Shown: positions 1 through 64,000 of the stretch, one piece after another
Position numbering within the stretch: the first letter of the stretch is position 1
Layout: each line of letters starts with the position of its first letter
The notes under the pieces: model-generated
Told to the model about the DNA's origin: nothing
Databases searched by the model: none
What the model saw: only the letters and a program-made list of their open reading frames with translations
Position numbers and translations under genes: made by a program
Assembly: GCA_951813395.1 (NCBI GenBank)
Contig: OX638356.1
Coordinates: 599,340 to 663,339, forward strand
Direction of reading: 5' to 3'
Source: Longimicrobiales bacterium
GTDB lineage: Bacteria; Gemmatimonadota; Gemmatimonadetes; Longimicrobiales; Gaopeijiaceae
Length of the DNA stretch: 64,000 nucleotides

Positions 1-1
1 G

Positions 2-1198
2 GCAACACTCACCCGGCATAGCGCGGACACTCGTCCCGTCGCTGCATGGCTGGCCCTTGTGGTGCTGGCCCTCGCTGCGGTCGCGTGCGCCGAGGGCGAG
101 CCTCCCGGCGCCCTGCCCGAAGTCCCTGCCTTCGAGGGCTCGATCGATCTCGAGATCGGTGAGATGAACGGGGACGACCCCTACCTGTTCACCAGGATCG
201 CGGACATCGTGGCCGATGGGCGGGGACGGGTCCTCGTTGCCGACGGGCAGACGAGCGAAATCCGCGTCTTCGAGTCCGACGGCACCTTCGCGTTCCGGTT
301 CGGCGGTCACGGCGAGGGGCCGGGTGAGTTGTCCGACATCTGTTGCCTGGCCTTCGGGCCCGGCGGTGAACTGTGGGTGCGAGAGGGTGCCCGCTACAGC
401 GTGTTCACGCTGGATGCGGCGAGCGCCGGGTACCGGAGGGGCGTGAGAAGCCTCCACCCCGGCATGATCGGGGTGCGCGATCCCTTCACCTTTGACGCAG
501 ACGGCAACCTGGTCAATGTCGGGCCCGTGAGGGGTGAAGGCGGCACGAACCTGACCGCGCAACTCCGCGGCGTGACCGCCCGCCTCCATCTGGACACCGA
601 TGGCGCCGTCGACACCGTCGTCCTGGCCGATGCCGAGCGCCAGTCCACGGGCCAGGCCACGACCGAATTCGAGCGCGGAGGGTTCACCGGCATCTATTAC
701 CTCCACCATCCGTTCGGTCCGACCTGGATTCACGCGCACGCCCATGGCGGCGCCTGGGCGGAAGCGATCACCTCGGCGTATTCGATCAACTATCACAGCC
801 CGGACGGGACCGTTTCGCTGATCGAGGGTCCACCGCTCGAGGGGCCGGTGCTGAGCCCGGAGGAACGCGCCACGGCCCAGTTCAGGATCGAGCGCGAACT
901 CGACGTGTCCGGCCTCGACGATCATCCGTTCGGGATTCCCGACCGCAAGCCACCGCTCGAAGGGATGTTCTTCGACACCGACGGCCGGCTGTGGGTCGAG
1001 AAGACGGTGGCCGACGGGGACGAAACGCGCGAGGCGGACGTCTGGGCCGGAACCGAGCTCGTCGCCCGCTACCGCTGGCCCCGCCGCATGGAGGAGTTGC
1101 CGTCCCCCTGGGCCACGGAGTCGCTCCTGTACGGGGTCACCACGGACTCGCTCGGCGTGCAGCGGGTGGCAAGAGTGCGGTTCGAGCCGAACAACTGA
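2..1198 (+). CDS. 6-bladed beta-propeller lipoprotein, 5' end outside window
   Basis: Predicted exported protein of the NHL/6-bladed beta-propeller type, probably a lipid-anchored periplasmic or surface protein of unknown ligand. The frame is open from base 2. The first in-frame start (GTG at 59) would cut into the hydrophobic core of a signal peptide, whereas codons 2-58 supply an Arg/His-containing n-region, so I infer that the true start lies left of the window. A lipobox-like Val-Ala-Cys follows the hydrophobic stretch. Propeller blades are suggested by repeats such as GRGRVLVADGQTSEIRVF and GPGGELWVREG. A related protein lies at 50332-51456. Function is not assignable from sequence. Confidence 0.8.
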   Translation, partial: ATLTRHSADTRPVAAWLALVVLALAAVACAEGEPPGALPEVPAFEGSIDLEIGEMNGDDPYLFTRIADIVADGRGRVLVADGQTSEIRVFESDGTFAFRFGGHGEGPGELSDICCLAFGPGGELWVREGARYSVFTLDAASAGYRRGVRSLHPGMIGVRDPFTFDADGNLVNVGPVRGEGGTNLTAQLRGVTARLHLDTDGAVDTVVLADAERQSTGQATTEFERGGFTGIYYLHHPFGPTWIHAHAHGGAWAEAITSAYSINYHSPDGTVSLIEGPPLEGPVLSPEERATAQFRIERELDVSGLDDHPFGIPDRKPPLEGMFFDTDGRLWVEKTVADGDETREADVWAGTELVARYRWPRRMEELPSPWATESLLYGVTTDSLGVQRVARVRFEPNN

Positions 1199-1229
1199 TC
1201 CTGCGGAGGCGTCGCGCCGCGGTCTAACT

Positions 1230-1697
1230 CTAACCCCCCGTCACATCCGCGGACCAGGTCACCTCGACCGCGCCCTCGAGACTGCGCGCCGTCGGGCACT
1301 TCGCGACGTGCGTGGCCAGCGCGCGGTCCACCTTTTCGCGCGGCGCACCTTCCGGCAGCCGGATCGCGTAGTGCGCGTGGATCTTCGTGAGCACCACCAT
1401 CCGGTCGACGACTTCGTTGACGCCTTCGGCCCGCACGCCGATCGCGTCGTTGGCCATCGGGATCCCGCGCACCTCCAGTGCGCCGTTGAGGGTCCCGAGC
1501 AGTCAGCCGGCGGCCGCCGCGACGAGATAGTCGACCGGCAGGGGGCGGTCGGGTTCGGCGTCGAGGCGGTAGTGGGCCTTGATGGGCCCGTGGACGCCGA
1601 AGTCGACTTCGCTGCCGTCTTCCAGGGTCGCACGGCGGTGGATGCCGTCCACTTTGACAACGCTGGCGCGGGCGGTGTAGAAGGGTTGTTGTTTCAT
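1230..1697 (-). CDS. OsmC family peroxidase, candidate selenoprotein (UGA at codon 65)
   Basis: OsmC/Ohr-type thiol peroxidase that reduces organic hydroperoxides. Reading ATG 1697 to TAG 1230 gives 155 codons with one in-frame TGA (1505-1503). The first half ends VDYLVAAAAG and the second resumes LLGTLNGALEVRG, so the UGA sits exactly where OsmC proteins have the peroxidatic Cys. The second family Cys is present in HVAKCPTARSL. No frameshift is needed: the same frame is open on both sides. A hairpin of bacterial SECIS type starts 19 nt after the UGA. AGAGG lies about 9 nt before the ATG. Total length is normal for the family. If the UGA were a true stop, a 64-residue protein without its active site would result. 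Sec is therefore the best reading; a nonsense mutation or sequencing error is the alternative. Confidence 0.85.
1467..1483 (-). promoter_or_regulatory. candidate bacterial SECIS hairpin of the OsmC gene
   Basis: On the minus strand a perfect 6-bp stem GCGCAC/GTGCGC encloses the loop TGGAG. It begins 20 nt after the in-frame TGA (1505-1503), and the loop starts at nt 26. Known bacterial SECIS elements lie just inside the reading frame after the UGA and need a G in the first two loop positions; here the second and third loop bases are G. It lies within the coding sequence. Confidence 0.7.
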
Positions 1698-1810
1698 GTC
1701 GGAGACCTCTTGCCGGCGATGGACGCCGCCCCACCTGCAAGGTGTGGGGCGAACGGTCGGAAAGGTATCCGGGCCTCCTGGCCGGGGAAACCCGTGTGCG
1801 CCGGTGTCCG

Positions 1811-1835
1811 CGCCACGCCCGTGGCGTCCCGCCAC
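1811..1835. other. two mutually exclusive small hairpins between dpaL and the OsmC gene
   Basis: CGCCAC, GTGGCG and CGCCAC follow one another with 4-nt and 3-nt spacers (1811-1816, 1821-1826, 1830-1835), so the middle arm can pair with either neighbour. No T-run follows on either strand, so this is not a standard intrinsic terminator. It lies in the 155-bp gap after the dpaL stop and before the OsmC gene. Confidence 0.3.
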
Positions 1836-1852
1836 CTCATCGCGGCACGTCC

Positions 1853-3094
1853 TCAATCCACAATCCGCGCGTACAGTTCCGGGTCGGTCGCGCCCTCCGT
1901 ATTGAACACGAGCACGCGCGAGCGCTCATCCAGCCCGATCGCCCTGCGCCGTTCCTCGTCCCGCGCGACCTCGGCCAGACCCAGCAGCCCCGCCACTCCC
2001 GACTCCCCTCCCTCGAACGGCTCCCCCAGCTCGCCCCGTGCGGCCGCGCGCATGAGCGGCGCGATCCCGTCTTCCGGCACGGTCATGAACGCGTGGGCGC
2101 CCTTGCCGACGATCTTCCAGGCGAGCGGCGAGATCTCGCGGCAGCTCAGCCCCGCCATGATCGTGTGCAGGTCGCCGCGGCTGGCGCTCGGCTTCCCCGC
2201 GAGCGCGCTCTGGAGGAGGCCGTCGGCGGCGACCGGCTCGACGATCACCGCCACGGGCCGATCCTCGCCCAGGCGCTCCCAGAGGTGCCCGATCACGGCC
2301 GCCGCCAGGCCACCGACCCCGCCCTGGATGAAGACATGGGTGGGCGGCGCAGGGCGGGTGGGCCTCGCTGGTCGGGACGCGTCGCCCGGGCCGTCGGCCT
2401 GCACCATGGTGGGATGACGGATCATATCCTGACGTACATCCGCCATGGGATAACATACATTCAAAGCCTCATCGATCATGACCGTGTATCCCACCATGAC
2501 GAAACGCGGGATGTCCATGTACCCGGGGTACGAGGTGTCGGAGATCACCGTCCACCCGTTCTGCGCTGCGTCGCGCGCCGCCCGGGCCACCGCGTCGTCG
2601 TACTCGCCCTCCACGCGGACGACCCGGGCGCCGAACGACCGGATCGCGTCGGCGCGAACCTCGGTCACGTGCGCGGGCAGGTAGACGACGGCGTCGCAAC
2701 CGAACATGCCGGCGCCCCACGCCACGGACCGCCCATGATTCCCGTCGGAGGCACAGGTGACGGTCGGGGTCGGCGGGCCGCCCCGGCGCCGACTCGCGGG
2801 AGAGGGGGTCGCGCGACTCGCCGGACCCTTCATCACCCGCCGGATTCCGTACGCCCCGCCCAGCGCCTTGAAGCTGCCCAGTCCGAACCGGCCGCTCTCA
2901 TCCTTCACCCACACGGACTCGACTCCAAGGCGCGACGCCAGCGCCCGTGCGTTGCGCAGAGGCGTCGGCGAGTAACCCGGCCACGTCGTGATTTCCGCGA
3001 ATGCCTCGCGGTGGGCGGCGCCGTCAATGATCCTCTTCAGCGCGGCCGGGTAGGGCATGGCCGGAGCCACGTCGGGATTGAGTGTCCAGTTCAC
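1853..3094 (-). CDS. dpaL: diaminopropionate ammonia-lyase
   Basis: PLP-dependent fold type II enzyme that converts 2,3-diaminopropionate to pyruvate and ammonia. Of 413 residues, the PLP lysine (about K76) is in [14 protein letters not shown], the substrate-binding [15 protein letters not shown] motif follows, and the glycine loop [14 protein letters not shown] is present. The start is GTG at 3094 ([11 protein letters not shown]), 22 bp from the divergent msrA start. Compared with family members I recall, two Pro/Arg/Ala-rich low-complexity insertions appear, one before CASDGNHG and one before FIQGGVGG. It is codirectional with the OsmC gene but separated by 155 bp. Confidence 0.85.
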
Positions 3095-3116
3095 AACCTA
3101 TTACCTTGTTTGGGCA

Positions 3117-3797
3117 ATGGATTTCCGTCAAATGTTTATCGGTTCTCGGAAAACTCGATTGCCGGATCCGGGCGACGCACTTCCGGGCCGGCCCGAGCCA
3201 TTGCCCGTGTCCGAGTTGCACCACGTGAACGGCAACCGGATCAAGCCGCCGTTCCCGTCGGGCTTCCAGCAGGCCTACTTCGCGATGGGGTGCTTCTGGG
3301 GCGCCGAGCGGCAGTTCTGGGAGTTGCGCGGTGTGTATTCGACCGCCGTCGGCTACCAGGGCGGGCTGACGCCGAACCCGACCTACGAAGAGGTGTGTAC
3401 GGGCGGAACCGGGCACGCGGAGGCGGTGCTCGTCGTCTTCGATCCGGATGTGATCCACTACCGAACGCTCCTGGCTGCATTCTGGGAAGGGCACGACCCG
3501 ACGCAGGGCATGCGGCAGGGGGCGGACCTGGGTACACAGTATCGTTCGGCCGTGTACGCGATTGGAGATCATCAGCGCCACCAGGCCGAGGCGTCCCGCG
3601 ATGTCTTCCAGGCCGAGCTTTCCGGCGCGGGGTTCGGTGCGATTACCACCGAGATCGCGGAGTCCCCCGAGTTCTACTACGCCGAGGAGTATCACCAGCA
3701 GTACCTGGCCAAGAACCCGGGCGGGTATTGCGGACTGGGAGGCACCGGCATCGCCTGTCCGAGCGGCATCCCCGAACCGGATCCCGATCGCGGATGA
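3117..3797 (+). CDS. msrA: peptide-methionine (S)-S-oxide reductase MsrA
   Basis: Repairs methionine-S-sulfoxide in proteins. The catalytic motif GCFWG is at about C59, followed by the family signatures [22 protein letters not shown]-equivalent [10 protein letters not shown] and [16 protein letters not shown]. Additional C-terminal Cys residues (GYC and GIAC) may act as resolving residues. Start ATG 3117 is preferred over the upstream in-frame ATG at 3057 because the latter would overlap the divergent dpaL gene and add 20 residues unlike the family. The last bases overlap the start of the next gene (ATGA), so it is probably translationally coupled to the channel gene. Here the active site is ordinary Cys, unlike the two UGA-containing redox genes of this window. 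Confidence 0.93.
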
Positions 3798-4666
3798 GTC
3801 CGGAGAACCGCCCCATCAACGGTCCGCCGTGGCGGCGAAGGCTCTACGGCATCCTCTTCGAATCGGATCAGAACGGGGCGGCGACGGCCTTCGACGTCGT
3901 CCTGATCCTCACGATCCTGTCCAGCGTATTCGTGGTGATGCTCGACTCGGTGGAGTCCGTCGTGGCCGAGCATCGTGTCTTGCTGCTCGTGCTGGAATGG
4001 GTCTTCACCGTCCTCTTCACCATCGAATACGCGGCGAGACTTGCCGCTGTACAATCGAAGCGGCGGTACGCGCTGAGCTTCTTCGGCATCATCGATCTGC
4101 TCGCGATCATCCCGACCTACCTCAGCCTGCTCCTGCCGGGGACGCGCTTCCTGGTCATCATCCGCGTGCTTCGCGTGCTGCGGGTGTTCCGGGTGCTCAA
4201 GCTGGTGCGGTACATGGGCGAAGCCAGGACGCTGGGACGGGCGCTGGCTGCGAGCCGCTACCGGATCATCGTATTCCTGATCTCGGTTGTCACCCTTGTT
4301 GTGATTCTGGGCTCGTTCATGTATCTGATCGAGGGGTCGACCGCCGGCTTCACGTCGATCCCCCAATCGGTGTACTGGGCCGTGGTCACGCTCACCACCG
4401 TGGGATTCGGCGATATTACGCCGGCGACGCCGGTGGGACAGTTCCTGGCCGCGCTGATCATGCTGATGGGGTACGGGTTGATCGCCGTGCCGACGGGGAT
4501 CGTGAGCGTCGAAATGGCGCAGGCGGCGCATGTGGCCCGCAAGATGGCGGGGTCGCCGAGGGGGCGGGACAGGGTGTGTTCGGATTGCCACAGCGGCGGG
4601 CACGACTACGACGCGCAGTTCTGCAAGGGATGTGGGGGGACAGTGGTGGACGTGGGGACCGAATGA
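3794..4666 (+). CDS. voltage-gated K+ channel-like protein with C-terminal zinc ribbon
   Basis: Six-helix ion channel of 290 residues. S1-S3 hydrophobic segments cover about residues 30-112. S4 at about 118-139 has the periodic Arg/Lys pattern [17 protein letters not shown] pore loop follows with the K+ selectivity filter TTVGFGD (201-207), then S6. The C-terminus carries C262, C265, C277 and C280 as a zinc-ribbon-like CxxC...CxxC. Start ATG overlaps the msrA stop, and its own stop overlaps the next start. The long open frame extending upstream to 1742 is antisense shadow and was not used. Role in membrane potential or K+ homeostasis is inferred from the family. Confidence 0.9.
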
Positions 4667-5382
4667 AGAGGCCGAAGTCGTCGGGCGGGCCCGAGTCGGG
4701 CACTGAGCGGCCGATCTCCGTGGACGAGGCCCGGGAGAAGGTGATCGACATCCTCAGCGAGAGCTTCGCGCAGGACCTCGTGTCCGTCGAGGAATTCGAG
4801 CGGCGCGTGACCCTGGCGCAGCAGGCTGGCACCATGCCCGAGCTGGGGTCGGCGATCGAGGGATTGCGGGCGGGAGCGCCCGGCCCGGAGGCGGCCCGCG
4901 GGGACGAGCTGGCGACGCTGCCCCGGATTGCGGCGGATCTGCCCATGGGGCGGATTCGGCCCACCGATCGCGCCGTGGCCATCTTCGGCGAGACCAAGCG
5001 CAGCGGAGCCTGGATACCCGCCCGCCGCAACACCGTGGTGGCGGTCATGGGGTCGATGGCGCTCGACCTCAGGGAAGCCCTTCTCGGCCCCGGCGAGACG
5101 GTCTTTTCGGTGACGGCGGTGATGGGTTCGGTGGAGGTGATCGCGCCGCCCGGACTGCACATCGAGTGCTCGGGTTCGGCGATTCTCGGCAGTTTCGAAC
5201 ACAAGGCAACCCGATCGGTGCTGGCGTCCGGGGATATGCCGATGGTCCGGATCGACGGCTTTTCGGTGCTCAGTTCGGTAGAGATCGAATACCGGTACCC
5301 GGGCGAGAGCCGGCGTGACGCCCGCCGCAGACGGCGAAGGGAGAAACGGGAACGGCGGCGACTCCGGCGGCGGAATCGCTAG
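4663..5382 (+). CDS. DUF1707/LiaF-like domain protein with poly-basic tail
   Basis: Protein of 239 residues. The N-terminal part, about residues 17-65, resembles the DUF1707/SHOCT-like helical domain (VDEAREKVIDILSESF, VSVEEFERRVTLAQQA). The middle and C-terminal part resembles the LiaF/VraT-type cell-wall-active antibiotic response domain (repeated VVAVMGSMALDL and VTAVMGSVEVIAPPG). No membrane segment is evident. The last 25 residues are almost all Arg/Lys/Glu, an unusual basic tail that could bind membrane or nucleic acid. ATG at 4663 overlaps the channel stop (ATGA), so the two are probably cotranslated. Function is unknown; a role in envelope stress sensing is an inference. Confidence 0.75.
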   Translation: MKRPKSSGGPESGTERPISVDEAREKVIDILSESFAQDLVSVEEFERRVTLAQQAGTMPELGSAIEGLRAGAPGPEAARGDELATLPRIAADLPMGRIRPTDRAVAIFGETKRSGAWIPARRNTVVAVMGSMALDLREALLGPGETVFSVTAVMGSVEVIAPPGLHIECSGSAILGSFEHKATRSVLASGDMPMVRIDGFSVLSSVEIEYRYPGESRRDARRRRRREKRERRRLRRRNR

Positions 5383-5476
5383 CGCCGGGATCTTTCACCC
5401 TGAGCCGGGGGCCGTTACCCTGTCCGGGCTCGCAGTCCTCACCAACGACCCACCGCCACCAGGAGACGATCAGCCG

Positions 5477-5890
5477 ATGTTCAAGACGGAGCACGCGGGA
5501 CTCAAGGAGTTTGCCCACAACGCGCTACGCGTGGTGGCCGGCTTCCTCTTCGCCCAGCACGGGGCCCAGAAGCTGTTCGGGGTCCTGGGCTCGGAACCCG
5601 TGGAGAGCCTGATGAGCCTGAGGGGTGCCGCCGGGGTCATCGAGTTCTTCGGCGGCCTTCTGCTGATGGTCGGGCTGTTCAGCAGGCCGGTGGCCTTCAT
5701 CGCCTCCGGCCAGATGGCGGTGGCGTACTTCATGGTGCACGCCCCGCAGGGATTCTGGCCGATCATGAACCGCGGCGAACTCGCCGCGTTCTACTGCTTC
5801 ACGTGGCTCTTCTTCTTCACGCACGGCGGCGGCAGATACTCCCTGGACGGGTGGCTCGCCAGCCGCGGGGAGGCCGACCAGGCCGGCTAG
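5477..5890 (+). CDS. DoxX family membrane protein
   Basis: Small integral membrane protein of 137 residues with about four transmembrane segments. Family traits: RVVAGFLFAQHGAQKLFG at the N-terminus, FFGGLLLMVGLFSRPVAF, then AVAYFMVHAP and a C-terminal YCFTWLFFFTHGGGRYSLD. ATG 5477 is preceded by AGGAG at 5461-5465. The frame is open further upstream to 5315, but that part is low-complexity and lacks the family pattern. DoxX proteins are often linked to thiol or sulfur redox chemistry, which fits the neighbouring bacilliredoxin on the other strand, but the exact role is unknown. Confidence 0.88.
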   Translation: MFKTEHAGLKEFAHNALRVVAGFLFAQHGAQKLFGVLGSEPVESLMSLRGAAGVIEFFGGLLLMVGLFSRPVAFIASGQMAVAYFMVHAPQGFWPIMNRGELAAFYCFTWLFFFTHGGGRYSLDGWLASRGEADQAG

Positions 5891-5906
5891 TTGCGCGCCG
5901 TCGCGG

Positions 5907-6323
5907 CTAGCAGTGCGCTGCGAAGGCGGTCTGCAGGTCGTCGGCGATCGCGGGGGCCGACCGTCCCTCGATCTGGAAGCGCTCGAGCATGAAGACGACA
6001 TCGCCGTCCTTCAGCAACGCGATCGAAGGGGAGGACGGCGGGTAGCCGATGAGCTGCTTGCGGGCTTCCGCGGTGGCGTCCAGATCCTGTCCGGCAAAGA
6101 CCGTGACCTTGTGGTCCGGCTGCTTTTCGCCCTGGAGGGCCAACATCACGGCCGGGCGGAAGATCCCGGCGGCGCATCCGCACACGGAGTTGACCGCCAC
6201 GAGCACGGTCCCTTCCATGGCGTCCATCGCCTGGTTGACGTGCTCCGCGCTGCGAAGTTCCTGGAATCCGATCTGAACGAGTTCGTTCCGCATCGGGGCG
6301 ACCATCATCTCGGGGTATGGCAT
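5907..6323 (-). CDS. bacilliredoxin (BrxA/BrxB family)
   Basis: Thioredoxin-fold protein of 138 residues, formerly DUF1094/YphP. It carries the CGC active site (C48-G-C50) in VAVNSVCGCAAGIFRPA. The family removes bacillithiol or acts as a disulfide isomerase. The C-terminal KDGDVVFMLERFQIEGR matches the family. I use ATG 6323 (MPYPEMMVAPM); a GTG at 6344 would add seven residues without similarity. It is convergent with doxX (16 bp apart) and divergent from the hydroxylase operon. Whether this organism makes bacillithiol cannot be seen here. Confidence 0.9.
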   Translation of the reverse strand: MPYPEMMVAPMRNELVQIGFQELRSAEHVNQAMDAMEGTVLVAVNSVCGCAAGIFRPAVMLALQGEKQPDHKVTVFAGQDLDATAEARKQLIGYPPSSPSIALLKDGDVVFMLERFQIEGRSAPAIADDLQTAFAAHC

Positions 6324-6450
6324 TGTTGTGCCTGGTCCTGTCACTGGGCTCGGTGGCTGTACGGGTGCCTCCCTTCAGTCTACCGGGAAACGTCACCGGT
6401 TTCCAGATGGCCCCGCGGGGACCGATATTATAGGCTGGAGGAGGTCCCCG

Positions 6451-6990
6451 ATGGAAGTTGTCCGCCTGCGGGTGAATGGAGACGAGCGTGTTTGCGGGGT
6501 GCCCGCGCACTACACCCTGCTTGAAACGCTGCGCTATGGCCTGGGTCTCACCGGGTCCAAACAGGGTTGCGACAAGGGGGACTGCGGCGCCTGCACCGTG
6601 ATTGTGGACGGTCGGGCCATCCTGTCGTGCATCACGCCGGTGTGGGAGGCGGAAGGGCGGGAGGTGCGTACCGTCGAGGGCCTTGCGCGGGGGACCGAGC
6701 CGCACCCGGTGCAGGACGAGTTCGACCTCAACGGCGCCGCGCAGTGCGGGTTCTGCACCCCGGGCATTCTGTGCAGTTCGGTGGCGCTGCTCGATCGCAA
6801 TCCGACGCCGACGCGCGAGGAGATCCGCGCCGCGCTGGCGGGCAACCTCTGCCGCTGCACGGGCTACGCGAAGATCTACGACGCCGTGGAGGCCGCTGCG
6901 ACCCGGGTTGGCGGGGAAGCGCGGCGACCTGACGGCGCGGGACCGGGACCGGCGCCTAAGCGCACGCCCGCCCGGGGCGTGGGCGTGTGA
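6451..6990 (+). CDS. hcrC: molybdenum hydroxylase, 2x[2Fe-2S] small subunit (HcrC-like)
   Basis: Iron-sulfur subunit of a xanthine oxidase family enzyme; it passes electrons between the Mo site and FAD. Residues C40, C45, C48, C60 form the plant-type [2Fe-2S] site (GCDKGDCGAC), and C99, C102, C134, C136 the second cluster (QCGFC, CRCTGY). There are 179 residues, including a Pro/Gly/Arg-rich tail after about 155. ATG 6451 has GGAGG 7 nt upstream, and the open frame before it has no homology. The stop overlaps the GTG of the next gene. Assignment to the 4-hydroxybenzoyl-CoA reductase type rests on the FAD subunit at 10310. Confidence 0.88.
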   Translation: MEVVRLRVNGDERVCGVPAHYTLLETLRYGLGLTGSKQGCDKGDCGACTVIVDGRAILSCITPVWEAEGREVRTVEGLARGTEPHPVQDEFDLNGAAQCGFCTPGILCSSVALLDRNPTPTREEIRAALAGNLCRCTGYAKIYDAVEAAATRVGGEARRPDGAGPGPAPKRTPARGVGV

Positions 6991-9389
6991 GCGCGCGCGA
7001 CGGCCGCGGACGCGCCAGCGGCCGGGACGCCCCCGCGGCGGGCCAACCCGGCGATGGCCTGTCCACCATCGGCCGCCCCATGCGCAAGGTCGACGGGCTG
7101 GCGAAGTCCACCGGAAGGGCGCGCTACACCGACGACATCCGGTTGCCCGGGATGCTGCACGGGAAGATCCTCAGGAGTCCCCACCCCCATGCGCGCATCG
7201 TCGCGATCGACACGTCGCGAGCCGAGGCGCTGGAGGGCGTCCACGCCGTGGTGACCGGCAGCGACATGCCCACGCGGTACGGCATCATTCCGTGGACGCC
7301 GGACGAGTATCCCCTGTGCGTGGACCGGGTGCGCCACATCGGCGACGGCGTGGCCGCGGTGGCGGCGGTGGACGAGGACACGGCGAACGCCGCGCTGGAC
7401 CTGATCGACGTTGCGTACGAGGAGCTCCCCGCTTACCTCGACCCGCACAAGGCGATCGCCGCCGATTCGGGGCCGTACATCCACGAGCCGCGCAAGCCGG
7501 GGCAGAACGGCAACGTGACCAAGGTCGTGCGCCTGGAGTTCGGCGACGTGGAGGCCGGGCTTGGCGACTCGCATGTAGTCGTCGAGGGCGACTATTTCTT
7601 CGAAGGGACGACGCACACGCCCATCGAGCCCCACTGCGCGATCGGGCTCGCCGAGGGGAACGGCAAACTCACCGTGTGGTCGGCGACGCAGGTTCCCCAC
7701 TACCTCCACCGGGAACTGGCCCGGGTCCTGGAGGTTGATCCGGCGCACGTGCGGGTCATTCAGCCGCCGGTCGGCGGTGCCTTCGGCGGCAAGTCGGAGC
7801 CCTTCGACCTGGAGTTCTGCGTGGCGAAGCTGTCGATGATGACGGGCCGGCCGGTCAAGATCCTGTATACGCGCGAAGAGGTCTTCTACTCTCATCGCGG
7901 GCGGCATCCGTTCCACATGCGATACCGGACCGGGGCCACGAGGGACGGCATGCTCACTTCCGTCGACGCCGAGATCGTCATGGACGGCGGCGCGTACGCG
8001 TCCTTCGGGCTCGTCACGACCTACTACGCCGGTCAGCTTCTGACGGCGCCGTACCGGATGCCCGCCTACCGCTTCCACTCGACGCGCGCGTACACGAACA
8101 AGCCGGCGTGTGGACCGAAGCGGGGGCACGGCTCGGTGCAGCCGCGGTTTGCCTTCGAGGTCCAGCTTGACCGGATCGCCGAGAGGCTCGAGATCGACCC
8201 CATCGGGCTGCGCAGGCGCAACTTCATCGGCGCGAACACGCGCACGGTGAATGACCTGCGGATCACGTCGAACGGTTTCCTGGAGTGCCTGGACGAGGTG
8301 GAGCGCGCGAGCGACTGGAAGCGGAAGCATCGCCGCCTGCCGTTCGGGCGCGGGGTCGGCGTGGCGGGATCGACCTACATCACGGGCACCAACTACCCGA
8401 TCTACCCCAATGACATGCCGCAATCGGGGATCCAGCTCCAGGTGGACAGATCGGGGCGCGTGGCGGTCTTCTCCGGCGCCTCCGAGATCGGCCAGGGCGT
8501 CGACTCCATGGTCGCGTACATCGTGGCCGAGGAGCTGGGCGTGCCGCTGGACCATGTTCGGGTGCTGGCGGGCGACACCGACTTCACGCCGGTCGACCTG
8601 GGCGCGTACTCGTCGAGGGTGACCTTCATGCTGGGCAACGCCTGCATCGACGCGGCGCGGAAGCTCAAGACGCAGGTGCAGGAGGCCGTCGCGGCCGAGT
8701 GGGGCGTGAAGCCGCGCGAGGTGCTGCTGGCGGGGGGCCTGGCGGTGCAGGCGGGTGATACGGGCACAAGCATGCCGGTGCGGGACGCCTTCAACCTGGC
8801 GGAAGCCGCGGCCGGGACCCTGGGCGCGACGGGATCGTACAACACGCCCAAGGATGTGCATGGGGACTACAGGGGTGCGACGATCGGCGCTTCTCCCGCG
8901 TACTCGTTTACCGCGCACGTGGCCGAAGTGGAGGTGGACGTGGAGACGGGGTTCGTGACGGTCGACAGGATCTGGATCGCGCACGACTGCGGACGGGCGC
9001 TGAACCCGGTTCTGGTGGCCGGGCAAATGGAGGGCTCGGCGTACATGGGCTTCGCCGAGGCGTTGATGGAGGAACAGATCTTCAAGACGGAGGACCAGGG
9101 GCGTGCGGGCCTGCACAATGCGCCCTCGCTGCTGGATTACCGGATCCCGACGAGCCTGGACACGCCGGCGCTGGAGTCTCTGATCGTCGAATCGATCGAC
9201 CCCGAGGGCCCCTACGGCGCCAAGGAGGCCGGTGAGGGGCCGCTGCATCCGTCCATCCCCGCCATTGCCAACGCGATCTACGATGCGGTAGGCGTACGCA
9301 TGGACTCGTTGCCGTTCTCGCCGCCGCGCGTCTGGCGGGCGCTGCGGTCCGCGGGCGTGACCGGCGCGCGTCGGGGGGTGGCGCGGTGA
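6987..9389 (+). CDS. hcrA: molybdenum hydroxylase, Mo-cofactor large subunit (HcrA-like)
   Basis: Catalytic subunit (800 residues) holding molybdopterin-cytosine dinucleotide. The a/b hammerhead domain starts near GRPMRKVDGLAKSTGRARYT. Mo-site motifs are PPVGGAFGGKSEP, a Gly-rich GPKRGHGSVQ segment (the RGHG variant rather than RGPG), EIGQGVDSM, and the catalytic Glu loop AKEAGEGPLHPS near the C-terminus. The GTG start overlaps the small subunit stop, and the stop overlaps the next GTG. The family hydroxylates or dehydroxylates aromatic and heteroaromatic compounds; the exact substrate is not readable from sequence. Confidence 0.88.
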   Translation: MSARDGRGRASGRDAPAAGQPGDGLSTIGRPMRKVDGLAKSTGRARYTDDIRLPGMLHGKILRSPHPHARIVAIDTSRAEALEGVHAVVTGSDMPTRYGIIPWTPDEYPLCVDRVRHIGDGVAAVAAVDEDTANAALDLIDVAYEELPAYLDPHKAIAADSGPYIHEPRKPGQNGNVTKVVRLEFGDVEAGLGDSHVVVEGDYFFEGTTHTPIEPHCAIGLAEGNGKLTVWSATQVPHYLHRELARVLEVDPAHVRVIQPPVGGAFGGKSEPFDLEFCVAKLSMMTGRPVKILYTREEVFYSHRGRHPFHMRYRTGATRDGMLTSVDAEIVMDGGAYASFGLVTTYYAGQLLTAPYRMPAYRFHSTRAYTNKPACGPKRGHGSVQPRFAFEVQLDRIAERLEIDPIGLRRRNFIGANTRTVNDLRITSNGFLECLDEVERASDWKRKHRRLPFGRGVGVAGSTYITGTNYPIYPNDMPQSGIQLQVDRSGRVAVFSGASEIGQGVDSMVAYIVAEELGVPLDHVRVLAGDTDFTPVDLGAYSSRVTFMLGNACIDAARKLKTQVQEAVAAEWGVKPREVLLAGGLAVQAGDTGTSMPVRDAFNLAEAAAGTLGATGSYNTPKDVHGDYRGATIGASPAYSFTAHVAEVEVDVETGFVTVDRIWIAHDCGRALNPVLVAGQMEGSAYMGFAEALMEEQIFKTEDQGRAGLHNAPSLLDYRIPTSLDTPALESLIVESIDPEGPYGAKEAGEGPLHPSIPAIANAIYDAVGVRMDSLPFSPPRVWRALRSAGVTGARRGVAR

Positions 9390-10306
9390 GAGGTCGGCGC
9401 GGGGGGCGGCGTCCGGTGCCGCGGCTTCGGCTTGCGCCTGCGGCTGTCGTGGCTTTGGCGGCCCCTGGCATCGTGGCCTGCGAAGCGGCCCCGCCTCCTG
9501 CCTCCGCGACGGAGGGCGACTGGGAGATCGCGCGCGGCCACCTCGAGTGGGCGGCCCGGCAGCGGCCCGATACGATGCCGCGCTTCGGCGACCTGTTGGC
9601 GCGCATCGGCGAACGCTTCGTCGGCACGCCCTATGAGCCGCAGACGCTGGAAGTCCCCGGACCCGAGCGCCTCGTCGTCAATCTCGAGGCGCTCGACTGC
9701 GTGACTTTCGTCGAGACGGCCCTGGTGCTCGCGCGACTGGCGTGGAGCGGCACGCCGGACGATGCCTTCGCGACCTCGTACCGGGACGAACTCACGCGCG
9801 TCCGCTACCGCGAGGGAGCGCTGGACGGATACTCCAGCCGCCTCCACTACTTCAGCGAATGGATCGCCGACAACGAGGCCGCGGGACTGGTGACCGCGCT
9901 GTCGCGGGAACTCGGCGGCGTGGCGGACAGCTCGGCCATCGACTTCATGTCCAACCACCCGGATGCGTATCGGCAGCTCGCCGATCCCGATGTCCTGGCC
10001 CGCATCATCGATACGGAGACGCGGATCAGCGCGACGGAGCGCTACTACATACCGCAGGAGGAGATTGCGGCGAAGGCTCATCTGATCCGGGACGGGGACA
10101 TCATTGCGGCGACCAGCACGGTACCCGGGCTGGACATTGCCCACACGGGGATCGCCCTCTGGCGCGAAGGCGAACTGAGGCTTCTCCACGCGCCCCTCGT
10201 GGGTTCGCATGTGCAGATCAGCGAAGAGACGCTGGCCGAGCGGATCCAGCGGCTCGGCGGCCAGGACGGGATCATGGTCGCGCGGCCGCTCGTGCCCCGG
10301 AGGTAG
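9386..10306 (+). CDS. DUF1460 (amidase-like) lipoprotein inside the hydroxylase operon
   Basis: Predicted secreted, NlpC/P60-like N-acetylmuramoyl-L-alanine amidase-like protein of 306 residues. It has an Arg-rich n-region, a hydrophobic segment and the lipobox IVAC (Cys about 32). Family features are the nucleophile region LEALDCVTFVETAL (about residue 105), SRLHYFSEW, and the His region DIAHTGIALW (about 253). The GTG start overlaps the hcrA stop, and hcrB starts 3 bp after its stop, so it is a true operon member although its likely cell-wall role has no obvious link to a molybdoenzyme. Confidence 0.85.
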   Translation: MRGRRGGRRPVPRLRLAPAAVVALAAPGIVACEAAPPPASATEGDWEIARGHLEWAARQRPDTMPRFGDLLARIGERFVGTPYEPQTLEVPGPERLVVNLEALDCVTFVETALVLARLAWSGTPDDAFATSYRDELTRVRYREGALDGYSSRLHYFSEWIADNEAAGLVTALSRELGGVADSSAIDFMSNHPDAYRQLADPDVLARIIDTETRISATERYYIPQEEIAAKAHLIRDGDIIAATSTVPGLDIAHTGIALWREGELRLLHAPLVGSHVQISEETLAERIQRLGGQDGIMVARPLVPRR

Positions 10307-10309
10307 CCG

Positions 10310-11335
10310 TTGCTTCGCCTGCCCCCCTTCCGCTACCACCGGCCCGGCACGGTGGACGAGGCCGTCGCTCTGCTGGGCGAATTCGGCACGGAAGCGATGC
10401 CCATCGCCGGCGGCACCGATCTGATGCCCAACATGAAGCACCGACTCTTCACGCCGGCGCACGTGGTGTCGCTGAGGGGCATCGGCGCCATGCGCGGAAT
10501 CGAGGTTGTCGGGGGCCGGGGCGCGGGCTCGGCAACCCCTGCTCCGGGGACGGAAAAGGTTCTGCGTATCGGCGCGCTTGAGACCCTGGCGAATGTCGCT
10601 GCCCATCCCCTCGTCCGACGTCACTTCCCCGGCCTGGCGGACGCGGCCGGCCTGGTGGCGGGGCCCCAGTTGCGAAACATGGGCACGATCGGCGGCAATG
10701 TCTGCCTCGACACACGATGCACGTATTACAACCAGACCTCGTTCTGGCGAAGCGCGCTGGGTTACTGCCTCAAGAAGGATGGAACCGTCTGCCACGTAAC
10801 AGGGGTTGGCAGGAAGTGCGTCGCCGCCCATTCGGCGGATACGCCCCCCAATCTTGTCGCGCTCGGCGCCAGCCTCACCCTGGCCGGCCCGCATGGCGAG
10901 AGGATCATGAACGCTTCGGACTTCTTCGTAACCGATGGCATCTGGAACACCCGCCGGGAACCCGATGAAATCCTCACCGGGATCACCATTCCCATCGCGA
11001 CGGGCCGCCGCAGCGCGTACCGGAAGCTGCGCCAGCGCAACTCGATCGACTTCCCCCTCCTTTCGGTGGCGGTCGCGGGCGACTTCGAGGAGACGGGGAC
11101 CGTGAAGCGGCTGACCGGGGTCGTGTCGGCTCTCGGAGCACGGCCGCGGGTGCTGGCGGGCTGGTCGGAGCTCGCGGTGGATGGGCGGCTCGATGGCGCG
11201 ACGATCGACGCGTTGGCCCAGCGTGCCCACGCGCAGTGCCGGCCCCTGGACAACCTGATTGTGGATGCCGAATGGCGGCGGGCGATGGTGCCCGTGTACG
11301 TCAGGCGGGCTCTGGAGGAGTTGACCGAGTCATGA
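10310..11335 (+). CDS. hcrB: FAD subunit with [4Fe-4S] insertion, 4-hydroxybenzoyl-CoA reductase beta type
   Basis: FAD-binding subunit (341 residues) of a xanthine oxidase family enzyme. FAD motifs are AGGTDLMPNMKHR and QLRNMGTIGGNVCLD. After the latter comes an insertion with C137, C153, C161 and C170. The spacing of 16, 8 and 9 residues equals that of the four Cys that bind the extra [4Fe-4S] cluster in Thauera 4-hydroxybenzoyl-CoA reductase, as I recall it; ordinary xanthine dehydrogenases lack this loop. TTG start at 10310 is preceded by GGAGG. The stop overlaps the next ATG. The aromatic-CoA substrate is an inference. Confidence 0.87.
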   Translation: MLRLPPFRYHRPGTVDEAVALLGEFGTEAMPIAGGTDLMPNMKHRLFTPAHVVSLRGIGAMRGIEVVGGRGAGSATPAPGTEKVLRIGALETLANVAAHPLVRRHFPGLADAAGLVAGPQLRNMGTIGGNVCLDTRCTYYNQTSFWRSALGYCLKKDGTVCHVTGVGRKCVAAHSADTPPNLVALGASLTLAGPHGERIMNASDFFVTDGIWNTRREPDEILTGITIPIATGRRSAYRKLRQRNSIDFPLLSVAVAGDFEETGTVKRLTGVVSALGARPRVLAGWSELAVDGRLDGATIDALAQRAHAQCRPLDNLIVDAEWRRAMVPVYVRRALEELTES

Positions 11336-11823
11336 CACGCAGACACGCGGCATACCGTGAGCGAACCTGGGCTCCGGCCTGGGTGTGGATCCTGATCTGG
11401 GGCGCGTGCCTGGCGGCGGCTGGCGCGACGGTCCACTCGGCGGGTCGCGATCCCATGTCCACGATGGCGTTGGTCCTGACGCTGGGTGCCGTGCTGCTCT
11501 TTCCGCTGCTGATGAGCGCGCTGTTCCTGTGTCTCGATGTCGAGGTCCGCGCCGACCGTCTCTTCATCGCGTTCGGGCCGCTCCACCTCGTGCGCAAGCG
11601 GATCGCCTACCAGGACATCGAATCCGTCGAGGCGGTCACGTACCGCCCGATCCGCGAGTTCGGTGGATGGGGGATTCGCCCTACGGGCCGAAAGACGGCC
11701 TGGACCATACGGGGCAACAAGGCCGTTCGCATCGTGTTGCGCAACGGCAAGCAGGTCTATGTGGGGTCGCGCTTCCCGCACCGGCTGGCCGGCCGCATCA
11801 AGCCGCGCCTGGGGGTTCGCTGA
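11332..11823 (+). CDS. membrane protein with bacterial PH-like domain
   Basis: Protein of 163 residues with two N-terminal transmembrane segments (about 15-35 and 45-68) followed by a cytosolic domain resembling bacterial PH-like/YdbT domains (VEVRADRLFIAFGPLHLVRKRIAYQ-type strands, then IRGNKAVRIVLRNGKQVYVG). ATG overlaps the hcrB stop, so it is cotranscribed with the hydroxylase operon. A Trp/Gly-rich turn (EFGGWGIRPT) matches similar small PH proteins. The gene ends one base before the thiolase gene on the other strand. Function is unknown. Confidence 0.65.
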   Translation: MTRRHAAYRERTWAPAWVWILIWGACLAAAGATVHSAGRDPMSTMALVLTLGAVLLFPLLMSALFLCLDVEVRADRLFIAFGPLHLVRKRIAYQDIESVEAVTYRPIREFGGWGIRPTGRKTAWTIRGNKAVRIVLRNGKQVYVGSRFPHRLAGRIKPRLGVR

Positions 11824-13101
11824 TCAGGCCCGCTCCAGGACCATCGCGAAGCCCATGCCGCCGGCGGCGCACACGGTCACCATGCCGAACTGGCCGTCCC
11901 GCCGCTTCAGCTCGTTGAGGAGCGTAACGGTCAGGCGTCCGCCTGTCGCGCCGAACGGGTGACCGATCGCGATGGAGCCGCCCATCACGTTGATCACCTC
12001 CGGGTCGGGATGCCCCAGGCGGCCGGAGCGGCCGAGTTCGTCGCGACCGAACGCGTCGGAGTCCCAGGCTTGCAGGTTCGACAGCACCTGGGCCGCGAAC
12101 GCCTCGTGCATCTCCAGAAGGTCGATGTCGTCCATGGTGATCCCGGCCCGCTCGAGCGCGATTGGAGCGGCGTAGGCAGGTCCCTGCAACAGTTGCGCGC
12201 CCGGATCGAGAGCCGTGAACGCGTAGCTGCGCACATGCCCGAGCGGCTTCATCTGCAACTCGCGCGCCCGTGTCGGCGACATCAGCAGCACCGCGGACGC
12301 CCCGTCGGTCAGGGGCGAGGAACTGCCGGCAGTCACGGATCCGAATCGCCGATCGAAGACGGGACGGAGTCCGGCCAGCGCCTCCATCGACGTATCCGGC
12401 CGGATGCCGTTGTCGCGCCGGGCGATGTCGTCGTAGCGCGGAGGCACATAGACCGGGGCGATTTCCGCGGTGAGGCGTCTGTCCTCGGTGCCGGCGTGCG
12501 CCTTTCGGTGCGACCCCAGCGCCCATCGGTCCTGATCCTCGCGCGCGATCCCGTTCTCCTTCGCCATGCGCTCGGCCGCCGCTCCCATGGTCTCACCCGT
12601 CGAATACTCGGCGATCGCGGGCGCCACCGGGACGAGGTCGCGCGGGCGCAATGCCGCGAAGGCGCGAAGACGGGCTCCCATGCTCCTTGCCTTCGAGGCC
12701 GACACCAGCGTTCTGGCGAGGCGGTCGGACGCGAGGATGGGGATTCGGGACAGGCACTCGGCCCCGCCGGCGACGACCACGTCGGCAACCCCTGCCTCGA
12801 TCAGGTTCACACCGTCGGTGATGGCCTGGTTGGCGGACGCGCAGGCTCGCGAAACGGTCGTGGCCGGTACGTTCTTCGGCAGGGTGGCCAGCCCGACTTC
12901 ACGCGCGATGTTGGGCGCCTGGGCGTCATGGACGACCGTGCCGTAGATCAGCTGATCCACCAGGTCGGGCGAAACCGCCGGGGTGCGGGCCAGCAGTTCG
13001 GTCACCGCGTGGCGGCCCAGTTCGATCGCCGTCATGCGCGCGAAATGGGTGCCGGCCCTGGCGAAGGGTGTGCGGCATCCCGAAACGATGGCAGTCTTCA
13101 T
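11824..13101 (-). CDS. thiolase (acetyl-CoA acyltransferase, FadI-like)
   Basis: Cleaves 3-ketoacyl-CoA with CoA, or condenses acetyl-CoA. There are 425 residues. The nucleophilic Cys (C87) lies in SRACASANQAI, followed by the family motifs LEMHEAFAAQVLSNLQAW, GGSIAIGHPFGATGGR (catalytic His) and CAAGGMG (acid/base Cys). The bulky internal loop and sequence style are closest to the long-chain FadI/trifunctional-type thiolases. ATG 13101 has GAGG about 7 nt upstream; the longer open frame to 13251 adds no homology. Divergent from the alcohol dehydrogenase gene with 109 bp between. Confidence 0.92.
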   Translation of the reverse strand: MKTAIVSGCRTPFARAGTHFARMTAIELGRHAVTELLARTPAVSPDLVDQLIYGTVVHDAQAPNIAREVGLATLPKNVPATTVSRACASANQAITDGVNLIEAGVADVVVAGGAECLSRIPILASDRLARTLVSASKARSMGARLRAFAALRPRDLVPVAPAIAEYSTGETMGAAAERMAKENGIAREDQDRWALGSHRKAHAGTEDRRLTAEIAPVYVPPRYDDIARRDNGIRPDTSMEALAGLRPVFDRRFGSVTAGSSSPLTDGASAVLLMSPTRARELQMKPLGHVRSYAFTALDPGAQLLQGPAYAAPIALERAGITMDDIDLLEMHEAFAAQVLSNLQAWDSDAFGRDELGRSGRLGHPDPEVINVMGGSIAIGHPFGATGGRLTVTLLNELKRRDGQFGMVTVCAAGGMGFAMVLERA

Positions 13102-13210
13102 TGGTGACCTCGGCCCACGTCTGTTTACCTTACCACCTTCGCAGAGGTGCCGCACTCGCGGTGCGGACCGTGCGACGCCGGACAGTTCCTTCGCCCCCAC
13201 GGACACACCG

Positions 13211-14521
13211 ATGCAAGCCGTCGAATTCAAGGTAACGATCCCCGGGTTCATCCTGGCACGGAGTCTGGGCCGCTTCAGCGACCTTTTCGTCTACGGCGGC
13301 CCCTCCGGCGTGCGCCTGGTGGATCGGCCGGTGCCGGCAGTGCCGGGTGACGACTGGGTCAGGATCGATGTCCTGATGTGCGGCATCTGCGGCAGCGATC
13401 TGGGCAACGTTTCCTTCAAATCCAGTCCGGCGATGGAGCCCTTCGGGTCCTTCCCGGCGGTGCTCGGACACGAGATCCTGGGGCGCGTGGCGGAGGTGGG
13501 GTCCGGAGTCTCGCGCGTGGAGGTGGGTCAACGGGTTGTGGTCGATCCCATGCTCCACTGCGAGGCGCGTGGTTGGGAGGAGGAGTCATGGTGTCCGTCA
13601 TGTACGGCGGGACGTCACTCCACCTGCGAGCAGTCGGGGGACGAGGGCCCCCTGCCGGTAGCCCCGGACGGCCTGGCTCCGGGACTGACCATCGGGTATC
13701 ATCGCGACCTGCCCGGCGGCTGGGGCGAGCAGTTGATCGCGCACAAGCGGCAGGTCTTCCCGGTGCCGGACGGGGTGCCGGACCGGATCGCCGTGCTCGC
13801 CGAACCCTTCTCGATCGGGGTGCACGCGGTGTTGCGAAGCGGCGGATTGCAGTCCCCCGGCCCGATCCTGGTGATCGGAAGCGGCACGATCGCGTTCGCG
13901 ACCATCTGGTCGCTGCGCGCCCTGGGCTACTGCGGCCACCTCGTCGCGCAGGCGAAGCGGCCGCATGAGGTGGCGCTGGCCAGGGCCCTGGGCGCCGACG
14001 AAGTGGTCACGCCCGGCGACGAGGCGCGCCAGGCCCTGATCGACTCCGGAGCGAGCGCCTACATGCCGGTCGTCGGCGATGAGGTCTACGCAGGCGGCGG
14101 CTTCTCCCTGGTGTTCGACTGCGTGGGGTCCCGGTCGAGCATGATGCAGTCGCTCCGGTACGCGTCGGCGCGGGGACGGGTCGCGCTTCTGGGGTGTGCG
14201 GGCCAGCTGCGCAAGCTGGATCTGACGTTCCTCTGGGCGAAGGAGCTCCGGGTACAGGGATACGTCGGGTACGGTGCCGAGGAGTGGCGGGGACGCCGTC
14301 CGCACACGTTCGAGGTGACGCTGGAGCGGATGGCGGCGGAGCTGGCCTCGGGCAGCGCGGCCCTGGGTGGCCTGGTCACGCACGTCTTCCCGCTTGCCCA
14401 GTACCGTGACGCGCTGCGCGCCGCCTACGACCATCGCCGCAGCAAGGCGGTCAAGGTGGTGCTAGAGCCACACGGGCGTCCACCGGGACCACGCGGTCTT
14501 CGTAGACGAACAGCGGGTTGA
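13211..14521 (+). CDS. zinc-dependent alcohol dehydrogenase (MDR family)
   Basis: Medium-chain dehydrogenase of 436 residues. The catalytic zinc ligands are in MCGICGSD (C60) and GHE (about 83-84). Structural zinc Cys occur in the segment HCEARGWEEESWCPSC through HSTCEQ. The Rossmann dinucleotide motif is VIGSGTIAFA. The protein is longer than typical members (about 350) because of an extended loop before YMPVVGDEVYAGGG and a C-terminal tail. The last 71 bp overlap the end of the gene on the opposite strand, so the tail GRPPGPRGLRRRTAG is probably non-conserved read-on. Substrate unknown; the neighbours suggest acyl-CoA or alcohol catabolism. Confidence 0.88.
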   Translation: MQAVEFKVTIPGFILARSLGRFSDLFVYGGPSGVRLVDRPVPAVPGDDWVRIDVLMCGICGSDLGNVSFKSSPAMEPFGSFPAVLGHEILGRVAEVGSGVSRVEVGQRVVVDPMLHCEARGWEEESWCPSCTAGRHSTCEQSGDEGPLPVAPDGLAPGLTIGYHRDLPGGWGEQLIAHKRQVFPVPDGVPDRIAVLAEPFSIGVHAVLRSGGLQSPGPILVIGSGTIAFATIWSLRALGYCGHLVAQAKRPHEVALARALGADEVVTPGDEARQALIDSGASAYMPVVGDEVYAGGGFSLVFDCVGSRSSMMQSLRYASARGRVALLGCAGQLRKLDLTFLWAKELRVQGYVGYGAEEWRGRRPHTFEVTLERMAAELASGSAALGGLVTHVFPLAQYRDALRAAYDHRRSKAVKVVLEPHGRPPGPRGLRRRTAG

Positions 14522-16583
14522 CCTCGGCTTCGGCGATGTCGTCCCACTTGAGCAGGCTTTGCGCCACGGCTCTCGCCGCGGCCACGATGGGTCCGGTGTG
14601 GACGGCGGCACGGCCTCGTGTGCCGGCGAGCAGGGCGTTCGCCTTCAGTTCCGGGATCATCGACGCGATCTCCGAATCGTCGACGGGCAGCACACGGTGC
14701 GCGACGTCGCGAAAGACCTCGACCCAGACCCCGCCGGCGCCGATGGTCAGGACCGGACCGAGCTGGCGGTCGCGACAGGCGCCGATCAGGAAACCGGCGA
14801 CGGGTGTGGGCAGCATGGGCGAGGCAAGCGCCGCGTACCGCTCGTCGGGAAGGCCTCGTGCACGCGCGTGACTGCGGGCGTTCGCGACGATTCTCTCGAA
14901 GGCGTCGCGAGCTTCGCGCGGGGTGTTGATGTCGAGGATGACGCCTCGCGCGTCCGACTTGTGGACGATGTGCCTGGAGAGGAGCTTGAGCGCGAGGCCG
15001 TGGTGGTGTTGAACCGCCTTTTCGGCCGCTTCCTCTCCGGACCTGATGATCTCGGCGGGTTCGAAGGCGAGGCCGCACTCACCGAGAACCGCTCGGGCCT
15101 CGAGCTCCGTCAGGGTGGTTCGTCCGTCCTCACGTGCGGCGATGATCGCACGATGAGGGGTCGGGGCCACGCATGAGGGTTTGGCCGTAAGCCGCGGGGG
15201 AGCCGCGAGGGGGTCGGCCGGATCCCGGCGGGACCTGTCCGGGGCCCGTCGCTCGCCCCGCCGCTGCAACTCGGCAACCGCGCGGCATGCGACTTCGAGG
15301 GATTCGATCACCGGAACGCCGCCGTGGCGCAGCGCGTTCAGGGGCGCACTGTCCCAGGCGGCGTAGAGGGACTGCACGACGAGCCCCTTGCCCTTCGCGC
15401 GCATCGTAGCCGCCATGTCGTCCGCCGCCGCGGTCTCGACCCGGGAAAGCCCTTCTGAAAAACGGATTCCGTAGCCGCCGAACAGGCCGACGAGCAGTAC
15501 GATACCGACAGCCGGGTCGGCAGCGAGCGCCTTCAAGGCGCGCGGAAAGGCGCGGGGATCCGTGTCCGCGGCACCAGCCACGTCCACGGGGTTTCGGACG
15601 GCGGCGGCCGGTCCGAGGTGGGTTCTCAGGGCGGACGTGGTGGCCTCGCGCAGTTGCGCCAGAGGCGCTCCCAGTTCGCCAAGGAAGTCGACGGCCAGCG
15701 TGTTCTGCCCGCCACCGTCGGAAAGGATGGCGATCCCGCTGTCCGCCGGACCGGGGACCTGGGAAACCAGGGTTTCGGCGATATGGGACAGCTCGTCGGT
15801 GCGCACGACCTCGACCACGCCGGCCTGCGAGACCGCCGCCTCCGCGCCGCGGGTGGTGCGTCCCGATTTGACGGCGACCACGGGTTTGTGGCGCGTGACC
15901 GTCGCGGCCGCACTCAAAAGGGCGCGTCCGTCCCTGCATCCCTCGACGTGGGCGATCACGCCGGTTGTCTCGTCGTGCCTGCCGAGGAACTCGAGCACCT
16001 CTCCGAATCCGAGATCGACCTCGTTCCCCAGACCACAGCAGATGGAGACGCCGAGCGCGGAGCGCCGGGTGATCTCGTTCATCAGGCCCAGTGCGACGTT
16101 CCCTGACTGAACGAGCAGAGCGATTCCCCCCGGCCGCACGCCCCGCGTCCCGATCAGGTTGACGCCAAGGCGCAGATTGAGGAGTCCCGAGGTGTTCGGA
16201 CCGATCACGCGGACACCGCTGTCGCGCCCCGCTGCCGCCAACTCTGCCTCCAGCCGTGTTCCTTCGGGCCCCGACTCGCCAAATCCCACGGCCAGCACCA
16301 CCGCGCCTCCGACCCCCCTCTCGCCGCAGGCACGAACCAGTCGGGGTGCGATCGCGGCCGGCGTGCACAACACGGCGAGATCGACCGCCTCGGGAAGCTC
16401 CTCCAGGGAACGCAGCAGCGTGTGGCCCAGCAGCTCTCCGCCTGCGGGGTTGACCGCGTGGACCTGTCCCCGGTAGCCCGATTCACCCAGCGCGCGTAGG
16501 ATCTGGTGCCCGCGCTTCGCCGGATCGGTGCTGGCACCGACGACCGCGATCGAGCGCGGTTCGAAGATGCGGGCGAGCGTCAT
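14451..16583 (-). CDS. ADP-forming acyl-CoA synthetase (acetate--CoA ligase, fused alpha-beta)
   Basis: Nucleotide-forming acyl-CoA ligase of 710 residues: acyl-CoA + ADP + Pi to acid + CoA + ATP. Domain order: CoA-binding Rossmann domain (residues 1-130, IFEPRSIAVVGAS), succinyl-CoA synthetase-like ligase domains (about 145-450, with SGNVALGLMNE and LSDGGGQNTLAVD), a Pro/Arg-rich linker, and a C-terminal ATP-grasp domain (about 490-710, VVLKLLSRHIVHKSD-type and IGAGGVWVEVFRDVAHRVLPVD). The ATG overlaps the stop of the upstream enoyl-CoA hydratase (ATGA), so the two are coupled. The 3' end overlaps the dehydrogenase gene. Confidence 0.9.
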   Translation of the reverse strand: MTLARIFEPRSIAVVGASTDPAKRGHQILRALGESGYRGQVHAVNPAGGELLGHTLLRSLEELPEAVDLAVLCTPAAIAPRLVRACGERGVGGAVVLAVGFGESGPEGTRLEAELAAAGRDSGVRVIGPNTSGLLNLRLGVNLIGTRGVRPGGIALLVQSGNVALGLMNEITRRSALGVSICCGLGNEVDLGFGEVLEFLGRHDETTGVIAHVEGCRDGRALLSAAATVTRHKPVVAVKSGRTTRGAEAAVSQAGVVEVVRTDELSHIAETLVSQVPGPADSGIAILSDGGGQNTLAVDFLGELGAPLAQLREATTSALRTHLGPAAAVRNPVDVAGAADTDPRAFPRALKALAADPAVGIVLLVGLFGGYGIRFSEGLSRVETAAADDMAATMRAKGKGLVVQSLYAAWDSAPLNALRHGGVPVIESLEVACRAVAELQRRGERRAPDRSRRDPADPLAAPPRLTAKPSCVAPTPHRAIIAAREDGRTTLTELEARAVLGECGLAFEPAEIIRSGEEAAEKAVQHHHGLALKLLSRHIVHKSDARGVILDINTPREARDAFERIVANARSHARARGLPDERYAALASPMLPTPVAGFLIGACRDRQLGPVLTIGAGGVWVEVFRDVAHRVLPVDDSEIASMIPELKANALLAGTRGRAAVHTGPIVAAARAVAQSLLKWDDIAEAEVNPLFVYEDRVVPVDARVALAPP

Positions 16584-17386
16584 CTTCCCTTGAAGTCGGG
16601 TCTTCGGCCCGCATGGAACGCGGCCAGCCCCTCGGCCCAGTCCTCGGTATCGAAAACGGCTTCCAGAACTTCGCGTTCGCGCCGGAGCGCCTCTTCGCGG
16701 GAGATCTCCGGCACGGCGCCCATCAGCCGCTTCGCGGCGGCGAGGGGGATTGGCGCCCGGCGCGCGAGCCGCTTCGCCCAGCGCGTGGCGACGGGCAGCA
16801 CGTCCACCGCTGGCACGGCGCGGTTCACGACGCCCATCGCGGCCGCGTCGGCGCCCGAGAAGAAGTCGCCCATATAGATGAGTTCGCGGGCCTTGAGCAC
16901 GCCCACCCTCTGGGCAAGCGTATACACGGCGCCACCGCCCACGAAGGTGCCGAGCGCCACTTCCGGAAGCCGCAGTCTGGCATCGTCGGCTACGACGGCC
17001 AGGTCGGCGGAGAGCGCGATTTCGAGCCCGGCGCCGATCGCATGCCCGTTCACGGCCGCGACGACCGGCGTGGCCATCGTCTGGATCAGGTGGTTGGCGC
17101 GCTGCCCGGCCCGAATGTAGCGAACGCGTGCTTCCGTGGACGGCGGCGTGTCGCGATGCTCCTTGAGATCGGCGCCGGCCGAAAAGGCGCGGCCATTCCC
17201 GGTGAGGACCACGCAGCGCAGGTCCGGGTCCGCCGCGGCGGCCTCCAGATCCGCGATCAGCTGCTCATAGAGCGGCATGCTCACCGCATTGAGGCGGTGG
17301 GGGCGGTTGAATGTGAGGGTGAGAAGCTGTCCGTCGCGGCTCGCGATGACCTCGCTTCTCCGCTGGCTGGCGCCTCTACCCTGCAT
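16580..17386 (-). CDS. enoyl-CoA hydratase/isomerase family protein
   Basis: Crotonase-fold protein of 268 residues, probably hydrating enoyl-CoA. Motifs: FNRPHRLNAVSM, the oxyanion-hole segments AFSAGADLKE and NGHAIGAGLEIALSADLAV, then LRLPEVALGTFVGGGAVYTL. The catalytic Glu equivalent is in PEVALG; the second Glu of hydratases is replaced in GGGAVYTL, so isomerase or another crotonase chemistry is possible. ATG 17386 overlaps the preceding gene's end by 11 bp. It is coupled to the acyl-CoA synthetase, and with the thiolase nearby suggests a beta-oxidation-like module. Confidence 0.88.
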   Translation of the reverse strand: MQGRGASQRRSEVIASRDGQLLTLTFNRPHRLNAVSMPLYEQLIADLEAAAADPDLRCVVLTGNGRAFSAGADLKEHRDTPPSTEARVRYIRAGQRANHLIQTMATPVVAAVNGHAIGAGLEIALSADLAVVADDARLRLPEVALGTFVGGGAVYTLAQRVGVLKARELIYMGDFFSGADAAAMGVVNRAVPAVDVLPVATRWAKRLARRAPIPLAAAKRLMGAVPEISREEALRREREVLEAVFDTEDWAEGLAAFHAGRRPDFKGR

Positions 17387-18995
17387 CGAACGGTTTGCCG
17401 CCCCGAGCCAGCGCACGCCCGGGGAGCGCCATGGTGGCCTCGCCGTCCCGGATCGCGAACGTCCCGTTCACCAGCACGTGGACCGTCCCGCGAGAGTACT
17501 GGTGGGGGTCCTCATATGTCGCCATGTCCTCGACCGCGCCCACGTCCAGAACGGTGATGTCGGCTGCGTAGCCCTCGCGCAGATAGCCGCGATCGGGCCA
17601 GCCGAGGAAGTCCGCCGCGAGGCCGGTCATCGAACGGACCGTGTGGGGCAGCGTGATCAGCTGCTCGTCCAGCACGAGGTCGCGGATCTTCTTCGTGAAG
17701 GACCCGAACGCGCGGGGATGCGTGACCGGACGGGTCGGGCCCGGGTCGCGCCCGTCGGTGCAGGTCATCATCCAGTCGAGTTGGGCCAGGTAGCGCACGT
17801 TCTCGATGTCGTACAGCCCGAGATTCATGACGGCGGCGTTCCCGTCACGCAGTATTCGCCGCGCCGTGGCGGGCGCGTCCAGTCCCCATTCGTCCGCGAC
17901 ATCCTGCAGGGTCTTCCCGTTCAGATCGGGGCGCTGGTCTGCGAAGAGCAGTCGCCCGGCACCACCGCGGATCTCCAGCATCTCGCGCGTCTGCCGATCG
18001 ATGACCGCAACCGTGTCGGGATCGTCGAACCGCCGCACCATGGCCATATCGCCACCGATAACGGCCCAGCCCGGGATCGTGTAGGAGCGCAGATTGGACT
18101 GCGTGGCGGTGTACGAATGGTGGGCGCCGGCGACCTCGACGCCCCGCGCGCGTGCCGCCTCGATAAGCGCGGCGCCTTCGTGCGCTCGCCCATAGTTGTG
18201 CGCGCCCTGCGCGTTGAAGTGGCTGAAGATGACCTTCGTGCCCGCTTCTTCGCCGATGCGAATCCCCTCGGCGATCGACTCGAGATAGCCGAAGGGAGGA
18301 TACGCCGCACCCAGGTCGCGGTCGTGCGTGTCGTAGATGGCGCCGTCGTATGCGGCGGCCACCCGGTTCAGCTCGATCACCTCTTCCGTTTCGGCGTAGT
18401 TCCCCGGCAGATAGAAGAGCCCCGAGGAAAGACCGTGGGCCCCCTCGTCCATCCCCTGGCGAACCAGGTCGCGCATCGCGTCCAGTTCCCCGGCCGAGGG
18501 CTCCCGGTCTTCCATCCCCATCACGCGGCGGCGCACCGCGTTGTGGCCGACGAAGAGGAACGCGTTCACGCCGATTCCGTCGGCAGTCCAGCGGGCAAGA
18601 CGGTCCGCCACCTCGGGATCGCCGCCGCCGTCCATGCCGAGCGCCACCGTCGTGATCCCCTGGTAGAGGAAGGCACGCGCGTCGCGTCCGTGGCCGGTGT
18701 CCAGCTCGGCGTGGGAGTGCATGTCGATGAATCCCGGCATCACCACCAGATCGGTCACGTCAAGCGTGTCGGTGGCGGTCAGCCCGCTCGCGCCCGCATC
18801 GCCCACGAACACGATGCGATCACCCGACACCGCAATGTCCGCGGTCAACGCCTCGCCGCCGGTCCCGTCGAGCACGGAGCCGCCGGTCAGGAGCAGGTCC
18901 GCCGCTGGTCTGCCGGGCGTGCAGGCGACGAGCGCGGCAAGCAGCAACGCCCCAATCGGCAGGAATCTCCCGCGGAGCCGCCGCCGGTGTTTCAA
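17376..18995 (-). CDS. D-aminoacylase-type amidohydrolase, lipoprotein
   Basis: Amidohydrolase superfamily member (539 residues) of the N-acyl-D-amino-acid deacylase group. The metal-binding entry motif is VVMPGFIDMHSHAELD. Further motifs are GITTVALGMDGGG, IFSHFNAQGAHNYGRA and the C-terminal REGYAADITVLD. TTG 18995 overlaps the upstream stop (TTGA) and is preceded by GGGGGA. It yields a signal peptide with lipobox LVAC, so the protein is probably a periplasmic lipoprotein. The longer frame to 19085 would lie inside the previous gene. Substrate is unknown; hydrolysis of N-acyl amino acids or dipeptides is inferred. Confidence 0.85.
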   Translation of the reverse strand: MKHRRRLRGRFLPIGALLLAALVACTPGRPAADLLLTGGSVLDGTGGEALTADIAVSGDRIVFVGDAGASGLTATDTLDVTDLVVMPGFIDMHSHAELDTGHGRDARAFLYQGITTVALGMDGGGDPEVADRLARWTADGIGVNAFLFVGHNAVRRRVMGMEDREPSAGELDAMRDLVRQGMDEGAHGLSSGLFYLPGNYAETEEVIELNRVAAAYDGAIYDTHDRDLGAAYPPFGYLESIAEGIRIGEEAGTKVIFSHFNAQGAHNYGRAHEGAALIEAARARGVEVAGAHHSYTATQSNLRSYTIPGWAVIGGDMAMVRRFDDPDTVAVIDRQTREMLEIRGGAGRLLFADQRPDLNGKTLQDVADEWGLDAPATARRILRDGNAAVMNLGLYDIENVRYLAQLDWMMTCTDGRDPGPTRPVTHPRAFGSFTKKIRDLVLDEQLITLPHTVRSMTGLAADFLGWPDRGYLREGYAADITVLDVGAVEDMATYEDPHQYSRGTVHVLVNGTFAIRDGEATMALPGRALARGGKPFDAG

Positions 18996-20284
18996 TTTCC
19001 CCCGGTCCGCCGGACGAAGAAGACGCCCTCGTCCATCGAAGTGACAGCGATCAGGCCGCTCGTGAAGAACGGGTAGTTCGACCACGATCCGTTCGTGCCC
19101 GCGACGTCCCCGCCGTTGGGCTCGGTGTCGAAGAACGCGATCTCCCTGGGATTCTCGCGGTCGGCGATGTTCAGTATCCGGAGGCCCACCCTGTAGTTGG
19201 ACTGGAACATCAGGTCTCCGACGACGTACAGGTTGTGATCCGTTGCCTGCGTTTCGCTCAGGAACTCCTTCACGACGATGGGATCGTCGAGATCCTTCAC
19301 ATCCCAGACGAGCGTCCGGGTCGCACCCTGCGATGCAAACTCGTCGAACTCGTCGTTCATGTAGAAATATTCGTGAGCCTCATCGATCCATCCCTGGTGG
19401 GAATAGCCCACGGCGGGATAGGACACGGAGGTCAGCGCGAAGGGCTCCTGCTTGTCCGTGACGTCGGCAATGCTGAGACCCGTCTCGTTCGACCCGAAGC
19501 AGACTTCGCGGCTGCGATGCTCGGTGTCGGGGCCCCGGTACACGATACACATCGCGTCATGGGTATAGCCGGTTCCCTGATAGCCCGTCGTGATGTCCGC
19601 AAAGCACCCTTCGAATTGCGGATCGGTGGGCACGCGGATGTCGATCATGTGCAGGCCGCCCCCGCACGTGTCCCCGCCGCCGTTGCTCCCGACCGAATAG
19701 GCGAACCCGGTCTCCTCGTTGATCACGATGTTGTGGGCGCTGTGGATCCTGGTGTATGTCGCGGTGGCCGTGAAGGTCACGGGCGGCTCGGTGACGGAGC
19801 GCAATTCGGTCAGATCGAAGACCTGCATCCCGTGTTCACCCGCGCCGTCGGCGACGATGAAGGCATGGTTCCGGTACACCTTGATGTCTCGCCAGACGCT
19901 CTTGGTCGCACCTGCGGACAAGGGGAGAATACCGGTGTAGACCGGGAATTGCGGGTCGTTCAGATTCACGAAGGATGTGCCGCCCGAGTGGCCGACCAGC
20001 GCCCACTCCGTCCGGGTGACGCGGTCGTGCCAGCCCCAGATGTCGTTGACGAGCCCTTCCTCCGCGCCGACCTGATCCTTCCGAAGCCGTGACACGAGGT
20101 CGACACGGGCACAGGGATAGTCCCGGGCCTTGCCGTCCTCGCACCGCGCTCCGCTCCCGGTCGGCGTGACGGTGGTGGTGTCGACGGGCACGGGTGGCGT
20201 CACGGTGCCGGAATCGTCGCCCGAACATGATGCGGCAAGGCAAACACCGATCACGATCGTCGAAACGGCACGGGCAAGGCTCAT
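18992..20284 (-). CDS. LVIVD-repeat (choice-of-anchor B family) lipoprotein
   Basis: Exported beta-propeller-like protein of 430 residues. Signal peptide MSLARAVSTIVIGVCLAASC with lipobox AASC, then a Thr/Pro-rich linker. LVIVD-type repeats include FVNLNDPQFPVYTG, MQVFDLTELRSV, LHMIDIRVPTDPQFEG, LSIADVTDKQEPF, TLVWDVKDLDDPIVVKEF and LRILNIADRENPREIAFF. ATG 20284 was chosen because it opens the signal peptide; the frame upstream is not family-like. Its stop overlaps the TTG of the amidohydrolase gene, so the two are probably made together at the cell surface. Ligand unknown. Confidence 0.88.
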   Translation of the reverse strand: MSLARAVSTIVIGVCLAASCSGDDSGTVTPPVPVDTTTVTPTGSGARCEDGKARDYPCARVDLVSRLRKDQVGAEEGLVNDIWGWHDRVTRTEWALVGHSGGTSFVNLNDPQFPVYTGILPLSAGATKSVWRDIKVYRNHAFIVADGAGEHGMQVFDLTELRSVTEPPVTFTATATYTRIHSAHNIVINEETGFAYSVGSNGGGDTCGGGLHMIDIRVPTDPQFEGCFADITTGYQGTGYTHDAMCIVYRGPDTEHRSREVCFGSNETGLSIADVTDKQEPFALTSVSYPAVGYSHQGWIDEAHEYFYMNDEFDEFASQGATRTLVWDVKDLDDPIVVKEFLSETQATDHNLYVVGDLMFQSNYRVGLRILNIADRENPREIAFFDTEPNGGDVAGTNGSWSNYPFFTSGLIAVTSMDEGVFFVRRTGGN

Positions 20285-20348
20285 AAGGCAAGATATTAAG
20301 CCCCGCACATGCGCACAACGCGCCGCGGCGCGCGCCCCCCGGGCAAGA

Positions 20349-20969
20349 CTAGGGGTGTCGCAGATCCACGACCAGGCGCGGCTCGCCCAGCGTTTCCATG
20401 ATCCGATATTCCACCTCGCCGGTCGTGCCCAGAATCCATCGCACGCCATCGCCCTCGTCGCAGGTCTGAATCGCCGCGGTCAGCGCGGGGAAGTCCAGGG
20501 AGCGGCTCGGATCCGCCACCGTGGCGGTGCCGTCCCGATTCGCACGGGCGCCCGCAAGCTCCACCGCCAGGTGCGCGGGAGCCTCGATGGCCTCGCCGGT
20601 ACCGTCGCAGCCGCCGCCCGCCTCGGTTCCCAGGGCCAGCCGGAATCCGGGAATGTGCGACTCGAAATGGAAGATCACGCGGTCGTAGCCGTCCGAGCTC
20701 TGTGTGCTCACGTTGGTAAGCGTTGCAGGGTCCCGGCCGGCGTTGGCGTCCTTCGATACGATGTTGCGTCCCCATGGCGTGTTGAGACCGACCTGGGACG
20801 GGTCCAGATCGCCGTAGTCGGCTTCGGTCAGTTCGTCACGGGGATTGTCGGTCGAGATGAATGGGTCCGGTGTCGGCGGCTCTTCCGTCCGGTCCCCGCA
20901 AGCCATCGCCAGAAGCATGGCCGCGGGTGCCACCAGGCTCCACCTGCTGATATTCAGTCGAGTAAACAA
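20349..20969 (-). CDS. AMIN-like domain lipoprotein
   Basis: Predicted lipoprotein of 206 residues. A TTG start at 20969 (with AGGA about 9 nt upstream) gives a signal peptide ending in the lipobox AMAC. The mature part has a linker and an AMIN-like beta domain recognisable from GYDRVIFHFESHIPGF and the C-terminal GEPRLVVDLRHP. AMIN-like domains are thought to bind cell-wall or outer-membrane polymers. The open frame continuing upstream to 21608 is antisense to sufS and was not used. It lies 90 bp after sufS on the same strand. Confidence 0.75.
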   Translation of the reverse strand: MFTRLNISRWSLVAPAAMLLAMACGDRTEEPPTPDPFISTDNPRDELTEADYGDLDPSQVGLNTPWGRNIVSKDANAGRDPATLTNVSTQSSDGYDRVIFHFESHIPGFRLALGTEAGGGCDGTGEAIEAPAHLAVELAGARANRDGTATVADPSRSLDFPALTAAIQTCDEGDGVRWILGTTGEVEYRIMETLGEPRLVVDLRHP

Positions 20970-21058
20970 GGCGGCAGGTCCTTTCTGTCCAATGTTCTGT
21001 CCGTGCCGGGAGCCTGCGGGGTCGCATGGCGCTCGGCAAATCTTCCCAAGGTAGCAGA

Positions 21059-22336
21059 TCAGCCGAGTAGCACGTTCCGGGCGGTCCGGACGCCCTCGGC
21101 GAGTCGCTCCACCTCTTCGACAGTATTGTAGAGGTAAAACGATGCCCGTGTGGTTGCCGATACGCCGAAGCGATCCACCACCAGCTGGGCGCAATGATGA
21201 CCGGCGCGCACTGCGATTCCCTGGGCGTCGAGCATGGTGGCGACGTCCTGGGCCGCGGTACCGTCGATCACGAACGGCACCACGCCGGCCCGCTCTTCCA
21301 CGGCGCCCGGTCCGAAAATGCGCAAGCCCTCCACGTCGCCCAGGAGACGCATTGCGTGGCGGGTAAGCAACGCTTCGTGCTCGTGGATGGCACCGCGGTC
21401 CACGCCGTCGAGGTAATCCGCGGCGGCGGCCATCCCCACCGCGCCGGCGATGTTGGGTGTGCCCGCCTCGAACTTGTGGGGCACCTCGGCCCACGTGCTG
21501 TGATCCCGGTACACGTGTTCGATCATCTCGCCGCCTCCCTGGTACGGGGGCATCTCGTCGAGGAGTCTCCTCCTGCCCCACAACGCCCCCATGCCGGTCG
21601 GGCCGCACATCTTGTGTCCCGAGAAGGCGTAGAAATCGCAGCCCAGCGACTGCACGTCGACGGCCATGTGAGGAGCCCCCTGTGCACCGTCCAGGACGAA
21701 GACGGCGTCGCTTTGACCGTGCACGAGCCGCCCGATTTCCCGAACCGGGTTGATCGTGCCCAGCGCGTTGGAAACGTGCGGGAACGCGACGACTCTTGTG
21801 CGCGCGCCGAGCATGTCGCGAAGCTGGTCAAGATCGAGGTGGCCGGCGTCGGTCAGTTCGACGAATCGCAGTTTCGCACCGTTTCGCTCCGCCAGCAGTT
21901 GCCACGGCACGAGGTTCGAGTGGTGCTCCATGGCCGAAATGATGATCTCGTCGCCGGGCCCCACGCGTGCCTGTCCGATCGAGAATGCGACGAGGTTGAG
22001 GGCCTCGCTCGTTCCGCGCGTCCATACGATCTCGTGGACGTCGGCGGCGTTGATCCACCGGGCGATCCGCGCGCGACTCTCCTCGTACGCCTCTGTCGCC
22101 CTGCGGGCCAGTTCGTGGACGCCGCGGTGGACGTTGGCGTGATCCCGCAGGTAGTACGTGCGGATTGCCTCGATGACCTGCAGAGGCTTCTGTGACGACG
22201 CGGCACTGTCCAGATAGACGAGGGGCCGACCGTCGACCATCTGGTCGAGGATTGGAAAGTCCTCACGGATCCTGGCAACGTCGAGTCGCGGACCCCCGGT
22301 GGGCCGGTCAGTCCAACCGTATGAAGACCTCGCCAT
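21059..22336 (-). CDS. sufS: cysteine desulfurase SufS
   Basis: PLP enzyme (425 residues) that releases sulfur from cysteine as persulfide for Fe-S assembly. It has VYLDSAASSQKP, the PLP-lysine motif FSGHKMCGPTGMG (near residue 240), and the sulfur-accepting Cys in RAGHHCAQ (near residue 380), typical of class II/SufS enzymes. Such enzymes, or dedicated homologues, can also deliver selenium from selenocysteine, which is relevant to the selenoprotein candidates here. ATG 22336 overlaps the Rieske gene by 29 bp; no later plausible start exists. It is the last gene of the suf operon. Confidence 0.93.
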   Translation of the reverse strand: MARSSYGWTDRPTGGPRLDVARIREDFPILDQMVDGRPLVYLDSAASSQKPLQVIEAIRTYYLRDHANVHRGVHELARRATEAYEESRARIARWINAADVHEIVWTRGTSEALNLVAFSIGQARVGPGDEIIISAMEHHSNLVPWQLLAERNGAKLRFVELTDAGHLDLDQLRDMLGARTRVVAFPHVSNALGTINPVREIGRLVHGQSDAVFVLDGAQGAPHMAVDVQSLGCDFYAFSGHKMCGPTGMGALWGRRRLLDEMPPYQGGGEMIEHVYRDHSTWAEVPHKFEAGTPNIAGAVGMAAAADYLDGVDRGAIHEHEALLTRHAMRLLGDVEGLRIFGPGAVEERAGVVPFVIDGTAAQDVATMLDAQGIAVRAGHHCAQLVVDRFGVSATTRASFYLYNTVEEVERLAEGVRTARNVLLG

Positions 22337-22646
22337 CGCGCACTTCCACGGGAAAGGTTCGCACCGGAGTGACCGCGGGCAGCTGCGTGGCGCGGCCGGT
22401 GCATACATCGAATCGGGCGCCGTGAAAGGCACATTCCAATTCGCCGTCTTCCAGCTCGCCGGCCGACAACGGGTAGTCCTGGTGGGAGCACCGATCTTCG
22501 AGCGCGTATATGTCCCCGTCCAGATTGACCAGTACGACGGGACCGACATCGGTTGCCACGGCCCTGAGCGTGTCCGGCGGCAATTCGTCGGTCGACGCCA
22601 CGCGCAAGCGCGCAGACTGCGGGCGCGTGGCCCGGGACCTAGACAT
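22308..22646 (-). CDS. Rieske-type [2Fe-2S] ferredoxin of the suf operon
   Basis: Small Rieske protein of 112 residues. The cluster ligands are in CSHQDYPL (Cys, His) and CAFHGARFD (Cys, His). It resembles the ferredoxin components of aromatic dioxygenases and NirD. It sits between sufD and sufS: its ATG (22646) overlaps the sufD stop and its end overlaps sufS, so it is clearly cotranscribed. Such Rieske ferredoxins occur in suf operons of several phyla and may supply electrons for assembly. No membrane segment. Confidence 0.9.
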   Translation of the reverse strand: MSRSRATRPQSARLRVASTDELPPDTLRAVATDVGPVVLVNLDGDIYALEDRCSHQDYPLSAGELEDGELECAFHGARFDVCTGRATQLPAVTPVRTFPVEVRDGEVFIRLD

Positions 22647-23982
22647 TGCGGAGTTTCGCCACAATCGCGTTCGTCACCTTCTCCACGACACCTCCCAGCG
22701 GCAGCCTCGACAGAACCTCGCCGAGAAAGCCCAGGACCACCAGACGCTCGGCCCGCCCTCGCGTCAGCCCACGGCTCATCAGATAGAACAGCGCTTCGGC
22801 GTCCAGTTGGCCGACGGTCGCGCCGTGGGAGCAGCGAACATCGTCGGCCCCGATCTCCAGGTTCGGCAACGATGTCGCGATCGCGTCGTCCGACAGGATC
22901 AGGTTCCGGTTGGTCTGGTAGGCGTCGGTGCCCTGGGCGCCCTCATGGACCCGGATGATGCCTCGAAAAACCCCTCGGGCCGAACCGTCGAGCGCACCCT
23001 TGTAGAGCAGATCGCTGTGTGCGTGGGGCGACACGTGATCCTGGCTGGTGTTGAAGTCGAAATGCTGGTCCGCATCTCCGAAATAGAGGCCGAGCATGTC
23101 GCTGTTGGCGCCCGGGCCGAGGAGACGTGCGTTGAGATCGACTCGTCCGACCGATCCTCCGAGCGCGACATTGAGCGTATCGAGCGTGGAGTCCCGCTCG
23201 GCGAGGGTGCGCTGGTTGGCGAGATAGAATCCGCCCCTTCCCAGGCGCTGGAGTGACACGTACTGCACCTGCGCGCCGCCCCTCGAAAAGACCTCGACTG
23301 CGGTGTTGACCAGCGTCGTCCGGTCGAAGTCGGGCGAGAGGGTCTCCTCGACGAACGAAAGCCGGCTCGAAGCCTCCGCGACGATGAGGATGCGCGTGAA
23401 TGTGGCGCTCCCGGAACGCGATACCCAGCGGCTGAGCCGCACGGGACGCTCGATGGTGACTCCGCTGGGAACGCGGAGGAACACCCCGTCGCTCCACAGT
23501 GCGGCGTTGAGCGCGGGGAACTTGCCGTCCGTGGCCGGGACGGCAGCGGTGGCGAGAAGCCTCCGGATGTTGTCGTCACCCTGGCGAGCCGCTTCCCGCA
23601 GCGATGTCAGCACGACACCCTGGCGGGCAAGTGACTCGTCCAGCTCCACCGAGACGACCTTGCCGTCAACGTCCACGATGCGGCCCGCGCTGTCCCCATC
23701 CTGCTCCATCGTTCGGCGCAGTGGGCCGGGCAGGAGGGCTCCGGCGGCGGGCCCCGTGTGCCCATCCGCAACGACCAGGTCGTCCAGTTGCAGCTTGCGC
23801 GCGAGGTCCGTATAGCGCCACTCCTCGGAGCGCGTGGAGGGCATCGGCGTGGCCTGGTAGATGGCCCACGCTTCGTCGCGCCGGGCCCTCAGCCACGCCG
23901 GGTCGGCAGCTCCCATCCCGGCTACCGTGGCCCGACCGATAGCCGGGTCCGTCCGTTGACGTACGACAGCGGCCTGGCTCAC
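22639..23982 (-). CDS. sufD: Fe-S cluster assembly protein SufD
   Basis: Component of the SufBCD scaffold (447 residues), with a right-handed beta-helix core. Family traits: [15 protein letters not shown] near the N-terminus, the [10 protein letters not shown]-type [27 protein letters not shown]-type [16 protein letters not shown], and the conserved C-terminal [24 protein letters not shown]. The GTG start overlaps the sufB stop (GTGA). Second of three scaffold genes in the order C-B-D. Confidence 0.93.
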
Positions 23983-25394
23983 CCCACGCTCCCTTCCATC
24001 TCGAGTTCGATCAGCCGATTCAACTCGACTGCGTACTCGAGCGGCAATTCCTTCGCAATCGGCTCGATGAATCCGCGCACGATCAGTGCCATGGCCTCCG
24101 CCTCGTCCATCCCCCGGCTCATCAGATAGAAGAGCTGCTCGTCACCGACTTTCGACACTGTGGCCTCGTGGCCGACCGTCGCCGACTTCTCGTCGATCTC
24201 GATATAGGGGAAGGTGTCCGTACGGGATGTCTCGTTGATGAGAAGCGCGTCGCACTCCACGTTCGACCTCGCGTTCGCGGCCCCGTCGTAGACCTTGCAC
24301 AGGCCGCGGTACGAGGAACGCCCCGTTCCCTTCGAGATCGACTTGGACACGATGCTGGACGATGTGTTCGGCGCCACGTGAATGACCTTGCCACCCGTGT
24401 CCTGGTGCTGCCCGTCACCCGCGTACGCGATGGACATGATCTCGCCGTGCGCACCCTCTTCCATCAGGTAGCAGGACGGGTACTTCATGGTCAGCTTCGA
24501 CCCGAGGTTCCCGTCCAGCCATTCCATGTGCGCGCCCCGGTGAACCAGCGCCCGCTGGGTCACCAGGTTGTACATGTTGTTCGACCAGTTCTGGATCGTC
24601 GTGTAGCGGAACCGTGCTTCCCGCTTTACGACGATCTCGATCACGCCCGAGTGGAAGGAATCGGTCGAGTAGACCGGCGCGGTACAGCCCTCGATGTAGT
24701 GCGCGCGTGATCCCTCGTCGGCGATGATGAGGGTGCGCTCGAACTGCCCCAACCGCTCTTGGTTGACGCGAAAATACGCCTGCAACGGCGTCTTCAATTC
24801 CACGCCGGGCGGGATGTATACGAACGATCCACCGGACCACACCGCGGAGTTGAGCGCCGCGAACTTGTTGTCGGCGGCCGGGATCACCTTCCCGAAATGC
24901 TCCCTGAACAACTCGGGATGGTTCTTCAGACCGTCTTCGATCGAGTCGAAGATGACGCCCTTCGATTCCCACTCCTCCTTCAGCGAGTGGTACACCATCT
25001 CGGAGTCGTACTGAGCCCCGACGCCGGCCAGAATCTCACGCTCCGCCTCGGGAATGCCCAGTCTTTCGAAGGTCTCCTTGATGCTGTCGGGAACATCGTC
25101 CCAGGAGCGTTCCATCTGCTCCTGCGGCCTCACGTAGAAATACGTCTGGCGAAGGGTGTCCTCGAGTTCGGACAGGTCGCCGCCCCACTGGGGCATGGGT
25201 TTGGATTCGTAGATCCGCAGAGCCTTCAGGCGCCGCTTGAGCATCCACTCGGGTTCGTCCTTGCGGGCCGAAATCTGCTCTACGATTTCGGCGTCGAGTC
25301 CGGGCCTCGTGCGGAAGACCGGCTCCGAATCCGTTACAAATCCAAACTTGTAGTCGTCCAGTCCAAGTCCCTGGATTACTTCGTTGCCAGGCAT
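23979..25394 (-). CDS. sufB: Fe-S cluster assembly protein SufB
   Basis: Main scaffold subunit for nascent Fe-S clusters (471 residues). Typical features: [48 protein letters not shown] split over the N-terminal region, [37 protein letters not shown], and near the C-terminus [19 protein letters not shown] plus [18 protein letters not shown] 25394; 74 bp from sufC. The high sequence conservation makes the call secure. Confidence 0.97.
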
Positions 25395-25468
25395 CTGATT
25401 CCTCCTTGCGATCCGTGAACCGACGGCCGCGGCACCTGCCTTCGCGTCCGCCGAATGCGCCGTCGCGG

Positions 25469-26242
25469 TCAGGCCGCGTGGGCGTTCCGGTACTCCTCGT
25501 AGCCACGTGCCTCCAGCGCCAGCGCAACCTCCGGGCCGCCGGACTCCACGATCCTGCCGTCCACCATGACGTGTACCACATCGGGGGTGACATGGTTCAG
25601 GATCCGCTGATAGTGCGTAATCAGCAGCACGGAAATGTCCGGGTTTTCCTTTTTCAGGGTATTGACCCCGTTGGCGACGATCTTGAGCGCGTCGATGTCC
25701 AGGCCGGAGTCCGTCTCGTCCATCACCGCCAGAGACGGGTTCAGGATCGCCATCTGCAGAATCTCGTTGCGCTTCTTCTCGCCGCCGCTGAAACCGTCGT
25801 TCACGGAGCGCTGCGCGAACGAGGGATCCATTTCCAGCAACTCCATCCGGTCCATGAGCAACTCCTGGAAATCGAAGAGATCCAGTTCTTCGCCGTCCTC
25901 CAGCCGGGCCTGCAGGGCGGTGCGCAGGAAATTGGCGATGGACACGCCGGGAATCTCGACCGGGTATTGGAACGCCATGAACACACCCGCCTGGGCACGC
26001 TCGTCCGGTTCCATTTCGAGCAGATCCTCTCCGTCGAAGTTCACCAGCCCACCGGTGGGCTCATAGGCCGGATGGCCCGCGATCACCTTGGCCAGCGTAC
26101 TCTTGCCGGATCCGTTCGGACCCATGATCGCATGGATTTCTCCCGGCTTGATGGCGAGGTCCACCCCTTTCAGAATATCGAGATCCTCGTCCGCGACCCT
26201 GGCCCTCAGGGCGGCCACGTTGAGAATCGGCGCGTTGTCCAT
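25469..26242 (-). CDS. sufC: Fe-S cluster assembly ATPase SufC
   Basis: ABC-type cytosolic ATPase of 257 residues that powers the SufBCD scaffold. Walker A is [16 protein letters not shown], the signature [15 protein letters not shown], Walker [19 protein letters not shown], and the switch His is in [11 protein letters not shown]. First gene of the operon, directly behind the promoter and palindrome at 26263-26320. Confidence 0.97.
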
Positions 26243-26262
26243 CCGGCACTCCGTTATCAGTA

Positions 26263-26278
26263 ATAAGAATGATTATTG
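26263..26278. promoter_or_regulatory. Fur-like palindrome upstream of sufC
   Basis: AATAAGAATGATTATT is an AT-rich inverted repeat (AATAA/TTATT, 6-nt centre) in an otherwise GC-rich region. It lies 21-36 nt before the sufC ATG and just downstream of the predicted -10, where a repressor would block transcription. The pattern resembles Fur-family operators; IscR-type or another metalloregulator is possible. Confidence 0.5.
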
Positions 26279-26291
26279 ATTGGGGATCGAA

Positions 26292-26320
26292 AGCTACCGG
26301 AGGGCAACGCACGCGTCAAG
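26292..26320 (-). promoter_or_regulatory. predicted sigma-70 promoter of the suf operon
   Basis: On the minus strand TTGACG (26320-26315) and TAGCTT (26297-26292) are separated by 17 nt, about 50 nt before the sufC ATG. The -35 matches five of six consensus bases; the -10 keeps T, A and the last T. Confidence 0.5.
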
Positions 26321-26393
26321 TAGAATCCCCGCACGGCGAAACAGTGCGACAGTATACTTAAGACGTTGCAGAACAGCTAGTTACGGACGTTAG

Positions 26394-28022
26394 TCAGAAG
26401 ATCGGCCCCTTGATCCAGGTGTCCGATCTCGCCCAGGCCGACTGGAACAGCGCTTGCACCTGTTCGGCTTTGGAATCCAGACCCTGGGCACGAAGAGCCG
26501 CCTCCAGCCCGAACAGCGACCAGCCGTTCATGGGGTGGTCCTCCAACGCGGCGCGAAACACGCGTTCCGCTTCCGGATACCGCTCGGTTTCCAGCAGCAG
26601 ATCGCCAAGCCAGTGGCGGGCCGAGAAGTTCAGCGGCTCGGGCTCGTCGTAGCGCAGCCCGTCTTCGCGTTGGATCGCGGCTTCCAACACCTCGATGGCC
26701 CTGTCGGTTTCTCCTTCGTGGCGCAGAATCTCGCCTTCCAGAATACCCGAGACCACGCCAAGCAGGTCCGCGGCCGAATGCCCCCTGAAGCGCTCGCCGT
26801 CGGGGGCCTTCTCGGCCGCCCGCCGCACTTTCTCCAGGTAGACCGAGGCGCGGTCGGGCTCGTCCATGCGCAGGTACGCGTAGCCGCGCGCGAAATCCCA
26901 GAAGCCGCGCTGTATCCCTCCGGTGGGAGGATCGTCCAGCTCCAGGATCTCGTCGAAGCGACCGAAGCGCAGCATGGTCATGGCCTCGTAGAACGCCCCT
27001 CCCGGCACGATTTTGCCGTAGTCGCGGGCAGCCTGAATGGCGACCGCTCCCTGACCGTCCATGGACGCGGCGAAGAGGAGCATGTGCAGGTTGTGCGACG
27101 GGTAGATGGCCCACGCGATGTCTTCCTCGGCGCGCTGGTCGGAGTGCCACGCCGCGAGATTGGCGCGCACCGCGTCGCCCCAGCGCCCGACGCGGTTGTA
27201 GGTGTGGGAAGGCATGTGCTGAATGTGGCTGGCCCCGGGGATCGCCGCGCCGAGATAGTCGGCGCACGCCTCCGCCTTCCCGGGCTGGATCGTGGGCTCG
27301 GTGGCGTGCACGTAGAGATGGCACGCACCCGGGTGTGCGATGTCCATGGCCAGAACGGCCTCGAGGATCCCGTGGATCTTCGTGACTTCCGGCTTGTCGA
27401 TGTCCCACCGGCCCCGCCGCGGTTCCAGCAGCATGAGGGACTCGCCGTAGAGCGTGCCTACGTCGAGGTCGTGGGGAAACCGCTCGTACACGTCGGCCAT
27501 CGCCCGGGCGTACGCCGAATCCAGCATCTTCCGGGTGTCATTGTCGTGTTCCCGCGTGTACCGGACCGCCATCGCATCGATCAGCGCCTTCTCGACGTCG
27601 TTGGCGTGATCCCCGGCCAGGTCCTGCGCCTTCCGGATATTCTCGTACGCGCGCGGTGCGTCGTCGGGGCCCATGGGTCCGTTGAGGTAGGGTCCCCAGG
27701 CCCATGCCTCGCCCCAATGGCACATGGCGCAGTCGGGATCCTCCCGCTGTGCCTGACGGAACGACCGGGCGGCCCGCAGCGGCGTGAAGGCGTACATCAT
27801 CTGCACGCCCTGGTCGAAGAACTTCTGCGCGCGCGCCGAATTGGTCGTGACCGGCCGGGTCAGGGGACCCAGGGCCTCGGGGTAGTACCGGGCCTCTTCG
27901 TCGAAGCCGGCGGGGTACTCCACTTCCTGTGCGTCGCCCCGGGTCTGGGCAATGGCGAAAAGGGACGAGACGAGCGTCATCACGACGATGGCGCGACGGC
28001 GCCGGATACATTCAGGATCCAT
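26394..28022 (-). CDS. secreted TPR protein with CxxCH motif
   Basis: Exported tetratricopeptide-type protein of 542 residues. ATG 28022 opens a basic n-region (MDPECIRRRR) and hydrophobic signal peptide; the frame upstream of it is unrelated. Helical repeats run through most of the protein (RAARSFRQAQREDPDCAMCHWGEAW, ARAMADVYERFPHDLDVG, and C-terminal SARHWLGDLLLETERYPEAERVF regions). The DCAMCHWG motif contains CxxCH, which could attach haem c in the periplasm, but relatives I recall often have Tyr or another residue in place of His, so this may be chance. Divergent from the sigma factor gene, with an inverted repeat between. Function unknown. Confidence 0.8.
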   Translation of the reverse strand: MDPECIRRRRAIVVMTLVSSLFAIAQTRGDAQEVEYPAGFDEEARYYPEALGPLTRPVTTNSARAQKFFDQGVQMMYAFTPLRAARSFRQAQREDPDCAMCHWGEAWAWGPYLNGPMGPDDAPRAYENIRKAQDLAGDHANDVEKALIDAMAVRYTREHDNDTRKMLDSAYARAMADVYERFPHDLDVGTLYGESLMLLEPRRGRWDIDKPEVTKIHGILEAVLAMDIAHPGACHLYVHATEPTIQPGKAEACADYLGAAIPGASHIQHMPSHTYNRVGRWGDAVRANLAAWHSDQRAEEDIAWAIYPSHNLHMLLFAASMDGQGAVAIQAARDYGKIVPGGAFYEAMTMLRFGRFDEILELDDPPTGGIQRGFWDFARGYAYLRMDEPDRASVYLEKVRRAAEKAPDGERFRGHSAADLLGVVSGILEGEILRHEGETDRAIEVLEAAIQREDGLRYDEPEPLNFSARHWLGDLLLETERYPEAERVFRAALEDHPMNGWSLFGLEAALRAQGLDSKAEQVQALFQSAWARSDTWIKGPIF

Positions 28023-28165
28023 TGGGGGCTGTCCGTGTGTATGGGTTGAGGTTCGGGACACGGCCAATCTGGGCGACGGAGCCGAGGCCTGCCAGTCCCC
28101 GGCCGGCCGCATCCGCGCGTCCGCCGCGCCATCGTGGACTTCCCGCCCGATCCATTGGAGCGCGC

Positions 28166-28191
28166 TCACGATTAGAATGTTACGATCGTGA
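28166..28191. promoter_or_regulatory. inverted repeat between the TPR gene and the sigma factor gene
   Basis: TCACGAT and ATCGTGA form a perfect 7-bp inverted repeat separated by 12 nt, in the 214-bp gap between two divergent genes. Its size and position suit a dimeric regulator acting on one or both promoters. No clear -35/-10 pair was recognised around it. Confidence 0.4.
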
Positions 28192-28236
28192 TCGGCGTAT
28201 TTGGTTACGTGCACCGGAATCCGACATGGAGGAAGC

Positions 28237-28803
28237 TTGCTCCCTGACCTGGAACGGGAACTTCTGCGAAAGTGCCAGGCGGGCAACGCTCGCTTCTTCG
28301 AACCGATTGTGAGGGCGTACGAACGGCCCGGAATGCGCGTGGCTCTGGGGATGATGGGGAACCCGGACGACGCGAGCGACGCGCTGCAGGACGCGTTCGT
28401 GAAGACGTGGAAATCGCTCCGTCGCTTCGACCTGAAGAGACCGTTCGCCCCGTGGTTTTTTCAGATTCTGAGGAATCAGTGCCGAGACGCGCTTCGAAGC
28501 CGCAAGGTCCGATTCCAGCTGGAAGCGCTCGACGAGAGGCTGGAGATGAAGCCGGCCGACCCCGAATCGGGGCCCGAGCGCATGCGTGAGAAGAAGGCTG
28601 CGAAGGAACTGCTCTGGGCGGGACTCGAGAGACTCAGTGAAGATCACCGCGAGATAATCGTATTGAAGGAAATCGAGGGGTTTCGCTACGGTGAGATCGC
28701 CGGGATACTGAACATTCCGGAAGGAACGGTGGCCAGCCGGCTCTTCCATGCGCGGCGGGCGCTGGCCGATGTGCTGCGGGAGTCACGGGCGGACTACCCG
28801 TGA
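28237..28803 (+). CDS. ECF-type RNA polymerase sigma factor
   Basis: Sigma-70 family, extracytoplasmic-function type, 188 residues. Region 2: NARFFEPIVRAYERPGMRVA through DDASDALQDAFVKTWKSLRRFD; region 4: LERLSEDHREIIVLKEIEGF and YGEIAGILNIPEGTVASRLFHARRAL. I chose TTG 28237 because GGAGGA precedes it by a few nt; the frame is open to TTG 28201, which would add 12 residues. The next gene encodes a small membrane protein in the anti-sigma position, so the pair is likely a signalling unit. Confidence 0.92.
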   Translation: MLPDLERELLRKCQAGNARFFEPIVRAYERPGMRVALGMMGNPDDASDALQDAFVKTWKSLRRFDLKRPFAPWFFQILRNQCRDALRSRKVRFQLEALDERLEMKPADPESGPERMREKKAAKELLWAGLERLSEDHREIIVLKEIEGFRYGEIAGILNIPEGTVASRLFHARRALADVLRESRADYP

Positions 28804-28855
28804 ACATGACCATGGAACACCGGAGGACGTGGTCCCTCCAGAGGCGGACGAGCCC

Positions 28856-29290
28856 ATGAACGCAAACCTGTCCAACGAAGTGAGCCATGAGGAGCTGATG
28901 CGTTTCCTCGATGGCGAGGTCACGCCCGAGGAGAGGGCGCGTATCGAGGGACGGCTGGCGGGGTCGAGCGAGCTGCGGCGCGAGTTCGCAATCTTCCGCT
29001 CGATGAAACAGGACCTCCAGGATCTGTCGTTCGCCGCCGCTGTCGACGACTCGGTGTGGGATCGGATCAGAAACCGGATCACACAGCCGGTGGGCTGGTT
29101 GCTCGCGCTGGCCGGATTCCTGGCCTGGCTCAGCTACGGCGTCTGGACCTTCGTCAGGTCGCCTTCCGCGATCGTCGTGAAACTGGCGACGGGAGCCATC
29201 GTCATCGGGATGCTGGTGCTGCTCGCCAATGTGATCTGGGATCGCTACCGGGAATACGGAACGGACCCCTACCGTCACGTGCACCGATGA
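28856..29290 (+). CDS. membrane anti-sigma factor candidate
   Basis: Protein of 144 residues with an N-terminal cytosolic helical part (SHEELMRFLDGEVTPEERAR) resembling anti-sigma domains, followed by two transmembrane segments (about 78-98 and 105-128). It lacks the HxxxCxxC zinc site of ZAS-type anti-sigma factors. It lies 52 bp after the sigma gene. ATG 28856 is the first start that gives the typical N-terminus. Its stop overlaps the ATG of the next gene. Anti-sigma function is inferred from position and architecture. Confidence 0.75.
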   Translation: MNANLSNEVSHEELMRFLDGEVTPEERARIEGRLAGSSELRREFAIFRSMKQDLQDLSFAAAVDDSVWDRIRNRITQPVGWLLALAGFLAWLSYGVWTFVRSPSAIVVKLATGAIVIGMLVLLANVIWDRYREYGTDPYRHVHR

Positions 29291-29610
29291 TACTGACAAC
29301 GACGGAAGCGGTGGCCGGACATCGCGTGGCGCGCACACTGGGAATGGTGAGGGGCAGTTCCGTGCGCGTGCGCCATATCGGACGGGACGTGATCGCCAGC
29401 CTGCGGAATCTGGCGGGTGGCGAGGTGTACGAGTACACCAAGCTGCTGGCGGAAGTGCGGGAGCAGGCGGTGGACCGGATGGTCGCCGAAGCCGAGGCGC
29501 TCGGCGCGCACGCGATCCTGGCCATCCGCTTTCAGTCCGCGGAGGTGAGCAAGGGCGCCGCCGAGTTGATGTGCTACGGAACGGCGGTGGAGCTCGAGCG
29601 GCCCGATTGA
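29287..29610 (+). CDS. YbjQ/UPF0145 family protein
   Basis: Small cytosolic protein of 107 residues of the YbjQ (heavy-metal-binding-domain-like, DUF74) family. Typical motifs are ILTTTEAVAGHRVARTLGMV, RGSSVRVRHIGRDVIASLRN and AHAILAIRFQSAEV. The family forms pentamers; its role is unknown. ATG overlaps the previous stop (ATGA), making it the third gene of the sigma factor operon. Confidence 0.9.
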   Translation: MILTTTEAVAGHRVARTLGMVRGSSVRVRHIGRDVIASLRNLAGGEVYEYTKLLAEVREQAVDRMVAEAEALGAHAILAIRFQSAEVSKGAAELMCYGTAVELERPD

Positions 29611-29623
29611 CCGGGACGAGCCC

Positions 29624-30499
29624 TCAGCCTGCCCCGGGCCCGCCGTCGAACCCCACGCACTCCGCGCCGAACCCGCCCAGCCTCTTCGCCATCACCCGCG
29701 CCGCTTCCGGGTTGGCATCGACCAGGATGTAGTTCCTGCCGTGACGCGCCGCAGCCTCGCCCGCCGTCCCGCTTCCCGCGAAGAAATCCAGCACCGTGTC
29801 GCCCGCGTTTGAGTGCACCTTCACAATGCGCTCCAGCACCCCGAGCGGCTTCTGTGTGGGATACCCCGTCTTCTCGCCGCCGGTCGGACTCACGATCGTG
29901 TGCCACCACACATCCGTGGGCGTCTTGCCGCGCGCGGCCTTCTCCTTGCCGACCAGCCCCGGCGCCATGTACGGGATCCGGTCCATCTCGTCGTAGTTGA
30001 AGGTGTAGTCGGCGGGATCCTTCGCGTACCAGAAGATCGTGTCGTGCTTGGCGGGCCACTTCCGCTTCGAGCGCGCACCGTAGTCGTACGCCCAGATGAT
30101 CTCGTTCATGAACGACGCGCGGCCGAAGATCTCGTCGAGCAGGATCTTGCAGTAGTGCGCTTCGCGGTAGTCTATGTGAAAAAAGAGCGACCCCGTGGGC
30201 GCGAGCACCCTGTGCGCCTCCCGCAGCCGCGGTTCGAGAAAGGCCGGGTAGTCAGGGTGGCGGTCGTCGTAGCTGCTGCGTCCCAGGATCGTGGTGCGGT
30301 AGCGGGCGCCCTGGAAGCCGGTGCGGTCTCCCGCCTCGTCGCGGTCCACCCGGATGCGCGTTCGTGCCTGCGCCCGCCCGGTATTGAAGGGCGGGTCCAC
30401 GTAGACGAGCTGGACGCTCCCACCTTCCATCCGCCGCAGCACGGGGAGGTTGTCGGCCAGGATGATCCGGCCCGACGGGCCATCCCGGCCACCCTTCAT
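29624..30499 (-). CDS. orphan DNA methyltransferase (beta-class N4/N6)
   Basis: Site-specific DNA methyltransferase of 291 residues. The catalytic motif DPPFNTG is near residue 35 and the SAM-binding motif DFFAGSGTAGEAA near residue 240. The order, catalytic motif first and SAM motif last with the target-recognition region between, fits the beta class that methylates adenine-N6 or cytosine-N4. PTQKPLGVLERIVKVHS is the usual motif before the SAM site. No restriction endonuclease gene is adjacent, so it may be a regulatory or protective orphan enzyme. Recognition sequence unknown. Confidence 0.92.
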   Translation of the reverse strand: MKGGRDGPSGRIILADNLPVLRRMEGGSVQLVYVDPPFNTGRAQARTRIRVDRDEAGDRTGFQGARYRTTILGRSSYDDRHPDYPAFLEPRLREAHRVLAPTGSLFFHIDYREAHYCKILLDEIFGRASFMNEIIWAYDYGARSKRKWPAKHDTIFWYAKDPADYTFNYDEMDRIPYMAPGLVGKEKAARGKTPTDVWWHTIVSPTGGEKTGYPTQKPLGVLERIVKVHSNAGDTVLDFFAGSGTAGEAAARHGRNYILVDANPEAARVMAKRLGGFGAECVGFDGGPGAG

Positions 30500-30557
30500 T
30501 CCCCAGGGAACCGGGGCCGGAAACGCTCGGCTACAACGGTTCGGCCATGCTGCAGGG

Positions 30558-32183
30558 TCAGCTGTCCCCGTCCGAGACCGCCCGCTCCTCCTTGGCCTTG
30601 CGGACCATCTCGCGCACGTCGGCCAGCAGCTGCTGCGCGTCGTAGACGATGCCGTCCTTGATCGTGTACTTGATGCCGCCCACGCGCTCCACCTCGCCGG
30701 TCTCGTCGTTGAGCTTCACGGCGCCGTTGCCGTAGAGGACCTTGAGGTTCTGGAGCGGGTTCTCGTCCACGACGACCATGTCGGCCTTGAGGCCGGGGCG
30801 CAGAATGCCGAAGTCGATGTCGGTGCCCTTGGGGTCGTGCAGCTCCTCGGCGCCGAACAGCGTCGCCGAGCGGATCACCTCGACGGGGTGGAAGCCGGCC
30901 TCGCGGAGCAGTTCGAGCTCACGGATGTAGTCGAAGCCGTAGAGCTTGTAGATGAAGCCCGAGTCGGACCCGGTCGTGACGCGGCCGCCGGCGTTCTTGT
31001 AGTCGTTGAGGAAGTGCATCCACTTGTCGAAGAAGCGCTTCCAGTGGTACTCGTCCTCGCTGGTCCAGTAGAACCAGTACGAGCCGTGCGCGCGGCGCGA
31101 CGGCTGGTAGAAGTCCCACTGGCTGGGCAGCGTGTACTCTTCGTGGAAGTCGGCCTCGCGGGAGCGCATCACGTCGCGGCTGGCCTCGTAGATGGTCATG
31201 GTGGGGTCGAGGCCGAAATCGAGCTCCAGGAAGCGGTCGATCAGGTCGTTCCACTGCTCGGATCCCGGCTCGGCGGCCTGGTGCCAGAGACGCCCGACGT
31301 TGCCGAAGCGGTGCTGCTCGTCCTGGTAGTTGTAGTCCAGGGGCCAGTCCTGGACGCTGTAGTCGGTCAGCATCGACTCCATGAGGCCGTAGTAGTGCGT
31401 CATCATGTCGAGGCCGACCTCGGCGGCGTCGAGCGCGGTCATGCGCACCACGCCCATCTGGCCGAGGTGCGCGACGGTGCCGAGGCCGTGCTGGTGCGCC
31501 TCGTCGATCACCGCTGCCATGATGTCGGGGTCCATCGCGCCGAGCTTGAGGCCGTCGATCTTCGCGCCCTCCACGTCGACCTCGGCGGCCCACCGCACCC
31601 ACTCGCGCGCCTTCTCGGGCGAGTCCACCGGGCCGTTCTCCCAGGCCTCGCCGGGACGTGCGTAGGTGAACATGCGCGGGGCCACGATCTCGTTGCGGGC
31701 CGCGGCGGCCTTCTCGGCGAGCGCCCACATCATGGGGCCGTGGCCGACGCCGCGTGAGGTGGTGATCCCGTGCCCCATCCACAGCTTGTACGTGTACTCG
31801 GGCTGGGGAGCCTTCCCCGCGCCGCCCGTGTGTGCGTGCATGTCCACGAAGCCGGGCATGATGAACATGCCGGTCATGTCGATCTCCCGGGTGGCGTCTC
31901 CGGGGCGCCGCTCCTCGTCGATGGGGACGCCGGGATATCCAACCGTCTGGATCCGGGATATCCTGTCGCCCTCGATCACGATATCCACCGGACCCATGGG
32001 CGGGGCCCCGGTTCCGTCGATGATCGTGGCGCCGCGCAGGATCAGCCGCTCATGGGGGCCGTCCCCCTCGCTGGCACCGCGGGGAGTGGTGGGCTCCATC
32101 TGCGCGGACAGCAGGGTGGGGATGGCCACCGCAGCGGCGAGCGCGAGGGCGAAACAACGGATCGGGCCACGTGGGAACTGCAT
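30558..32183 (-). CDS. secreted amidohydrolase
   Basis: Amidohydrolase superfamily protein of 541 residues with a cleavable signal peptide (MQFPRGPIRCFALALAAAVA, cleavage near LSAQ). The metal site begins with MPGFVDMHAHTGG; later motifs are GTVAHLGQMGVVRM (His), TTGSDSGFIYKLYG-type VTTGSDSGF (Asp) and the C-terminal GLKADMVVVDENPLQNL. ATG 32183 has AGGAGGT 8 nt upstream, an excellent ribosome site. Relatives include imidazolonepropionase-like and prolidase-like hydrolases; the substrate cannot be named. Confidence 0.88.
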   Translation of the reverse strand: MQFPRGPIRCFALALAAAVAIPTLLSAQMEPTTPRGASEGDGPHERLILRGATIIDGTGAPPMGPVDIVIEGDRISRIQTVGYPGVPIDEERRPGDATREIDMTGMFIMPGFVDMHAHTGGAGKAPQPEYTYKLWMGHGITTSRGVGHGPMMWALAEKAAAARNEIVAPRMFTYARPGEAWENGPVDSPEKAREWVRWAAEVDVEGAKIDGLKLGAMDPDIMAAVIDEAHQHGLGTVAHLGQMGVVRMTALDAAEVGLDMMTHYYGLMESMLTDYSVQDWPLDYNYQDEQHRFGNVGRLWHQAAEPGSEQWNDLIDRFLELDFGLDPTMTIYEASRDVMRSREADFHEEYTLPSQWDFYQPSRRAHGSYWFYWTSEDEYHWKRFFDKWMHFLNDYKNAGGRVTTGSDSGFIYKLYGFDYIRELELLREAGFHPVEVIRSATLFGAEELHDPKGTDIDFGILRPGLKADMVVVDENPLQNLKVLYGNGAVKLNDETGEVERVGGIKYTIKDGIVYDAQQLLADVREMVRKAKEERAVSDGDS

Positions 32184-32294
32184 CCGGGAAACCTCCTGTG
32201 GGTGAAACGGTGACGATCTGCAATGTACAGTGTCAGGCGCGCGGCGGGTACGCCCTTCCCCGGAGCCCGTGGCCGGATTTACCGTTTCTGTCTG

Positions 32295-34367
32295 ATGACG
32301 ACCCCCGACCACGATCTTCCGGACCCCGCGGCCCTCAACGAGGACGAAGCGCGCCGTGAGATTGCCCGGCTCCGTCCGGAGATTGACCGCCACAACCGAC
32401 TGTACCATGCGGAGAGCGCGCCCGAGATCTCCGACTCGGCCTACGATGCGCTATTCCGCAGGCTTCTCGCGCTCGAGGCGGCCCACCCGTCGCTGGTGGC
32501 CGCCGATTCGCCAACGCAGCGGGTGGGCGCGAATCCCCTGGACAGCCTTCCCAACGTCGAGCACGCCGTCCCGATGCTGTCGCTGGACTCGGCGCACGAC
32601 ATCGACGCGGTGCGCCGGTTCGACGAGCGGCTCCGCAAGGCAATCGGCGACGAGCCCATCCGGTACGTGCTGGAGCCGAAGCTGGACGGTGCGTCGGTGG
32701 AGCTGGTGTACGTCGACGGCGTGCTGGAACGCGCGGTTACAAGGGGGAACGGCCGCATCGGAGAGGGCGTGACCGAAAACGTGCGCACGATCGCCACGGT
32801 TCCGCTGCGTCTCGACGACAGTGAGTTCGCGGCCCCCCGGTTCCTGTCCGTGCGGGGCGAGGCGCTCATGTACCTGCCCGACTTCGAGTCCCTCAACCAG
32901 CGGCGCATCGAAGCTGGGGATCCCGCGTACCAGAACCCGCGCAACGCGACCTCGGGAGCACTCCGGCAACTCGACTCCAGGGTCACGGCGCAACGCCCGC
33001 TCACCGTGCTCGCCTTCGACGTCATGGCCGTGGAGGGCGTCTCGTTCGAGACCGATTCGGAGGGGCTGCGCGCGCTGGGCGCGTGGGGGTTCCGCACTCC
33101 GGAGCGGATCGAAGTCGTCGACACGATAGACGGGATCGCTGCGTATCACGGGCGCTTCGAGTCCGATCGGGACGCTCTGAACTACGAGATCGACGGCATC
33201 GTGGTGAAGCTGGATCCGCTTGGCCCGCGCGCCACCCTGGGAAGCACGGCGCATCACCCCAGGTGGGCGATCGCCTACAAGTTCGAACCGCGCAAGGAAG
33301 TCACCCGGATCGACCGGATCTTCGTGTCGGTCGGCCGCACCGGGGTGCTCACGCCGGTGGCCCTGCTGCGGCCGGTGGAGGTGGGGGGCGTGACGGTGTC
33401 CCGGGCCTCGCTGCACAACCGCGAGGAACTGGAGCGCAAGGACGTTCGCGAGGGTGACCTGGTGCGGGTTCAGCGCGCCGGCGACGTCATCCCGCAGGTT
33501 GTCGAGCGCGTCCATGAAGAAGGTCGTGAGCGTGGCGCGCGCTTCGTCATGCCCGACGCCTGCCCGTCCTGCGGAACCGGGCCCGTGGAGAAGGGACCGT
33601 TCACGGTATGCCCGAATCACTTCGCCTGCCGCGCGCAACTCAGGGGCCGAATCACGCACTTCGCGGGACGGAGCGCGCTCGATATCGAAGGGCTGGGCGG
33701 GGAGACGGCCGCGCTGCTCGTCGAACAGGGGCTCGTGCGGGAACTCGCCGACCTTTTTGACCTGGAAGAGGGGGACCTCGTTCCGCTGGAGGGCTTTGCG
33801 GAGGTCTCGGCACGCAACCTCGTGCGGGCGGTCGGGGAGCGGCGGCGGGTGGAACTCTCCCGGTTTCTGGTCGGCCTCGGGATTCCCGAGGTAGGATTTG
33901 CGGTAGCCGGCGATCTGGCCGCCCACTTCCGTGCGATCGACGCGATCCGCACGGCGTCTCCCGAGGATCTCGAGGACGTGCACGGGGTGGGACCCAAGAT
34001 GTCCGCCGCGATTCGCGGATTCCTGGATGACGAAAGGGTGGCGGCGGCGCTGGACAATCTGCTCGCCAGGGGCTTTGACTTCATTCTGCCCGAGGAGCCG
34101 CGGGATTCGGGCGCCCGGTGGGCGGGAAAGACCTTCGTGCTGACGGGAACGCTCGAGATGTCGTCGCGCGGCGCGCTCAAGAAGCTGCTGCAGGAGTCGG
34201 GTGCGAGGGTCACGAGCGCGGTCAGCAGCCGGACCGATTTCCTGATCGCCGGCGCCAATGCCGGGTCGAAGCTGGCCAGGGCACAGGCGCTGGGTGTGGA
34301 GGTACTCGACGAGACCCGGTTCCGGGAGCGTTTCGCGGAGGAGCTGGGCATCGTGGAGGACGCATAG
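32295..34367 (+). CDS. ligA: NAD-dependent DNA ligase LigA
   Basis: Essential ligase sealing nicks with NAD+ (690 residues). Domain order: Ia domain (YHAESAPEISDSAYD), adenylation domain with the AMP-lysine in EPKLDGAS and GEGVTENVRTI, OB-fold, Cys4 zinc finger (CPSC...C...C around VCPNHFAC), four helix-hairpin-helix motifs (DLEDVHGVGPKMSAAIRG is the last) and a C-terminal BRCT domain (GKTFVLTGTLEMSSRGALKK). The KLDGAS version of the KxDG motif is a small variation on the usual KIDG. ATG 32295 was chosen over an upstream in-frame start lacking homology. polX starts 3 bp downstream. Confidence 0.96.
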   Translation: MTTPDHDLPDPAALNEDEARREIARLRPEIDRHNRLYHAESAPEISDSAYDALFRRLLALEAAHPSLVAADSPTQRVGANPLDSLPNVEHAVPMLSLDSAHDIDAVRRFDERLRKAIGDEPIRYVLEPKLDGASVELVYVDGVLERAVTRGNGRIGEGVTENVRTIATVPLRLDDSEFAAPRFLSVRGEALMYLPDFESLNQRRIEAGDPAYQNPRNATSGALRQLDSRVTAQRPLTVLAFDVMAVEGVSFETDSEGLRALGAWGFRTPERIEVVDTIDGIAAYHGRFESDRDALNYEIDGIVVKLDPLGPRATLGSTAHHPRWAIAYKFEPRKEVTRIDRIFVSVGRTGVLTPVALLRPVEVGGVTVSRASLHNREELERKDVREGDLVRVQRAGDVIPQVVERVHEEGRERGARFVMPDACPSCGTGPVEKGPFTVCPNHFACRAQLRGRITHFAGRSALDIEGLGGETAALLVEQGLVRELADLFDLEEGDLVPLEGFAEVSARNLVRAVGERRRVELSRFLVGLGIPEVGFAVAGDLAAHFRAIDAIRTASPEDLEDVHGVGPKMSAAIRGFLDDERVAAALDNLLARGFDFILPEEPRDSGARWAGKTFVLTGTLEMSSRGALKKLLQESGARVTSAVSSRTDFLIAGANAGSKLARAQALGVEVLDETRFRERFAEELGIVEDA

Positions 34368-34370
34368 CCG

Positions 34371-36101
34371 GTGGGCGGCGAGCTGCCCGGCAACGGCGAG
34401 CTTGGGCGTCTGGTCGCCGAACTGGCCGACTTCATGGCACTGGACGGCGGCGATTCGCACCGGATTGCCCACTATCGGCGCGCGGCCACCGTCATCCGCC
34501 GCTTCCACCATTCGCTCTCGGAAATCATCGGAGCGGGAACGGATCTGACCGGCGTTCCCGGAATCGGCAAGGGCCTGGCCGGTTTTCTCGGTGAAGCGGT
34601 CCGTACCGGCTCGGCGAGACGTCTGGAAGACTACAGGGCCCGGATCGCGCGAGGGGTTCTCGACTTGATGCGCGTCGACGGCGTCGGCGCAACGCGGGCC
34701 AGGACGCTCCGCGACGCGGGCGTGGACTCGGTCGAGAAGCTGGAAGCCGCGCTTGACGGCCGCTGGATCCATGGGCTGGATGGCTTCGGGCCCTCGGTGG
34801 CGAGCCACATCCGCCGCAGCCTCGAGGCGCGACGTGCGTTGCGGGGCAGGTCACTCCTGCCGCAGGCGGACAGGGCCGTGGAGGGGTTTACCCGTGTTCT
34901 GGGCCGAGGTGGCATCGAGTTCAGCATTGCCGGGGACATCCGGCGGCGCGCCGAAATCGTCGCGACGACCGATATCGTGTGCGCGGCGTCGTCCGGAGCG
35001 CTGTGGGACCTGGCACGCGAGTGTCCACAAGCGCGACTCGAGGGGAAGAGGGGTGACAACCCGGTCCCTGTCGAGGTGGACGGCGTGCGCATCAGGCTGG
35101 TCGCGGTCCCGCGGGAACTCCTGGGTCCCATCGCCCACCACCTCACGGGTCCGCCCGCGTACCTCGACGCGCTGGCCGCCCGGGCGCAGCGCTACGGGCT
35201 GGACATCACCCCCACCGGGATCGTCGGGGGCGACGGCGCGGAACACGGCGCGAGCCGCGATGCCGGTGAAGCGGCCATCTACGGACGGCTTCGGCTCCCG
35301 TGGATCCCTCCGGAGCTGCGGGAGGACGGCACAACGCTCGAGCGGGCGGAGCGCGGCCTGCCGTCCCTGGTCACACTCGACGACATCCGCGGCGATCTCC
35401 ACGCGCACACCACGTGGAGCGACGGCGCCGCGACCCTGCGAACGATGGTCGAGGCGGCTGTGGCGCGCGGATACAGCTACATCGCGATAACCGACCATTC
35501 CCCGTCGACCGGTGTCGTGCCCGGCCTGGACGCGGACGCGCTCCGGGCGCAGGCGGCGGAGATCGGCCGCGTGCAACGCGACTTCCCCGGCATCGCGATC
35601 CTGCGGGGCTGCGAGGTGGACATCCTCCCCGACGGGAGCCTCGACCTCGACGACGAGACGCTTGCGACGCTGGACATCGTGCTCGTTTCCGTCCATTCGG
35701 CCTTTGCCATGTCGCGGAGCCGGATGACGGACCGCATCATCAGGGCGATACGGAATCCGCTGGTCGATGTCGTCTGTCATCCCACGGGAAGGAAGCTGGG
35801 ACGGCGCAATCCCTACCCTCTGGACGTGCCCGCGCTGCTCGAGGCCGCCCACGACCTCGATGTCGCCGTCGAGGTCAACGGGAGCCCGCGGCGCCTCGAC
35901 CTCGACCATCGCGGACTTTGGCTGTGCCGCGAGTTGGGCGTTAGAGTCGTTGTAAGTTCCGATGCGCACTCGGTGGCGCAGCTGGACAATATGGGGTACG
36001 GAATCGACCAGGCTCGGAGGGGATGGTTGCAACCAGCTCACGTCGCGAATACTGGAGAGCTTTCCACGTTGAAACAGTGGCTTGGCCGGAGGCGTGATTG
36101 A
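34371..36101 (+). CDS. polX: PolX-type protein: degenerate family X polymerase plus intact PHP phosphoesterase
   Basis: PolX family protein of 576 residues, usual length. N-terminal helix-hairpin-helix domain (GVPGIGKGLAGFLGE, RVDGVGATRARTL), polymerase beta-like palm and a C-terminal PHP domain. The palm looks inactive: where the family has a GDIDF-like pair of metal-binding Asp, this protein has ATTDI, and the third Asp, expected in a VDLR/VDFR segment, is Arg (VRIRLV). The PHP metal ligands remain: GDLHAHTTWSDG, ITDHS, EVDIL, SVHSAF, CHPTGR and SSDAHS. GTG start. The TTGA overlap with the next gene suggests coupling. Confidence 0.88.
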   Translation: MGGELPGNGELGRLVAELADFMALDGGDSHRIAHYRRAATVIRRFHHSLSEIIGAGTDLTGVPGIGKGLAGFLGEAVRTGSARRLEDYRARIARGVLDLMRVDGVGATRARTLRDAGVDSVEKLEAALDGRWIHGLDGFGPSVASHIRRSLEARRALRGRSLLPQADRAVEGFTRVLGRGGIEFSIAGDIRRRAEIVATTDIVCAASSGALWDLARECPQARLEGKRGDNPVPVEVDGVRIRLVAVPRELLGPIAHHLTGPPAYLDALAARAQRYGLDITPTGIVGGDGAEHGASRDAGEAAIYGRLRLPWIPPELREDGTTLERAERGLPSLVTLDDIRGDLHAHTTWSDGAATLRTMVEAAVARGYSYIAITDHSPSTGVVPGLDADALRAQAAEIGRVQRDFPGIAILRGCEVDILPDGSLDLDDETLATLDIVLVSVHSAFAMSRSRMTDRIIRAIRNPLVDVVCHPTGRKLGRRNPYPLDVPALLEAAHDLDVAVEVNGSPRRLDLDHRGLWLCRELGVRVVVSSDAHSVAQLDNMGYGIDQARRGWLQPAHVANTGELSTLKQWLGRRRD

Positions 36102-37069
36102 GCGAGCTGATCGCGAACATCCTGTTCCTCGTCGGCGGTTTCGGCGCTCTCTACTTCGGTGCCGAATGGCTGGTGCGCGGCTCTGTCCGCATCGCATCGG
36201 AAATGGGCGTCAGCCCTGTCGTGATCGGCCTCACACTCGTATCGCTGGGCACGTCCGCGCCCGAACTGGTGGTGTGCATCTACGCAGCCATCGACAACGC
36301 GGGGAATCTGCTCGCGGGCAACGTCCTCGGATCGAATCTCGCCAATATCGGCCTCATTCTGGGAGCGACGGCGCTCTTGCGGCCCCTGGCAGTCGCCGAC
36401 CGGGTGATCGCGCGCGAAGTGCCGATCATGATCCTGATCACGGTCATGGTCTTTCCGTTCGTGATGGACGGGGGCGTCAGCCGGGCCGACGGCGTGGTCC
36501 TGCTCGTCCTCCTGATCGTGTACCTGGCGATCACATTCGTGTCGTCCGAGGAGGACGCCGCGGAGATTCTGGACGAGGTCGGGCTTGCACGGGACGGCGA
36601 TCATCCGGAGCTCTCGTCAAGCCGCTTCGGCAACCTGGGCCTGGTGGCGGCGGGTGCGATCGGGCTTGGGCTGGGGGGCAGGGCGATCATCACCGGCGCG
36701 AGCTACCTGGTCGACTCCTTCGGGGCAAGCGAGATGGTCATCGGGGCGACCGTGCTCGCCATCGGGACTTCGCTGCCGGAACTGGTGACGTCGCTGGTGG
36801 CAGCCGCCCGGAAGCACGCGGACATCGCGGTGGGCAACATCATCGGATCGAACATCTTCAACCTGACGGCGGTGATGGGAGGCTCGGCCCTGGTTCAGAG
36901 CTATGAGATCGAGGGCACGATCCTTACCACGGAACTCCCCGCGGTGCTCCTGTTGTCGCTGCTGGTGTGGCCCGTGGCGGCGAGCGCCCGCAAGGTGAGG
37001 CGCTCGGAAGGACTGCTGCTCCTTGTTGCGTACGGCGGGTCCATGGTCTGGATCGGCCTTGCCCACTGA
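36098..37069 (+). CDS. calcium/sodium antiporter (CaCA family, YrbG-like)
   Basis: Cation/Ca2+ exchanger of 323 residues with about ten transmembrane helices. Both inverted alpha-repeats carry the ion-binding GNxxGSNxxN motif: GNVLGSNLANIGLILG and GNIIGSNIFNLTAVMG. The TTG start overlaps the polX stop. The two repeats are separated by an acidic cytosolic loop (SSEEDAAEILDEVG). Counter-ion (Na+ or H+) is not certain. Confidence 0.92.
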   Translation: MSELIANILFLVGGFGALYFGAEWLVRGSVRIASEMGVSPVVIGLTLVSLGTSAPELVVCIYAAIDNAGNLLAGNVLGSNLANIGLILGATALLRPLAVADRVIAREVPIMILITVMVFPFVMDGGVSRADGVVLLVLLIVYLAITFVSSEEDAAEILDEVGLARDGDHPELSSSRFGNLGLVAAGAIGLGLGGRAIITGASYLVDSFGASEMVIGATVLAIGTSLPELVTSLVAAARKHADIAVGNIIGSNIFNLTAVMGGSALVQSYEIEGTILTTELPAVLLLSLLVWPVAASARKVRRSEGLLLLVAYGGSMVWIGLAH

Positions 37070-38393
37070 CTCGGCAAACCGGGATCTGGCAGAGCGCCTG
37101 AAGAGGGTCGAGTCCAGAAACGTCACCTTTCTGCGGCCACCGCCGCCCTTCTGGACCGACGCCGCGGGTGCAACCGTCCGGGACGCCGCCGGAAACACGT
37201 ACCTGGACTTCACCGGCGCTTTTGGCGTCGCTCTTGCCGGGCACGGCCATCCGTTGATCGCCGAGCGGATCGCGGCCCAGGCCCGCCGGCTGGTTCACGG
37301 CATGGGCGACATCCACCCACCGGCGGTGAAGGTGGAGTTCCTCGAGGCGCTGGCGGCGCTGATGCCCTGGCCCGACACACGGACCATCCTGGGCCTCAGC
37401 GGATCGGATGCCGTGGAAGCCGCGCTCAAGACCGCCCAGCTCGCCACGGGCCGGCACGGGATCATCGCCTTCGAGGGCGGCTATCACGGGCTCACGCTCG
37501 GAGCTTTGGCGGCGACCCATCGGGAGCACTTTCGCCGTCCGTTCGTGAATCGTCTGGGCAATCACGTGCACTTCGTGCGTTTCCCGTCGTCCACGACCGC
37601 GGTGGAGGGGGTGCTGAGCGAAATCGGCGCCCTGCTTTCCGGCGGGGCTGCCGTCCCGATCGGGGCCGTGCTCGTGGAGCCGATCCAGGGCAGGGCGGGC
37701 GTGCGCATCCCGCCTCCGGGGTTTCTGGCGCGGCTGGCGGAACGCGCGCGGGGGGAAGGCGCTCTGCTGGTCGCCGACGAGATCTTCACGGGAATGGGGC
37801 GGACGGGCGACCTCCTGGCCTGCGACCATGACCGGGTTGTGCCCGACCTGGTATGCCTGGGGAAGGCCCTCGGCGGTGGCATGCCCCTCTCGGCCTGTTG
37901 TGGACCGGCGGCGGTGATGGACGCGTGGCCCCCGGCGGCGGGGGAAGCAGTGCACACGAGCACCTTCCTGGGGCATCCGCTCGGTTGCGCGGCGGGGTTG
38001 GGGTTCCTTGCGGTGCTGGAGGCGGAAGACCTCGCAGGGCGCGCGCGGCGACTCGGGGGCCGCGCCCTCGATTACCTGACGACGAGGCTGGCGGGCTGCG
38101 AGGGTGTGCGGGCGGTGCGCGGACGGGGGCTGATGCTGGGCGTGGAACTGGTCATGCCGGGGTCCGCGGCGCCGGATGGCGAGACCGCGGGCATGGGTCC
38201 GGGCACGGTGGCCGCGAAGAGCGCGCTCGAGCGGGGATTGATCGTGCTGCCCGCGGGATCCCGCGGCGAGGTGGTTGAACTGACACCGCCCGCCACGATC
38301 GGCGAGAAGGACCTCGAGGCGGGACTGGAAGTGCTGGTATCCGTAATCACGGCCGCGCGGGTCTCGCGCGGCGCCCGCCGATCCACCCCGTGA
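37059..38393 (+). CDS. class III aminotransferase (aspartate/4-aminobutyrate type)
   Basis: PLP-dependent class III aminotransferase of 444 residues. Motifs: NTYLDFTGAFGVALAGHGHP, GLSGSDAVEAALKTAQLATG, AFEGGYHGLTLGALA, GAVLVEPIQGRAGV, the PLP-Asp in VADEIFTGMGRTG and the PLP-Lys in CLGKALGGGMPLSA, followed by STFLGHPLGCAAGL. TTG 37059 overlaps the antiporter gene by 11 bp; the frame is open a further 12 codons upstream. The substrate could be 4-aminobutyrate, ornithine, diaminobutyrate or similar. The final 47 bp overlap the convergent RND gene. Confidence 0.88.
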   Translation: MPTDSANRDLAERLKRVESRNVTFLRPPPPFWTDAAGATVRDAAGNTYLDFTGAFGVALAGHGHPLIAERIAAQARRLVHGMGDIHPPAVKVEFLEALAALMPWPDTRTILGLSGSDAVEAALKTAQLATGRHGIIAFEGGYHGLTLGALAATHREHFRRPFVNRLGNHVHFVRFPSSTTAVEGVLSEIGALLSGGAAVPIGAVLVEPIQGRAGVRIPPPGFLARLAERARGEGALLVADEIFTGMGRTGDLLACDHDRVVPDLVCLGKALGGGMPLSACCGPAAVMDAWPPAAGEAVHTSTFLGHPLGCAAGLGFLAVLEAEDLAGRARRLGGRALDYLTTRLAGCEGVRAVRGRGLMLGVELVMPGSAAPDGETAGMGPGTVAAKSALERGLIVLPAGSRGEVVELTPPATIGEKDLEAGLEVLVSVITAARVSRGARRSTP

Positions 38394-41300
38394 CACTGTA
38401 GTTCAGCATCGCGAGCGCCGGCACGACCAGCATCAGGAGGAACGTTGCGATCAGGACGCCGAAGCCGACCGAAGTCGCGAGGGGTACCAGGTGCTGCGCG
38501 TAGGTGCTGGACTCGAAGACAAGGGGGGCCACGCCCAGAAACGTGGTGAGGGAGGTCAGCAGGATGGGGCGAAAACGGCGTTTGGCGCCGGCGATGATCG
38601 CATCGTGCGGTGACATTCCGGAGTCTCTCAGATCGTTGATGGACTTGATCATGATCAGCGAGTCGTTCACGACCACGCCAAAGACGCCGATCAGTCCGTA
38701 AAGCGACCAGAGACCCCAGCTGAGCCCGAGCAGCATGTGTCCGGCCAGGGCGCCGATCGCTCCCAGCGGCACGGCGGCCAGGACGATGAGCGGCTGCGAG
38801 TAGGAACCGAATGGGATCGCCATCAGTGCGTACATGACCAGCAGTGCCAGAAACATTGATCGGCTCAGCACCGAATACGCGTGCTCCTGGTCCTTTCGCA
38901 GGCCCCCGATGGTGTATTCCAGTCCCGGATTCTCGTCGATCAGGCGCGGGAGCAGGTCGGTTTCCAACGCTCGGTTGGCCTGCGCACCGGATGTGATCCG
39001 GGGGTCGATATCGGCGGTCACCGTGACGGCCCGGCGGCTGTCGACCCTATGTATGGCGGCGGCCGACCTGGCGAAACGCGCGGATGCCACCTGGCGCAAC
39101 GGGAGTTCGCCCCCCGGCGTCCGCACGAGATAGCGTTCGATGTCCGCCGCCGAGTCGCGCTCGTCTTCCGGAAGCCGGACGTATACCCGCATATCCTCCC
39201 GGCCTCTCTGCACCCGGAGGGCTTCGGAGCCGAAGAATGCGGAGCGCACCTGCCCCGCGAAACTGTCCAGGGTCAGATTCAGGGTACGGGCCCCGGGCTC
39301 CAGTTCGAGCTGAAGCTCCCGGTATCCCTTGTCGAGGTCGTTCCGGACATCGAACACACCATCCAGGGCGGCGACCTCGGTGGTGAACGCTTCCGCCGCG
39401 ACGGTCAGCCGTTCGGGGTTCGGATGCGAGAGCTCGAAGTGGATAGGAAGCCCCAGCCCCAGCAGGTTCGAGGAAATCGACACCGACTCGGTCCCTGGGA
39501 TTGTACCCGCTTCTTCGCGCCACACCCTCTCGAAGGTCGAAGCGGCGATATCGTGTTCTTCCCACCCGGCCAGCTTGAACTGCACGGCTCCGATGTGACC
39601 ACGTGGCGCGCTGACCGCGTCGCCGGCCAACGGGTCGTAGAGCGCTGCCGGCTCGCCGACGGTTGTCGCCACATCGAAGGCCAGCGTCTCCCCGTCGCCG
39701 ACCCGGTCCCCGGCCAGCCGCCCGACCGCCCGCCTCCCCGCGGCTTCCAGTTCCTCGAGCGCGCCCGCCGTCCGTTCACCGGGTGTGCCGACGGGCATCT
39801 CCACGTTGGCGGAGACGACCGCCCCCTCGATGGGAGTGAGAAACTGGTTGGGCACGATTCCGGAGGCCACAACAGCTCCGGACAGGACGAGCAGTGCGGT
39901 CGCGGAAGCCATCACGACCAGCGGTTGGTCGACCGCGAAACGCAGCCCTCCGTCCAACGGGCCGTCGGTAATCCGCTTGAGGAGCGCGTCGGTGGCTCGC
40001 TGAACCCGGCGGAGGAGTCGGGACAGCCGGTTGCGCGCGTTTTCGGTTGCGTCCCTCAGATGCGACAGGTGGTTCGGCAGTACCAGCAGCGACTCGACCA
40101 GGGACAGGAAGAGGACCGTGATGACCACGATGGGGATGCCCCGGCCGAGCTTTCCCTGGGGTCCCGGAGCCGGCAGCAACGCCGCGAATGCCGTGACCGT
40201 GGTGAGAACCGAGAAGATGACCGGGCCACTGACGAGGCGCGCACCCCTGATTGCCGCCGTAACGCCCCGGGCCCCCCGTTCCCGTTCGGTGAAGACGCTT
40301 TCGCCCACCACGATTGCGTCGTCCACGACGATGCCCAGCGCAAGGACGAGCGCCATCAGGGAGAACATGTTGATCGAGATGCCCAGCAAGGCCATCACCA
40401 GGAAGGTCCCCGCGAACGCGACCGCCAGCCCCACGGCAACCCAGACGGCCAGCCGGATCTGGAGGAAGAGCGCCAGGCAAAGGAACACGAGCGCCAGCCC
40501 CAGCAGCGCGTTCTCGATCATGAGACCCAGGCGCCCCCCGACTTCCTCGGAGTCGTCCTTCCAGATCGCAATGCCCGTGCCTGCCGGGAGGGTCGGCACG
40601 GCCTCTGCCTCCAGGTAGTGGTTCACCACCTGGGCAATGTCCAGCACCTGTTCCTCCGAGGTGCGGAACACGTCCACACGAACCGCCGGCTGTCCGTTGT
40701 AGCGCACGCTGAGGTCGGAATCCGCGAATCCGTCCCTTACGGTTGCGATCTCGCCCAGCCGAACCGACGTGCCGTCCGGGCGCGTCAGGACAATGATGTC
40801 CTCGAAGTCCGCCTGGTCGTAGTTCTGTCCCAGCGTTCTGACGAGCACTTCCTCGTTGGCTGTCGACACCATGCCGGCGGAAAGCTCGAGGGATCCCTGC
40901 CTTACGGCGAACGCGACATCGTCCAGTGTCAGTCCAAGGGCCCTCAGGTGGCTGAGCGGCACTTCGATGGAGATCTCGTACCTTCTCGCGCCGCTGGTCT
41001 CGGCCAGGGAGACTTCCGGGAGCGAAGAGATCCCCTCTTCGATGCCGTACGCCAGCTCCTTGAGCGTGCGTTCCGGAACGTCGCCATGCACGAGCAGCCG
41101 GATCACGCTCTGGCGGCTCGTGATTTCACGCACCTCGGGGCGTTCGGCGCCGGCCGGGAAACTCGGAATGCGGTCGACTCGGGCCTTGACCTCGTTCAGG
41201 GCGCGATTGATGTCGGTTCCCGACCTGAATTCGACGACGACGGTCCCGAGCCCCTCGGCAGACGTCGATTCGATGCGCTGCAGGCCGTCCACCGCGCGGA

Positions 41301-41547
41301 TCTCCTCCTCGATCCGGCGCACGATGGACTGTTCCACCTCCTGAGGGGCAGCGCCCGGGTACGGCACCACGATCTGGACCCGTTCCAGGGAGAAGTCGGG
41401 CAGGACTTCCTGAACCAGATTGCTCGCGGCCCCCAGCCCGGCCACAAGCAGGAACAGCATGAGGACATTGGCGGCAACGCCATTCCTCGCCATGAATCCT
41501 ATCGGACCATGCGCGCCTTTCACGTGGCCATCATGCGAGTCGGCCAA
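38347..41547 (-). CDS. RND efflux pump permease
   Basis: Resistance-nodulation-division inner-membrane transporter, 1066 residues from TTG 41547; GTG 41523 or ATG 41493 are also plausible starts, and the family-like part begins GPIGFMARNGVAANVLM. It has 12 predicted transmembrane helices with two large periplasmic loops, and the proton-relay motif GIVVDDAIVVGES in helix 4. The second half includes VVVNDSLIMIKSIND. No membrane-fusion or outer-membrane gene is adjacent, unlike most RND operons. Closest in style to the MMPL-independent, AcrB-like HAE family found as unclustered pumps. Substrate unknown. Confidence 0.9.
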   Translation of the reverse strand: MADSHDGHVKGAHGPIGFMARNGVAANVLMLFLLVAGLGAASNLVQEVLPDFSLERVQIVVPYPGAAPQEVEQSIVRRIEEEIRAVDGLQRIESTSAEGLGTVVVEFRSGTDINRALNEVKARVDRIPSFPAGAERPEVREITSRQSVIRLLVHGDVPERTLKELAYGIEEGISSLPEVSLAETSGARRYEISIEVPLSHLRALGLTLDDVAFAVRQGSLELSAGMVSTANEEVLVRTLGQNYDQADFEDIIVLTRPDGTSVRLGEIATVRDGFADSDLSVRYNGQPAVRVDVFRTSEEQVLDIAQVVNHYLEAEAVPTLPAGTGIAIWKDDSEEVGGRLGLMIENALLGLALVFLCLALFLQIRLAVWVAVGLAVAFAGTFLVMALLGISINMFSLMALVLALGIVVDDAIVVGESVFTERERGARGVTAAIRGARLVSGPVIFSVLTTVTAFAALLPAPGPQGKLGRGIPIVVITVLFLSLVESLLVLPNHLSHLRDATENARNRLSRLLRRVQRATDALLKRITDGPLDGGLRFAVDQPLVVMASATALLVLSGAVVASGIVPNQFLTPIEGAVVSANVEMPVGTPGERTAGALEELEAAGRRAVGRLAGDRVGDGETLAFDVATTVGEPAALYDPLAGDAVSAPRGHIGAVQFKLAGWEEHDIAASTFERVWREEAGTIPGTESVSISSNLLGLGLPIHFELSHPNPERLTVAAEAFTTEVAALDGVFDVRNDLDKGYRELQLELEPGARTLNLTLDSFAGQVRSAFFGSEALRVQRGREDMRVYVRLPEDERDSAADIERYLVRTPGGELPLRQVASARFARSAAAIHRVDSRRAVTVTADIDPRITSGAQANRALETDLLPRLIDENPGLEYTIGGLRKDQEHAYSVLSRSMFLALLVMYALMAIPFGSYSQPLIVLAAVPLGAIGALAGHMLLGLSWGLWSLYGLIGVFGVVVNDSLIMIKSINDLRDSGMSPHDAIIAGAKRRFRPILLTSLTTFLGVAPLVFESSTYAQHLVPLATSVGFGVLIATFLLMLVVPALAMLNYSVTGWIGGRRARPARP

Positions 41548-41557
41548 TGGTCCGGGG

Positions 41558-41848
41558 CTAGCGCGCTGAAGTTGCGAAGTCGATTCGCTCCGCCAGCTTG
41601 AGGTCGCGCTCCGTCACGCCTCCGGCGTCATGCGACCAGAGGTGGAGAGACACCCGGTCGTACCGGATCCGGATATCCGGGTGGTGACCCTCCTCGTCGG
41701 CAATCGTCGCGACCCGGTTGACGAACACGATCGCGCTGCGAAACGAGGGGAATACGTAGTGCTTGCGTATCCCGTCGTCCTTGAATTTCCACTTGGAATG
41801 CGCGGCTGTCCATTCCTCGATCCGGCTCGAGGAGAGCTTATCTGCCAT
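41558..41848 (-). CDS. 4a-hydroxytetrahydrobiopterin dehydratase (PCD/DCoH)
   Basis: Pterin-4a-carbinolamine dehydratase of 96 residues. The active-site motif EEGHHPDIRIRYD carries the catalytic His pair, and SLHLWSHDAGGVTERDLKLAERID is the usual C-terminal signature. It recycles the pterin cofactor of aromatic amino acid hydroxylases, or acts in molybdopterin-related or folate chemistry. No phenylalanine hydroxylase gene is in the window. It lies 10 bp upstream of the RND gene on the same strand. Confidence 0.93.
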   Translation of the reverse strand: MADKLSSSRIEEWTAAHSKWKFKDDGIRKHYVFPSFRSAIVFVNRVATIADEEGHHPDIRIRYDRVSLHLWSHDAGGVTERDLKLAERIDFATSAR

Positions 41849-42014
41849 CGGTCCCCACGGGTGGTTTGCGGCCCTCTGGACGACCCGACCATTGTCTCGC
41901 GTCGACTACTATCATAACGCCTTGGGAACGAGCGGGCGAAAACCTGCGCCGGGCCGGCACCGATGCGACGGAACCCGGAGGGCGGTATCGGCCGCGGGCT
42001 GGGAGGTTGGTTCG

Positions 42015-43016
42015 GTGCACGAACGCGGGATACATTCCTGCGTGGCCACTCTTCACGAGCTTCTGGTACGGTCGAGCCGCACCTTCGCGGTGGGCATCGA
42101 CATGCTTCCCGCGCCGCTTCGGGAAGAAATCACCGTCGCCTACCTTCTGCTCCGTGTTTCCGACTACCTCGAGGACAACCAGGAGCTCGGGGACGACGAG
42201 AAGATCGGCCTGCTGAAGGAATGGCGACGCGTACTCGAAGGGCGGGGCGACCGGACCGCCCTGGCCGGACGACTCAAGGAGGCCCGCGAAGCGACACCGG
42301 ATGCCCGCGTCGCACGGCACGCGGCCACGGTGCTCGGCGCACTTGATCGCCTGGCGCCCGACGGGCGCGATATCGTGGTGAACCGGGTTCGGGAGTCGAG
42401 CGCGGGGATGGCCCGCTGGACCGAGAAGGGGTCGGTCTTTCGAAACGAGGACGATCTCGACGACTACATGCACGAGGTGGCCGGGCGGGTGGGGTACCTG
42501 CTGACCGAGCTCTTCGCACTCCGTCTGCGGCGGCTCCGGGGCGACCGCGCGCGGATGATGGAACTCGGGCGCGAATTCGGGCTGGCCCTCCAGACGGTCA
42601 ACGTCATCCGGGGCCTGCACGAGGACCGCAACCGTGGGTGGGTCTACGTTCCGGCCTCCTTCCTTCCGGATCATCGCATTCGCCCCGGCGAGCTCTTCGA
42701 GCCGGCCAACCGGGAAGCGGCGATGGCGGTGCTGGACCGGCTGGTGCGCAAGGCGGATCGCCACCTGGCGGCGGCACGCGCCTACATCCGGCTGATTCCC
42801 CGCGGAAACCACAGGGTGCGGCTCTTCTGCCTGCTCCCGCTGCTCTTTGCGGTGCGCACCCTGGCCATCAGCCGCGCGAACCCGATGGTGCTGCAGCGGG
42901 AAACCAAGATGACGCGCCGCGAAGTCGAGATCATCACCCGCCGGGCGAGGGTGTGGGGCTTCTCGAACGGGTGGATCGACTGGTACTGCAGACGCCTGGC
43001 GACGACAGGAGCGTAG
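42015..43016 (+). CDS. squalene/phytoene synthase family protein with altered second Asp motif
   Basis: Head-to-head prenyl synthase-fold protein of 333 residues. The first aspartate-rich motif is intact (VSDYLEDNQE). In the second, where the family has RDxxED, this protein has VIRGLHEDRNRGWVYVP, so the first Asp is Gly. Conserved Tyr/Arg motifs such as RTFAVGIDMLP (N-terminus) and GRVGYLLTELF are present. GTG 42015 has GGGAGG about 8 nt upstream; GTG 42042 is an alternative. No other isoprenoid or hopanoid gene is next to it, so squalene, phytoene or another product cannot be chosen. Confidence 0.82.
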   Translation: MHERGIHSCVATLHELLVRSSRTFAVGIDMLPAPLREEITVAYLLLRVSDYLEDNQELGDDEKIGLLKEWRRVLEGRGDRTALAGRLKEAREATPDARVARHAATVLGALDRLAPDGRDIVVNRVRESSAGMARWTEKGSVFRNEDDLDDYMHEVAGRVGYLLTELFALRLRRLRGDRARMMELGREFGLALQTVNVIRGLHEDRNRGWVYVPASFLPDHRIRPGELFEPANREAAMAVLDRLVRKADRHLAAARAYIRLIPRGNHRVRLFCLLPLLFAVRTLAISRANPMVLQRETKMTRREVEIITRRARVWGFSNGWIDWYCRRLATTGA

Positions 43017-43021
43017 GGCTG

Positions 43022-43050
43022 TTGACCCCTATCGCGCGGTTTCATAACTT
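43022..43050 (+). promoter_or_regulatory. sigma-70 promoter of the tRNA array
   Basis: TTGACC (43022-43027) and TAACTT (43045-43050) are separated by 17 nt, and the predicted start falls about 5 nt before the first tRNA. The -35 matches five of six consensus bases. Confidence 0.65.
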
Positions 43051-43061
43051 ACAGATCTGAT

Positions 43062-43135
<74 letters not shown>

Positions 43136-43159
43136 TAAATGCGACGGAGTGCTTCCGGG

Positions 43160-43183
43160 AACGCCGCCATGTGCGGCGTTTCT
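43160..43183 (+). other. hairpin after tRNA-fMet
   Basis: Perfect 8-bp stem AACGCCGC/GCGGCGTT with a 5-nt loop, followed by TCT only. It may mark 3' processing of tRNA-fMet or weak termination. Confidence 0.4.
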
Positions 43184-43223
43184 GGCGTAGCGGCCCGGGG
43201 TACCGGGACTTGGACCGGCCAGG

Positions 43224-43274
43224 CCGACCGGTGAGGTTCGACGCGAACCCGCCGGCAGGACCCGGTCGGTTTTT
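43224..43274 (+). terminator. intrinsic-terminator-like hairpin inside the tRNA array
   Basis: CCGACCGG (43224-43231) pairs with CCGGTCGG (43262-43269) around a 30-nt GC-rich interior, directly followed by TTTTT. It separates tRNA-fMet from the other 16 tRNAs, so readthrough or a second promoter would be needed for them; I saw no clear promoter in the 21 nt after it. Confidence 0.5.
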
Positions 43275-43295
43275 GTCGGAGCGTTGTCGGACTTC

Positions 43296-43368
43296 GGCCA
43301 GGTAGCTCAGTTGGTAGAGCACGCGACTGAAAATCGCGGTGTCGGCGGTTCAATTCCGTCCCTGGCCA
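43296..43368 (+). tRNA. tRNA-Phe (GAA)
   Basis: Complete cloverleaf; acceptor GGCCAGG/CCTGGCC, anticodon GAA in CTGAAAA. No encoded CCA. Confidence 0.95.
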
Positions 43369-43380
43369 TTGGTTGGCACT

Positions 43381-43454
43381 AGGTCCGTAGCTCAACTTGG
43401 TAGAGCACCGGTCTCCAAAACCGGCGGTTGGGGGTTCGAGTCCCTCCGGGCCTG
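43381..43454 (+). tRNA. tRNA-Trp (CCA)
   Basis: Complete cloverleaf; acceptor AGGTCCG/CGGGCCT, anticodon CCA, discriminator G. This normal Trp tRNA reads UGG; UGA is not expected to be read as Trp by it. Confidence 0.95.
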
Positions 43455-43469
43455 TAGCGACGGAGGTTC

Positions 43470-43541
43470 GCCCTCATCGTCTAACGGTTAGGACACCACT
43501 CTTTCAAGGTGGAGATCGGGGTTCGATTCCCCGTGAGGGTA
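43470..43541 (+). tRNA. tRNA-Glu (TTC)
   Basis: Complete cloverleaf; acceptor GCCCTCA/TGAGGGT, anticodon TTC. The only tRNA of the array with T at the wobble position. Confidence 0.95.
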
Positions 43542-43576
43542 TTTGGCCGGAGCGGGTTCCGGCCGCGCGAAAAAAT

Positions 43577-43651
43577 GGGGCTGTAGCTCAGTTTGGTTAG
43601 AGTGCCGGTCTGTCACACCGGAGGCCGCGGGTTCGAGTCCCGTCAGCCCCG
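43577..43651 (+). tRNA. tRNA-Asp (GTC)
   Basis: Complete cloverleaf; acceptor GGGGCTG/CAGCCCC, anticodon GTC, discriminator G. The D-loop is one base longer than in its neighbours. Confidence 0.95.
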
Positions 43652-43689
43652 CTGGTGGTTTTTGAAAATCTGGGTCGTGGAGCGGGTTT

Positions 43690-43762
43690 GGGGCCGTAGC
43701 TCAGTTGGGAGAGCGCCTGAATGGCATTCAGGAGGTCAGGGGTTCGACTCCCCTCGGCTCCA
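43690..43762 (+). tRNA. tRNA-Ala (GGC)
   Basis: Complete cloverleaf; acceptor GGGGCCG/CGGCTCC with the alanine identity pair G3-T70, anticodon GGC. Confidence 0.95.
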
Positions 43763-43785
43763 TTCACGGAATCGTTACGCCGAGA

Positions 43786-43870
43786 GCTCGGGTGGCGGAA
43801 TTGGTAGACGCGCAGGATTCAGGATCCTGTGGGGGTTAACCCCGTGAGGGTTCGAGTCCCTCCCCGAGCA
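43786..43870 (+). tRNA. tRNA-Leu (CAG)
   Basis: Class II tRNA with long variable arm (GGGGTTAACCCC region); acceptor GCTCGGG/CCCGAGC, anticodon CAG. Confidence 0.94.
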
Positions 43871-43959
43871 TATGGCCTGACCTGGCAGGCCGTGTTGGAA
43901 CGTGGCGCGGTGCTGCCCCCGGTGCGCGGCGGCGTGCTGTGCTGTGGACGGTTGGAAGC

Positions 43960-44043
43960 GCCCACGTGCTGGAATTGGTAGACAGGCTGGTTTGAGGGAC
44001 CAGTGTTCGAAAGGACGTACAGGTTCGAGTCCTGTCGTGGGCA
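43960..44043 (+). tRNA. tRNA-Leu (GAG)
   Basis: Class II tRNA; acceptor GCCCACG/CGTGGGC, anticodon GAG, variable arm GTTCGAAAGGAC. Confidence 0.94.
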
Positions 44044-44048
44044 CTAGA

Positions 44049-44122
44049 GCGCCCGTAGCTCAATTGGATAGAGTACCTGACTACGGATCAGGGGGTTGGG
44101 GGTTCGAGTCCTCCCGGGCGTA
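44049..44122 (+). tRNA. tRNA-Arg (ACG)
   Basis: Complete cloverleaf; acceptor GCGCCCG/CGGGCGT, anticodon ACG (A34 expected to be deaminated to inosine by TadA). Confidence 0.95.
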
Positions 44123-44130
44123 TTGATACA

Positions 44131-44204
44131 GGGCGCGTAGCTCAGCTGGCTAGAGTGCCACGTTGACATCGTGGAGGTCACAGGTTCAAGTCCTGTCGCG
44201 CCCA
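44131..44204 (+). tRNA. tRNA-Val (GAC)
   Basis: Complete cloverleaf; acceptor GGGCGCG/CGCGCCC, anticodon GAC. Confidence 0.95.
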
Positions 44205-44218
44205 CTGGCCGTCCGTTC

Positions 44219-44291
44219 GGGGCCGTAGCTCAGTTGGGAGAGCGCAGCGTTCGCAACGCTGAGGTCAGGGGTTCGACTCCCCTCGGCTCCA
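44219..44291 (+). tRNA. tRNA-Ala (CGC)
   Basis: Near-duplicate of the GGC alanine tRNA at 43690; differences concentrate in the anticodon arm. Keeps G3-T70. Anticodon CGC. Confidence 0.95.
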
Positions 44292-44344
44292 TTGGCGAGG
44301 CGGCGGGCCGTCGGGCCGTCCGCTTGCCGCCCGCCGGAAACATC

Positions 44345-44417
44345 GCCACCGTAGCTCAGCTGGTAGAGCACGTCACTCGTAATGACGGGGTCGTCGGTTC
44401 GAGTCCGACCGGTGGCT
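44345..44417 (+). tRNA. tRNA-Thr (CGT)
   Basis: Complete cloverleaf; acceptor GCCACCG/CGGTGGC, anticodon CGT, discriminator T. Confidence 0.95.
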
Positions 44418-44425
44418 CTACCCCT

Positions 44426-44498
44426 AGCCCCGTGGTGTAATTGGCAACACGTCTGACTCTGGATCAGAAGAGTCCTGGTTCGAGCCCAGGCGGGGCTA
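44426..44498 (+). tRNA. tRNA-Gln (CTG)
   Basis: Complete cloverleaf; acceptor AGCCCCG/CGGGGCT, anticodon CTG. Starts only 8 bp after tRNA-Thr. Confidence 0.95.
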
Positions 44499-44501
44499 CT
44501 T

Positions 44502-44586
44502 GGAGGGATGGCTGAGCGGCTAAAAGCGGCGCCCTGCTAAGGCGTTGGTCCCAGTGACCACGTGGGTTCGAATCCCACTCCCTCCG
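44502..44586 (+). tRNA. tRNA-Ser (GCT)
   Basis: Class II tRNA; acceptor GGAGGGA/TCCCTCC, anticodon GCT, variable arm around TTGGTCCCAGTGACCA. Its 3' end is copied in direct and inverted form within the repeat that follows (44591-44715). Confidence 0.94.
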
Positions 44587-44590
44587 CTTG

Positions 44591-44715
44591 GCGTCAGCGA
44601 TCGGAGGGAGCGCGGTTCGAACTCGTTCGAGCCGCAGGCGGTTGCGCCGCAGGGCGCGAACGCCGGAGACGGCCGAGGACGGCGGCAGCCGCCCGCAGGC
44701 CCATCCCACTCCCTC
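44591..44715 (+). repeat. tRNA-Ser-associated repeat, copy A
   Basis: About 125-bp element directly after tRNA-Ser(GCT), roughly 85% identical to copy B at 45105-45231. Near its left end (44602-44622) is an inverted copy of the tRNA's own acceptor and T-arm sequence (CGGAGGGAG..., 3 mismatches in 21). Its right end (44703-44715) is a direct copy of the tRNA end (ATCCCACTCCCTC). The interior is GC-rich and can fold into nested hairpins. No convincing ORF. Confidence 0.8.
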
Positions 44716-44750
44716 TCAAGAGCGCGAAAACCCGCTCCGACGACCCCCGG

Positions 44751-44835
44751 GGAGGCGTAGTCCTAATTGGTAAGGCACCGCACTCGAAATGCGGCGTGCG
44801 TTGAGCACTTGGGGGTTCGAGTCCCTCCGCCTCCG
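44751..44835 (+). tRNA. tRNA-Ser (CGA)
   Basis: Class II tRNA; acceptor GGAGGCG/CGCCTCC, anticodon CGA, long variable arm CGTGCGTTGAGCACTTG. Unlike the two other serine tRNAs here it has no downstream repeat. Confidence 0.93.
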
Positions 44836-44901
44836 CTCAGGGATCCCCAGGTCGCCGCTCATTGAGGGCGGCGGGATGGAGGACGAATCCTCAAAAAAAA
44901 A

Positions 44902-44975
44902 CGGGGCGTGGCTCAGTCCGGTAGAGCGCTGCGTTCGGGTCGCAGAGGTCCCCGGTTCGAATCCGGGCGCCCCGA
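44902..44975 (+). tRNA. tRNA-Pro (CGG)
   Basis: Complete cloverleaf; acceptor CGGGGCG/CGCCCCG, anticodon CGG. Preceded by a run of nine A. Confidence 0.95.
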
Positions 44976-45016
44976 TTACTTTCCGTGAGCTGGTCCCGAA
45001 ACGGTCCAGCAACCGA

Positions 45017-45100
45017 GGACGGGTGGCCGAGTGGCTTAAGGCGCACGACTGGAAATCGTGTGGGCGTCAGCCCGCGTGGGTTCGAATCCCACCCCGTCCG
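45017..45100 (+). tRNA. tRNA-Ser (GGA)
   Basis: Class II tRNA; acceptor GGACGGG/CCCGTCC, anticodon GGA, discriminator G. Last tRNA of the array; its 3' end is copied inside repeat copy B. Confidence 0.94.
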
Positions 45101-45104
45101 TGAA

Positions 45105-45231
45105 GCGTCAGCGAACTGACGGGGTGGGGTTCGAACTTGTTCGAGCCGGAGGCGGCCGCGCCGCCAGGCGCGGGCGCCGGAGACGGCTGAGGAGCGGCGT
45201 AGCCGCCCGGAGGCCCATCCCACCCCGTCCG
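45105..45231 (+). repeat. tRNA-Ser-associated repeat, copy B
   Basis: About 127-bp element directly after tRNA-Ser(GGA). The inverted copy of this tRNA's 3' part is at 45118-45136 (GACGGGGTGGGGTTCGAAC, one mismatch in 19) and the direct copy ATCCCACCCCGTCCG is at 45217-45231. The tRNA copy and the direct copy are 131 bp apart, the same distance as in copy A. The arms follow the sequence of this tRNA, not that of the GCT tRNA. The insertion sequence begins 3 bp further on. Confidence 0.8.
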
Positions 45232-45238
45232 CACCTAG

Positions 45239-45255
45239 GAGCGTGCGCCGCAGAA
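45239..45255 (+). repeat. left terminal inverted repeat of the IS
   Basis: GAGCGTGCGCCGCAGAA; matches the reverse complement of the right end at 15 of 17 positions. The following 45256-45430 is non-coding IS sequence in which I see nothing further. Confidence 0.8.
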
Positions 45256-45430
45256 GCGCAGTGGATGTGAAAGAGAGGCGTGAGGATCGGCGGCGGGCAG
45301 ACTGCTTCGAGGAGCGAGGGGGTGGGGATCCGCGCCGCTGAGGGGCTGAGGGAGGCCGCAGGCCGTGAATTGGGGTGGCGAGGGTCTTCGAGAGCGCCGG
45401 GGCCGGCGTCGGTGGTGAACGATCACGGTC

Positions 45431-46753
45431 TCATGCTGCCTGAAGGGTGTGCAGCCGCTTCACATTGAGCGCCAGACACACGAGAGTCCACTCGGCCTGG
45501 ACCTTCTCGAGGCCCCGGAAGCTGAATCGCCGAAAGCCCATCGCCTCCTTGATCCATCCGATGGGCGCCTCCGCCTGCCACTTGCGACGCCCGTAGCGTC
45601 TTCGGCCCTCATCCGTCGCCAGCTTGTCGGCCATGCGCGCCCTTGCGGGATGCTTCTCCGGATCGATCCTGGCGGGCGCCTTGCCCTCCCGGCCCAGCGC
45701 CACGTACCCGTCAACGCCCCGCTTCTCCAGTTCCCGGAGGTCCTGCTCGTTGCCGTATCCCGCGTCCGCCAGCACTTGGCCGGGCGTCCCGCCGCACACC
45801 ACCTCCGCCCCATCGATCATCGGAATCAGCTGGCCCTGGTCGCTCGCGTTGTTCGTCACCCCGGCGCCCACCACCAACTGGTTCTCCCCCTCCACCGCCG
45901 TCTGCGCGTTGTAGCTCTGCTGGAACCCCTCCGAAGAAGTCTTCATGATCCGGCTCTCCGGATCCGTGAAGTTGCTCTGCGCCCGCTCGTCCGGCTCCCC
46001 GTACTCCCGCTTGTAGGGACTGCCACCCTTCGGGTTGCGCTTCTGCCCCGGCTTGCGGCCCCGCGCATCGTCCGCCGCTCTCTGCTCAGCCTCCAGGCGC
46101 GCCTTCGCCTCCCGGATCGCCGCCAGCCGGTCCTCGCGCCGCTTGAGTTCGTCCGGCAACTCGTCTCCGCGAGCCTCCTCGCCGAACCGCTCGTCCTCCG
46201 CTTCGTCCACCGCCTCGGCTCGCCCCACCAGCGCCTCGATCTCCGCCTTCAGCCGCAACTCCTCCTTCGCCATCCGGCCGTAGCTCATCGCCTTGCGCTT
46301 GCTCGCGTTCGCCCGAACCTTCGTCCCGTCCACCGATACCCTGCCCAGCCCCACCAGGCCCGAGGCCCGCGCGAGCACCACCACCTGGACGAACACCGCC
46401 CGGAAGTCTTCAAGATGCCGCTTGCGGAACTCGCACAGCGTCCGGTGCTTCGGAAAGTTCCCCGCAGCCAGCATCCGAAACGCCACATCCTCCTCCAGCC
46501 TCTTCGCCATCTTCCGCGACGAAAACGTCCCCGTCGCATACGCGTAGATCAGCACCTTGACCATCATCCGCGGATCGTACGGCGCGTTGCGACGCCCGTC
46601 CCCTTCGTACGGCGCGTAGAACGCACTCAGATCCACCGCGTCCACCAGATCGCTCACGTGGTGCGCCAGATGCCCCTCCGGCACCCACTCCCGAAGATCC
46701 AGTGGCAGCATCAGAATCTGGTCCGGCTGGTACGGTCGGAACGTCGTTCCCAT
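45431..46753 (-). CDS. IS1182-family DDE transposase
   Basis: Transposase of 440 residues, full length. N-terminal DUF772-type domain (GTFSSRKMAKRLEEDVAFRML), first catalytic Asp in GRVSVDGTKVRANAS, a charged coiled-coil-like insertion (about residues 165-240), second Asp in VLADAGYGNEQDL and the Glu in APIGWIKEAMGFRRFSFRG. ATG 46753. The only gene of the element; no frameshift or stop, so it is probably active. Confidence 0.93.
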   Translation of the reverse strand: MGTTFRPYQPDQILMLPLDLREWVPEGHLAHHVSDLVDAVDLSAFYAPYEGDGRRNAPYDPRMMVKVLIYAYATGTFSSRKMAKRLEEDVAFRMLAAGNFPKHRTLCEFRKRHLEDFRAVFVQVVVLARASGLVGLGRVSVDGTKVRANASKRKAMSYGRMAKEELRLKAEIEALVGRAEAVDEAEDERFGEEARGDELPDELKRREDRLAAIREAKARLEAEQRAADDARGRKPGQKRNPKGGSPYKREYGEPDERAQSNFTDPESRIMKTSSEGFQQSYNAQTAVEGENQLVVGAGVTNNASDQGQLIPMIDGAEVVCGGTPGQVLADAGYGNEQDLRELEKRGVDGYVALGREGKAPARIDPEKHPARARMADKLATDEGRRRYGRRKWQAEAPIGWIKEAMGFRRFSFRGLEKVQAEWTLVCLALNVKRLHTLQAA

Positions 46754-46822
46754 TGACCCCCCTCGGCTGGCCGCAAACCTTTCGCTATGCCCTCGATACC
46801 TCTAATGATAGCCGCCGCGGTT

Positions 46823-46839
46823 TTCTGCGGCGCAGCCTC
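46823..46839 (-). repeat. right terminal inverted repeat of the IS
   Basis: Reverse complement reads GAGGCTGCGCCGCAGAA, partner of 45239-45255. Next to it outside is CTAG. Confidence 0.8.
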
Positions 46840-46853
46840 CTAGCCCTGACCCT

Positions 46854-47507
46854 TCAGTCCATTCCGTCCAGCGCTGTCAGCAGCTCCGTCGGCTCGGGTC
46901 TGCGCGTATAGTCGGGGTCGGCTCCCGCGTAGGCCACGATCCCGTCGCGGCCCACGACATAGGTGGCGGGGACGGCGAGTTCCCACGTGAGATCGCCGTT
47001 GAAGCGACTCAGGTCGATTCGCAGCTCGTCGCGGTAGACATCCCGCAGGCGTTCGGGGAAAACGAAGGTCAGCCCGTAGGATCTGGCCACCCCGTTGCCG
47101 GGATCGGTCAGCACGTCGAACTCGATGCCGTCCTTTCGTGCCCATGAGGAGGCATAGTCATGGAGCTGGGGCGAGAGAGTGACCAGGGCGGCACCACGGG
47201 CGCGGATCCGGGGATACAGGGACTGAAGAGCAGCCTGCTCAGCGCGGCAGTACGGTCACCACCGCCCCCGAAAGAAGGAGAGGACCACAGGTCCGTCCTT
47301 CAGCTGCCGAGCGAGACGGATCGTCTTGTGCTCGAGGTTAGGACGTGCGAACAGCGGCGCACGGTCCCCGGCCTTCACGATGCCGTTCATGATGCCGGAT
47401 GCGGCGAGGTCGGCCGTACAGCTCCTGAGCACGGCCGTCACCGCGGGGTCGCGCTTGGCTGCTCCGGTGTTGCGGATTCGGTCGAGCGTTTCGGCGAGTG
47501 TGGGCAT
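46854..47507 (-). CDS. peroxiredoxin-like thiol oxidoreductase, candidate selenoprotein (UGA at codon 84)
   Basis: Thioredoxin-fold AhpC/TSA-type protein, read from ATG 47507 to the stop at 46854: 217 codons with one in-frame TGA at 47258-47256. The N-terminal part MPTLAETLDRIRNTGAAKRD through GPVVLSFFRGRW and the C-terminal part PYCRAEQAALQSLYPRI... are two halves of one peroxiredoxin-like family whose members read YRGGWCPYC at this point. The UGA thus replaces the first Cys of CxxC, giving UxxC. A SECIS-like hairpin follows after 15 nt. Both sides share one frame, with no other stop. Role: reduction of peroxides or disulfides. A nonsense mutation is the alternative, but an identical kind of event occurs in the OsmC gene. 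Confidence 0.87.
47228..47240 (-). promoter_or_regulatory. candidate bacterial SECIS hairpin of the peroxiredoxin-like gene
   Basis: On the minus strand GAGCA/TGCTC forms a perfect 5-bp stem with loop GGC. The stem begins 16 nt and the loop 21 nt after the in-frame TGA; the first loop base is G, as bacterial SECIS elements require. An outer CTGA/TCAG pairing with a bulge could extend the stem. Confidence 0.65.
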
Positions 47508-47639
47508 TGGGACGCATCCGGAGGCGGGCGTGAGCGTGTCCATGAATCGGAGTGGTGCCAAACCTTCGGCGCACGAATCTCGTCCTGCAAGGGCAAGGGC
47601 ACCTGCATTGCTCATGGGACTTGGCGAAAGGAGCGCAGA

Positions 47640-48422
47640 ATGACGAGACGAACGAAGCGGACGGCGGTGGCGATTGTTGTGGTGGGGGCAGCCGCGATAC
47701 CGGCGGGACTTGCGGCCCAGAGCCGCTGCGAGTTCCGCGACGAAATCGACCTCACCGGTCCGGCTGTCGGGACGCTGGATCTCGACGCCGGGGCCGGCAG
47801 GCTGGTGGTCACCGGAGGCAGCGACATCGGGGAGATCCGCGTCATGGCGGTGCTCTGTGCATCGGACCGCGACCGGCTGGAGGGCCTGGGCGTCTCCCTC
47901 GACGGCGACATGCTCCGAACCGAGTATCCGGGCCGCGTCGGAGGATGGGGCAACAACTATGCACGCATCGATCTGACGGTTGAGGTGCCGGCCGGTACGG
48001 GGATTCGGGTGGAGGACAGTTCGGGGAGCCTGGAGATCGTCGGCGTGGGGGACGTGGAGGTGCGCGACGGATCGGGGAGCATGTCGCTCCGGGATGTCGG
48101 GTCGGTGGTTGTCGAGGACGGCTCCGGGGGCCTCAGGATTGCCGAGGTGACCGGCGACGTCGACGTGGAGGACGGCTCGGGGAGCGTCGAGATTCGCAGT
48201 GTCAGCGGGAACGTGACCATATCCGACGGCTCGGGCAGCATCAGGGTGGAGGGTGTCGGGGGCACGGTGCTCATCGACGAGGTCGGATCCGGCGGAGTGT
48301 CGGTGCGGGATGTGGATGGGGACCTGGTGGTGACCGATGGCCGCCGCGAGCGCATCCGGTACTCCGACATCCGTGGATCGCTCGACCTGCCGCCGGCGCG
48401 GCGGAAGGGGCGCAGCGACTGA
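47640..48422 (+). CDS. secreted DUF4097-like repeat protein
   Basis: Exported protein of 260 residues. ATG 47640 has AAGGAG 7 nt upstream and opens a signal peptide (MTRRTKRTAVAIVVVGAAAI, cleavage near AAQS). The mature part resembles DUF4097/adhesin-type beta-helix proteins. From about residue 120 on, a ~20-residue unit recurs with a V-x-D-G-S-G-S core (VRDGSGSMSLRDV, VEDGSGGLRIAEV, VEDGSGSVEIRSV, ISDGSGSIRVEGV), about six turns. Divergent from the selenoprotein gene. Function unknown. Confidence 0.75.
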   Translation: MTRRTKRTAVAIVVVGAAAIPAGLAAQSRCEFRDEIDLTGPAVGTLDLDAGAGRLVVTGGSDIGEIRVMAVLCASDRDRLEGLGVSLDGDMLRTEYPGRVGGWGNNYARIDLTVEVPAGTGIRVEDSSGSLEIVGVGDVEVRDGSGSMSLRDVGSVVVEDGSGGLRIAEVTGDVDVEDGSGSVEIRSVSGNVTISDGSGSIRVEGVGGTVLIDEVGSGGVSVRDVDGDLVVTDGRRERIRYSDIRGSLDLPPARRKGRSD

Positions 48423-48546
48423 GAGTGACCCGGCCGCGGATTCTGCGGGTGCGGCAACCGGGGGCGGGTTCGGCAACGGCCGAGGTGTTCGCTACGTTTG
48501 TACCTGTGATCCGGTCCAATCGACACTGAACACGGTGCATGCTCCA

Positions 48547-49035
48547 GTGATACAACGCATCAAAAGCCCTCGACCTCGGCGGGTGGTTTTCGCCCTGGGC
48601 GTGGCCGTCTCTGCGCTATCGGGAGCGCTGGCCCTTCCCGTCCCCGCAGAGGGCCAGGTCGCACAGCTCCTGAAGGCGGTGAGCAGCGGCGGCAGCTGGA
48701 TCCGGCTTCCCGTGGAGGGCGGCCAGGCTTCGTACCGGAGTCCGGTAATCCCGCTCGCAGGAATGGCCTTCAACGGCTGTGTGAAGATCTGGGAACGGCA
48801 TTCGGGTTCCTGGACAATCAGCGCCAGGGATGGCCTGGGCGAGGCGCGGCTCGACGTCACGGCCGCTCCCGGCGAATCGGTGACATTCGACTACAGGGCC
48901 GGCTTCCAGGCGCGGCTGGACGTCGACATCGAGTGGAGCGAGCCGCGGGACACGACGCTCTTCGTATGGGTCGGCGTGTCGGCCCAGACGAACCAGGACA
49001 CCGGGCGAGACATTTGCCAGCCTCCTCCCCGCTGA
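48547..49035 (+). CDS. small exported protein of unknown function
   Basis: Protein of 162 residues. GTG 48547 gives a basic n-region (IQRIKSPRPRR) and a hydrophobic signal peptide; GTG 48535 is an alternative start. The mature domain is beta-rich (GQASYRSPVIPLAGMAFNGC, TAAPGESVTFDYRAGFQARLDV) and ends in a short Cys-Pro tail. I recognise no family. It follows the DUF4097-like gene by 124 bp in the same direction. Confidence 0.55.
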   Translation: MIQRIKSPRPRRVVFALGVAVSALSGALALPVPAEGQVAQLLKAVSSGGSWIRLPVEGGQASYRSPVIPLAGMAFNGCVKIWERHSGSWTISARDGLGEARLDVTAAPGESVTFDYRAGFQARLDVDIEWSEPRDTTLFVWVGVSAQTNQDTGRDICQPPPR

Positions 49036-49146
49036 CAGCCGGGCGCCCTCGCGTCGCGTCGGGAACGAAACGGGTGCACGCGGTGATCCAGGCCGGTATT
49101 GTGTTGGACAGGGAGTCAATACGGAACTGAACCGGAGGTCATGCGC

Positions 49147-50331
49147 ATGTCACCCACCAGACGACAGTTTCTCGGCGGGGCGGCGGCCGCAACGGGCGCG
49201 CTCGCGCTTTGGCGGTGTACCGTTCCCGAGCCACAGGGGCTTCGCATCCTCATCCTCGGGGGCACGGGCTTCCTGGGCCCGCACATGGTCCGGTACGCGC
49301 AGATGCGCGGCCACACCGTGACCCTGTTCAACCGCGGACGCACCAACACGCACCTGTTCCCCGACGTGGAGAAGCTCGTCGGGGACCGGGACGGCCAGTT
49401 GGGCGCGCTGGAGGGCAGGACCTGGGACGTCGTGCTGGACAACTCGGGGTACGTTCCGCGTCACGTGCGCGACTCGGCGCAGCTCCTGAAGGACGCCACC
49501 GACCACTACCTGTTCACCTCCACGGCCGGGGTCTACGCCAGCTGGTACGGTCCGGACGGGGGAATGAAGGCGGCGCCGGGCGAGCCCGATTGGCCCGAGG
49601 GTGGCACCACCGAGGACGATCCGACAGTGGTGCTCCCGGAGCCCGAATCGGAGGATGTGGGCCGGTGGTACGGCCATCTCAAGGTCCTCTGTGAGGATGC
49701 CGTGCGCGAGGCGTACGGCGACGACCGCTGCGTGATCACGCGCCCCGGCCTGATCGTGGGGCCGGAGGACACCACCGACCGCTTCACCTACTACCCCGTG
49801 CGCATCGACCGCGGCGGCGAGGTCATCGCCTTTGGCGCCCCGGACGACCCGGTCCAGCATATCGACGCGCGCGACCTCGCGGGCTGGTCCATCCGCCTGT
49901 GCGAGGAGCGCGTCAGCGGCACCTACAACGCGGTCGCCCCGCTGGGCGGCATGCGCATGGGCGACTTTCTGGAGGGGATGCGTTCGGCCATCGATACGCC
50001 GGTGAGCTTCACCTGGGTGCCGGGCGCGTTCCTGGCCGAACAGGGGGTCCCCGAGTTCTCCTTGCCGCCGTGGACGAACCAGGACGGCCCCTTCGCCGGC
50101 GCGACCAGCTTCCGGGCCGACAGGGCTTTCGCTGCCGGACTGACCTCGCGGCCGCTGGCCGAGACCACGATCGACACGCTCGAGTGGTGGAAGTCGCTGC
50201 CGCAGGAACGCAGGGAGGGGATGAGGGCGGGCCTGCGGGGCGGCGACCTGGAATTCGGTCCCGCGTCGATGGATGCGCAGATGGAGCGGGAAGCGCAGAT
50301 CCTCGCGGCGTGGAAGGCCGCGCAGGGGTGA
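49147..50331 (+). CDS. Tat-exported NAD-dependent epimerase/dehydratase
   Basis: Extended short-chain dehydrogenase-type protein of 394 residues. The N-terminus has a twin-arginine signal (TRRQFLGGAAAATGAL), so it is exported folded, probably with its cofactor. The Rossmann motif is ILGGTGFLGPHMVRYA; TSTAGVYASWY and a later WYGHLKVLCE suggest the YxxxK-type site as H-L-K, altered from the usual Tyr. Of two ATGs, 49147 lies 9 nt after GGAGG and is preferred to 49141. Substrate unknown; an isoflavone-reductase or nucleotide-sugar epimerase-like role is a guess. Confidence 0.82.
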   Translation: MSPTRRQFLGGAAAATGALALWRCTVPEPQGLRILILGGTGFLGPHMVRYAQMRGHTVTLFNRGRTNTHLFPDVEKLVGDRDGQLGALEGRTWDVVLDNSGYVPRHVRDSAQLLKDATDHYLFTSTAGVYASWYGPDGGMKAAPGEPDWPEGGTTEDDPTVVLPEPESEDVGRWYGHLKVLCEDAVREAYGDDRCVITRPGLIVGPEDTTDRFTYYPVRIDRGGEVIAFGAPDDPVQHIDARDLAGWSIRLCEERVSGTYNAVAPLGGMRMGDFLEGMRSAIDTPVSFTWVPGAFLAEQGVPEFSLPPWTNQDGPFAGATSFRADRAFAAGLTSRPLAETTIDTLEWWKSLPQERREGMRAGLRGGDLEFGPASMDAQMEREAQILAAWKAAQG

Positions 50332-51456
50332 TCAGGAGCCGATCAGCTCGTAGACCACCACGCTCTCGACATCCGGCAGCCAGACGCGGCCCTCGTCGTC
50401 GCCGAACAGGATGCCGAAGAGCGGAAGCGGCTTGTCCGGCTCGACCTGGTATCTGGCCAGTCCCCGCTGGATCAGGTCCTCGATCGCCTCTTCGGTTTGG
50501 AGTTGCGGGTTGATCGCCGGCAGCGTCATGCGCAGGTCCGCCTCGAAGGTCCTCCAGTGTTCCTCAGTGGGGTAGACCCACTCGGGTTGCCACCGAGTGA
50601 TCTGGCTGACCGCCCCATCCGACTCGCGCCAGATGAGTTCCGGCGTGTCGGAGCGGCCATGCACGAATCGTCCCCCGGCCGCGCCCACGGTTCCCCAGTA
50701 GGAGAAGGGGTTCTGTGCCTCGTCGTCCGGTGGCACAAACGGCACCCAGTCGTAGGACCCGACCGTGTCGGGAACCAGCATGTCGAGATCCAGGCGGACC
50801 AGGTAGCCGGGAAGCCAATCGTCGGGAAAGCCGCGTCGATAGGACGCCGACGACATGAGCAACCGCCCGGACGCGTCGATTCCGCGTGCGCTCAGACCCA
50901 GCGCGAGCTCCCTGTTCTCCTCGAGACTGACGGTCCTGGCAACGACGCCATCGGCGAACAGCGTGAATCGCGCGTTCCAGTTGTCGTCGACCAGCAGGCT
51001 GTCCGCCCCGACCGCGAACATGCGTGCCACGAACCCCACTTCTGACGGACCCTGCCCGGATCCGGCGAGCAACTCGTGGCTGCCGCCGTCCGGGCTGAGA
51101 ACCACGATCTCCGCATTTGCGGCATCGAAGATTGCCCCGCCCCCGTCGGGGAACAGCGCACCGTGGCGGATGTTCCCGAACAGGTAGTCTCCGGGATTGG
51201 ACCCGTGCCTGTAGACCGGCTCGGCAGACAGGGCGAACGGCGCTTCGTGTTGCGGGGCGCCGGCGTACTCGACGAGCCGGACGCCCGCGCTGTCCCGCAC
51301 GACGGGCCCGCCAGCAGCCCCCGTTTCGCCGTCGCAGGCGGCCACCGTCATCGCGGCGATCATCATCGCACCCGTCGCGGCGACAACTGTCGGGCCCCCT
51401 TCCCGCAAGTGGCATCCGCCCGCCACGGCGGCCCGCGCTGAAACACGAAAACGCAC
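50332..51456 (-). CDS. 6-bladed beta-propeller lipoprotein
   Basis: Exported protein of 374 residues. GTG 51456 (AGAGG about 8 nt upstream) gives a long n-region and hydrophobic segment ending in the lipobox VAAC. Repeats such as GGGAIFDAANAEIVVLSPDG and ADSLLVDDNWNARFTLFADG fit 6-bladed beta-propeller blades and resemble the gene at the left window edge. It abuts the epimerase gene tail to tail without a gap. No ligand can be named. Confidence 0.8.
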   Translation of the reverse strand: MRFRVSARAAVAGGCHLREGGPTVVAATGAMMIAAMTVAACDGETGAAGGPVVRDSAGVRLVEYAGAPQHEAPFALSAEPVYRHGSNPGDYLFGNIRHGALFPDGGGAIFDAANAEIVVLSPDGGSHELLAGSGQGPSEVGFVARMFAVGADSLLVDDNWNARFTLFADGVVARTVSLEENRELALGLSARGIDASGRLLMSSASYRRGFPDDWLPGYLVRLDLDMLVPDTVGSYDWVPFVPPDDEAQNPFSYWGTVGAAGGRFVHGRSDTPELIWRESDGAVSQITRWQPEWVYPTEEHWRTFEADLRMTLPAINPQLQTEEAIEDLIQRGLARYQVEPDKPLPLFGILFGDDEGRVWLPDVESVVVYELIGS

Positions 51457-51522
51457 TGTCAACCCTCTGCAAGTACTCGTTCGGAGTGATCGGGCAGCAT
51501 CACCCGCGATCTTCGGCAACCG

Positions 51523-51550
51523 TTCCGAACGACGGCTCATCCATTAAAAT
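51523..51550 (+). promoter_or_regulatory. predicted promoter of the bat operon
   Basis: TTCCGA (51523-51528) and TAAAAT (51545-51550, five of six consensus bases) with 16 nt between, about 70 nt before the moxR ATG. The -35 is weak. Confidence 0.4.
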
Positions 51551-51553
51551 TGT

Positions 51554-51568
51554 CTGCGGAAACCGCAG
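51554..51568 (+). other. hairpin in the bat operon leader
   Basis: CTGCGG-AAA-CCGCAG, a perfect 6-bp stem with a 3-nt loop, near the predicted transcript start. It could stabilise the mRNA 5' end. Confidence 0.4.
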
Positions 51569-51622
51569 GAGACACTCAGGTCCCCAGCGTACGCGAACCA
51601 GGAACCTCGACACAAGGGCGGC

Positions 51623-52612
51623 ATGAACCGCGACATCGAAGTCATTCAGGCGAAGATCCAGGAAGCGAGCGGCTTTGTAGACCGGCTGCTCGACGAAGTG
51701 GGCCGTGTAATTGTCGGACAGAAGACGATGGTCGAACGGTTGCTCGTCGGGCTGCTGTCGGACGGGCACGTGCTCATGGAGGGTGTGCCCGGTCTTGCGA
51801 AGACGCTCACCGTGCGGACGCTGGCCGATGCGATCGAGACGTCGTTTCAGCGCATCCAGTTCACCCCGGATCTGCTGCCCGCGGACCTGATCGGGACCCT
51901 CATCTACGACCCGCAGAAGACCGAGTTCAGGACCAGGAAGGGACCGATCTTCGCGAACGTGATCCTGGCCGACGAGATCAACCGCTCGCCCGCCAAGGTC
52001 CAGTCGGCGCTGCTGGAGGCCATGCAGGAGCACACGGTGACGATCGGCGAGAACACCTTCCCGCTGCCGTCGCCCTTCCTGGTGCTCGCGACGCAGAACC
52101 CGATCGACCAGGAGGGGACCTACCCGCTGCCCGAGGCGCAGGTGGACCGCTTCATGCTCAAGCTGTCGGTGGGCTATCCGGAACGCGACGAGGAGCTCGA
52201 AATCATGCGCCGGATGGGCACGGGACCCATGCCCGAGGCCCGTCCCGTCGTGACGCCGGAGGATATCCTGCAGGCGCGCCGGGCGGCCGAGACGATTTAT
52301 ATGGACAGCCAGGTCGAGCGCTATATCGTCGAGCTTGTTTTCGCAACACGGGAACCCACGCAGTGTGGCCTGCGGGAGCTGGACCCGCTCATCGCTTTCG
52401 GGGGATCGCCCAGGGCCACGATCTGCCTCGCGAAGACGTCGCGCGCGCACGCGTTTCTGCGGCATCGGGGCTACGTGACGCCCGAGGATGTGCGCTCGGT
52501 GGCGATGGACGTGCTGCGGCACCGGATCATCCTGACGTACGAGGCGGAGGCGGAGGAGGTGACCACCGAGGATGTGGTGACGCGGGTGCTGGACACGATC
52601 GAGGTCCCTTAG
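51623..52612 (+). CDS. moxR: MoxR family AAA+ ATPase
   Basis: AAA+ chaperone-like ATPase of 329 residues. Walker A is GVPGLAKT, Walker B ILADEINR, sensor 1 region LATQNPIDQEGTYPLPEAQVDRF split over two motifs, then the C-terminal lid domain. First gene of the bat operon, where it is thought to act on the VWA-domain proteins encoded downstream. ATG 51623. Very strongly conserved. Confidence 0.95.
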   Translation: MNRDIEVIQAKIQEASGFVDRLLDEVGRVIVGQKTMVERLLVGLLSDGHVLMEGVPGLAKTLTVRTLADAIETSFQRIQFTPDLLPADLIGTLIYDPQKTEFRTRKGPIFANVILADEINRSPAKVQSALLEAMQEHTVTIGENTFPLPSPFLVLATQNPIDQEGTYPLPEAQVDRFMLKLSVGYPERDEELEIMRRMGTGPMPEARPVVTPEDILQARRAAETIYMDSQVERYIVELVFATREPTQCGLRELDPLIAFGGSPRATICLAKTSRAHAFLRHRGYVTPEDVRSVAMDVLRHRIILTYEAEAEEVTTEDVVTRVLDTIEVP

Positions 52613-52631
52613 CGGCCATGGACTGCCGGGC

Positions 52632-53510
52632 ATGATTCCCCGCGAGATCCTCAGGCAGGTCAGGCTGCTCGAGATCACGACGCGCGGCCTCGTGAACGAG
52701 GTGTTTTCGGGCGAGTACCACTCCGTCTTCAAGGGGCGGGGGATGAGCTTCTCCGAGGTGCGCGAGTACAGGTACGGCGACGATATTCGCGGGATCGACT
52801 GGAACGTGACGGCGCGGACCGGTTCGCCGCACGTCAAGGTTTTCGAGGAGGAGCGCGAGCTGACGCTGATGCTGGTGGTGGACGTGAGCGCTTCGGCGCA
52901 TTTCGGGACCAGGGCGCGGATGAAGTCGGAGCTTGCGGCCGAGCTGTGCGGGGTGCTGGCGTTCAGCGCGATCAAGAACAACGACAAGGTCGGGCTGATC
53001 CTCTTTTCCGACCGGATCGAGCGGTTCGTGCCGCCGCGCAAGGGACGCCGGCATGCCCTGCGCGTGCTGCGCGAGCTGCTCTACCATCCGGCGGAGGGGA
53101 CGGGGACCGACATCGCCGGTGCGCTGGAGTACCTGGCGCGCGTGACGCGGCGGCGGGCGGTCGCGTTTCTCGTGTCTGATTTTCTGGCGGAGGGCTATGA
53201 GCGGGCGCTGTCGGTGGCGGCGCGTCGGCACGACCTGGTCGCCGTCAGGGTGGGCGATGCGCGGGAAGCGGCGGTTCCGCCGATGGGCTTCGTCGAGTTC
53301 GAGGACCCCGAGACGGGCCGGCGGGTTGTGGTCAACACGTCGGGGCGGGGGTTCCGGGAACGCTTCGGCGAGGGGCGGGCGGCGGCGCGGGCGCGGGTGG
53401 ACGAGCTGTTTCGGCGCAGCAAGGTGGACTCGATCGACGTGACGACCGGGGTGCCGTACGAGCGGGCGCTGCGGCGGTTCTTCGAGGAGCGGGGGCGGAG
53501 GGTCCGGTGA
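52632..53510 (+). CDS. DUF58 domain protein
   Basis: Protein of 292 residues with the DUF58 core motif GEYHSVFKGRGMSFSEVREY and YGDDIRGIDWNVTAR, followed by a VWA-like fold with a MIDAS-like DVSASAHFGT. Usually encoded next to MoxR, as here (19 bp after it). ATG 52632; its stop overlaps the next GTG. Probably cytosolic, a partner or substrate of MoxR. Confidence 0.93.
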   Translation: MIPREILRQVRLLEITTRGLVNEVFSGEYHSVFKGRGMSFSEVREYRYGDDIRGIDWNVTARTGSPHVKVFEEERELTLMLVVDVSASAHFGTRARMKSELAAELCGVLAFSAIKNNDKVGLILFSDRIERFVPPRKGRRHALRVLRELLYHPAEGTGTDIAGALEYLARVTRRRAVAFLVSDFLAEGYERALSVAARRHDLVAVRVGDAREAAVPPMGFVEFEDPETGRRVVVNTSGRGFRERFGEGRAAARARVDELFRRSKVDSIDVTTGVPYERALRRFFEERGRRVR

Positions 53511-54547
53511 GGGGGGCGGGCTTGTGGGTGGGCGCGGTTGTGGTGGTGGGCGCGCAGGTGGTGGTTGGGCAGACCGGGGAAGCGCAGGGCCCGCGGGTGG
53601 TGATGGAGGTGGACACGACGGCGATCCACGTGGGAGACCGGGTTTCGGTCCGCCTCTCGGTCGTTCATCCGGGCGACTGGACCGTGGTTTGGCCGGATTC
53701 GGTGCATGTCGCGCCGTTCGAGGTCCTGGACTACATGGTAGCGGAGCCGGAGTCGCTGCCGGGGGGCGGCGGTACGCGTGCCGCCGCTACGCTCACCTTG
53801 ACCAGCTTCGAGCTGGGCGAGCTGGAGATTCCGCCGATCGACATCGCCGTGGCCGACGCGGGTGGCACGGTTCAGGTGCTGTCCACCGATCCCTTCCGCA
53901 TCGGGGTGGAGAGCGTCGGCCTGGACGATTCCGGCGACATCCGGGAAATCAGGGGGCCGATGTCGATTGCGCGGAACTGGTGGGCGCTGACGCCGTGGCT
54001 GCTCCTCGCGGCGGCCGTGGGCGCGGGGGCGGTGTACGTGCGTCGCCGCGCGCGGACGCGTCCCGTGGCCGAAGTCACGAAGCCGAGGGCGCCGCCGCGC
54101 CCCTTCCACCTGGTGGCGCTGGAGGCGCTGGACGAACTGGAGAGGTCGTCGTGGCTGGAACGCGGACAGGTGAAGCGCTGGCACGTGCGTGTCTCGGAGA
54201 TCATCCGCTCCTACGTGGAGGGGCAGCTCGAGGTCCCCGCGCTTGAGATGACCACGGGGGAGGTGGTGGCGGGGCTGCGGGGCGCGGCGCTCGGCGGGAG
54301 CGTCACGGAGGCGTTCCACGCGTTCCTTGCCCGTTGCGACCTGGTGAAGTTCGCGAAGCTGCGTCCCGGTGCGGACGAGTCGCGGGAGTTGCTGGGCGTG
54401 GCGCGCTCCCTCGTGCGGATGACGAGCGGGACGGGGGCGGGCGGGGGCGGTGCAGACGGGGCCGGTGGGGACTCGGCGGAGGTGGGCAACGGCGCGGTGG
54501 CGGAGACAGGCGGCGCCTCGGGGGCCCGGAAGGGAGAGCCCGAGTGA
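53507..54547 (+). CDS. DUF4381/BatD-like membrane protein
   Basis: Protein of 346 residues: signal peptide, periplasmic beta domain (VHVGDRVSVRLSVVHPGDWTV-like), one transmembrane segment near residue 160-180 (ALTPWLLLAAAVGAGAVYV), then a cytosolic helical part and a Gly/Ala-rich tail. Typical of the DUF4381-like or short BatD-like member between DUF58 and batA. GTG start and stop overlap neighbours on both sides. Confidence 0.75.
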   Translation: MRGAGLWVGAVVVVGAQVVVGQTGEAQGPRVVMEVDTTAIHVGDRVSVRLSVVHPGDWTVVWPDSVHVAPFEVLDYMVAEPESLPGGGGTRAAATLTLTSFELGELEIPPIDIAVADAGGTVQVLSTDPFRIGVESVGLDDSGDIREIRGPMSIARNWWALTPWLLLAAAVGAGAVYVRRRARTRPVAEVTKPRAPPRPFHLVALEALDELERSSWLERGQVKRWHVRVSEIIRSYVEGQLEVPALEMTTGEVVAGLRGAALGGSVTEAFHAFLARCDLVKFAKLRPGADESRELLGVARSLVRMTSGTGAGGGGADGAGGDSAEVGNGAVAETGGASGARKGEPE

Positions 54548-55536
54548 TCTTCCGCTTCGAGGACCCCTGGATGCTGCTCCTGCTGGGCGTCGTTCCGTTG
54601 CTGGGCTGGTGGTACGCGTCGCGCGGAAGGACGCGGCGAGGGTCCCTGACGTATTCCGATGTGGCCGGGCTCCTGCGTGCGGACGGTAGCGAGGGTCGGT
54701 GGCTGCAGCACCTTCCGGCAGTGCTGCGCGGATTGGCGCTGGTCTGCCTCATCGTCGCATTCGCGCGCCCGCAGACCGGGGTCACAGGTGAGAATGTCGT
54801 GTCGGAGGGAATCGACATCGTGCTGGCGCTCGATGTCTCCAGCTCCATGCTCGCCGAGGACCTGGCGCCGAATCGGCTGGAGGCGGCCAAGGCCGTGGCG
54901 GCGGACTTCGCGGCAGGCCGCGTCAACGACCGTATCGGGCTTGTGATCTTCGCCGGGAAGGCGTTCACGCAGGCGCCCCTCACGCTGGATCATTCCGTCG
55001 TGGCGTCGCTGCTGGCCGAACTCGAGGTCGGGATGATCGAGGACGGCACCGCCGTCGGCATGGGGCTGGCCACGGCGGTCAAGCGGCTGCAGGCGAGCGA
55101 GGCCGCGTCGAAGGTCGTGGTCCTGCTGACCGACGGGCGCAACAACCGGGGCGAGATCGATCCGGTCACGGCGGCTCAGGCAGCGCAGGCGCTGGGTGTG
55201 CGCGTCTATACAATAGGAGCGGGTGCACGCGGAATGGCCCGGGTGCCCGTGCCCGACCGCTTCGGAGGCACGCGCTACGTAACGACCCGGGTCGATGTGG
55301 ACGAACCGGCCCTGAGAGCGACCGCGGAAACCACCGGAGGGCGGTACTACCGGGCGACCGACCGCGAGAGCCTGGAGGCCATCTACGAGGAAATCGACCA
55401 ACTGGAAACAACGGAGATGCTTGTCGAGAACTTCACGAGCTACGGTGAACGCTTCACCTGGCCGCTGATCCTGGGGATGATGCTTCTGCTGGCCGAGATC
55501 GTCCTGGGGCGCACCTGGCTGAGGACGCTTCCCTGA
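54544..55536 (+). CDS. batA: VWA domain membrane protein BatA
   Basis: Protein of 330 residues: N-terminal transmembrane segments (LLLLGVVPLLGWWYASRG and LRGLALVCLIVAFARP), a von Willebrand A domain with MIDAS motif DVSSSM and LLTDGRNNRG, and a C-terminal membrane anchor. GTG 54544 overlaps the previous stop. BatA/BatB proteins sit in the inner membrane with the VWA domain in the periplasm and are linked to oxidative and envelope stress. Confidence 0.92.
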   Translation: MIFRFEDPWMLLLLGVVPLLGWWYASRGRTRRGSLTYSDVAGLLRADGSEGRWLQHLPAVLRGLALVCLIVAFARPQTGVTGENVVSEGIDIVLALDVSSSMLAEDLAPNRLEAAKAVAADFAAGRVNDRIGLVIFAGKAFTQAPLTLDHSVVASLLAELEVGMIEDGTAVGMGLATAVKRLQASEAASKVVVLLTDGRNNRGEIDPVTAAQAAQALGVRVYTIGAGARGMARVPVPDRFGGTRYVTTRVDVDEPALRATAETTGGRYYRATDRESLEAIYEEIDQLETTEMLVENFTSYGERFTWPLILGMMLLLAEIVLGRTWLRTLP

Positions 55537-56564
55537 TGTTCCGCTTCGGCGCCGCTGCTGCCCTGTGGGGACTGGTCCTCGTGCCCCTTCTGGCCGCGCT
55601 GTACTGGTATGCCGGTCGTCGCAGCCGGGTCATGATGGACCGATTCGGGGAACTCGACCTCGTGCGGCGCCTGAGGGCCACGGTGAGCGTCACCGGCGTC
55701 CGCTGGAAGGGTGCCCTCGTGATCGCGGCGGTCGCGGCTCTCGTACTCGCGGTGGCCCGCCCCCAGTTCGGCACTCGCGTGGAGACGCTGCGAAGACAGG
55801 GCCAGGACGTCATGGTGGCCCTCGATGTCTCGCGTTCGATGTACGCGGGGGACGTTGCGCCCAGCCGCCTGGAGCGCGCCAAGATCGAGATCGGAAGGAT
55901 CATCCAGCGCCTGGACGGCGACCGGATCGGACTGGTGGCGTTCGCGGGAGACGCCTTCGTGCAGAGTCCGCTCACGGCCGACTATGGCGCGGCCATGATG
56001 TTCCTCAGCGCGATGGATCCGAATCTGATGTCCACGCAGGGCACCGATCTCGCCCGGGCCATCACGGTGTCGATCGAGGCCCTGGAGGAGACGCCGCCCG
56101 AGAACCGGATCATCGTCATCGTCACCGACGGGGAGGACCACGAGGGCGGGCTCGCGGAGGCCATTGCGGCGGCGGCCGACACGCGCACGACGGTCCACAC
56201 CGTGGGGGTCGGGTCGCCGGAAGGGGTGCCTCTTCCCGACGTGGACGGGGTGGAGGCCCGGGGCCGGTTCCGCCGCGACGATCAGGGCAACGTGATTACC
56301 ACGCGCCTGAACGAGACCGCGCTCCAGGACATCGCCATGCAGACGGGTGGCGACTACCACCGCGTGGGGCAGGGTGCGGGAGGCCTGGGCAGGCTCCTGG
56401 AGAGGATCGAGGACGGCGGCCGGGAGGTAGAAGCACGTGAGGTCACGCAATTCGAGGAGCAGTTCCAGATCTTTCTGGGGGCGGCGTTGCTTCTGCTCGT
56501 GGCGGAGGTCATCGTGCCGGGAAGGCGAAGGCGTCGGACCGCAGGACCGGAGGAGGCAACGTGA
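55536..56564 (+). CDS. batB: VWA domain membrane protein BatB
   Basis: Paralogue of BatA, 342 residues, same layout: two N-terminal transmembrane helices, VWA domain with MIDAS DVSRSM and IVTDGEDHEGG, C-terminal helix (FLGAALLLLVAEVIVPG). ATG overlaps the batA stop (TGATG). Confidence 0.92.
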   Translation: MFRFGAAAALWGLVLVPLLAALYWYAGRRSRVMMDRFGELDLVRRLRATVSVTGVRWKGALVIAAVAALVLAVARPQFGTRVETLRRQGQDVMVALDVSRSMYAGDVAPSRLERAKIEIGRIIQRLDGDRIGLVAFAGDAFVQSPLTADYGAAMMFLSAMDPNLMSTQGTDLARAITVSIEALEETPPENRIIVIVTDGEDHEGGLAEAIAAAADTRTTVHTVGVGSPEGVPLPDVDGVEARGRFRRDDQGNVITTRLNETALQDIAMQTGGDYHRVGQGAGGLGRLLERIEDGGREVEAREVTQFEEQFQIFLGAALLLLVAEVIVPGRRRRRTAGPEEAT

Positions 56565-57400
56565 GATCTCGTCACTCGCGTACGGCAGGTGGGGCCGGAG
56601 GTCTGCCGCGAGGCACCGCCCACGTCGTTCTCTGGATGGTGGTCGCAACGGCGGCCGTGACGACCGCCGAGCCGGTCCGGGGCCAGGAGGGTCGCCGTGA
56701 AGTCGAGGCCGGGAACCGGCTCTACGAGGAAGGACGCTTCCAGGAGGCGCACGCCCGCTATCTGGAGGCGCTGGAAAGGGTGCCGGGGTTGCCGGTCGCG
56801 CGCTTCAACGAGGGCAGCGCGCTGTACCGGAGCCAGGAGTTCCAGCGGGCGATGGAGGCCTTCCTCGAGGCGGCCGAGGGAGCGGACCCGGAGTGGCAGG
56901 CAGACGCCCTGTACAACCTTGGAAACGCGTTGATCCGGCAGCAGCAGCCTGGACCGGCGGCCGAAGCCTACAAGCAGGCGTTGCGTCTGGATCCCGGAGA
57001 CCAGGACGCGAAGCACAACCTGGAGCTTGCGTTGCAGCAGCTCGAGCAACAGCAGCAGCAACAGGGTGGCGAAGGCCAGGAGGGCGACGAGCAGAACCAG
57101 GACGGGCAGCAGCAGGGGGAGAACCAGCCGCAGCCACAGGGCAACCAGGAGGGCGAACAGGAGAATGACCCCTCACAGGGGGAAGACGGGCAGCCGCCGC
57201 CCCAGCCGCAGGATGCTCAGGGTGACGGTGAAGCACCGCAGCAGGACCAGCAGGAAGGGGAGGGGCAATCTGACATGCCTCCGCCCCAGATGACGCCCGA
57301 GCAGGCCGAACGATTGCTGCAGGCGATCACCGAGGACCCGGGGGAAGTGAATCGAAAGGCGGCGCAGGCCCGGGGTCGGCGGCCCAGGAGGGACTGGTGA
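56561..57400 (+). CDS. batC: BatC-like TPR protein with Gln-rich tail
   Basis: Protein of 279 residues: signal peptide, TPR repeats at about 45-150 (AGNRLYEEGRFQEAHARYLE, ALYNLGNALIRQQQPGPAAE), then a strongly biased Gln/Gly/Glu/Pro segment (about 155-245), and a short conserved C-terminus (MTPEQAERLLQAI). The last motif occurs in BatC proteins. GTG start overlaps batB. The biased region may be a disordered linker in the periplasm. Confidence 0.88.
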   Translation: MRSRHSRTAGGAGGLPRGTAHVVLWMVVATAAVTTAEPVRGQEGRREVEAGNRLYEEGRFQEAHARYLEALERVPGLPVARFNEGSALYRSQEFQRAMEAFLEAAEGADPEWQADALYNLGNALIRQQQPGPAAEAYKQALRLDPGDQDAKHNLELALQQLEQQQQQQGGEGQEGDEQNQDGQQQGENQPQPQGNQEGEQENDPSQGEDGQPPPQPQDAQGDGEAPQQDQQEGEGQSDMPPPQMTPEQAERLLQAITEDPGEVNRKAAQARGRRPRRDW

Positions 57401-57401
57401 C

Positions 57402-57494
57402 ATGAAGGTCAAGCTGATGAATCCCGCGTCCGGCGTGTCGCGAGGGCAGCCGTTCACGGTCACGGTCGTTTCCGCAGGCGAGGAGGTGTGGTAG
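57402..57494 (+). CDS. possible 30-residue ORF between batC and batD
   Basis: ATG 57402 to TAG 57494 encodes about 30 residues beginning MKVKLMNPASG. AGGAGG lies 9 nt upstream. It starts 1 bp after the batC stop and ends 1 bp before the batD start codon, so it fills the only gap of the operon exactly. It has no family I recognise and could simply be the batD leader. Confidence 0.3.
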   Translation: MKVKLMNPASGVSRGQPFTVTVVSAGEEVW

Positions 57495-57495
57495 G

Positions 57496-59337
57496 GTGAC
57501 GGGCGGATCGCGATTCGCGGCGTGCGCGAGGTGGTCGGGCTTTTTTACCCTGTGGATCGCCACCCTTGGCTGGCCCGGTGCCGCTCTTGCACAGGAGATC
57601 GGCGCGCGGGCCTTCCTCAGCGCTTCCCAGGTGGGAGTCGGCCGGCAGTTCGTGCTGAACGTGGAGGTTTCGGGCACGCAGCAGCTGGACGCCGATCCCG
57701 TGCTGCCGGACATGGAGGAATTCGCCAGCTTCCTGAGCGCGGGCACCTCGACCTCGTTCCAGATGGTCAACGGGCGCACAAGTGTGGCGGTCACCTACCA
57801 GTACAGGTTCCAGGCGCTGGCCGAGGGAACCTTCGAGATTGCGCCGGTGAGCGTCACGGTCGGGGACCGGACGGTGCAGACGGAGCCCGTCACGCTGGTG
57901 GTGTCCGATGCCCCGCCGCCACCCGATGCCGGCGGCAATCCGGACGATCCGGGCGCTGCCATCACGCCCGACGATCTCTTCCTCGAGACCCGGGTTTCCA
58001 GCGACCGCGCCTTCGAGAACGAACCGATCATCGTCGAGTACCGGATCTTCACGCGGGTTCCAGTGCAGTCCTATGCGATCACGACCCTTCCCCAGGCCAC
58101 GGGTTTCTGGACCGAGGAACTGGAACAGCCCGCCTCCCCGCAGGCGGAACGCGTCGTTCGCAACGGCGGCGAGTACCTTACGGCCACCGTGAGGCGGGTG
58201 GTCCTCTTCCCGACGGGGCCGGGCTCGAAGACGCTGGATCCGCTGAGCGTCGAGGCCCAGGTGCGGGTGCGTGAACGAAGCGTCTTCGATCCCTTCAGCG
58301 ATATCTTCGGGCGTTCGAGCCTCTTCGACCAGCGGGTTCCGGTGGTGGTGGCCTCGCGGCCGGTAGCGATAGAGGTTGTTCCGCTCCCTTCGGCGGACCG
58401 TCCGCGATCGTTTGCCGGGCACGTGGGCTCGCTGGGCGTTTCGGCCTCGGTGGACCGGGCCGCCGTCGAGACCAACGAAGCCGTGACTCTGACGGTGGAA
58501 TACTCCGGTACCGGCAATCTCCGGACCCTCTCGCCGCCCGAAATCGACTTCCCGGAGGAGTTCGAGGCGTTTCCGCCCGAGACCGGCGAGCGGATTTCAG
58601 AGGGTGGAGGAAGCCTGCAGGGCACCCGCAGCTTCGAGTATGTGCTGATTCCGCGGGTTCCAGGCGAGTTGACCATTCCCGGGGTCGAGGTCGCCTACTT
58701 CGATCCCGCTTCGCGGCGATACGGCAGCGCGCGTTCCCCGCCCCTGGCGGTCACCGTTACGGGTGACGCGGCGGAGGGAGACGGCTCCGGCGCGGTTCCC
58801 ACGACCGTCGAGACCATCCGCGACGAGATCCGCTTCATCCACGTCGGCAACCCGCGGTTCCGGAGGGTGGGGCTGCCCGTGTACGCCACCGGTGCCTTCT
58901 GGGTGGTGCTGTTGTTGCCGCTTGCCGCGGTGGGGGGAGCATTGGTCTTCCGGCGTCACCGGGATCGACTTGAGGGCGACGTGGCCTACGCCAGGGTGAG
59001 GAGGGCGGACCGGATGGCGAAGAAACGGCTGGCGCGCGCGCGAGGTCTCGCCGGCGGTGACCCGCGGGAGTTCTACGCCGAGGTCGCCGGTGCGCTCCAG
59101 GGACTGCTGGCCGACAAGCTCAACATGGCCGAGGCGGGGCTGGTCAGGGAGGAAGCGGAAAGGGTCGCGGCGCGGCGCGGGGCATCGCCGGAGCTGCTGG
59201 AGCGCCTCTTCGCGTGTCTCGACGACTATGATCGGCAGCGGTTCGCCCCCGCGGGTGCGGACCGGGAACCACCGGAGCGCGTCCTTGAGCGCGCGGCGGG
59301 CATCATGGGCGACCTTGCCCGGGAGCTGTCCCGATGA
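57496..59337 (+). CDS. batD: BatD protein
   Basis: Large exported protein of 613 residues: signal peptide, three or four Ig-like beta domains (GARAFLSASQVGVGRQFVLN, FSAGTSTSFQMVNGRTSVAVTYQYRF-like region typical of BatD), one transmembrane segment near 460-480 (AFWVVLLLPLAAVGGALVF), and a cytosolic helical tail. GTG 57496 preceded by AGGAGG. Oxygen-tolerance family; exact function unknown. Confidence 0.92.
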   Translation: MTGGSRFAACARWSGFFTLWIATLGWPGAALAQEIGARAFLSASQVGVGRQFVLNVEVSGTQQLDADPVLPDMEEFASFLSAGTSTSFQMVNGRTSVAVTYQYRFQALAEGTFEIAPVSVTVGDRTVQTEPVTLVVSDAPPPPDAGGNPDDPGAAITPDDLFLETRVSSDRAFENEPIIVEYRIFTRVPVQSYAITTLPQATGFWTEELEQPASPQAERVVRNGGEYLTATVRRVVLFPTGPGSKTLDPLSVEAQVRVRERSVFDPFSDIFGRSSLFDQRVPVVVASRPVAIEVVPLPSADRPRSFAGHVGSLGVSASVDRAAVETNEAVTLTVEYSGTGNLRTLSPPEIDFPEEFEAFPPETGERISEGGGSLQGTRSFEYVLIPRVPGELTIPGVEVAYFDPASRRYGSARSPPLAVTVTGDAAEGDGSGAVPTTVETIRDEIRFIHVGNPRFRRVGLPVYATGAFWVVLLLPLAAVGGALVFRRHRDRLEGDVAYARVRRADRMAKKRLARARGLAGGDPREFYAEVAGALQGLLADKLNMAEAGLVREEAERVAARRGASPELLERLFACLDDYDRQRFAPAGADREPPERVLERAAGIMGDLARELSR

Positions 59338-60122
59338 AACGCGCCGCTGCACGGATACCGGCCCGCGCGCTCATCGCGGTCGGCGCGCTGTTTCTGCCTG
59401 TCCTGTCCGCACCCCTAAGCGCGCAGCGGGCGCTCTTCGACGAGGGCAACCGGCTCTACCAGGAGGGCGACTTCAGCGCGGCCGCGGGCAGCTACCGTGC
59501 GGTGCTGGAGGGCGGTTTCGAGTCGGCGGAGGTCTACTACAACCTCGGAAACGCCCACTTTCGCCTGGGCGATGTCGCGCAGGCCGTCCTCAACTACGAG
59601 CGCGCCGCGCGGCTGGATCCCGCAAACGAGGATGTCCAGGCGAACCTGGTGCTGGTCACGCAGATGCTTCAGGACCGGATCGAGCCCCTGCCCCGCTTCT
59701 GGGTGCTCTCCGTATTCGAGTGGTGGATGGCTCTCGTACCGCGTGAATGGCTCGTGGGGGCGGTCGCCGTCTGCTACATCGTGCTCGGCCTGACTGCGGT
59801 GCTGCTGGTGCTCGGCCGCTCCGGCGGACGGCGCGCGGCGGCGCTGCGCAGGCTCGCGTACGCTGGCGCGGTGGCAACCCTGGTCCTCGGGGGAACGCTG
59901 TTGGTCCGTGAGGCGGGGTGGGCGGTTCCGGAGCAGGCGGTCGTCATGGCGGCGGAAGCGCGGGTGCTCAGCGCACCGTCGGAAGAGGGGGGACTGACGG
60001 TCTTCACGCTGCACGAGGGCACCACGGTGAGAATCGACAGGCGCGCCGGAGAGTGGGCCGAGATCGTGCTGGCGGACGGGAAGGTCGGCTGGCTGCCGCT
60101 GGCGGTTCTGGAGGTTGTCTAG
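59334..60122 (+). CDS. batE: BatE-like TPR and SH3b membrane protein
   Basis: Protein of 262 residues: signal peptide, TPR repeats (EGNRLYQEGDFSAAAGSYRAVLEG, YYNLGNAHFRLGDVAQAVLNYERA), two transmembrane helices (about 138-160 and 175-195) and a C-terminal SH3b-like domain (VFTLHEGTTVRIDRRAGEWA, GWLPLAVLE). ATG overlaps the batD stop. Last gene of the operon. Confidence 0.88.
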   Translation: MKRAAARIPARALIAVGALFLPVLSAPLSAQRALFDEGNRLYQEGDFSAAAGSYRAVLEGGFESAEVYYNLGNAHFRLGDVAQAVLNYERAARLDPANEDVQANLVLVTQMLQDRIEPLPRFWVLSVFEWWMALVPREWLVGAVAVCYIVLGLTAVLLVLGRSGGRRAAALRRLAYAGAVATLVLGGTLLVREAGWAVPEQAVVMAAEARVLSAPSEEGGLTVFTLHEGTTVRIDRRAGEWAEIVLADGKVGWLPLAVLEVV

Positions 60123-60144
60123 CAGTTGGCGCCAGCCGTGGACG

Positions 60145-62244
60145 CTACCGCACGCTGAACTGAATTCGCAACGTGCGGCCGGGCTGGGGCAGGCCGCACT
60201 GGTCCAACACGACGGAATCGGTGAGGTTGGCCGCCCCGAAAGTGACATCCACGGTGCGCGCCGATCCCCCGCGTCCGGCCACGAACACCTTCCGGGCCTC
60301 CAGGTCGAAGGTGGCGCTGGCTTCCATGCGCTCCAGGCCGGTGACTTCGACATTCTGGCAGTATTGAACCCCGCGGAACCGGAAGAAACCGCTGACGGTA
60401 ACCTCCCTCGGGACAATGGCACCCAGATTGAGCGTACCCGAAACAGCGGGCGCGTACTCTGCCCTGTGATCCTCTCCGGGCACCCGGATGCGAATCCTCT
60501 GCAGCGTCAGGCCGCTGCCAAAAGTGAAGGCGCCCCTGGTTCCCGACGTGAGCACTTCGAGCCCCGTGGACCGAACCTCGTCGCGGTTGACTCGCCTGAA
60601 GCGGGGACCTTCCGTGGTCACCGTGCTGGTGCGCACGATCCCGTCCCTGAGCCTGTGGTGAAAGCCGACCATCTGCAGTCGCGTTTCGCCAGCGCTGATT
60701 GTGACGCCGGCTTCTCCGGCGACCAGGCTCTCGGGTCGAAGTTCGGGATTTGGCTCGAAGCGTCCCAGAGCTCCCGAATACAGTTCGCGAAGCGATGGGA
60801 ACCGGGTCCGCCGACTGAGTCCCGCATGATAGACGGCGTTGCCGCCCGAGCCTGTGCGCGTGATCCCGGTCCGCATTCCCCAATCCCAGAGGGTGCCCAG
60901 CGGCGGCTTGTCCCCCGAGCGCGGCGTGTTCGACCCGTCCACCGAGGCCCCCAGGGTCCAGCGCGTATCACCGCTTCCTCCCTCGGTGCCCCCTCCTCCG
61001 ATCTCCAGTTCGCCTCCGAGACTCCACAGGCGCTGCTGGTAGTCGAAGGTCCCACCGGATGCGAACGTCTCTGTGTGGCTGACGTTGGCGACGGTCAGCG
61101 CGCTCCGTACTTCGGCCCCGACATCGAACAGGTGGTCTCCGAGGATGCGTCCCGTCAGGGTAGAGGTTTCACCCTTCTCGCCGTCCACCACGGTTCGATA
61201 TGCCGCAGTGGCGTATTCGTCGATCTCGGTTGTTGACGTGTTCAGGCCCAGACTGGCCTGGAGATCACCTTCGCCGAAGCCTGTGCTCCGCGTGCCGGTG
61301 CCCCCCGACAGCGTCAGGAACAGGCGCGACTGGTGTGGATAGCGCCAAAGTCGAGGGTCCTCGACATGGGCCTCCGGCGGCACCCCGCGCTCGACGTCCG
61401 ACGCGCTGACCAGCGTCGAGAACCAGGCGCCGCCGTCTCCGCGGTAGCGGGAGGAAAGGAAGCCATCAATCAGTCGCCGGTCGGAATTGAGTCGCCGCCC
61501 GTCGGCGTCGGCAAGCAACGCCTGGTTCAGATCTTCATCCTCCCCGGCGCTGCCCGGCAGCGTCACGCCGGGAGTGTCGCGGTATGCGCCGCCCCCTCGC
61601 ACGGTCCATCTGGACGCATCTCGGTCGAGCATTGCGCCCGCCGTCGCGCTCGCGTTCGTTCCCCCCACCTCGTCGACCGAGAGGGCCCCGACGAAGGGTG
61701 GAACAGGCCCTTCGAGCGACGTTCCCCGTCCGACGTCGAATTCGATGGCTCCGCCGAGAACGTTGGGCCCGTGGAGCATTGACGAGAGCCCGCGCAGCAG
61801 CGTGACGTTGCGGAATGCCGTGAGCGGGATGACCGACATGTCGGTTCGGTGGTCCCATCCCACGGTCAGCGGGATACCGTCGAGCAGTATTGCGATCTGA
61901 CGGTCCTCCGCGCCACGCATGTCGGGCTGCACCTCGCCGCGGGAATTTGCCCGCACTTCGATCATCGGCATCCGGCGCAGGAAGTCCTCCATGGTCGGCG
62001 CAGCGAGCACCCCGGCCGAGTCGAGGGAGATTTCGACGGCGCTGGTGCCCCCGGTCGTAGTTGAAGGACGCGGCACCTCCACCCTCAGTCCACGCACCTC
62101 CATGACGAGGGTGTCACGCGCGACCGACGTCGTGTCCTGCGCAGACGCGGTTGTCGTACCGGCCACGAGCAGCACGAGAGCGGCGGTGACCGGCCGGACA
62201 TCGAGACGGCGGATCCTGAGGCGCGGCGCACGGCCATCGATCAT
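60145..62244 (-). CDS. TonB-dependent outer membrane receptor
   Basis: Outer membrane transporter of 699 residues. Signal peptide (LVLLVAGTTTASAQ), plug domain (EDFLRRMPMIEVRANS, IAILLDGIPLTVGWDHRTDM, RNVTLLRGLSSMLHGPNVLGG), then the beta-barrel. It ends RTLRIQFSVR rather than in Phe. A TonB box is not evident; DTLVMEVRGL could serve. Substrate may be a metal complex or vitamin. Convergent with the bat operon; 10 bp downstream of the transketolase gene on the same strand. Confidence 0.9.
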   Translation of the reverse strand: MIDGRAPRLRIRRLDVRPVTAALVLLVAGTTTASAQDTTSVARDTLVMEVRGLRVEVPRPSTTTGGTSAVEISLDSAGVLAAPTMEDFLRRMPMIEVRANSRGEVQPDMRGAEDRQIAILLDGIPLTVGWDHRTDMSVIPLTAFRNVTLLRGLSSMLHGPNVLGGAIEFDVGRGTSLEGPVPPFVGALSVDEVGGTNASATAGAMLDRDASRWTVRGGGAYRDTPGVTLPGSAGEDEDLNQALLADADGRRLNSDRRLIDGFLSSRYRGDGGAWFSTLVSASDVERGVPPEAHVEDPRLWRYPHQSRLFLTLSGGTGTRSTGFGEGDLQASLGLNTSTTEIDEYATAAYRTVVDGEKGETSTLTGRILGDHLFDVGAEVRSALTVANVSHTETFASGGTFDYQQRLWSLGGELEIGGGGTEGGSGDTRWTLGASVDGSNTPRSGDKPPLGTLWDWGMRTGITRTGSGGNAVYHAGLSRRTRFPSLRELYSGALGRFEPNPELRPESLVAGEAGVTISAGETRLQMVGFHHRLRDGIVRTSTVTTEGPRFRRVNRDEVRSTGLEVLTSGTRGAFTFGSGLTLQRIRIRVPGEDHRAEYAPAVSGTLNLGAIVPREVTVSGFFRFRGVQYCQNVEVTGLERMEASATFDLEARKVFVAGRGGSARTVDVTFGAANLTDSVVLDQCGLPQPGRTLRIQFSVR

Positions 62245-62254
62245 GTCCGTCGGC

Positions 62255-64000
62255 TCATCCCTTCTTGAGATGCTGACGTCGTACAGCGTCGGCCACGGCT
62301 TCCGCCGTGATGCCGTAGTGGCGGTAGATCTCCTGGAACGGAGCCGAGGCTCCGAAGCGGTCGATGCCGACTGAAGTGCCTCCGATTCCTACCCATCGCT
62401 CCCATCCCATGGTGCTGCCAGCCTCGACCGATACCTTCAGTACGTGACGCGGGAGGATCTGTTCCCGGTAGCCGGAGGGCTGTGCCGCAAACAGGCGCCA
62501 GCTGGGCATGCTCACGACCCGCGCGCCGACGCCCTCGGAGGCCAATCTCTCACGCGCCTCGAGGGCAATCCCCACTTCGGATCCCGACGCGACCACTACG
62601 GCGTCGAGAGTGGTTCCGCCTGGAGCATCCCGCAGCACGTAGGCTCCGCGGTGTAGCCGGCGGGCCGGGGGTTTTCCCGGTCTCCTGTCGATAACGGGGA
62701 CGGTCTGGCGGGTCAGTGCCAGGAATGACGGCCCCTCTCGATAGGCGAGTGCCGCTCGCCATGCCTCGGCGGTCTCGGGGCCGTCGGCCGGCCGGAGGTC
62801 CAGGAGGCCGGGAATGGCCCGGAGCGCGGCCAGCTGCTCGATGGGCTGATGCGTCGGCCCGTCCTCGCCAAGGCCGATACTGTCGTGTGTGAAGACGTAG
62901 GTGACGGGCAGCCCCATCAGTGCGGCGAGCCGAATCGAGGGCCGCATGTAGTCCGAGAAGATGAGGAAGGTGCCGCCGAAGGGGTGCATGCCACCATGCA
63001 GCGCCATGCCGTTTATGATCGCTCCCATCGCGTGCTCGCGCACGCCGAAGTGAACGATCCTCCCACCGGGATTGTCGCGGAGGAGATCCCCGCTTCCAAC
63101 GATGTCGGTCTTGTTCGAACCCCCCAGATCCGCGGAACCGCCGAGCATCGTCGGCAAGGCGCTGGCGGCACCCTGCAACACCTTGCCCGAGTGGTTGCGC
63201 GTCGCGGTCGCCGGCGCCGAGGACAGGTCCGGCAGAGCATCGTCCCATCCCTCGGGGAGCTCTCCCGCCATAACGGCTTCGAACTCGGAGGCGAGTTCGG
63301 GGAACTCCGCGCGGTATGCCTCAAATCGCCGGGTCCAGGCTTCCTGGTGCGCGGCCCTGCCCGCCGCCGCGCGGCGCCAATGCTCCAGTGCGGCGGGCTC
63401 CACGTGGAAGGGTTCCAGCGACGGATACCCGATATTGCGCTTGGTCGCCTCGATCTCGTCCGTGCCGAGCGGTGCCCCGTGGGTGGCCGCGGTGCCTGCC
63501 ATATTGGGGCTTCCCTCCGCAATGGTCGTCCTCAGGGCGATGAGCGAAGGACGCTCTGTCTCGGCCCTGGCGGCGAGGAGAGCCGCGTCGATGGCCTCCA
63601 GATCGGTGCCGTCGTCTACCATGAGGGTATGCCAGCCGTACCCCTGGAAGCGCTGGCACTGATCCGTGGCCGTGGCCAGGTCGGTGGCGCCCTCGATCGT
63701 GATGCGGTTGTCATCGAAGATCCAGACCAGCTTGCCGAGTCCCTGGTGCCCGGCAATCTCGGCGGCCTCGTGGGAAATCCCCTCCATGAGATCGCCGTCG
63801 GAGCAGAGGGCATAGGTACGGTGACCCACGACATCGTGGCCGGGCCGATTGTAGCGCTCCGCGAGCCAGCGCTCCGCCAGCGCCATTCCGACCGAATTGG
63901 CGACGCCCTGGCCCAGGGGTCCGGTCGTGGTCTCGACGCCGGGCGTGTGGCCGTACTCGGGGTGGCCGGGCGTCTTGCTGCCCCACTGCCGGAACCGCCT
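62255..64000 (-). CDS. tkt: transketolase, 5' end outside window
   Basis: Thiamine-diphosphate enzyme of the pentose phosphate/Calvin pathways. The visible 581 codons are open to the right edge and have [20 protein letters not shown] before the ATG at 63886, so the N-terminus lies outside. TPP motif [15 protein letters not shown] with DDNRITIEG; pyrimidine-domain motifs [50 protein letters not shown]-terminal domain [10 protein letters not shown] and [10 protein letters not shown]. Stop at 62255. Confidence 0.96.

Follow-up and report, generated by a model that had tools for sequence, protein, structure and literature searches.

The question raised by this locus is whether an open reading frame on the minus strand of a Longimicrobiales genome, interrupted by one in-frame TGA codon, is a decayed gene or a gene in which the TGA is translated as selenocysteine (Sec). 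The whole stretch of DNA that was analysed, hereafter the window, comprises 64,000 nucleotides. The original prediction described a peroxiredoxin (Prx)-like gene with this TGA in the context FFRGRW-U-PYC, and its sequence, frame and coordinates were all confirmed (Table 1), the TGA being the single interruption of the frame (FFRGRW-TGA-PYC). When the frame was translated with the TGA as a residue, the product matched the Pfam families AhpC-TSA (PF00578; 3.5e-26, 92 bits, cut-off of 26 bits) and Redoxin (8e-18), and both matches spanned the join at the TGA. The protein combines an AhpC/TSA domain with a UxxC motif, the two features by which a Prx-like UxxC selenoprotein (PF00578) is defined, and has an N-terminal helical region (residues 1-42) ahead of the domain. 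The C-terminal half of the gene had been described as lacking a start, which does not hold literally, since it contains an in-frame GTG ORF of 86 aa (46854-47114); neither the active site nor the first half of the fold is included in that ORF, however.

Table 1. Features of the selenoprotein gene, in window coordinates
Feature	Position	Strand	Remarks
Prx-like selenoprotein gene	46854..47507	-	217 codons including Sec; ATG 47507-47505, terminal TGA 46856-46854
In-frame UGA, Sec84 of UPYC	47256..47258	-	TGA in homologues of the phylum, TGC/TGT in Cys homologues
Cys87 codon TGC, predicted partner of Sec84 (Sec-Pro-Tyr-Cys)	47247..47249	-	Invariant in alignment A1
bSECIS hairpin GAGCA-GGC-UGCUC	47228..47240	-	Apical loop 47235-47233

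In a search of 98 relatives, all 18 orthologues found at E<1e-40 were seen to carry one in-frame TGA. A search of 395 genomes of the phylum yielded 41 with a match at E<=1e-25, of which 40 contain the in-frame TGA; the remaining homologue, in G286 (35% identity), has TGC. The TGA-bearing genomes span several families. The TGA lies at exactly the equivalent codon in all 42 UGA-form sequences that were read base by base, some of which are the same genomes from different collections, leaving 36 distinct stretches. Cys in place of the UGA, which the original prediction had proposed to look for in homologues, was found as TGC or TGT in Cys forms of Sphingomonadales and of plasmids of Azospirillum, Pseudanabaena, Methylobacterium, Pantoea, Rhizobium and Paraburkholderia. 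Homologues thus retain the UGA, and a Cys codon stands opposite it in the Cys forms, the pattern expected of a bacterial selenoprotein. The best full-length homologues bear the name "peroxiredoxin-like family protein"; the Cys forms under this name, which come from other phyla (e.g. WP_246457353.1 of Azospirillum, WP_281009795.1 of Pseudanabaena) resemble the window protein in being full-length (217-227 aa, 38-45% identity) and in having a WCPYC motif at the equivalent position, but they have Cys for Sec, and the six that were examined lack the GAGCA-GGY-TGCTC hairpin. The protein encoded by the sequence L048 (VYAQ01000152.1, Gemmatimonadetes bacterium SB0672_bin_21) is also that of G019, a genome of the same genus, which would place the window in Gemmatimonadota. 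A UGA-form copy with 88% identity is located at 2656-3303 of L047 (JAPPNF010000025.1), from a MAG labelled Deltaproteobacteria, a label that may reflect mis-binning, mislabelling or transfer.

Conservation extends to both sides of the codon. The dN/dS ratio (Nei-Gojobori) is well below 1 before and after the UGA; for the pair L017/L018, dN and dS are 0.063 and 0.47 before it and 0.076 and 0.37 after it. Orthologues share an ATG or GTG start located 82-84 codons upstream of the UGA, and their genes end 130-136 codons downstream of it, which together with the low dN/dS on both sides excludes a decaying gene. In close relatives, where a frameshift or a loss of conservation past the UGA would have counted against the original prediction, the frame is unbroken and the downstream part is conserved, with dN/dS well below 1. 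The absence of a Sec machinery, which would equally have counted against it, was not observed either: the genome contains one strong match to tRNA-Sec (79.7 bits, cut-off of 47 bits) with the anticodon UCA, selA (7.4e-147), selB (scoring above the cut-off, in an open frame of 682 codons that includes a long C-terminal part) and a selD of the Sec type, which has its own in-frame UGA in GAG-U-ACKLG. The selA gene is present in all 18 relatives with the Prx-like gene vs 50 of the 80 without it, an association confounded by relatedness because all same-genus genomes have selA, with or without the gene.

The hairpin GAGCA-GGC-UGCUC was found where it had been predicted, starting at nt +16 after the UGA, and its apical loop starts after 20 nt. 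A stem of 5 bp, a 3-nt loop starting with GG and a spacing of 20 nt agree with the constraints of the bacterial SECIS model on stem, loop and spacing (PMC13188914). Across the 36 distinct UGA-form sequences, the four core pairs form and the loop begins with G in every case, and the fifth stem pair forms in 29; one compensated change from A-U to U-A was observed (L094). Partners in register 0 pair in 96%, vs at most 63% in slid registers. By synonymous conservation, codons +5 to +9 rank 1st and codons +6 to +10 rank 2nd of 142 codon windows, and codon +9 is GCT in 17 of 17 of these GC-rich genes. Neither synonymous-codon shuffling of one gene (P ~0.16) nor whole-region RNA folding of a single sequence (z -0.37) gave significance for the hairpin, and the case for it is therefore built on comparative data.

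Several other readings of the locus were weighed against Sec insertion directed by this hairpin. In a pseudogene, the TGA would be a premature stop resulting from decay, and in the case of a sequencing error it would be a miscalled TGC or TGT; the break of the frame by a stop under translation table 11 and the insertion of an IS element just past the stop codon of the gene could be cited for such readings, but the identical TGA occurs in dozens of independent genomes from several families, and neither a frameshift nor a further in-frame stop is found until the gene end. Both possibilities were rejected because of the conserved UGA and the purifying selection past it, and their probability is negligible. 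No more credible is the reading of the UGA as another amino acid (Trp, as in a code 4-like system) or its selenium-independent readthrough by a near-cognate tRNA. That UGA is read through in other lineages was counted for this reading, but UGA terminates the selenoprotein gene itself and several orthologues, the adjacent Trp is encoded by TGG, the site in homologues is Cys and not Trp, and the genome combines a full Sec machinery with a SECIS-like hairpin; code reassignment was rejected on account of the Cys at the site, the use of UGA as a stop and the presence of the machinery. Finally, Sec insertion might be real and the hairpin an incidental result of coding conservation, the true SECIS lying elsewhere or being larger. 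The non-significant one-sequence tests, the limitation of core covariation to the one clean compensated pair of L094 and the protein constraint on the EQAAL codons all point in this direction, and yet we consider it very unlikely in view of the invariant GCT and top-ranking codons, the loss of pairing in slid registers, the failure of the Cys homologues L051-L053 and L092 to form the full core helix, and the presence in a paralogue group of different sequence (L063, see below) of a hairpin at an equal distance after the UGA with a different conserved stem (CAGCTC-GTG-GAGCTG). The overall reading of the original prediction, a UxxC selenoprotein gene, is supported by the conserved UGA/Cys exchange, selection and the Sec machinery. 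The gene is almost certainly a functional selenoprotein of the peroxiredoxin-like (AhpC/TSA) thioredoxin-fold class, a degree of confidence that refers to the selenoprotein reading, in which we infer Sec insertion, and not to enzyme activity.

Reports of Prx-like UxxC selenoproteins go back to at least 2005 and include the Sargasso Sea set (PMC1088965). A 2026 review describes them as predicted with high confidence and lists separately the cd02970 "peroxiredoxin-like family" with UxxS (PMC13188914). The literature thus agrees that UxxC in thioredoxin-fold proteins is a known selenoprotein pattern, as had been noted for this gene (PMC1088965; PMC13188914), and because such proteins have already been described, the window gene is a further example of a known protein kind. 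Like these proteins ("Prx-like thiol:disulfide oxidoreductase"; PMC1088965, PMC13188914), the window protein has the PF00578 domain, UxxC and not the TxxU of Sec-peroxiredoxin, and a bacterial SECIS just after the UGA; it may differ from this kind, whose listed representative is WP_010940744.1, in the N-terminal helical region, and its group is found across Gemmatimonadota. SelL-related redox proteins (NF040769) contain a related thioredoxin-fold redox domain (1.3e-6), but the score of 28.2 bits is far under the 120-bit cut-off, and their motif is UxxU. ResA-type oxidoreductases and PrxQ/Bcp peroxiredoxins share the fold and the active-site position but are cysteine enzymes. ResA, moreover, is anchored to the membrane on the extracytoplasmic side, and nothing comparable is evident in the window protein.

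An AlphaFold model built with 21 sequences, C standing for U, has a confident thioredoxin/peroxiredoxin fold (pLDDT 95.0, pTM 0.91), in which residue 84 directly precedes helix 85-103. The best fold matches in Foldseek are Bcp/PrxQ/AhpE peroxiredoxins, and ResA was also found; the solved relatives comprise ResA-type thiol-disulfide oxidoreductases and PrxQ/Bcp peroxiredoxins, with ResA as the top sequence match. When the protein is aligned with Aeropyrum PrxQ (2cx3), U84 stands opposite the Ser of SxxC and C87 opposite a conserved cysteine, which we take to be the peroxidatic cysteine. The PxxxTxxU pattern of Sec-peroxiredoxin (TxxU), with Sec at the peroxidatic position, is absent, and Sec occupies the Ser/Thr position instead. 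In the proposed mechanism, SelB would bind the hairpin, 20 nt past the UGA, and the UGA would be recoded with Sec-tRNA(UCA). The product would have 217 residues, and its U84-P-Y-C87 redox centre would sit at the N-terminal end of helix 85-103. The selenolate of U84 would attack a disulfide or hydroperoxide and then form an Se-S bond with C87, a putative selenenylsulfide, from which either thioredoxin or a thiol of low molecular weight could regenerate U84. Judging from motif and fold, the product is most likely a selenenylsulfide thiol-disulfide oxidoreductase or peroxidase with Sec84 and Cys87 as the redox pair. A thiol-disulfide reductase role would be somewhat preferred over that of a classical peroxidase, because U84 aligns with the Thr/Ser of T/SxxC and C87 with the peroxidatic cysteine. 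That the selenoprotein is a classical peroxidase (peroxiredoxin) and not a thiol-disulfide oxidoreductase is a serious, if lesser, possibility, in keeping with the peroxiredoxins among the best fold matches and with the match of Cys87 to the conserved cysteine of PrxQ; against it stand the replacement of the Thr/Ser of the T/SxxC motif by Sec, the top sequence match to ResA and the placement of UxxC Prx-like proteins among thiol:disulfide oxidoreductases in the literature (PMC13188914).

In the phylogeny of Sec and Cys forms, Cys forms from proteobacterial plasmids cluster with four of the Sec sequences, and the tree contains 3 label changes; its branches are long, and a single origin is compatible with it. 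No Cys orthologue was found in the close clade, and across much of Gemmatimonadota the protein apparently exists in the Sec form only, to judge from the sequences. The chances are about even that the full-length "peroxiredoxin-like family" protein forms an obligate UxxC selenoprotein group in Gemmatimonadota and that Sec and Cys were exchanged more than once in the wider family. If so, it would belong to an unreported selenoproteome of the phylum together with another Prx-like UGA gene and two OsmC-like ones; our literature searches found no selenoprotein survey of Gemmatimonadota. The apparently Sec-only clade beside Cys forms is a system for studying Sec/Cys exchange, the short conserved hairpin a clean example for SECIS models, and the gene itself a well-supported case of recoding that a table-11 ORF scan splits.

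The second Prx-like protein is encoded in the same genome by the paralogue L063 (G000:C1:3164970-3165296, minus strand), with the motif YRGHW-U-PYC and possibly an N-terminal signal or membrane segment; several relatives have this protein too. An OsmC-domain gene on the minus strand of the window (~1254-1550), the OsmC gene to which the original prediction refers, has an in-frame TGA at ~1505-1503 in AAAAG-U-LLGTLNG, and a further OsmC-like match, at G000:C1:3641605-3641886, likewise contains an internal TGA.

Within 46750-47720, no sigma-70-like promoter was found, and the only terminator-like site, which falls within coding sequence, is close to what chance would give. An IS element on the minus strand (45235-46843) encodes a DDE transposase (45431-46753) and has terminal inverted repeats of 21 nt (90%); only 10 nt separate its right end from the stop codon of the selenoprotein gene. 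A dense array of 17 tRNA genes occupies ~2 kb of the plus strand at 43062-45100. On the other side, a homologue of a gene of L050 (103-957, minus strand there) lies at ~47640-48422 on the plus strand, divergent to the selenoprotein gene. Further along the plus strand (49040-49130), the fragment KRVHAVIQAGIVLDRESIRN is similar to the C-terminus of an ORF of 437 aa that adjoins the orthologue in L050, and is possibly a remnant of that ORF.
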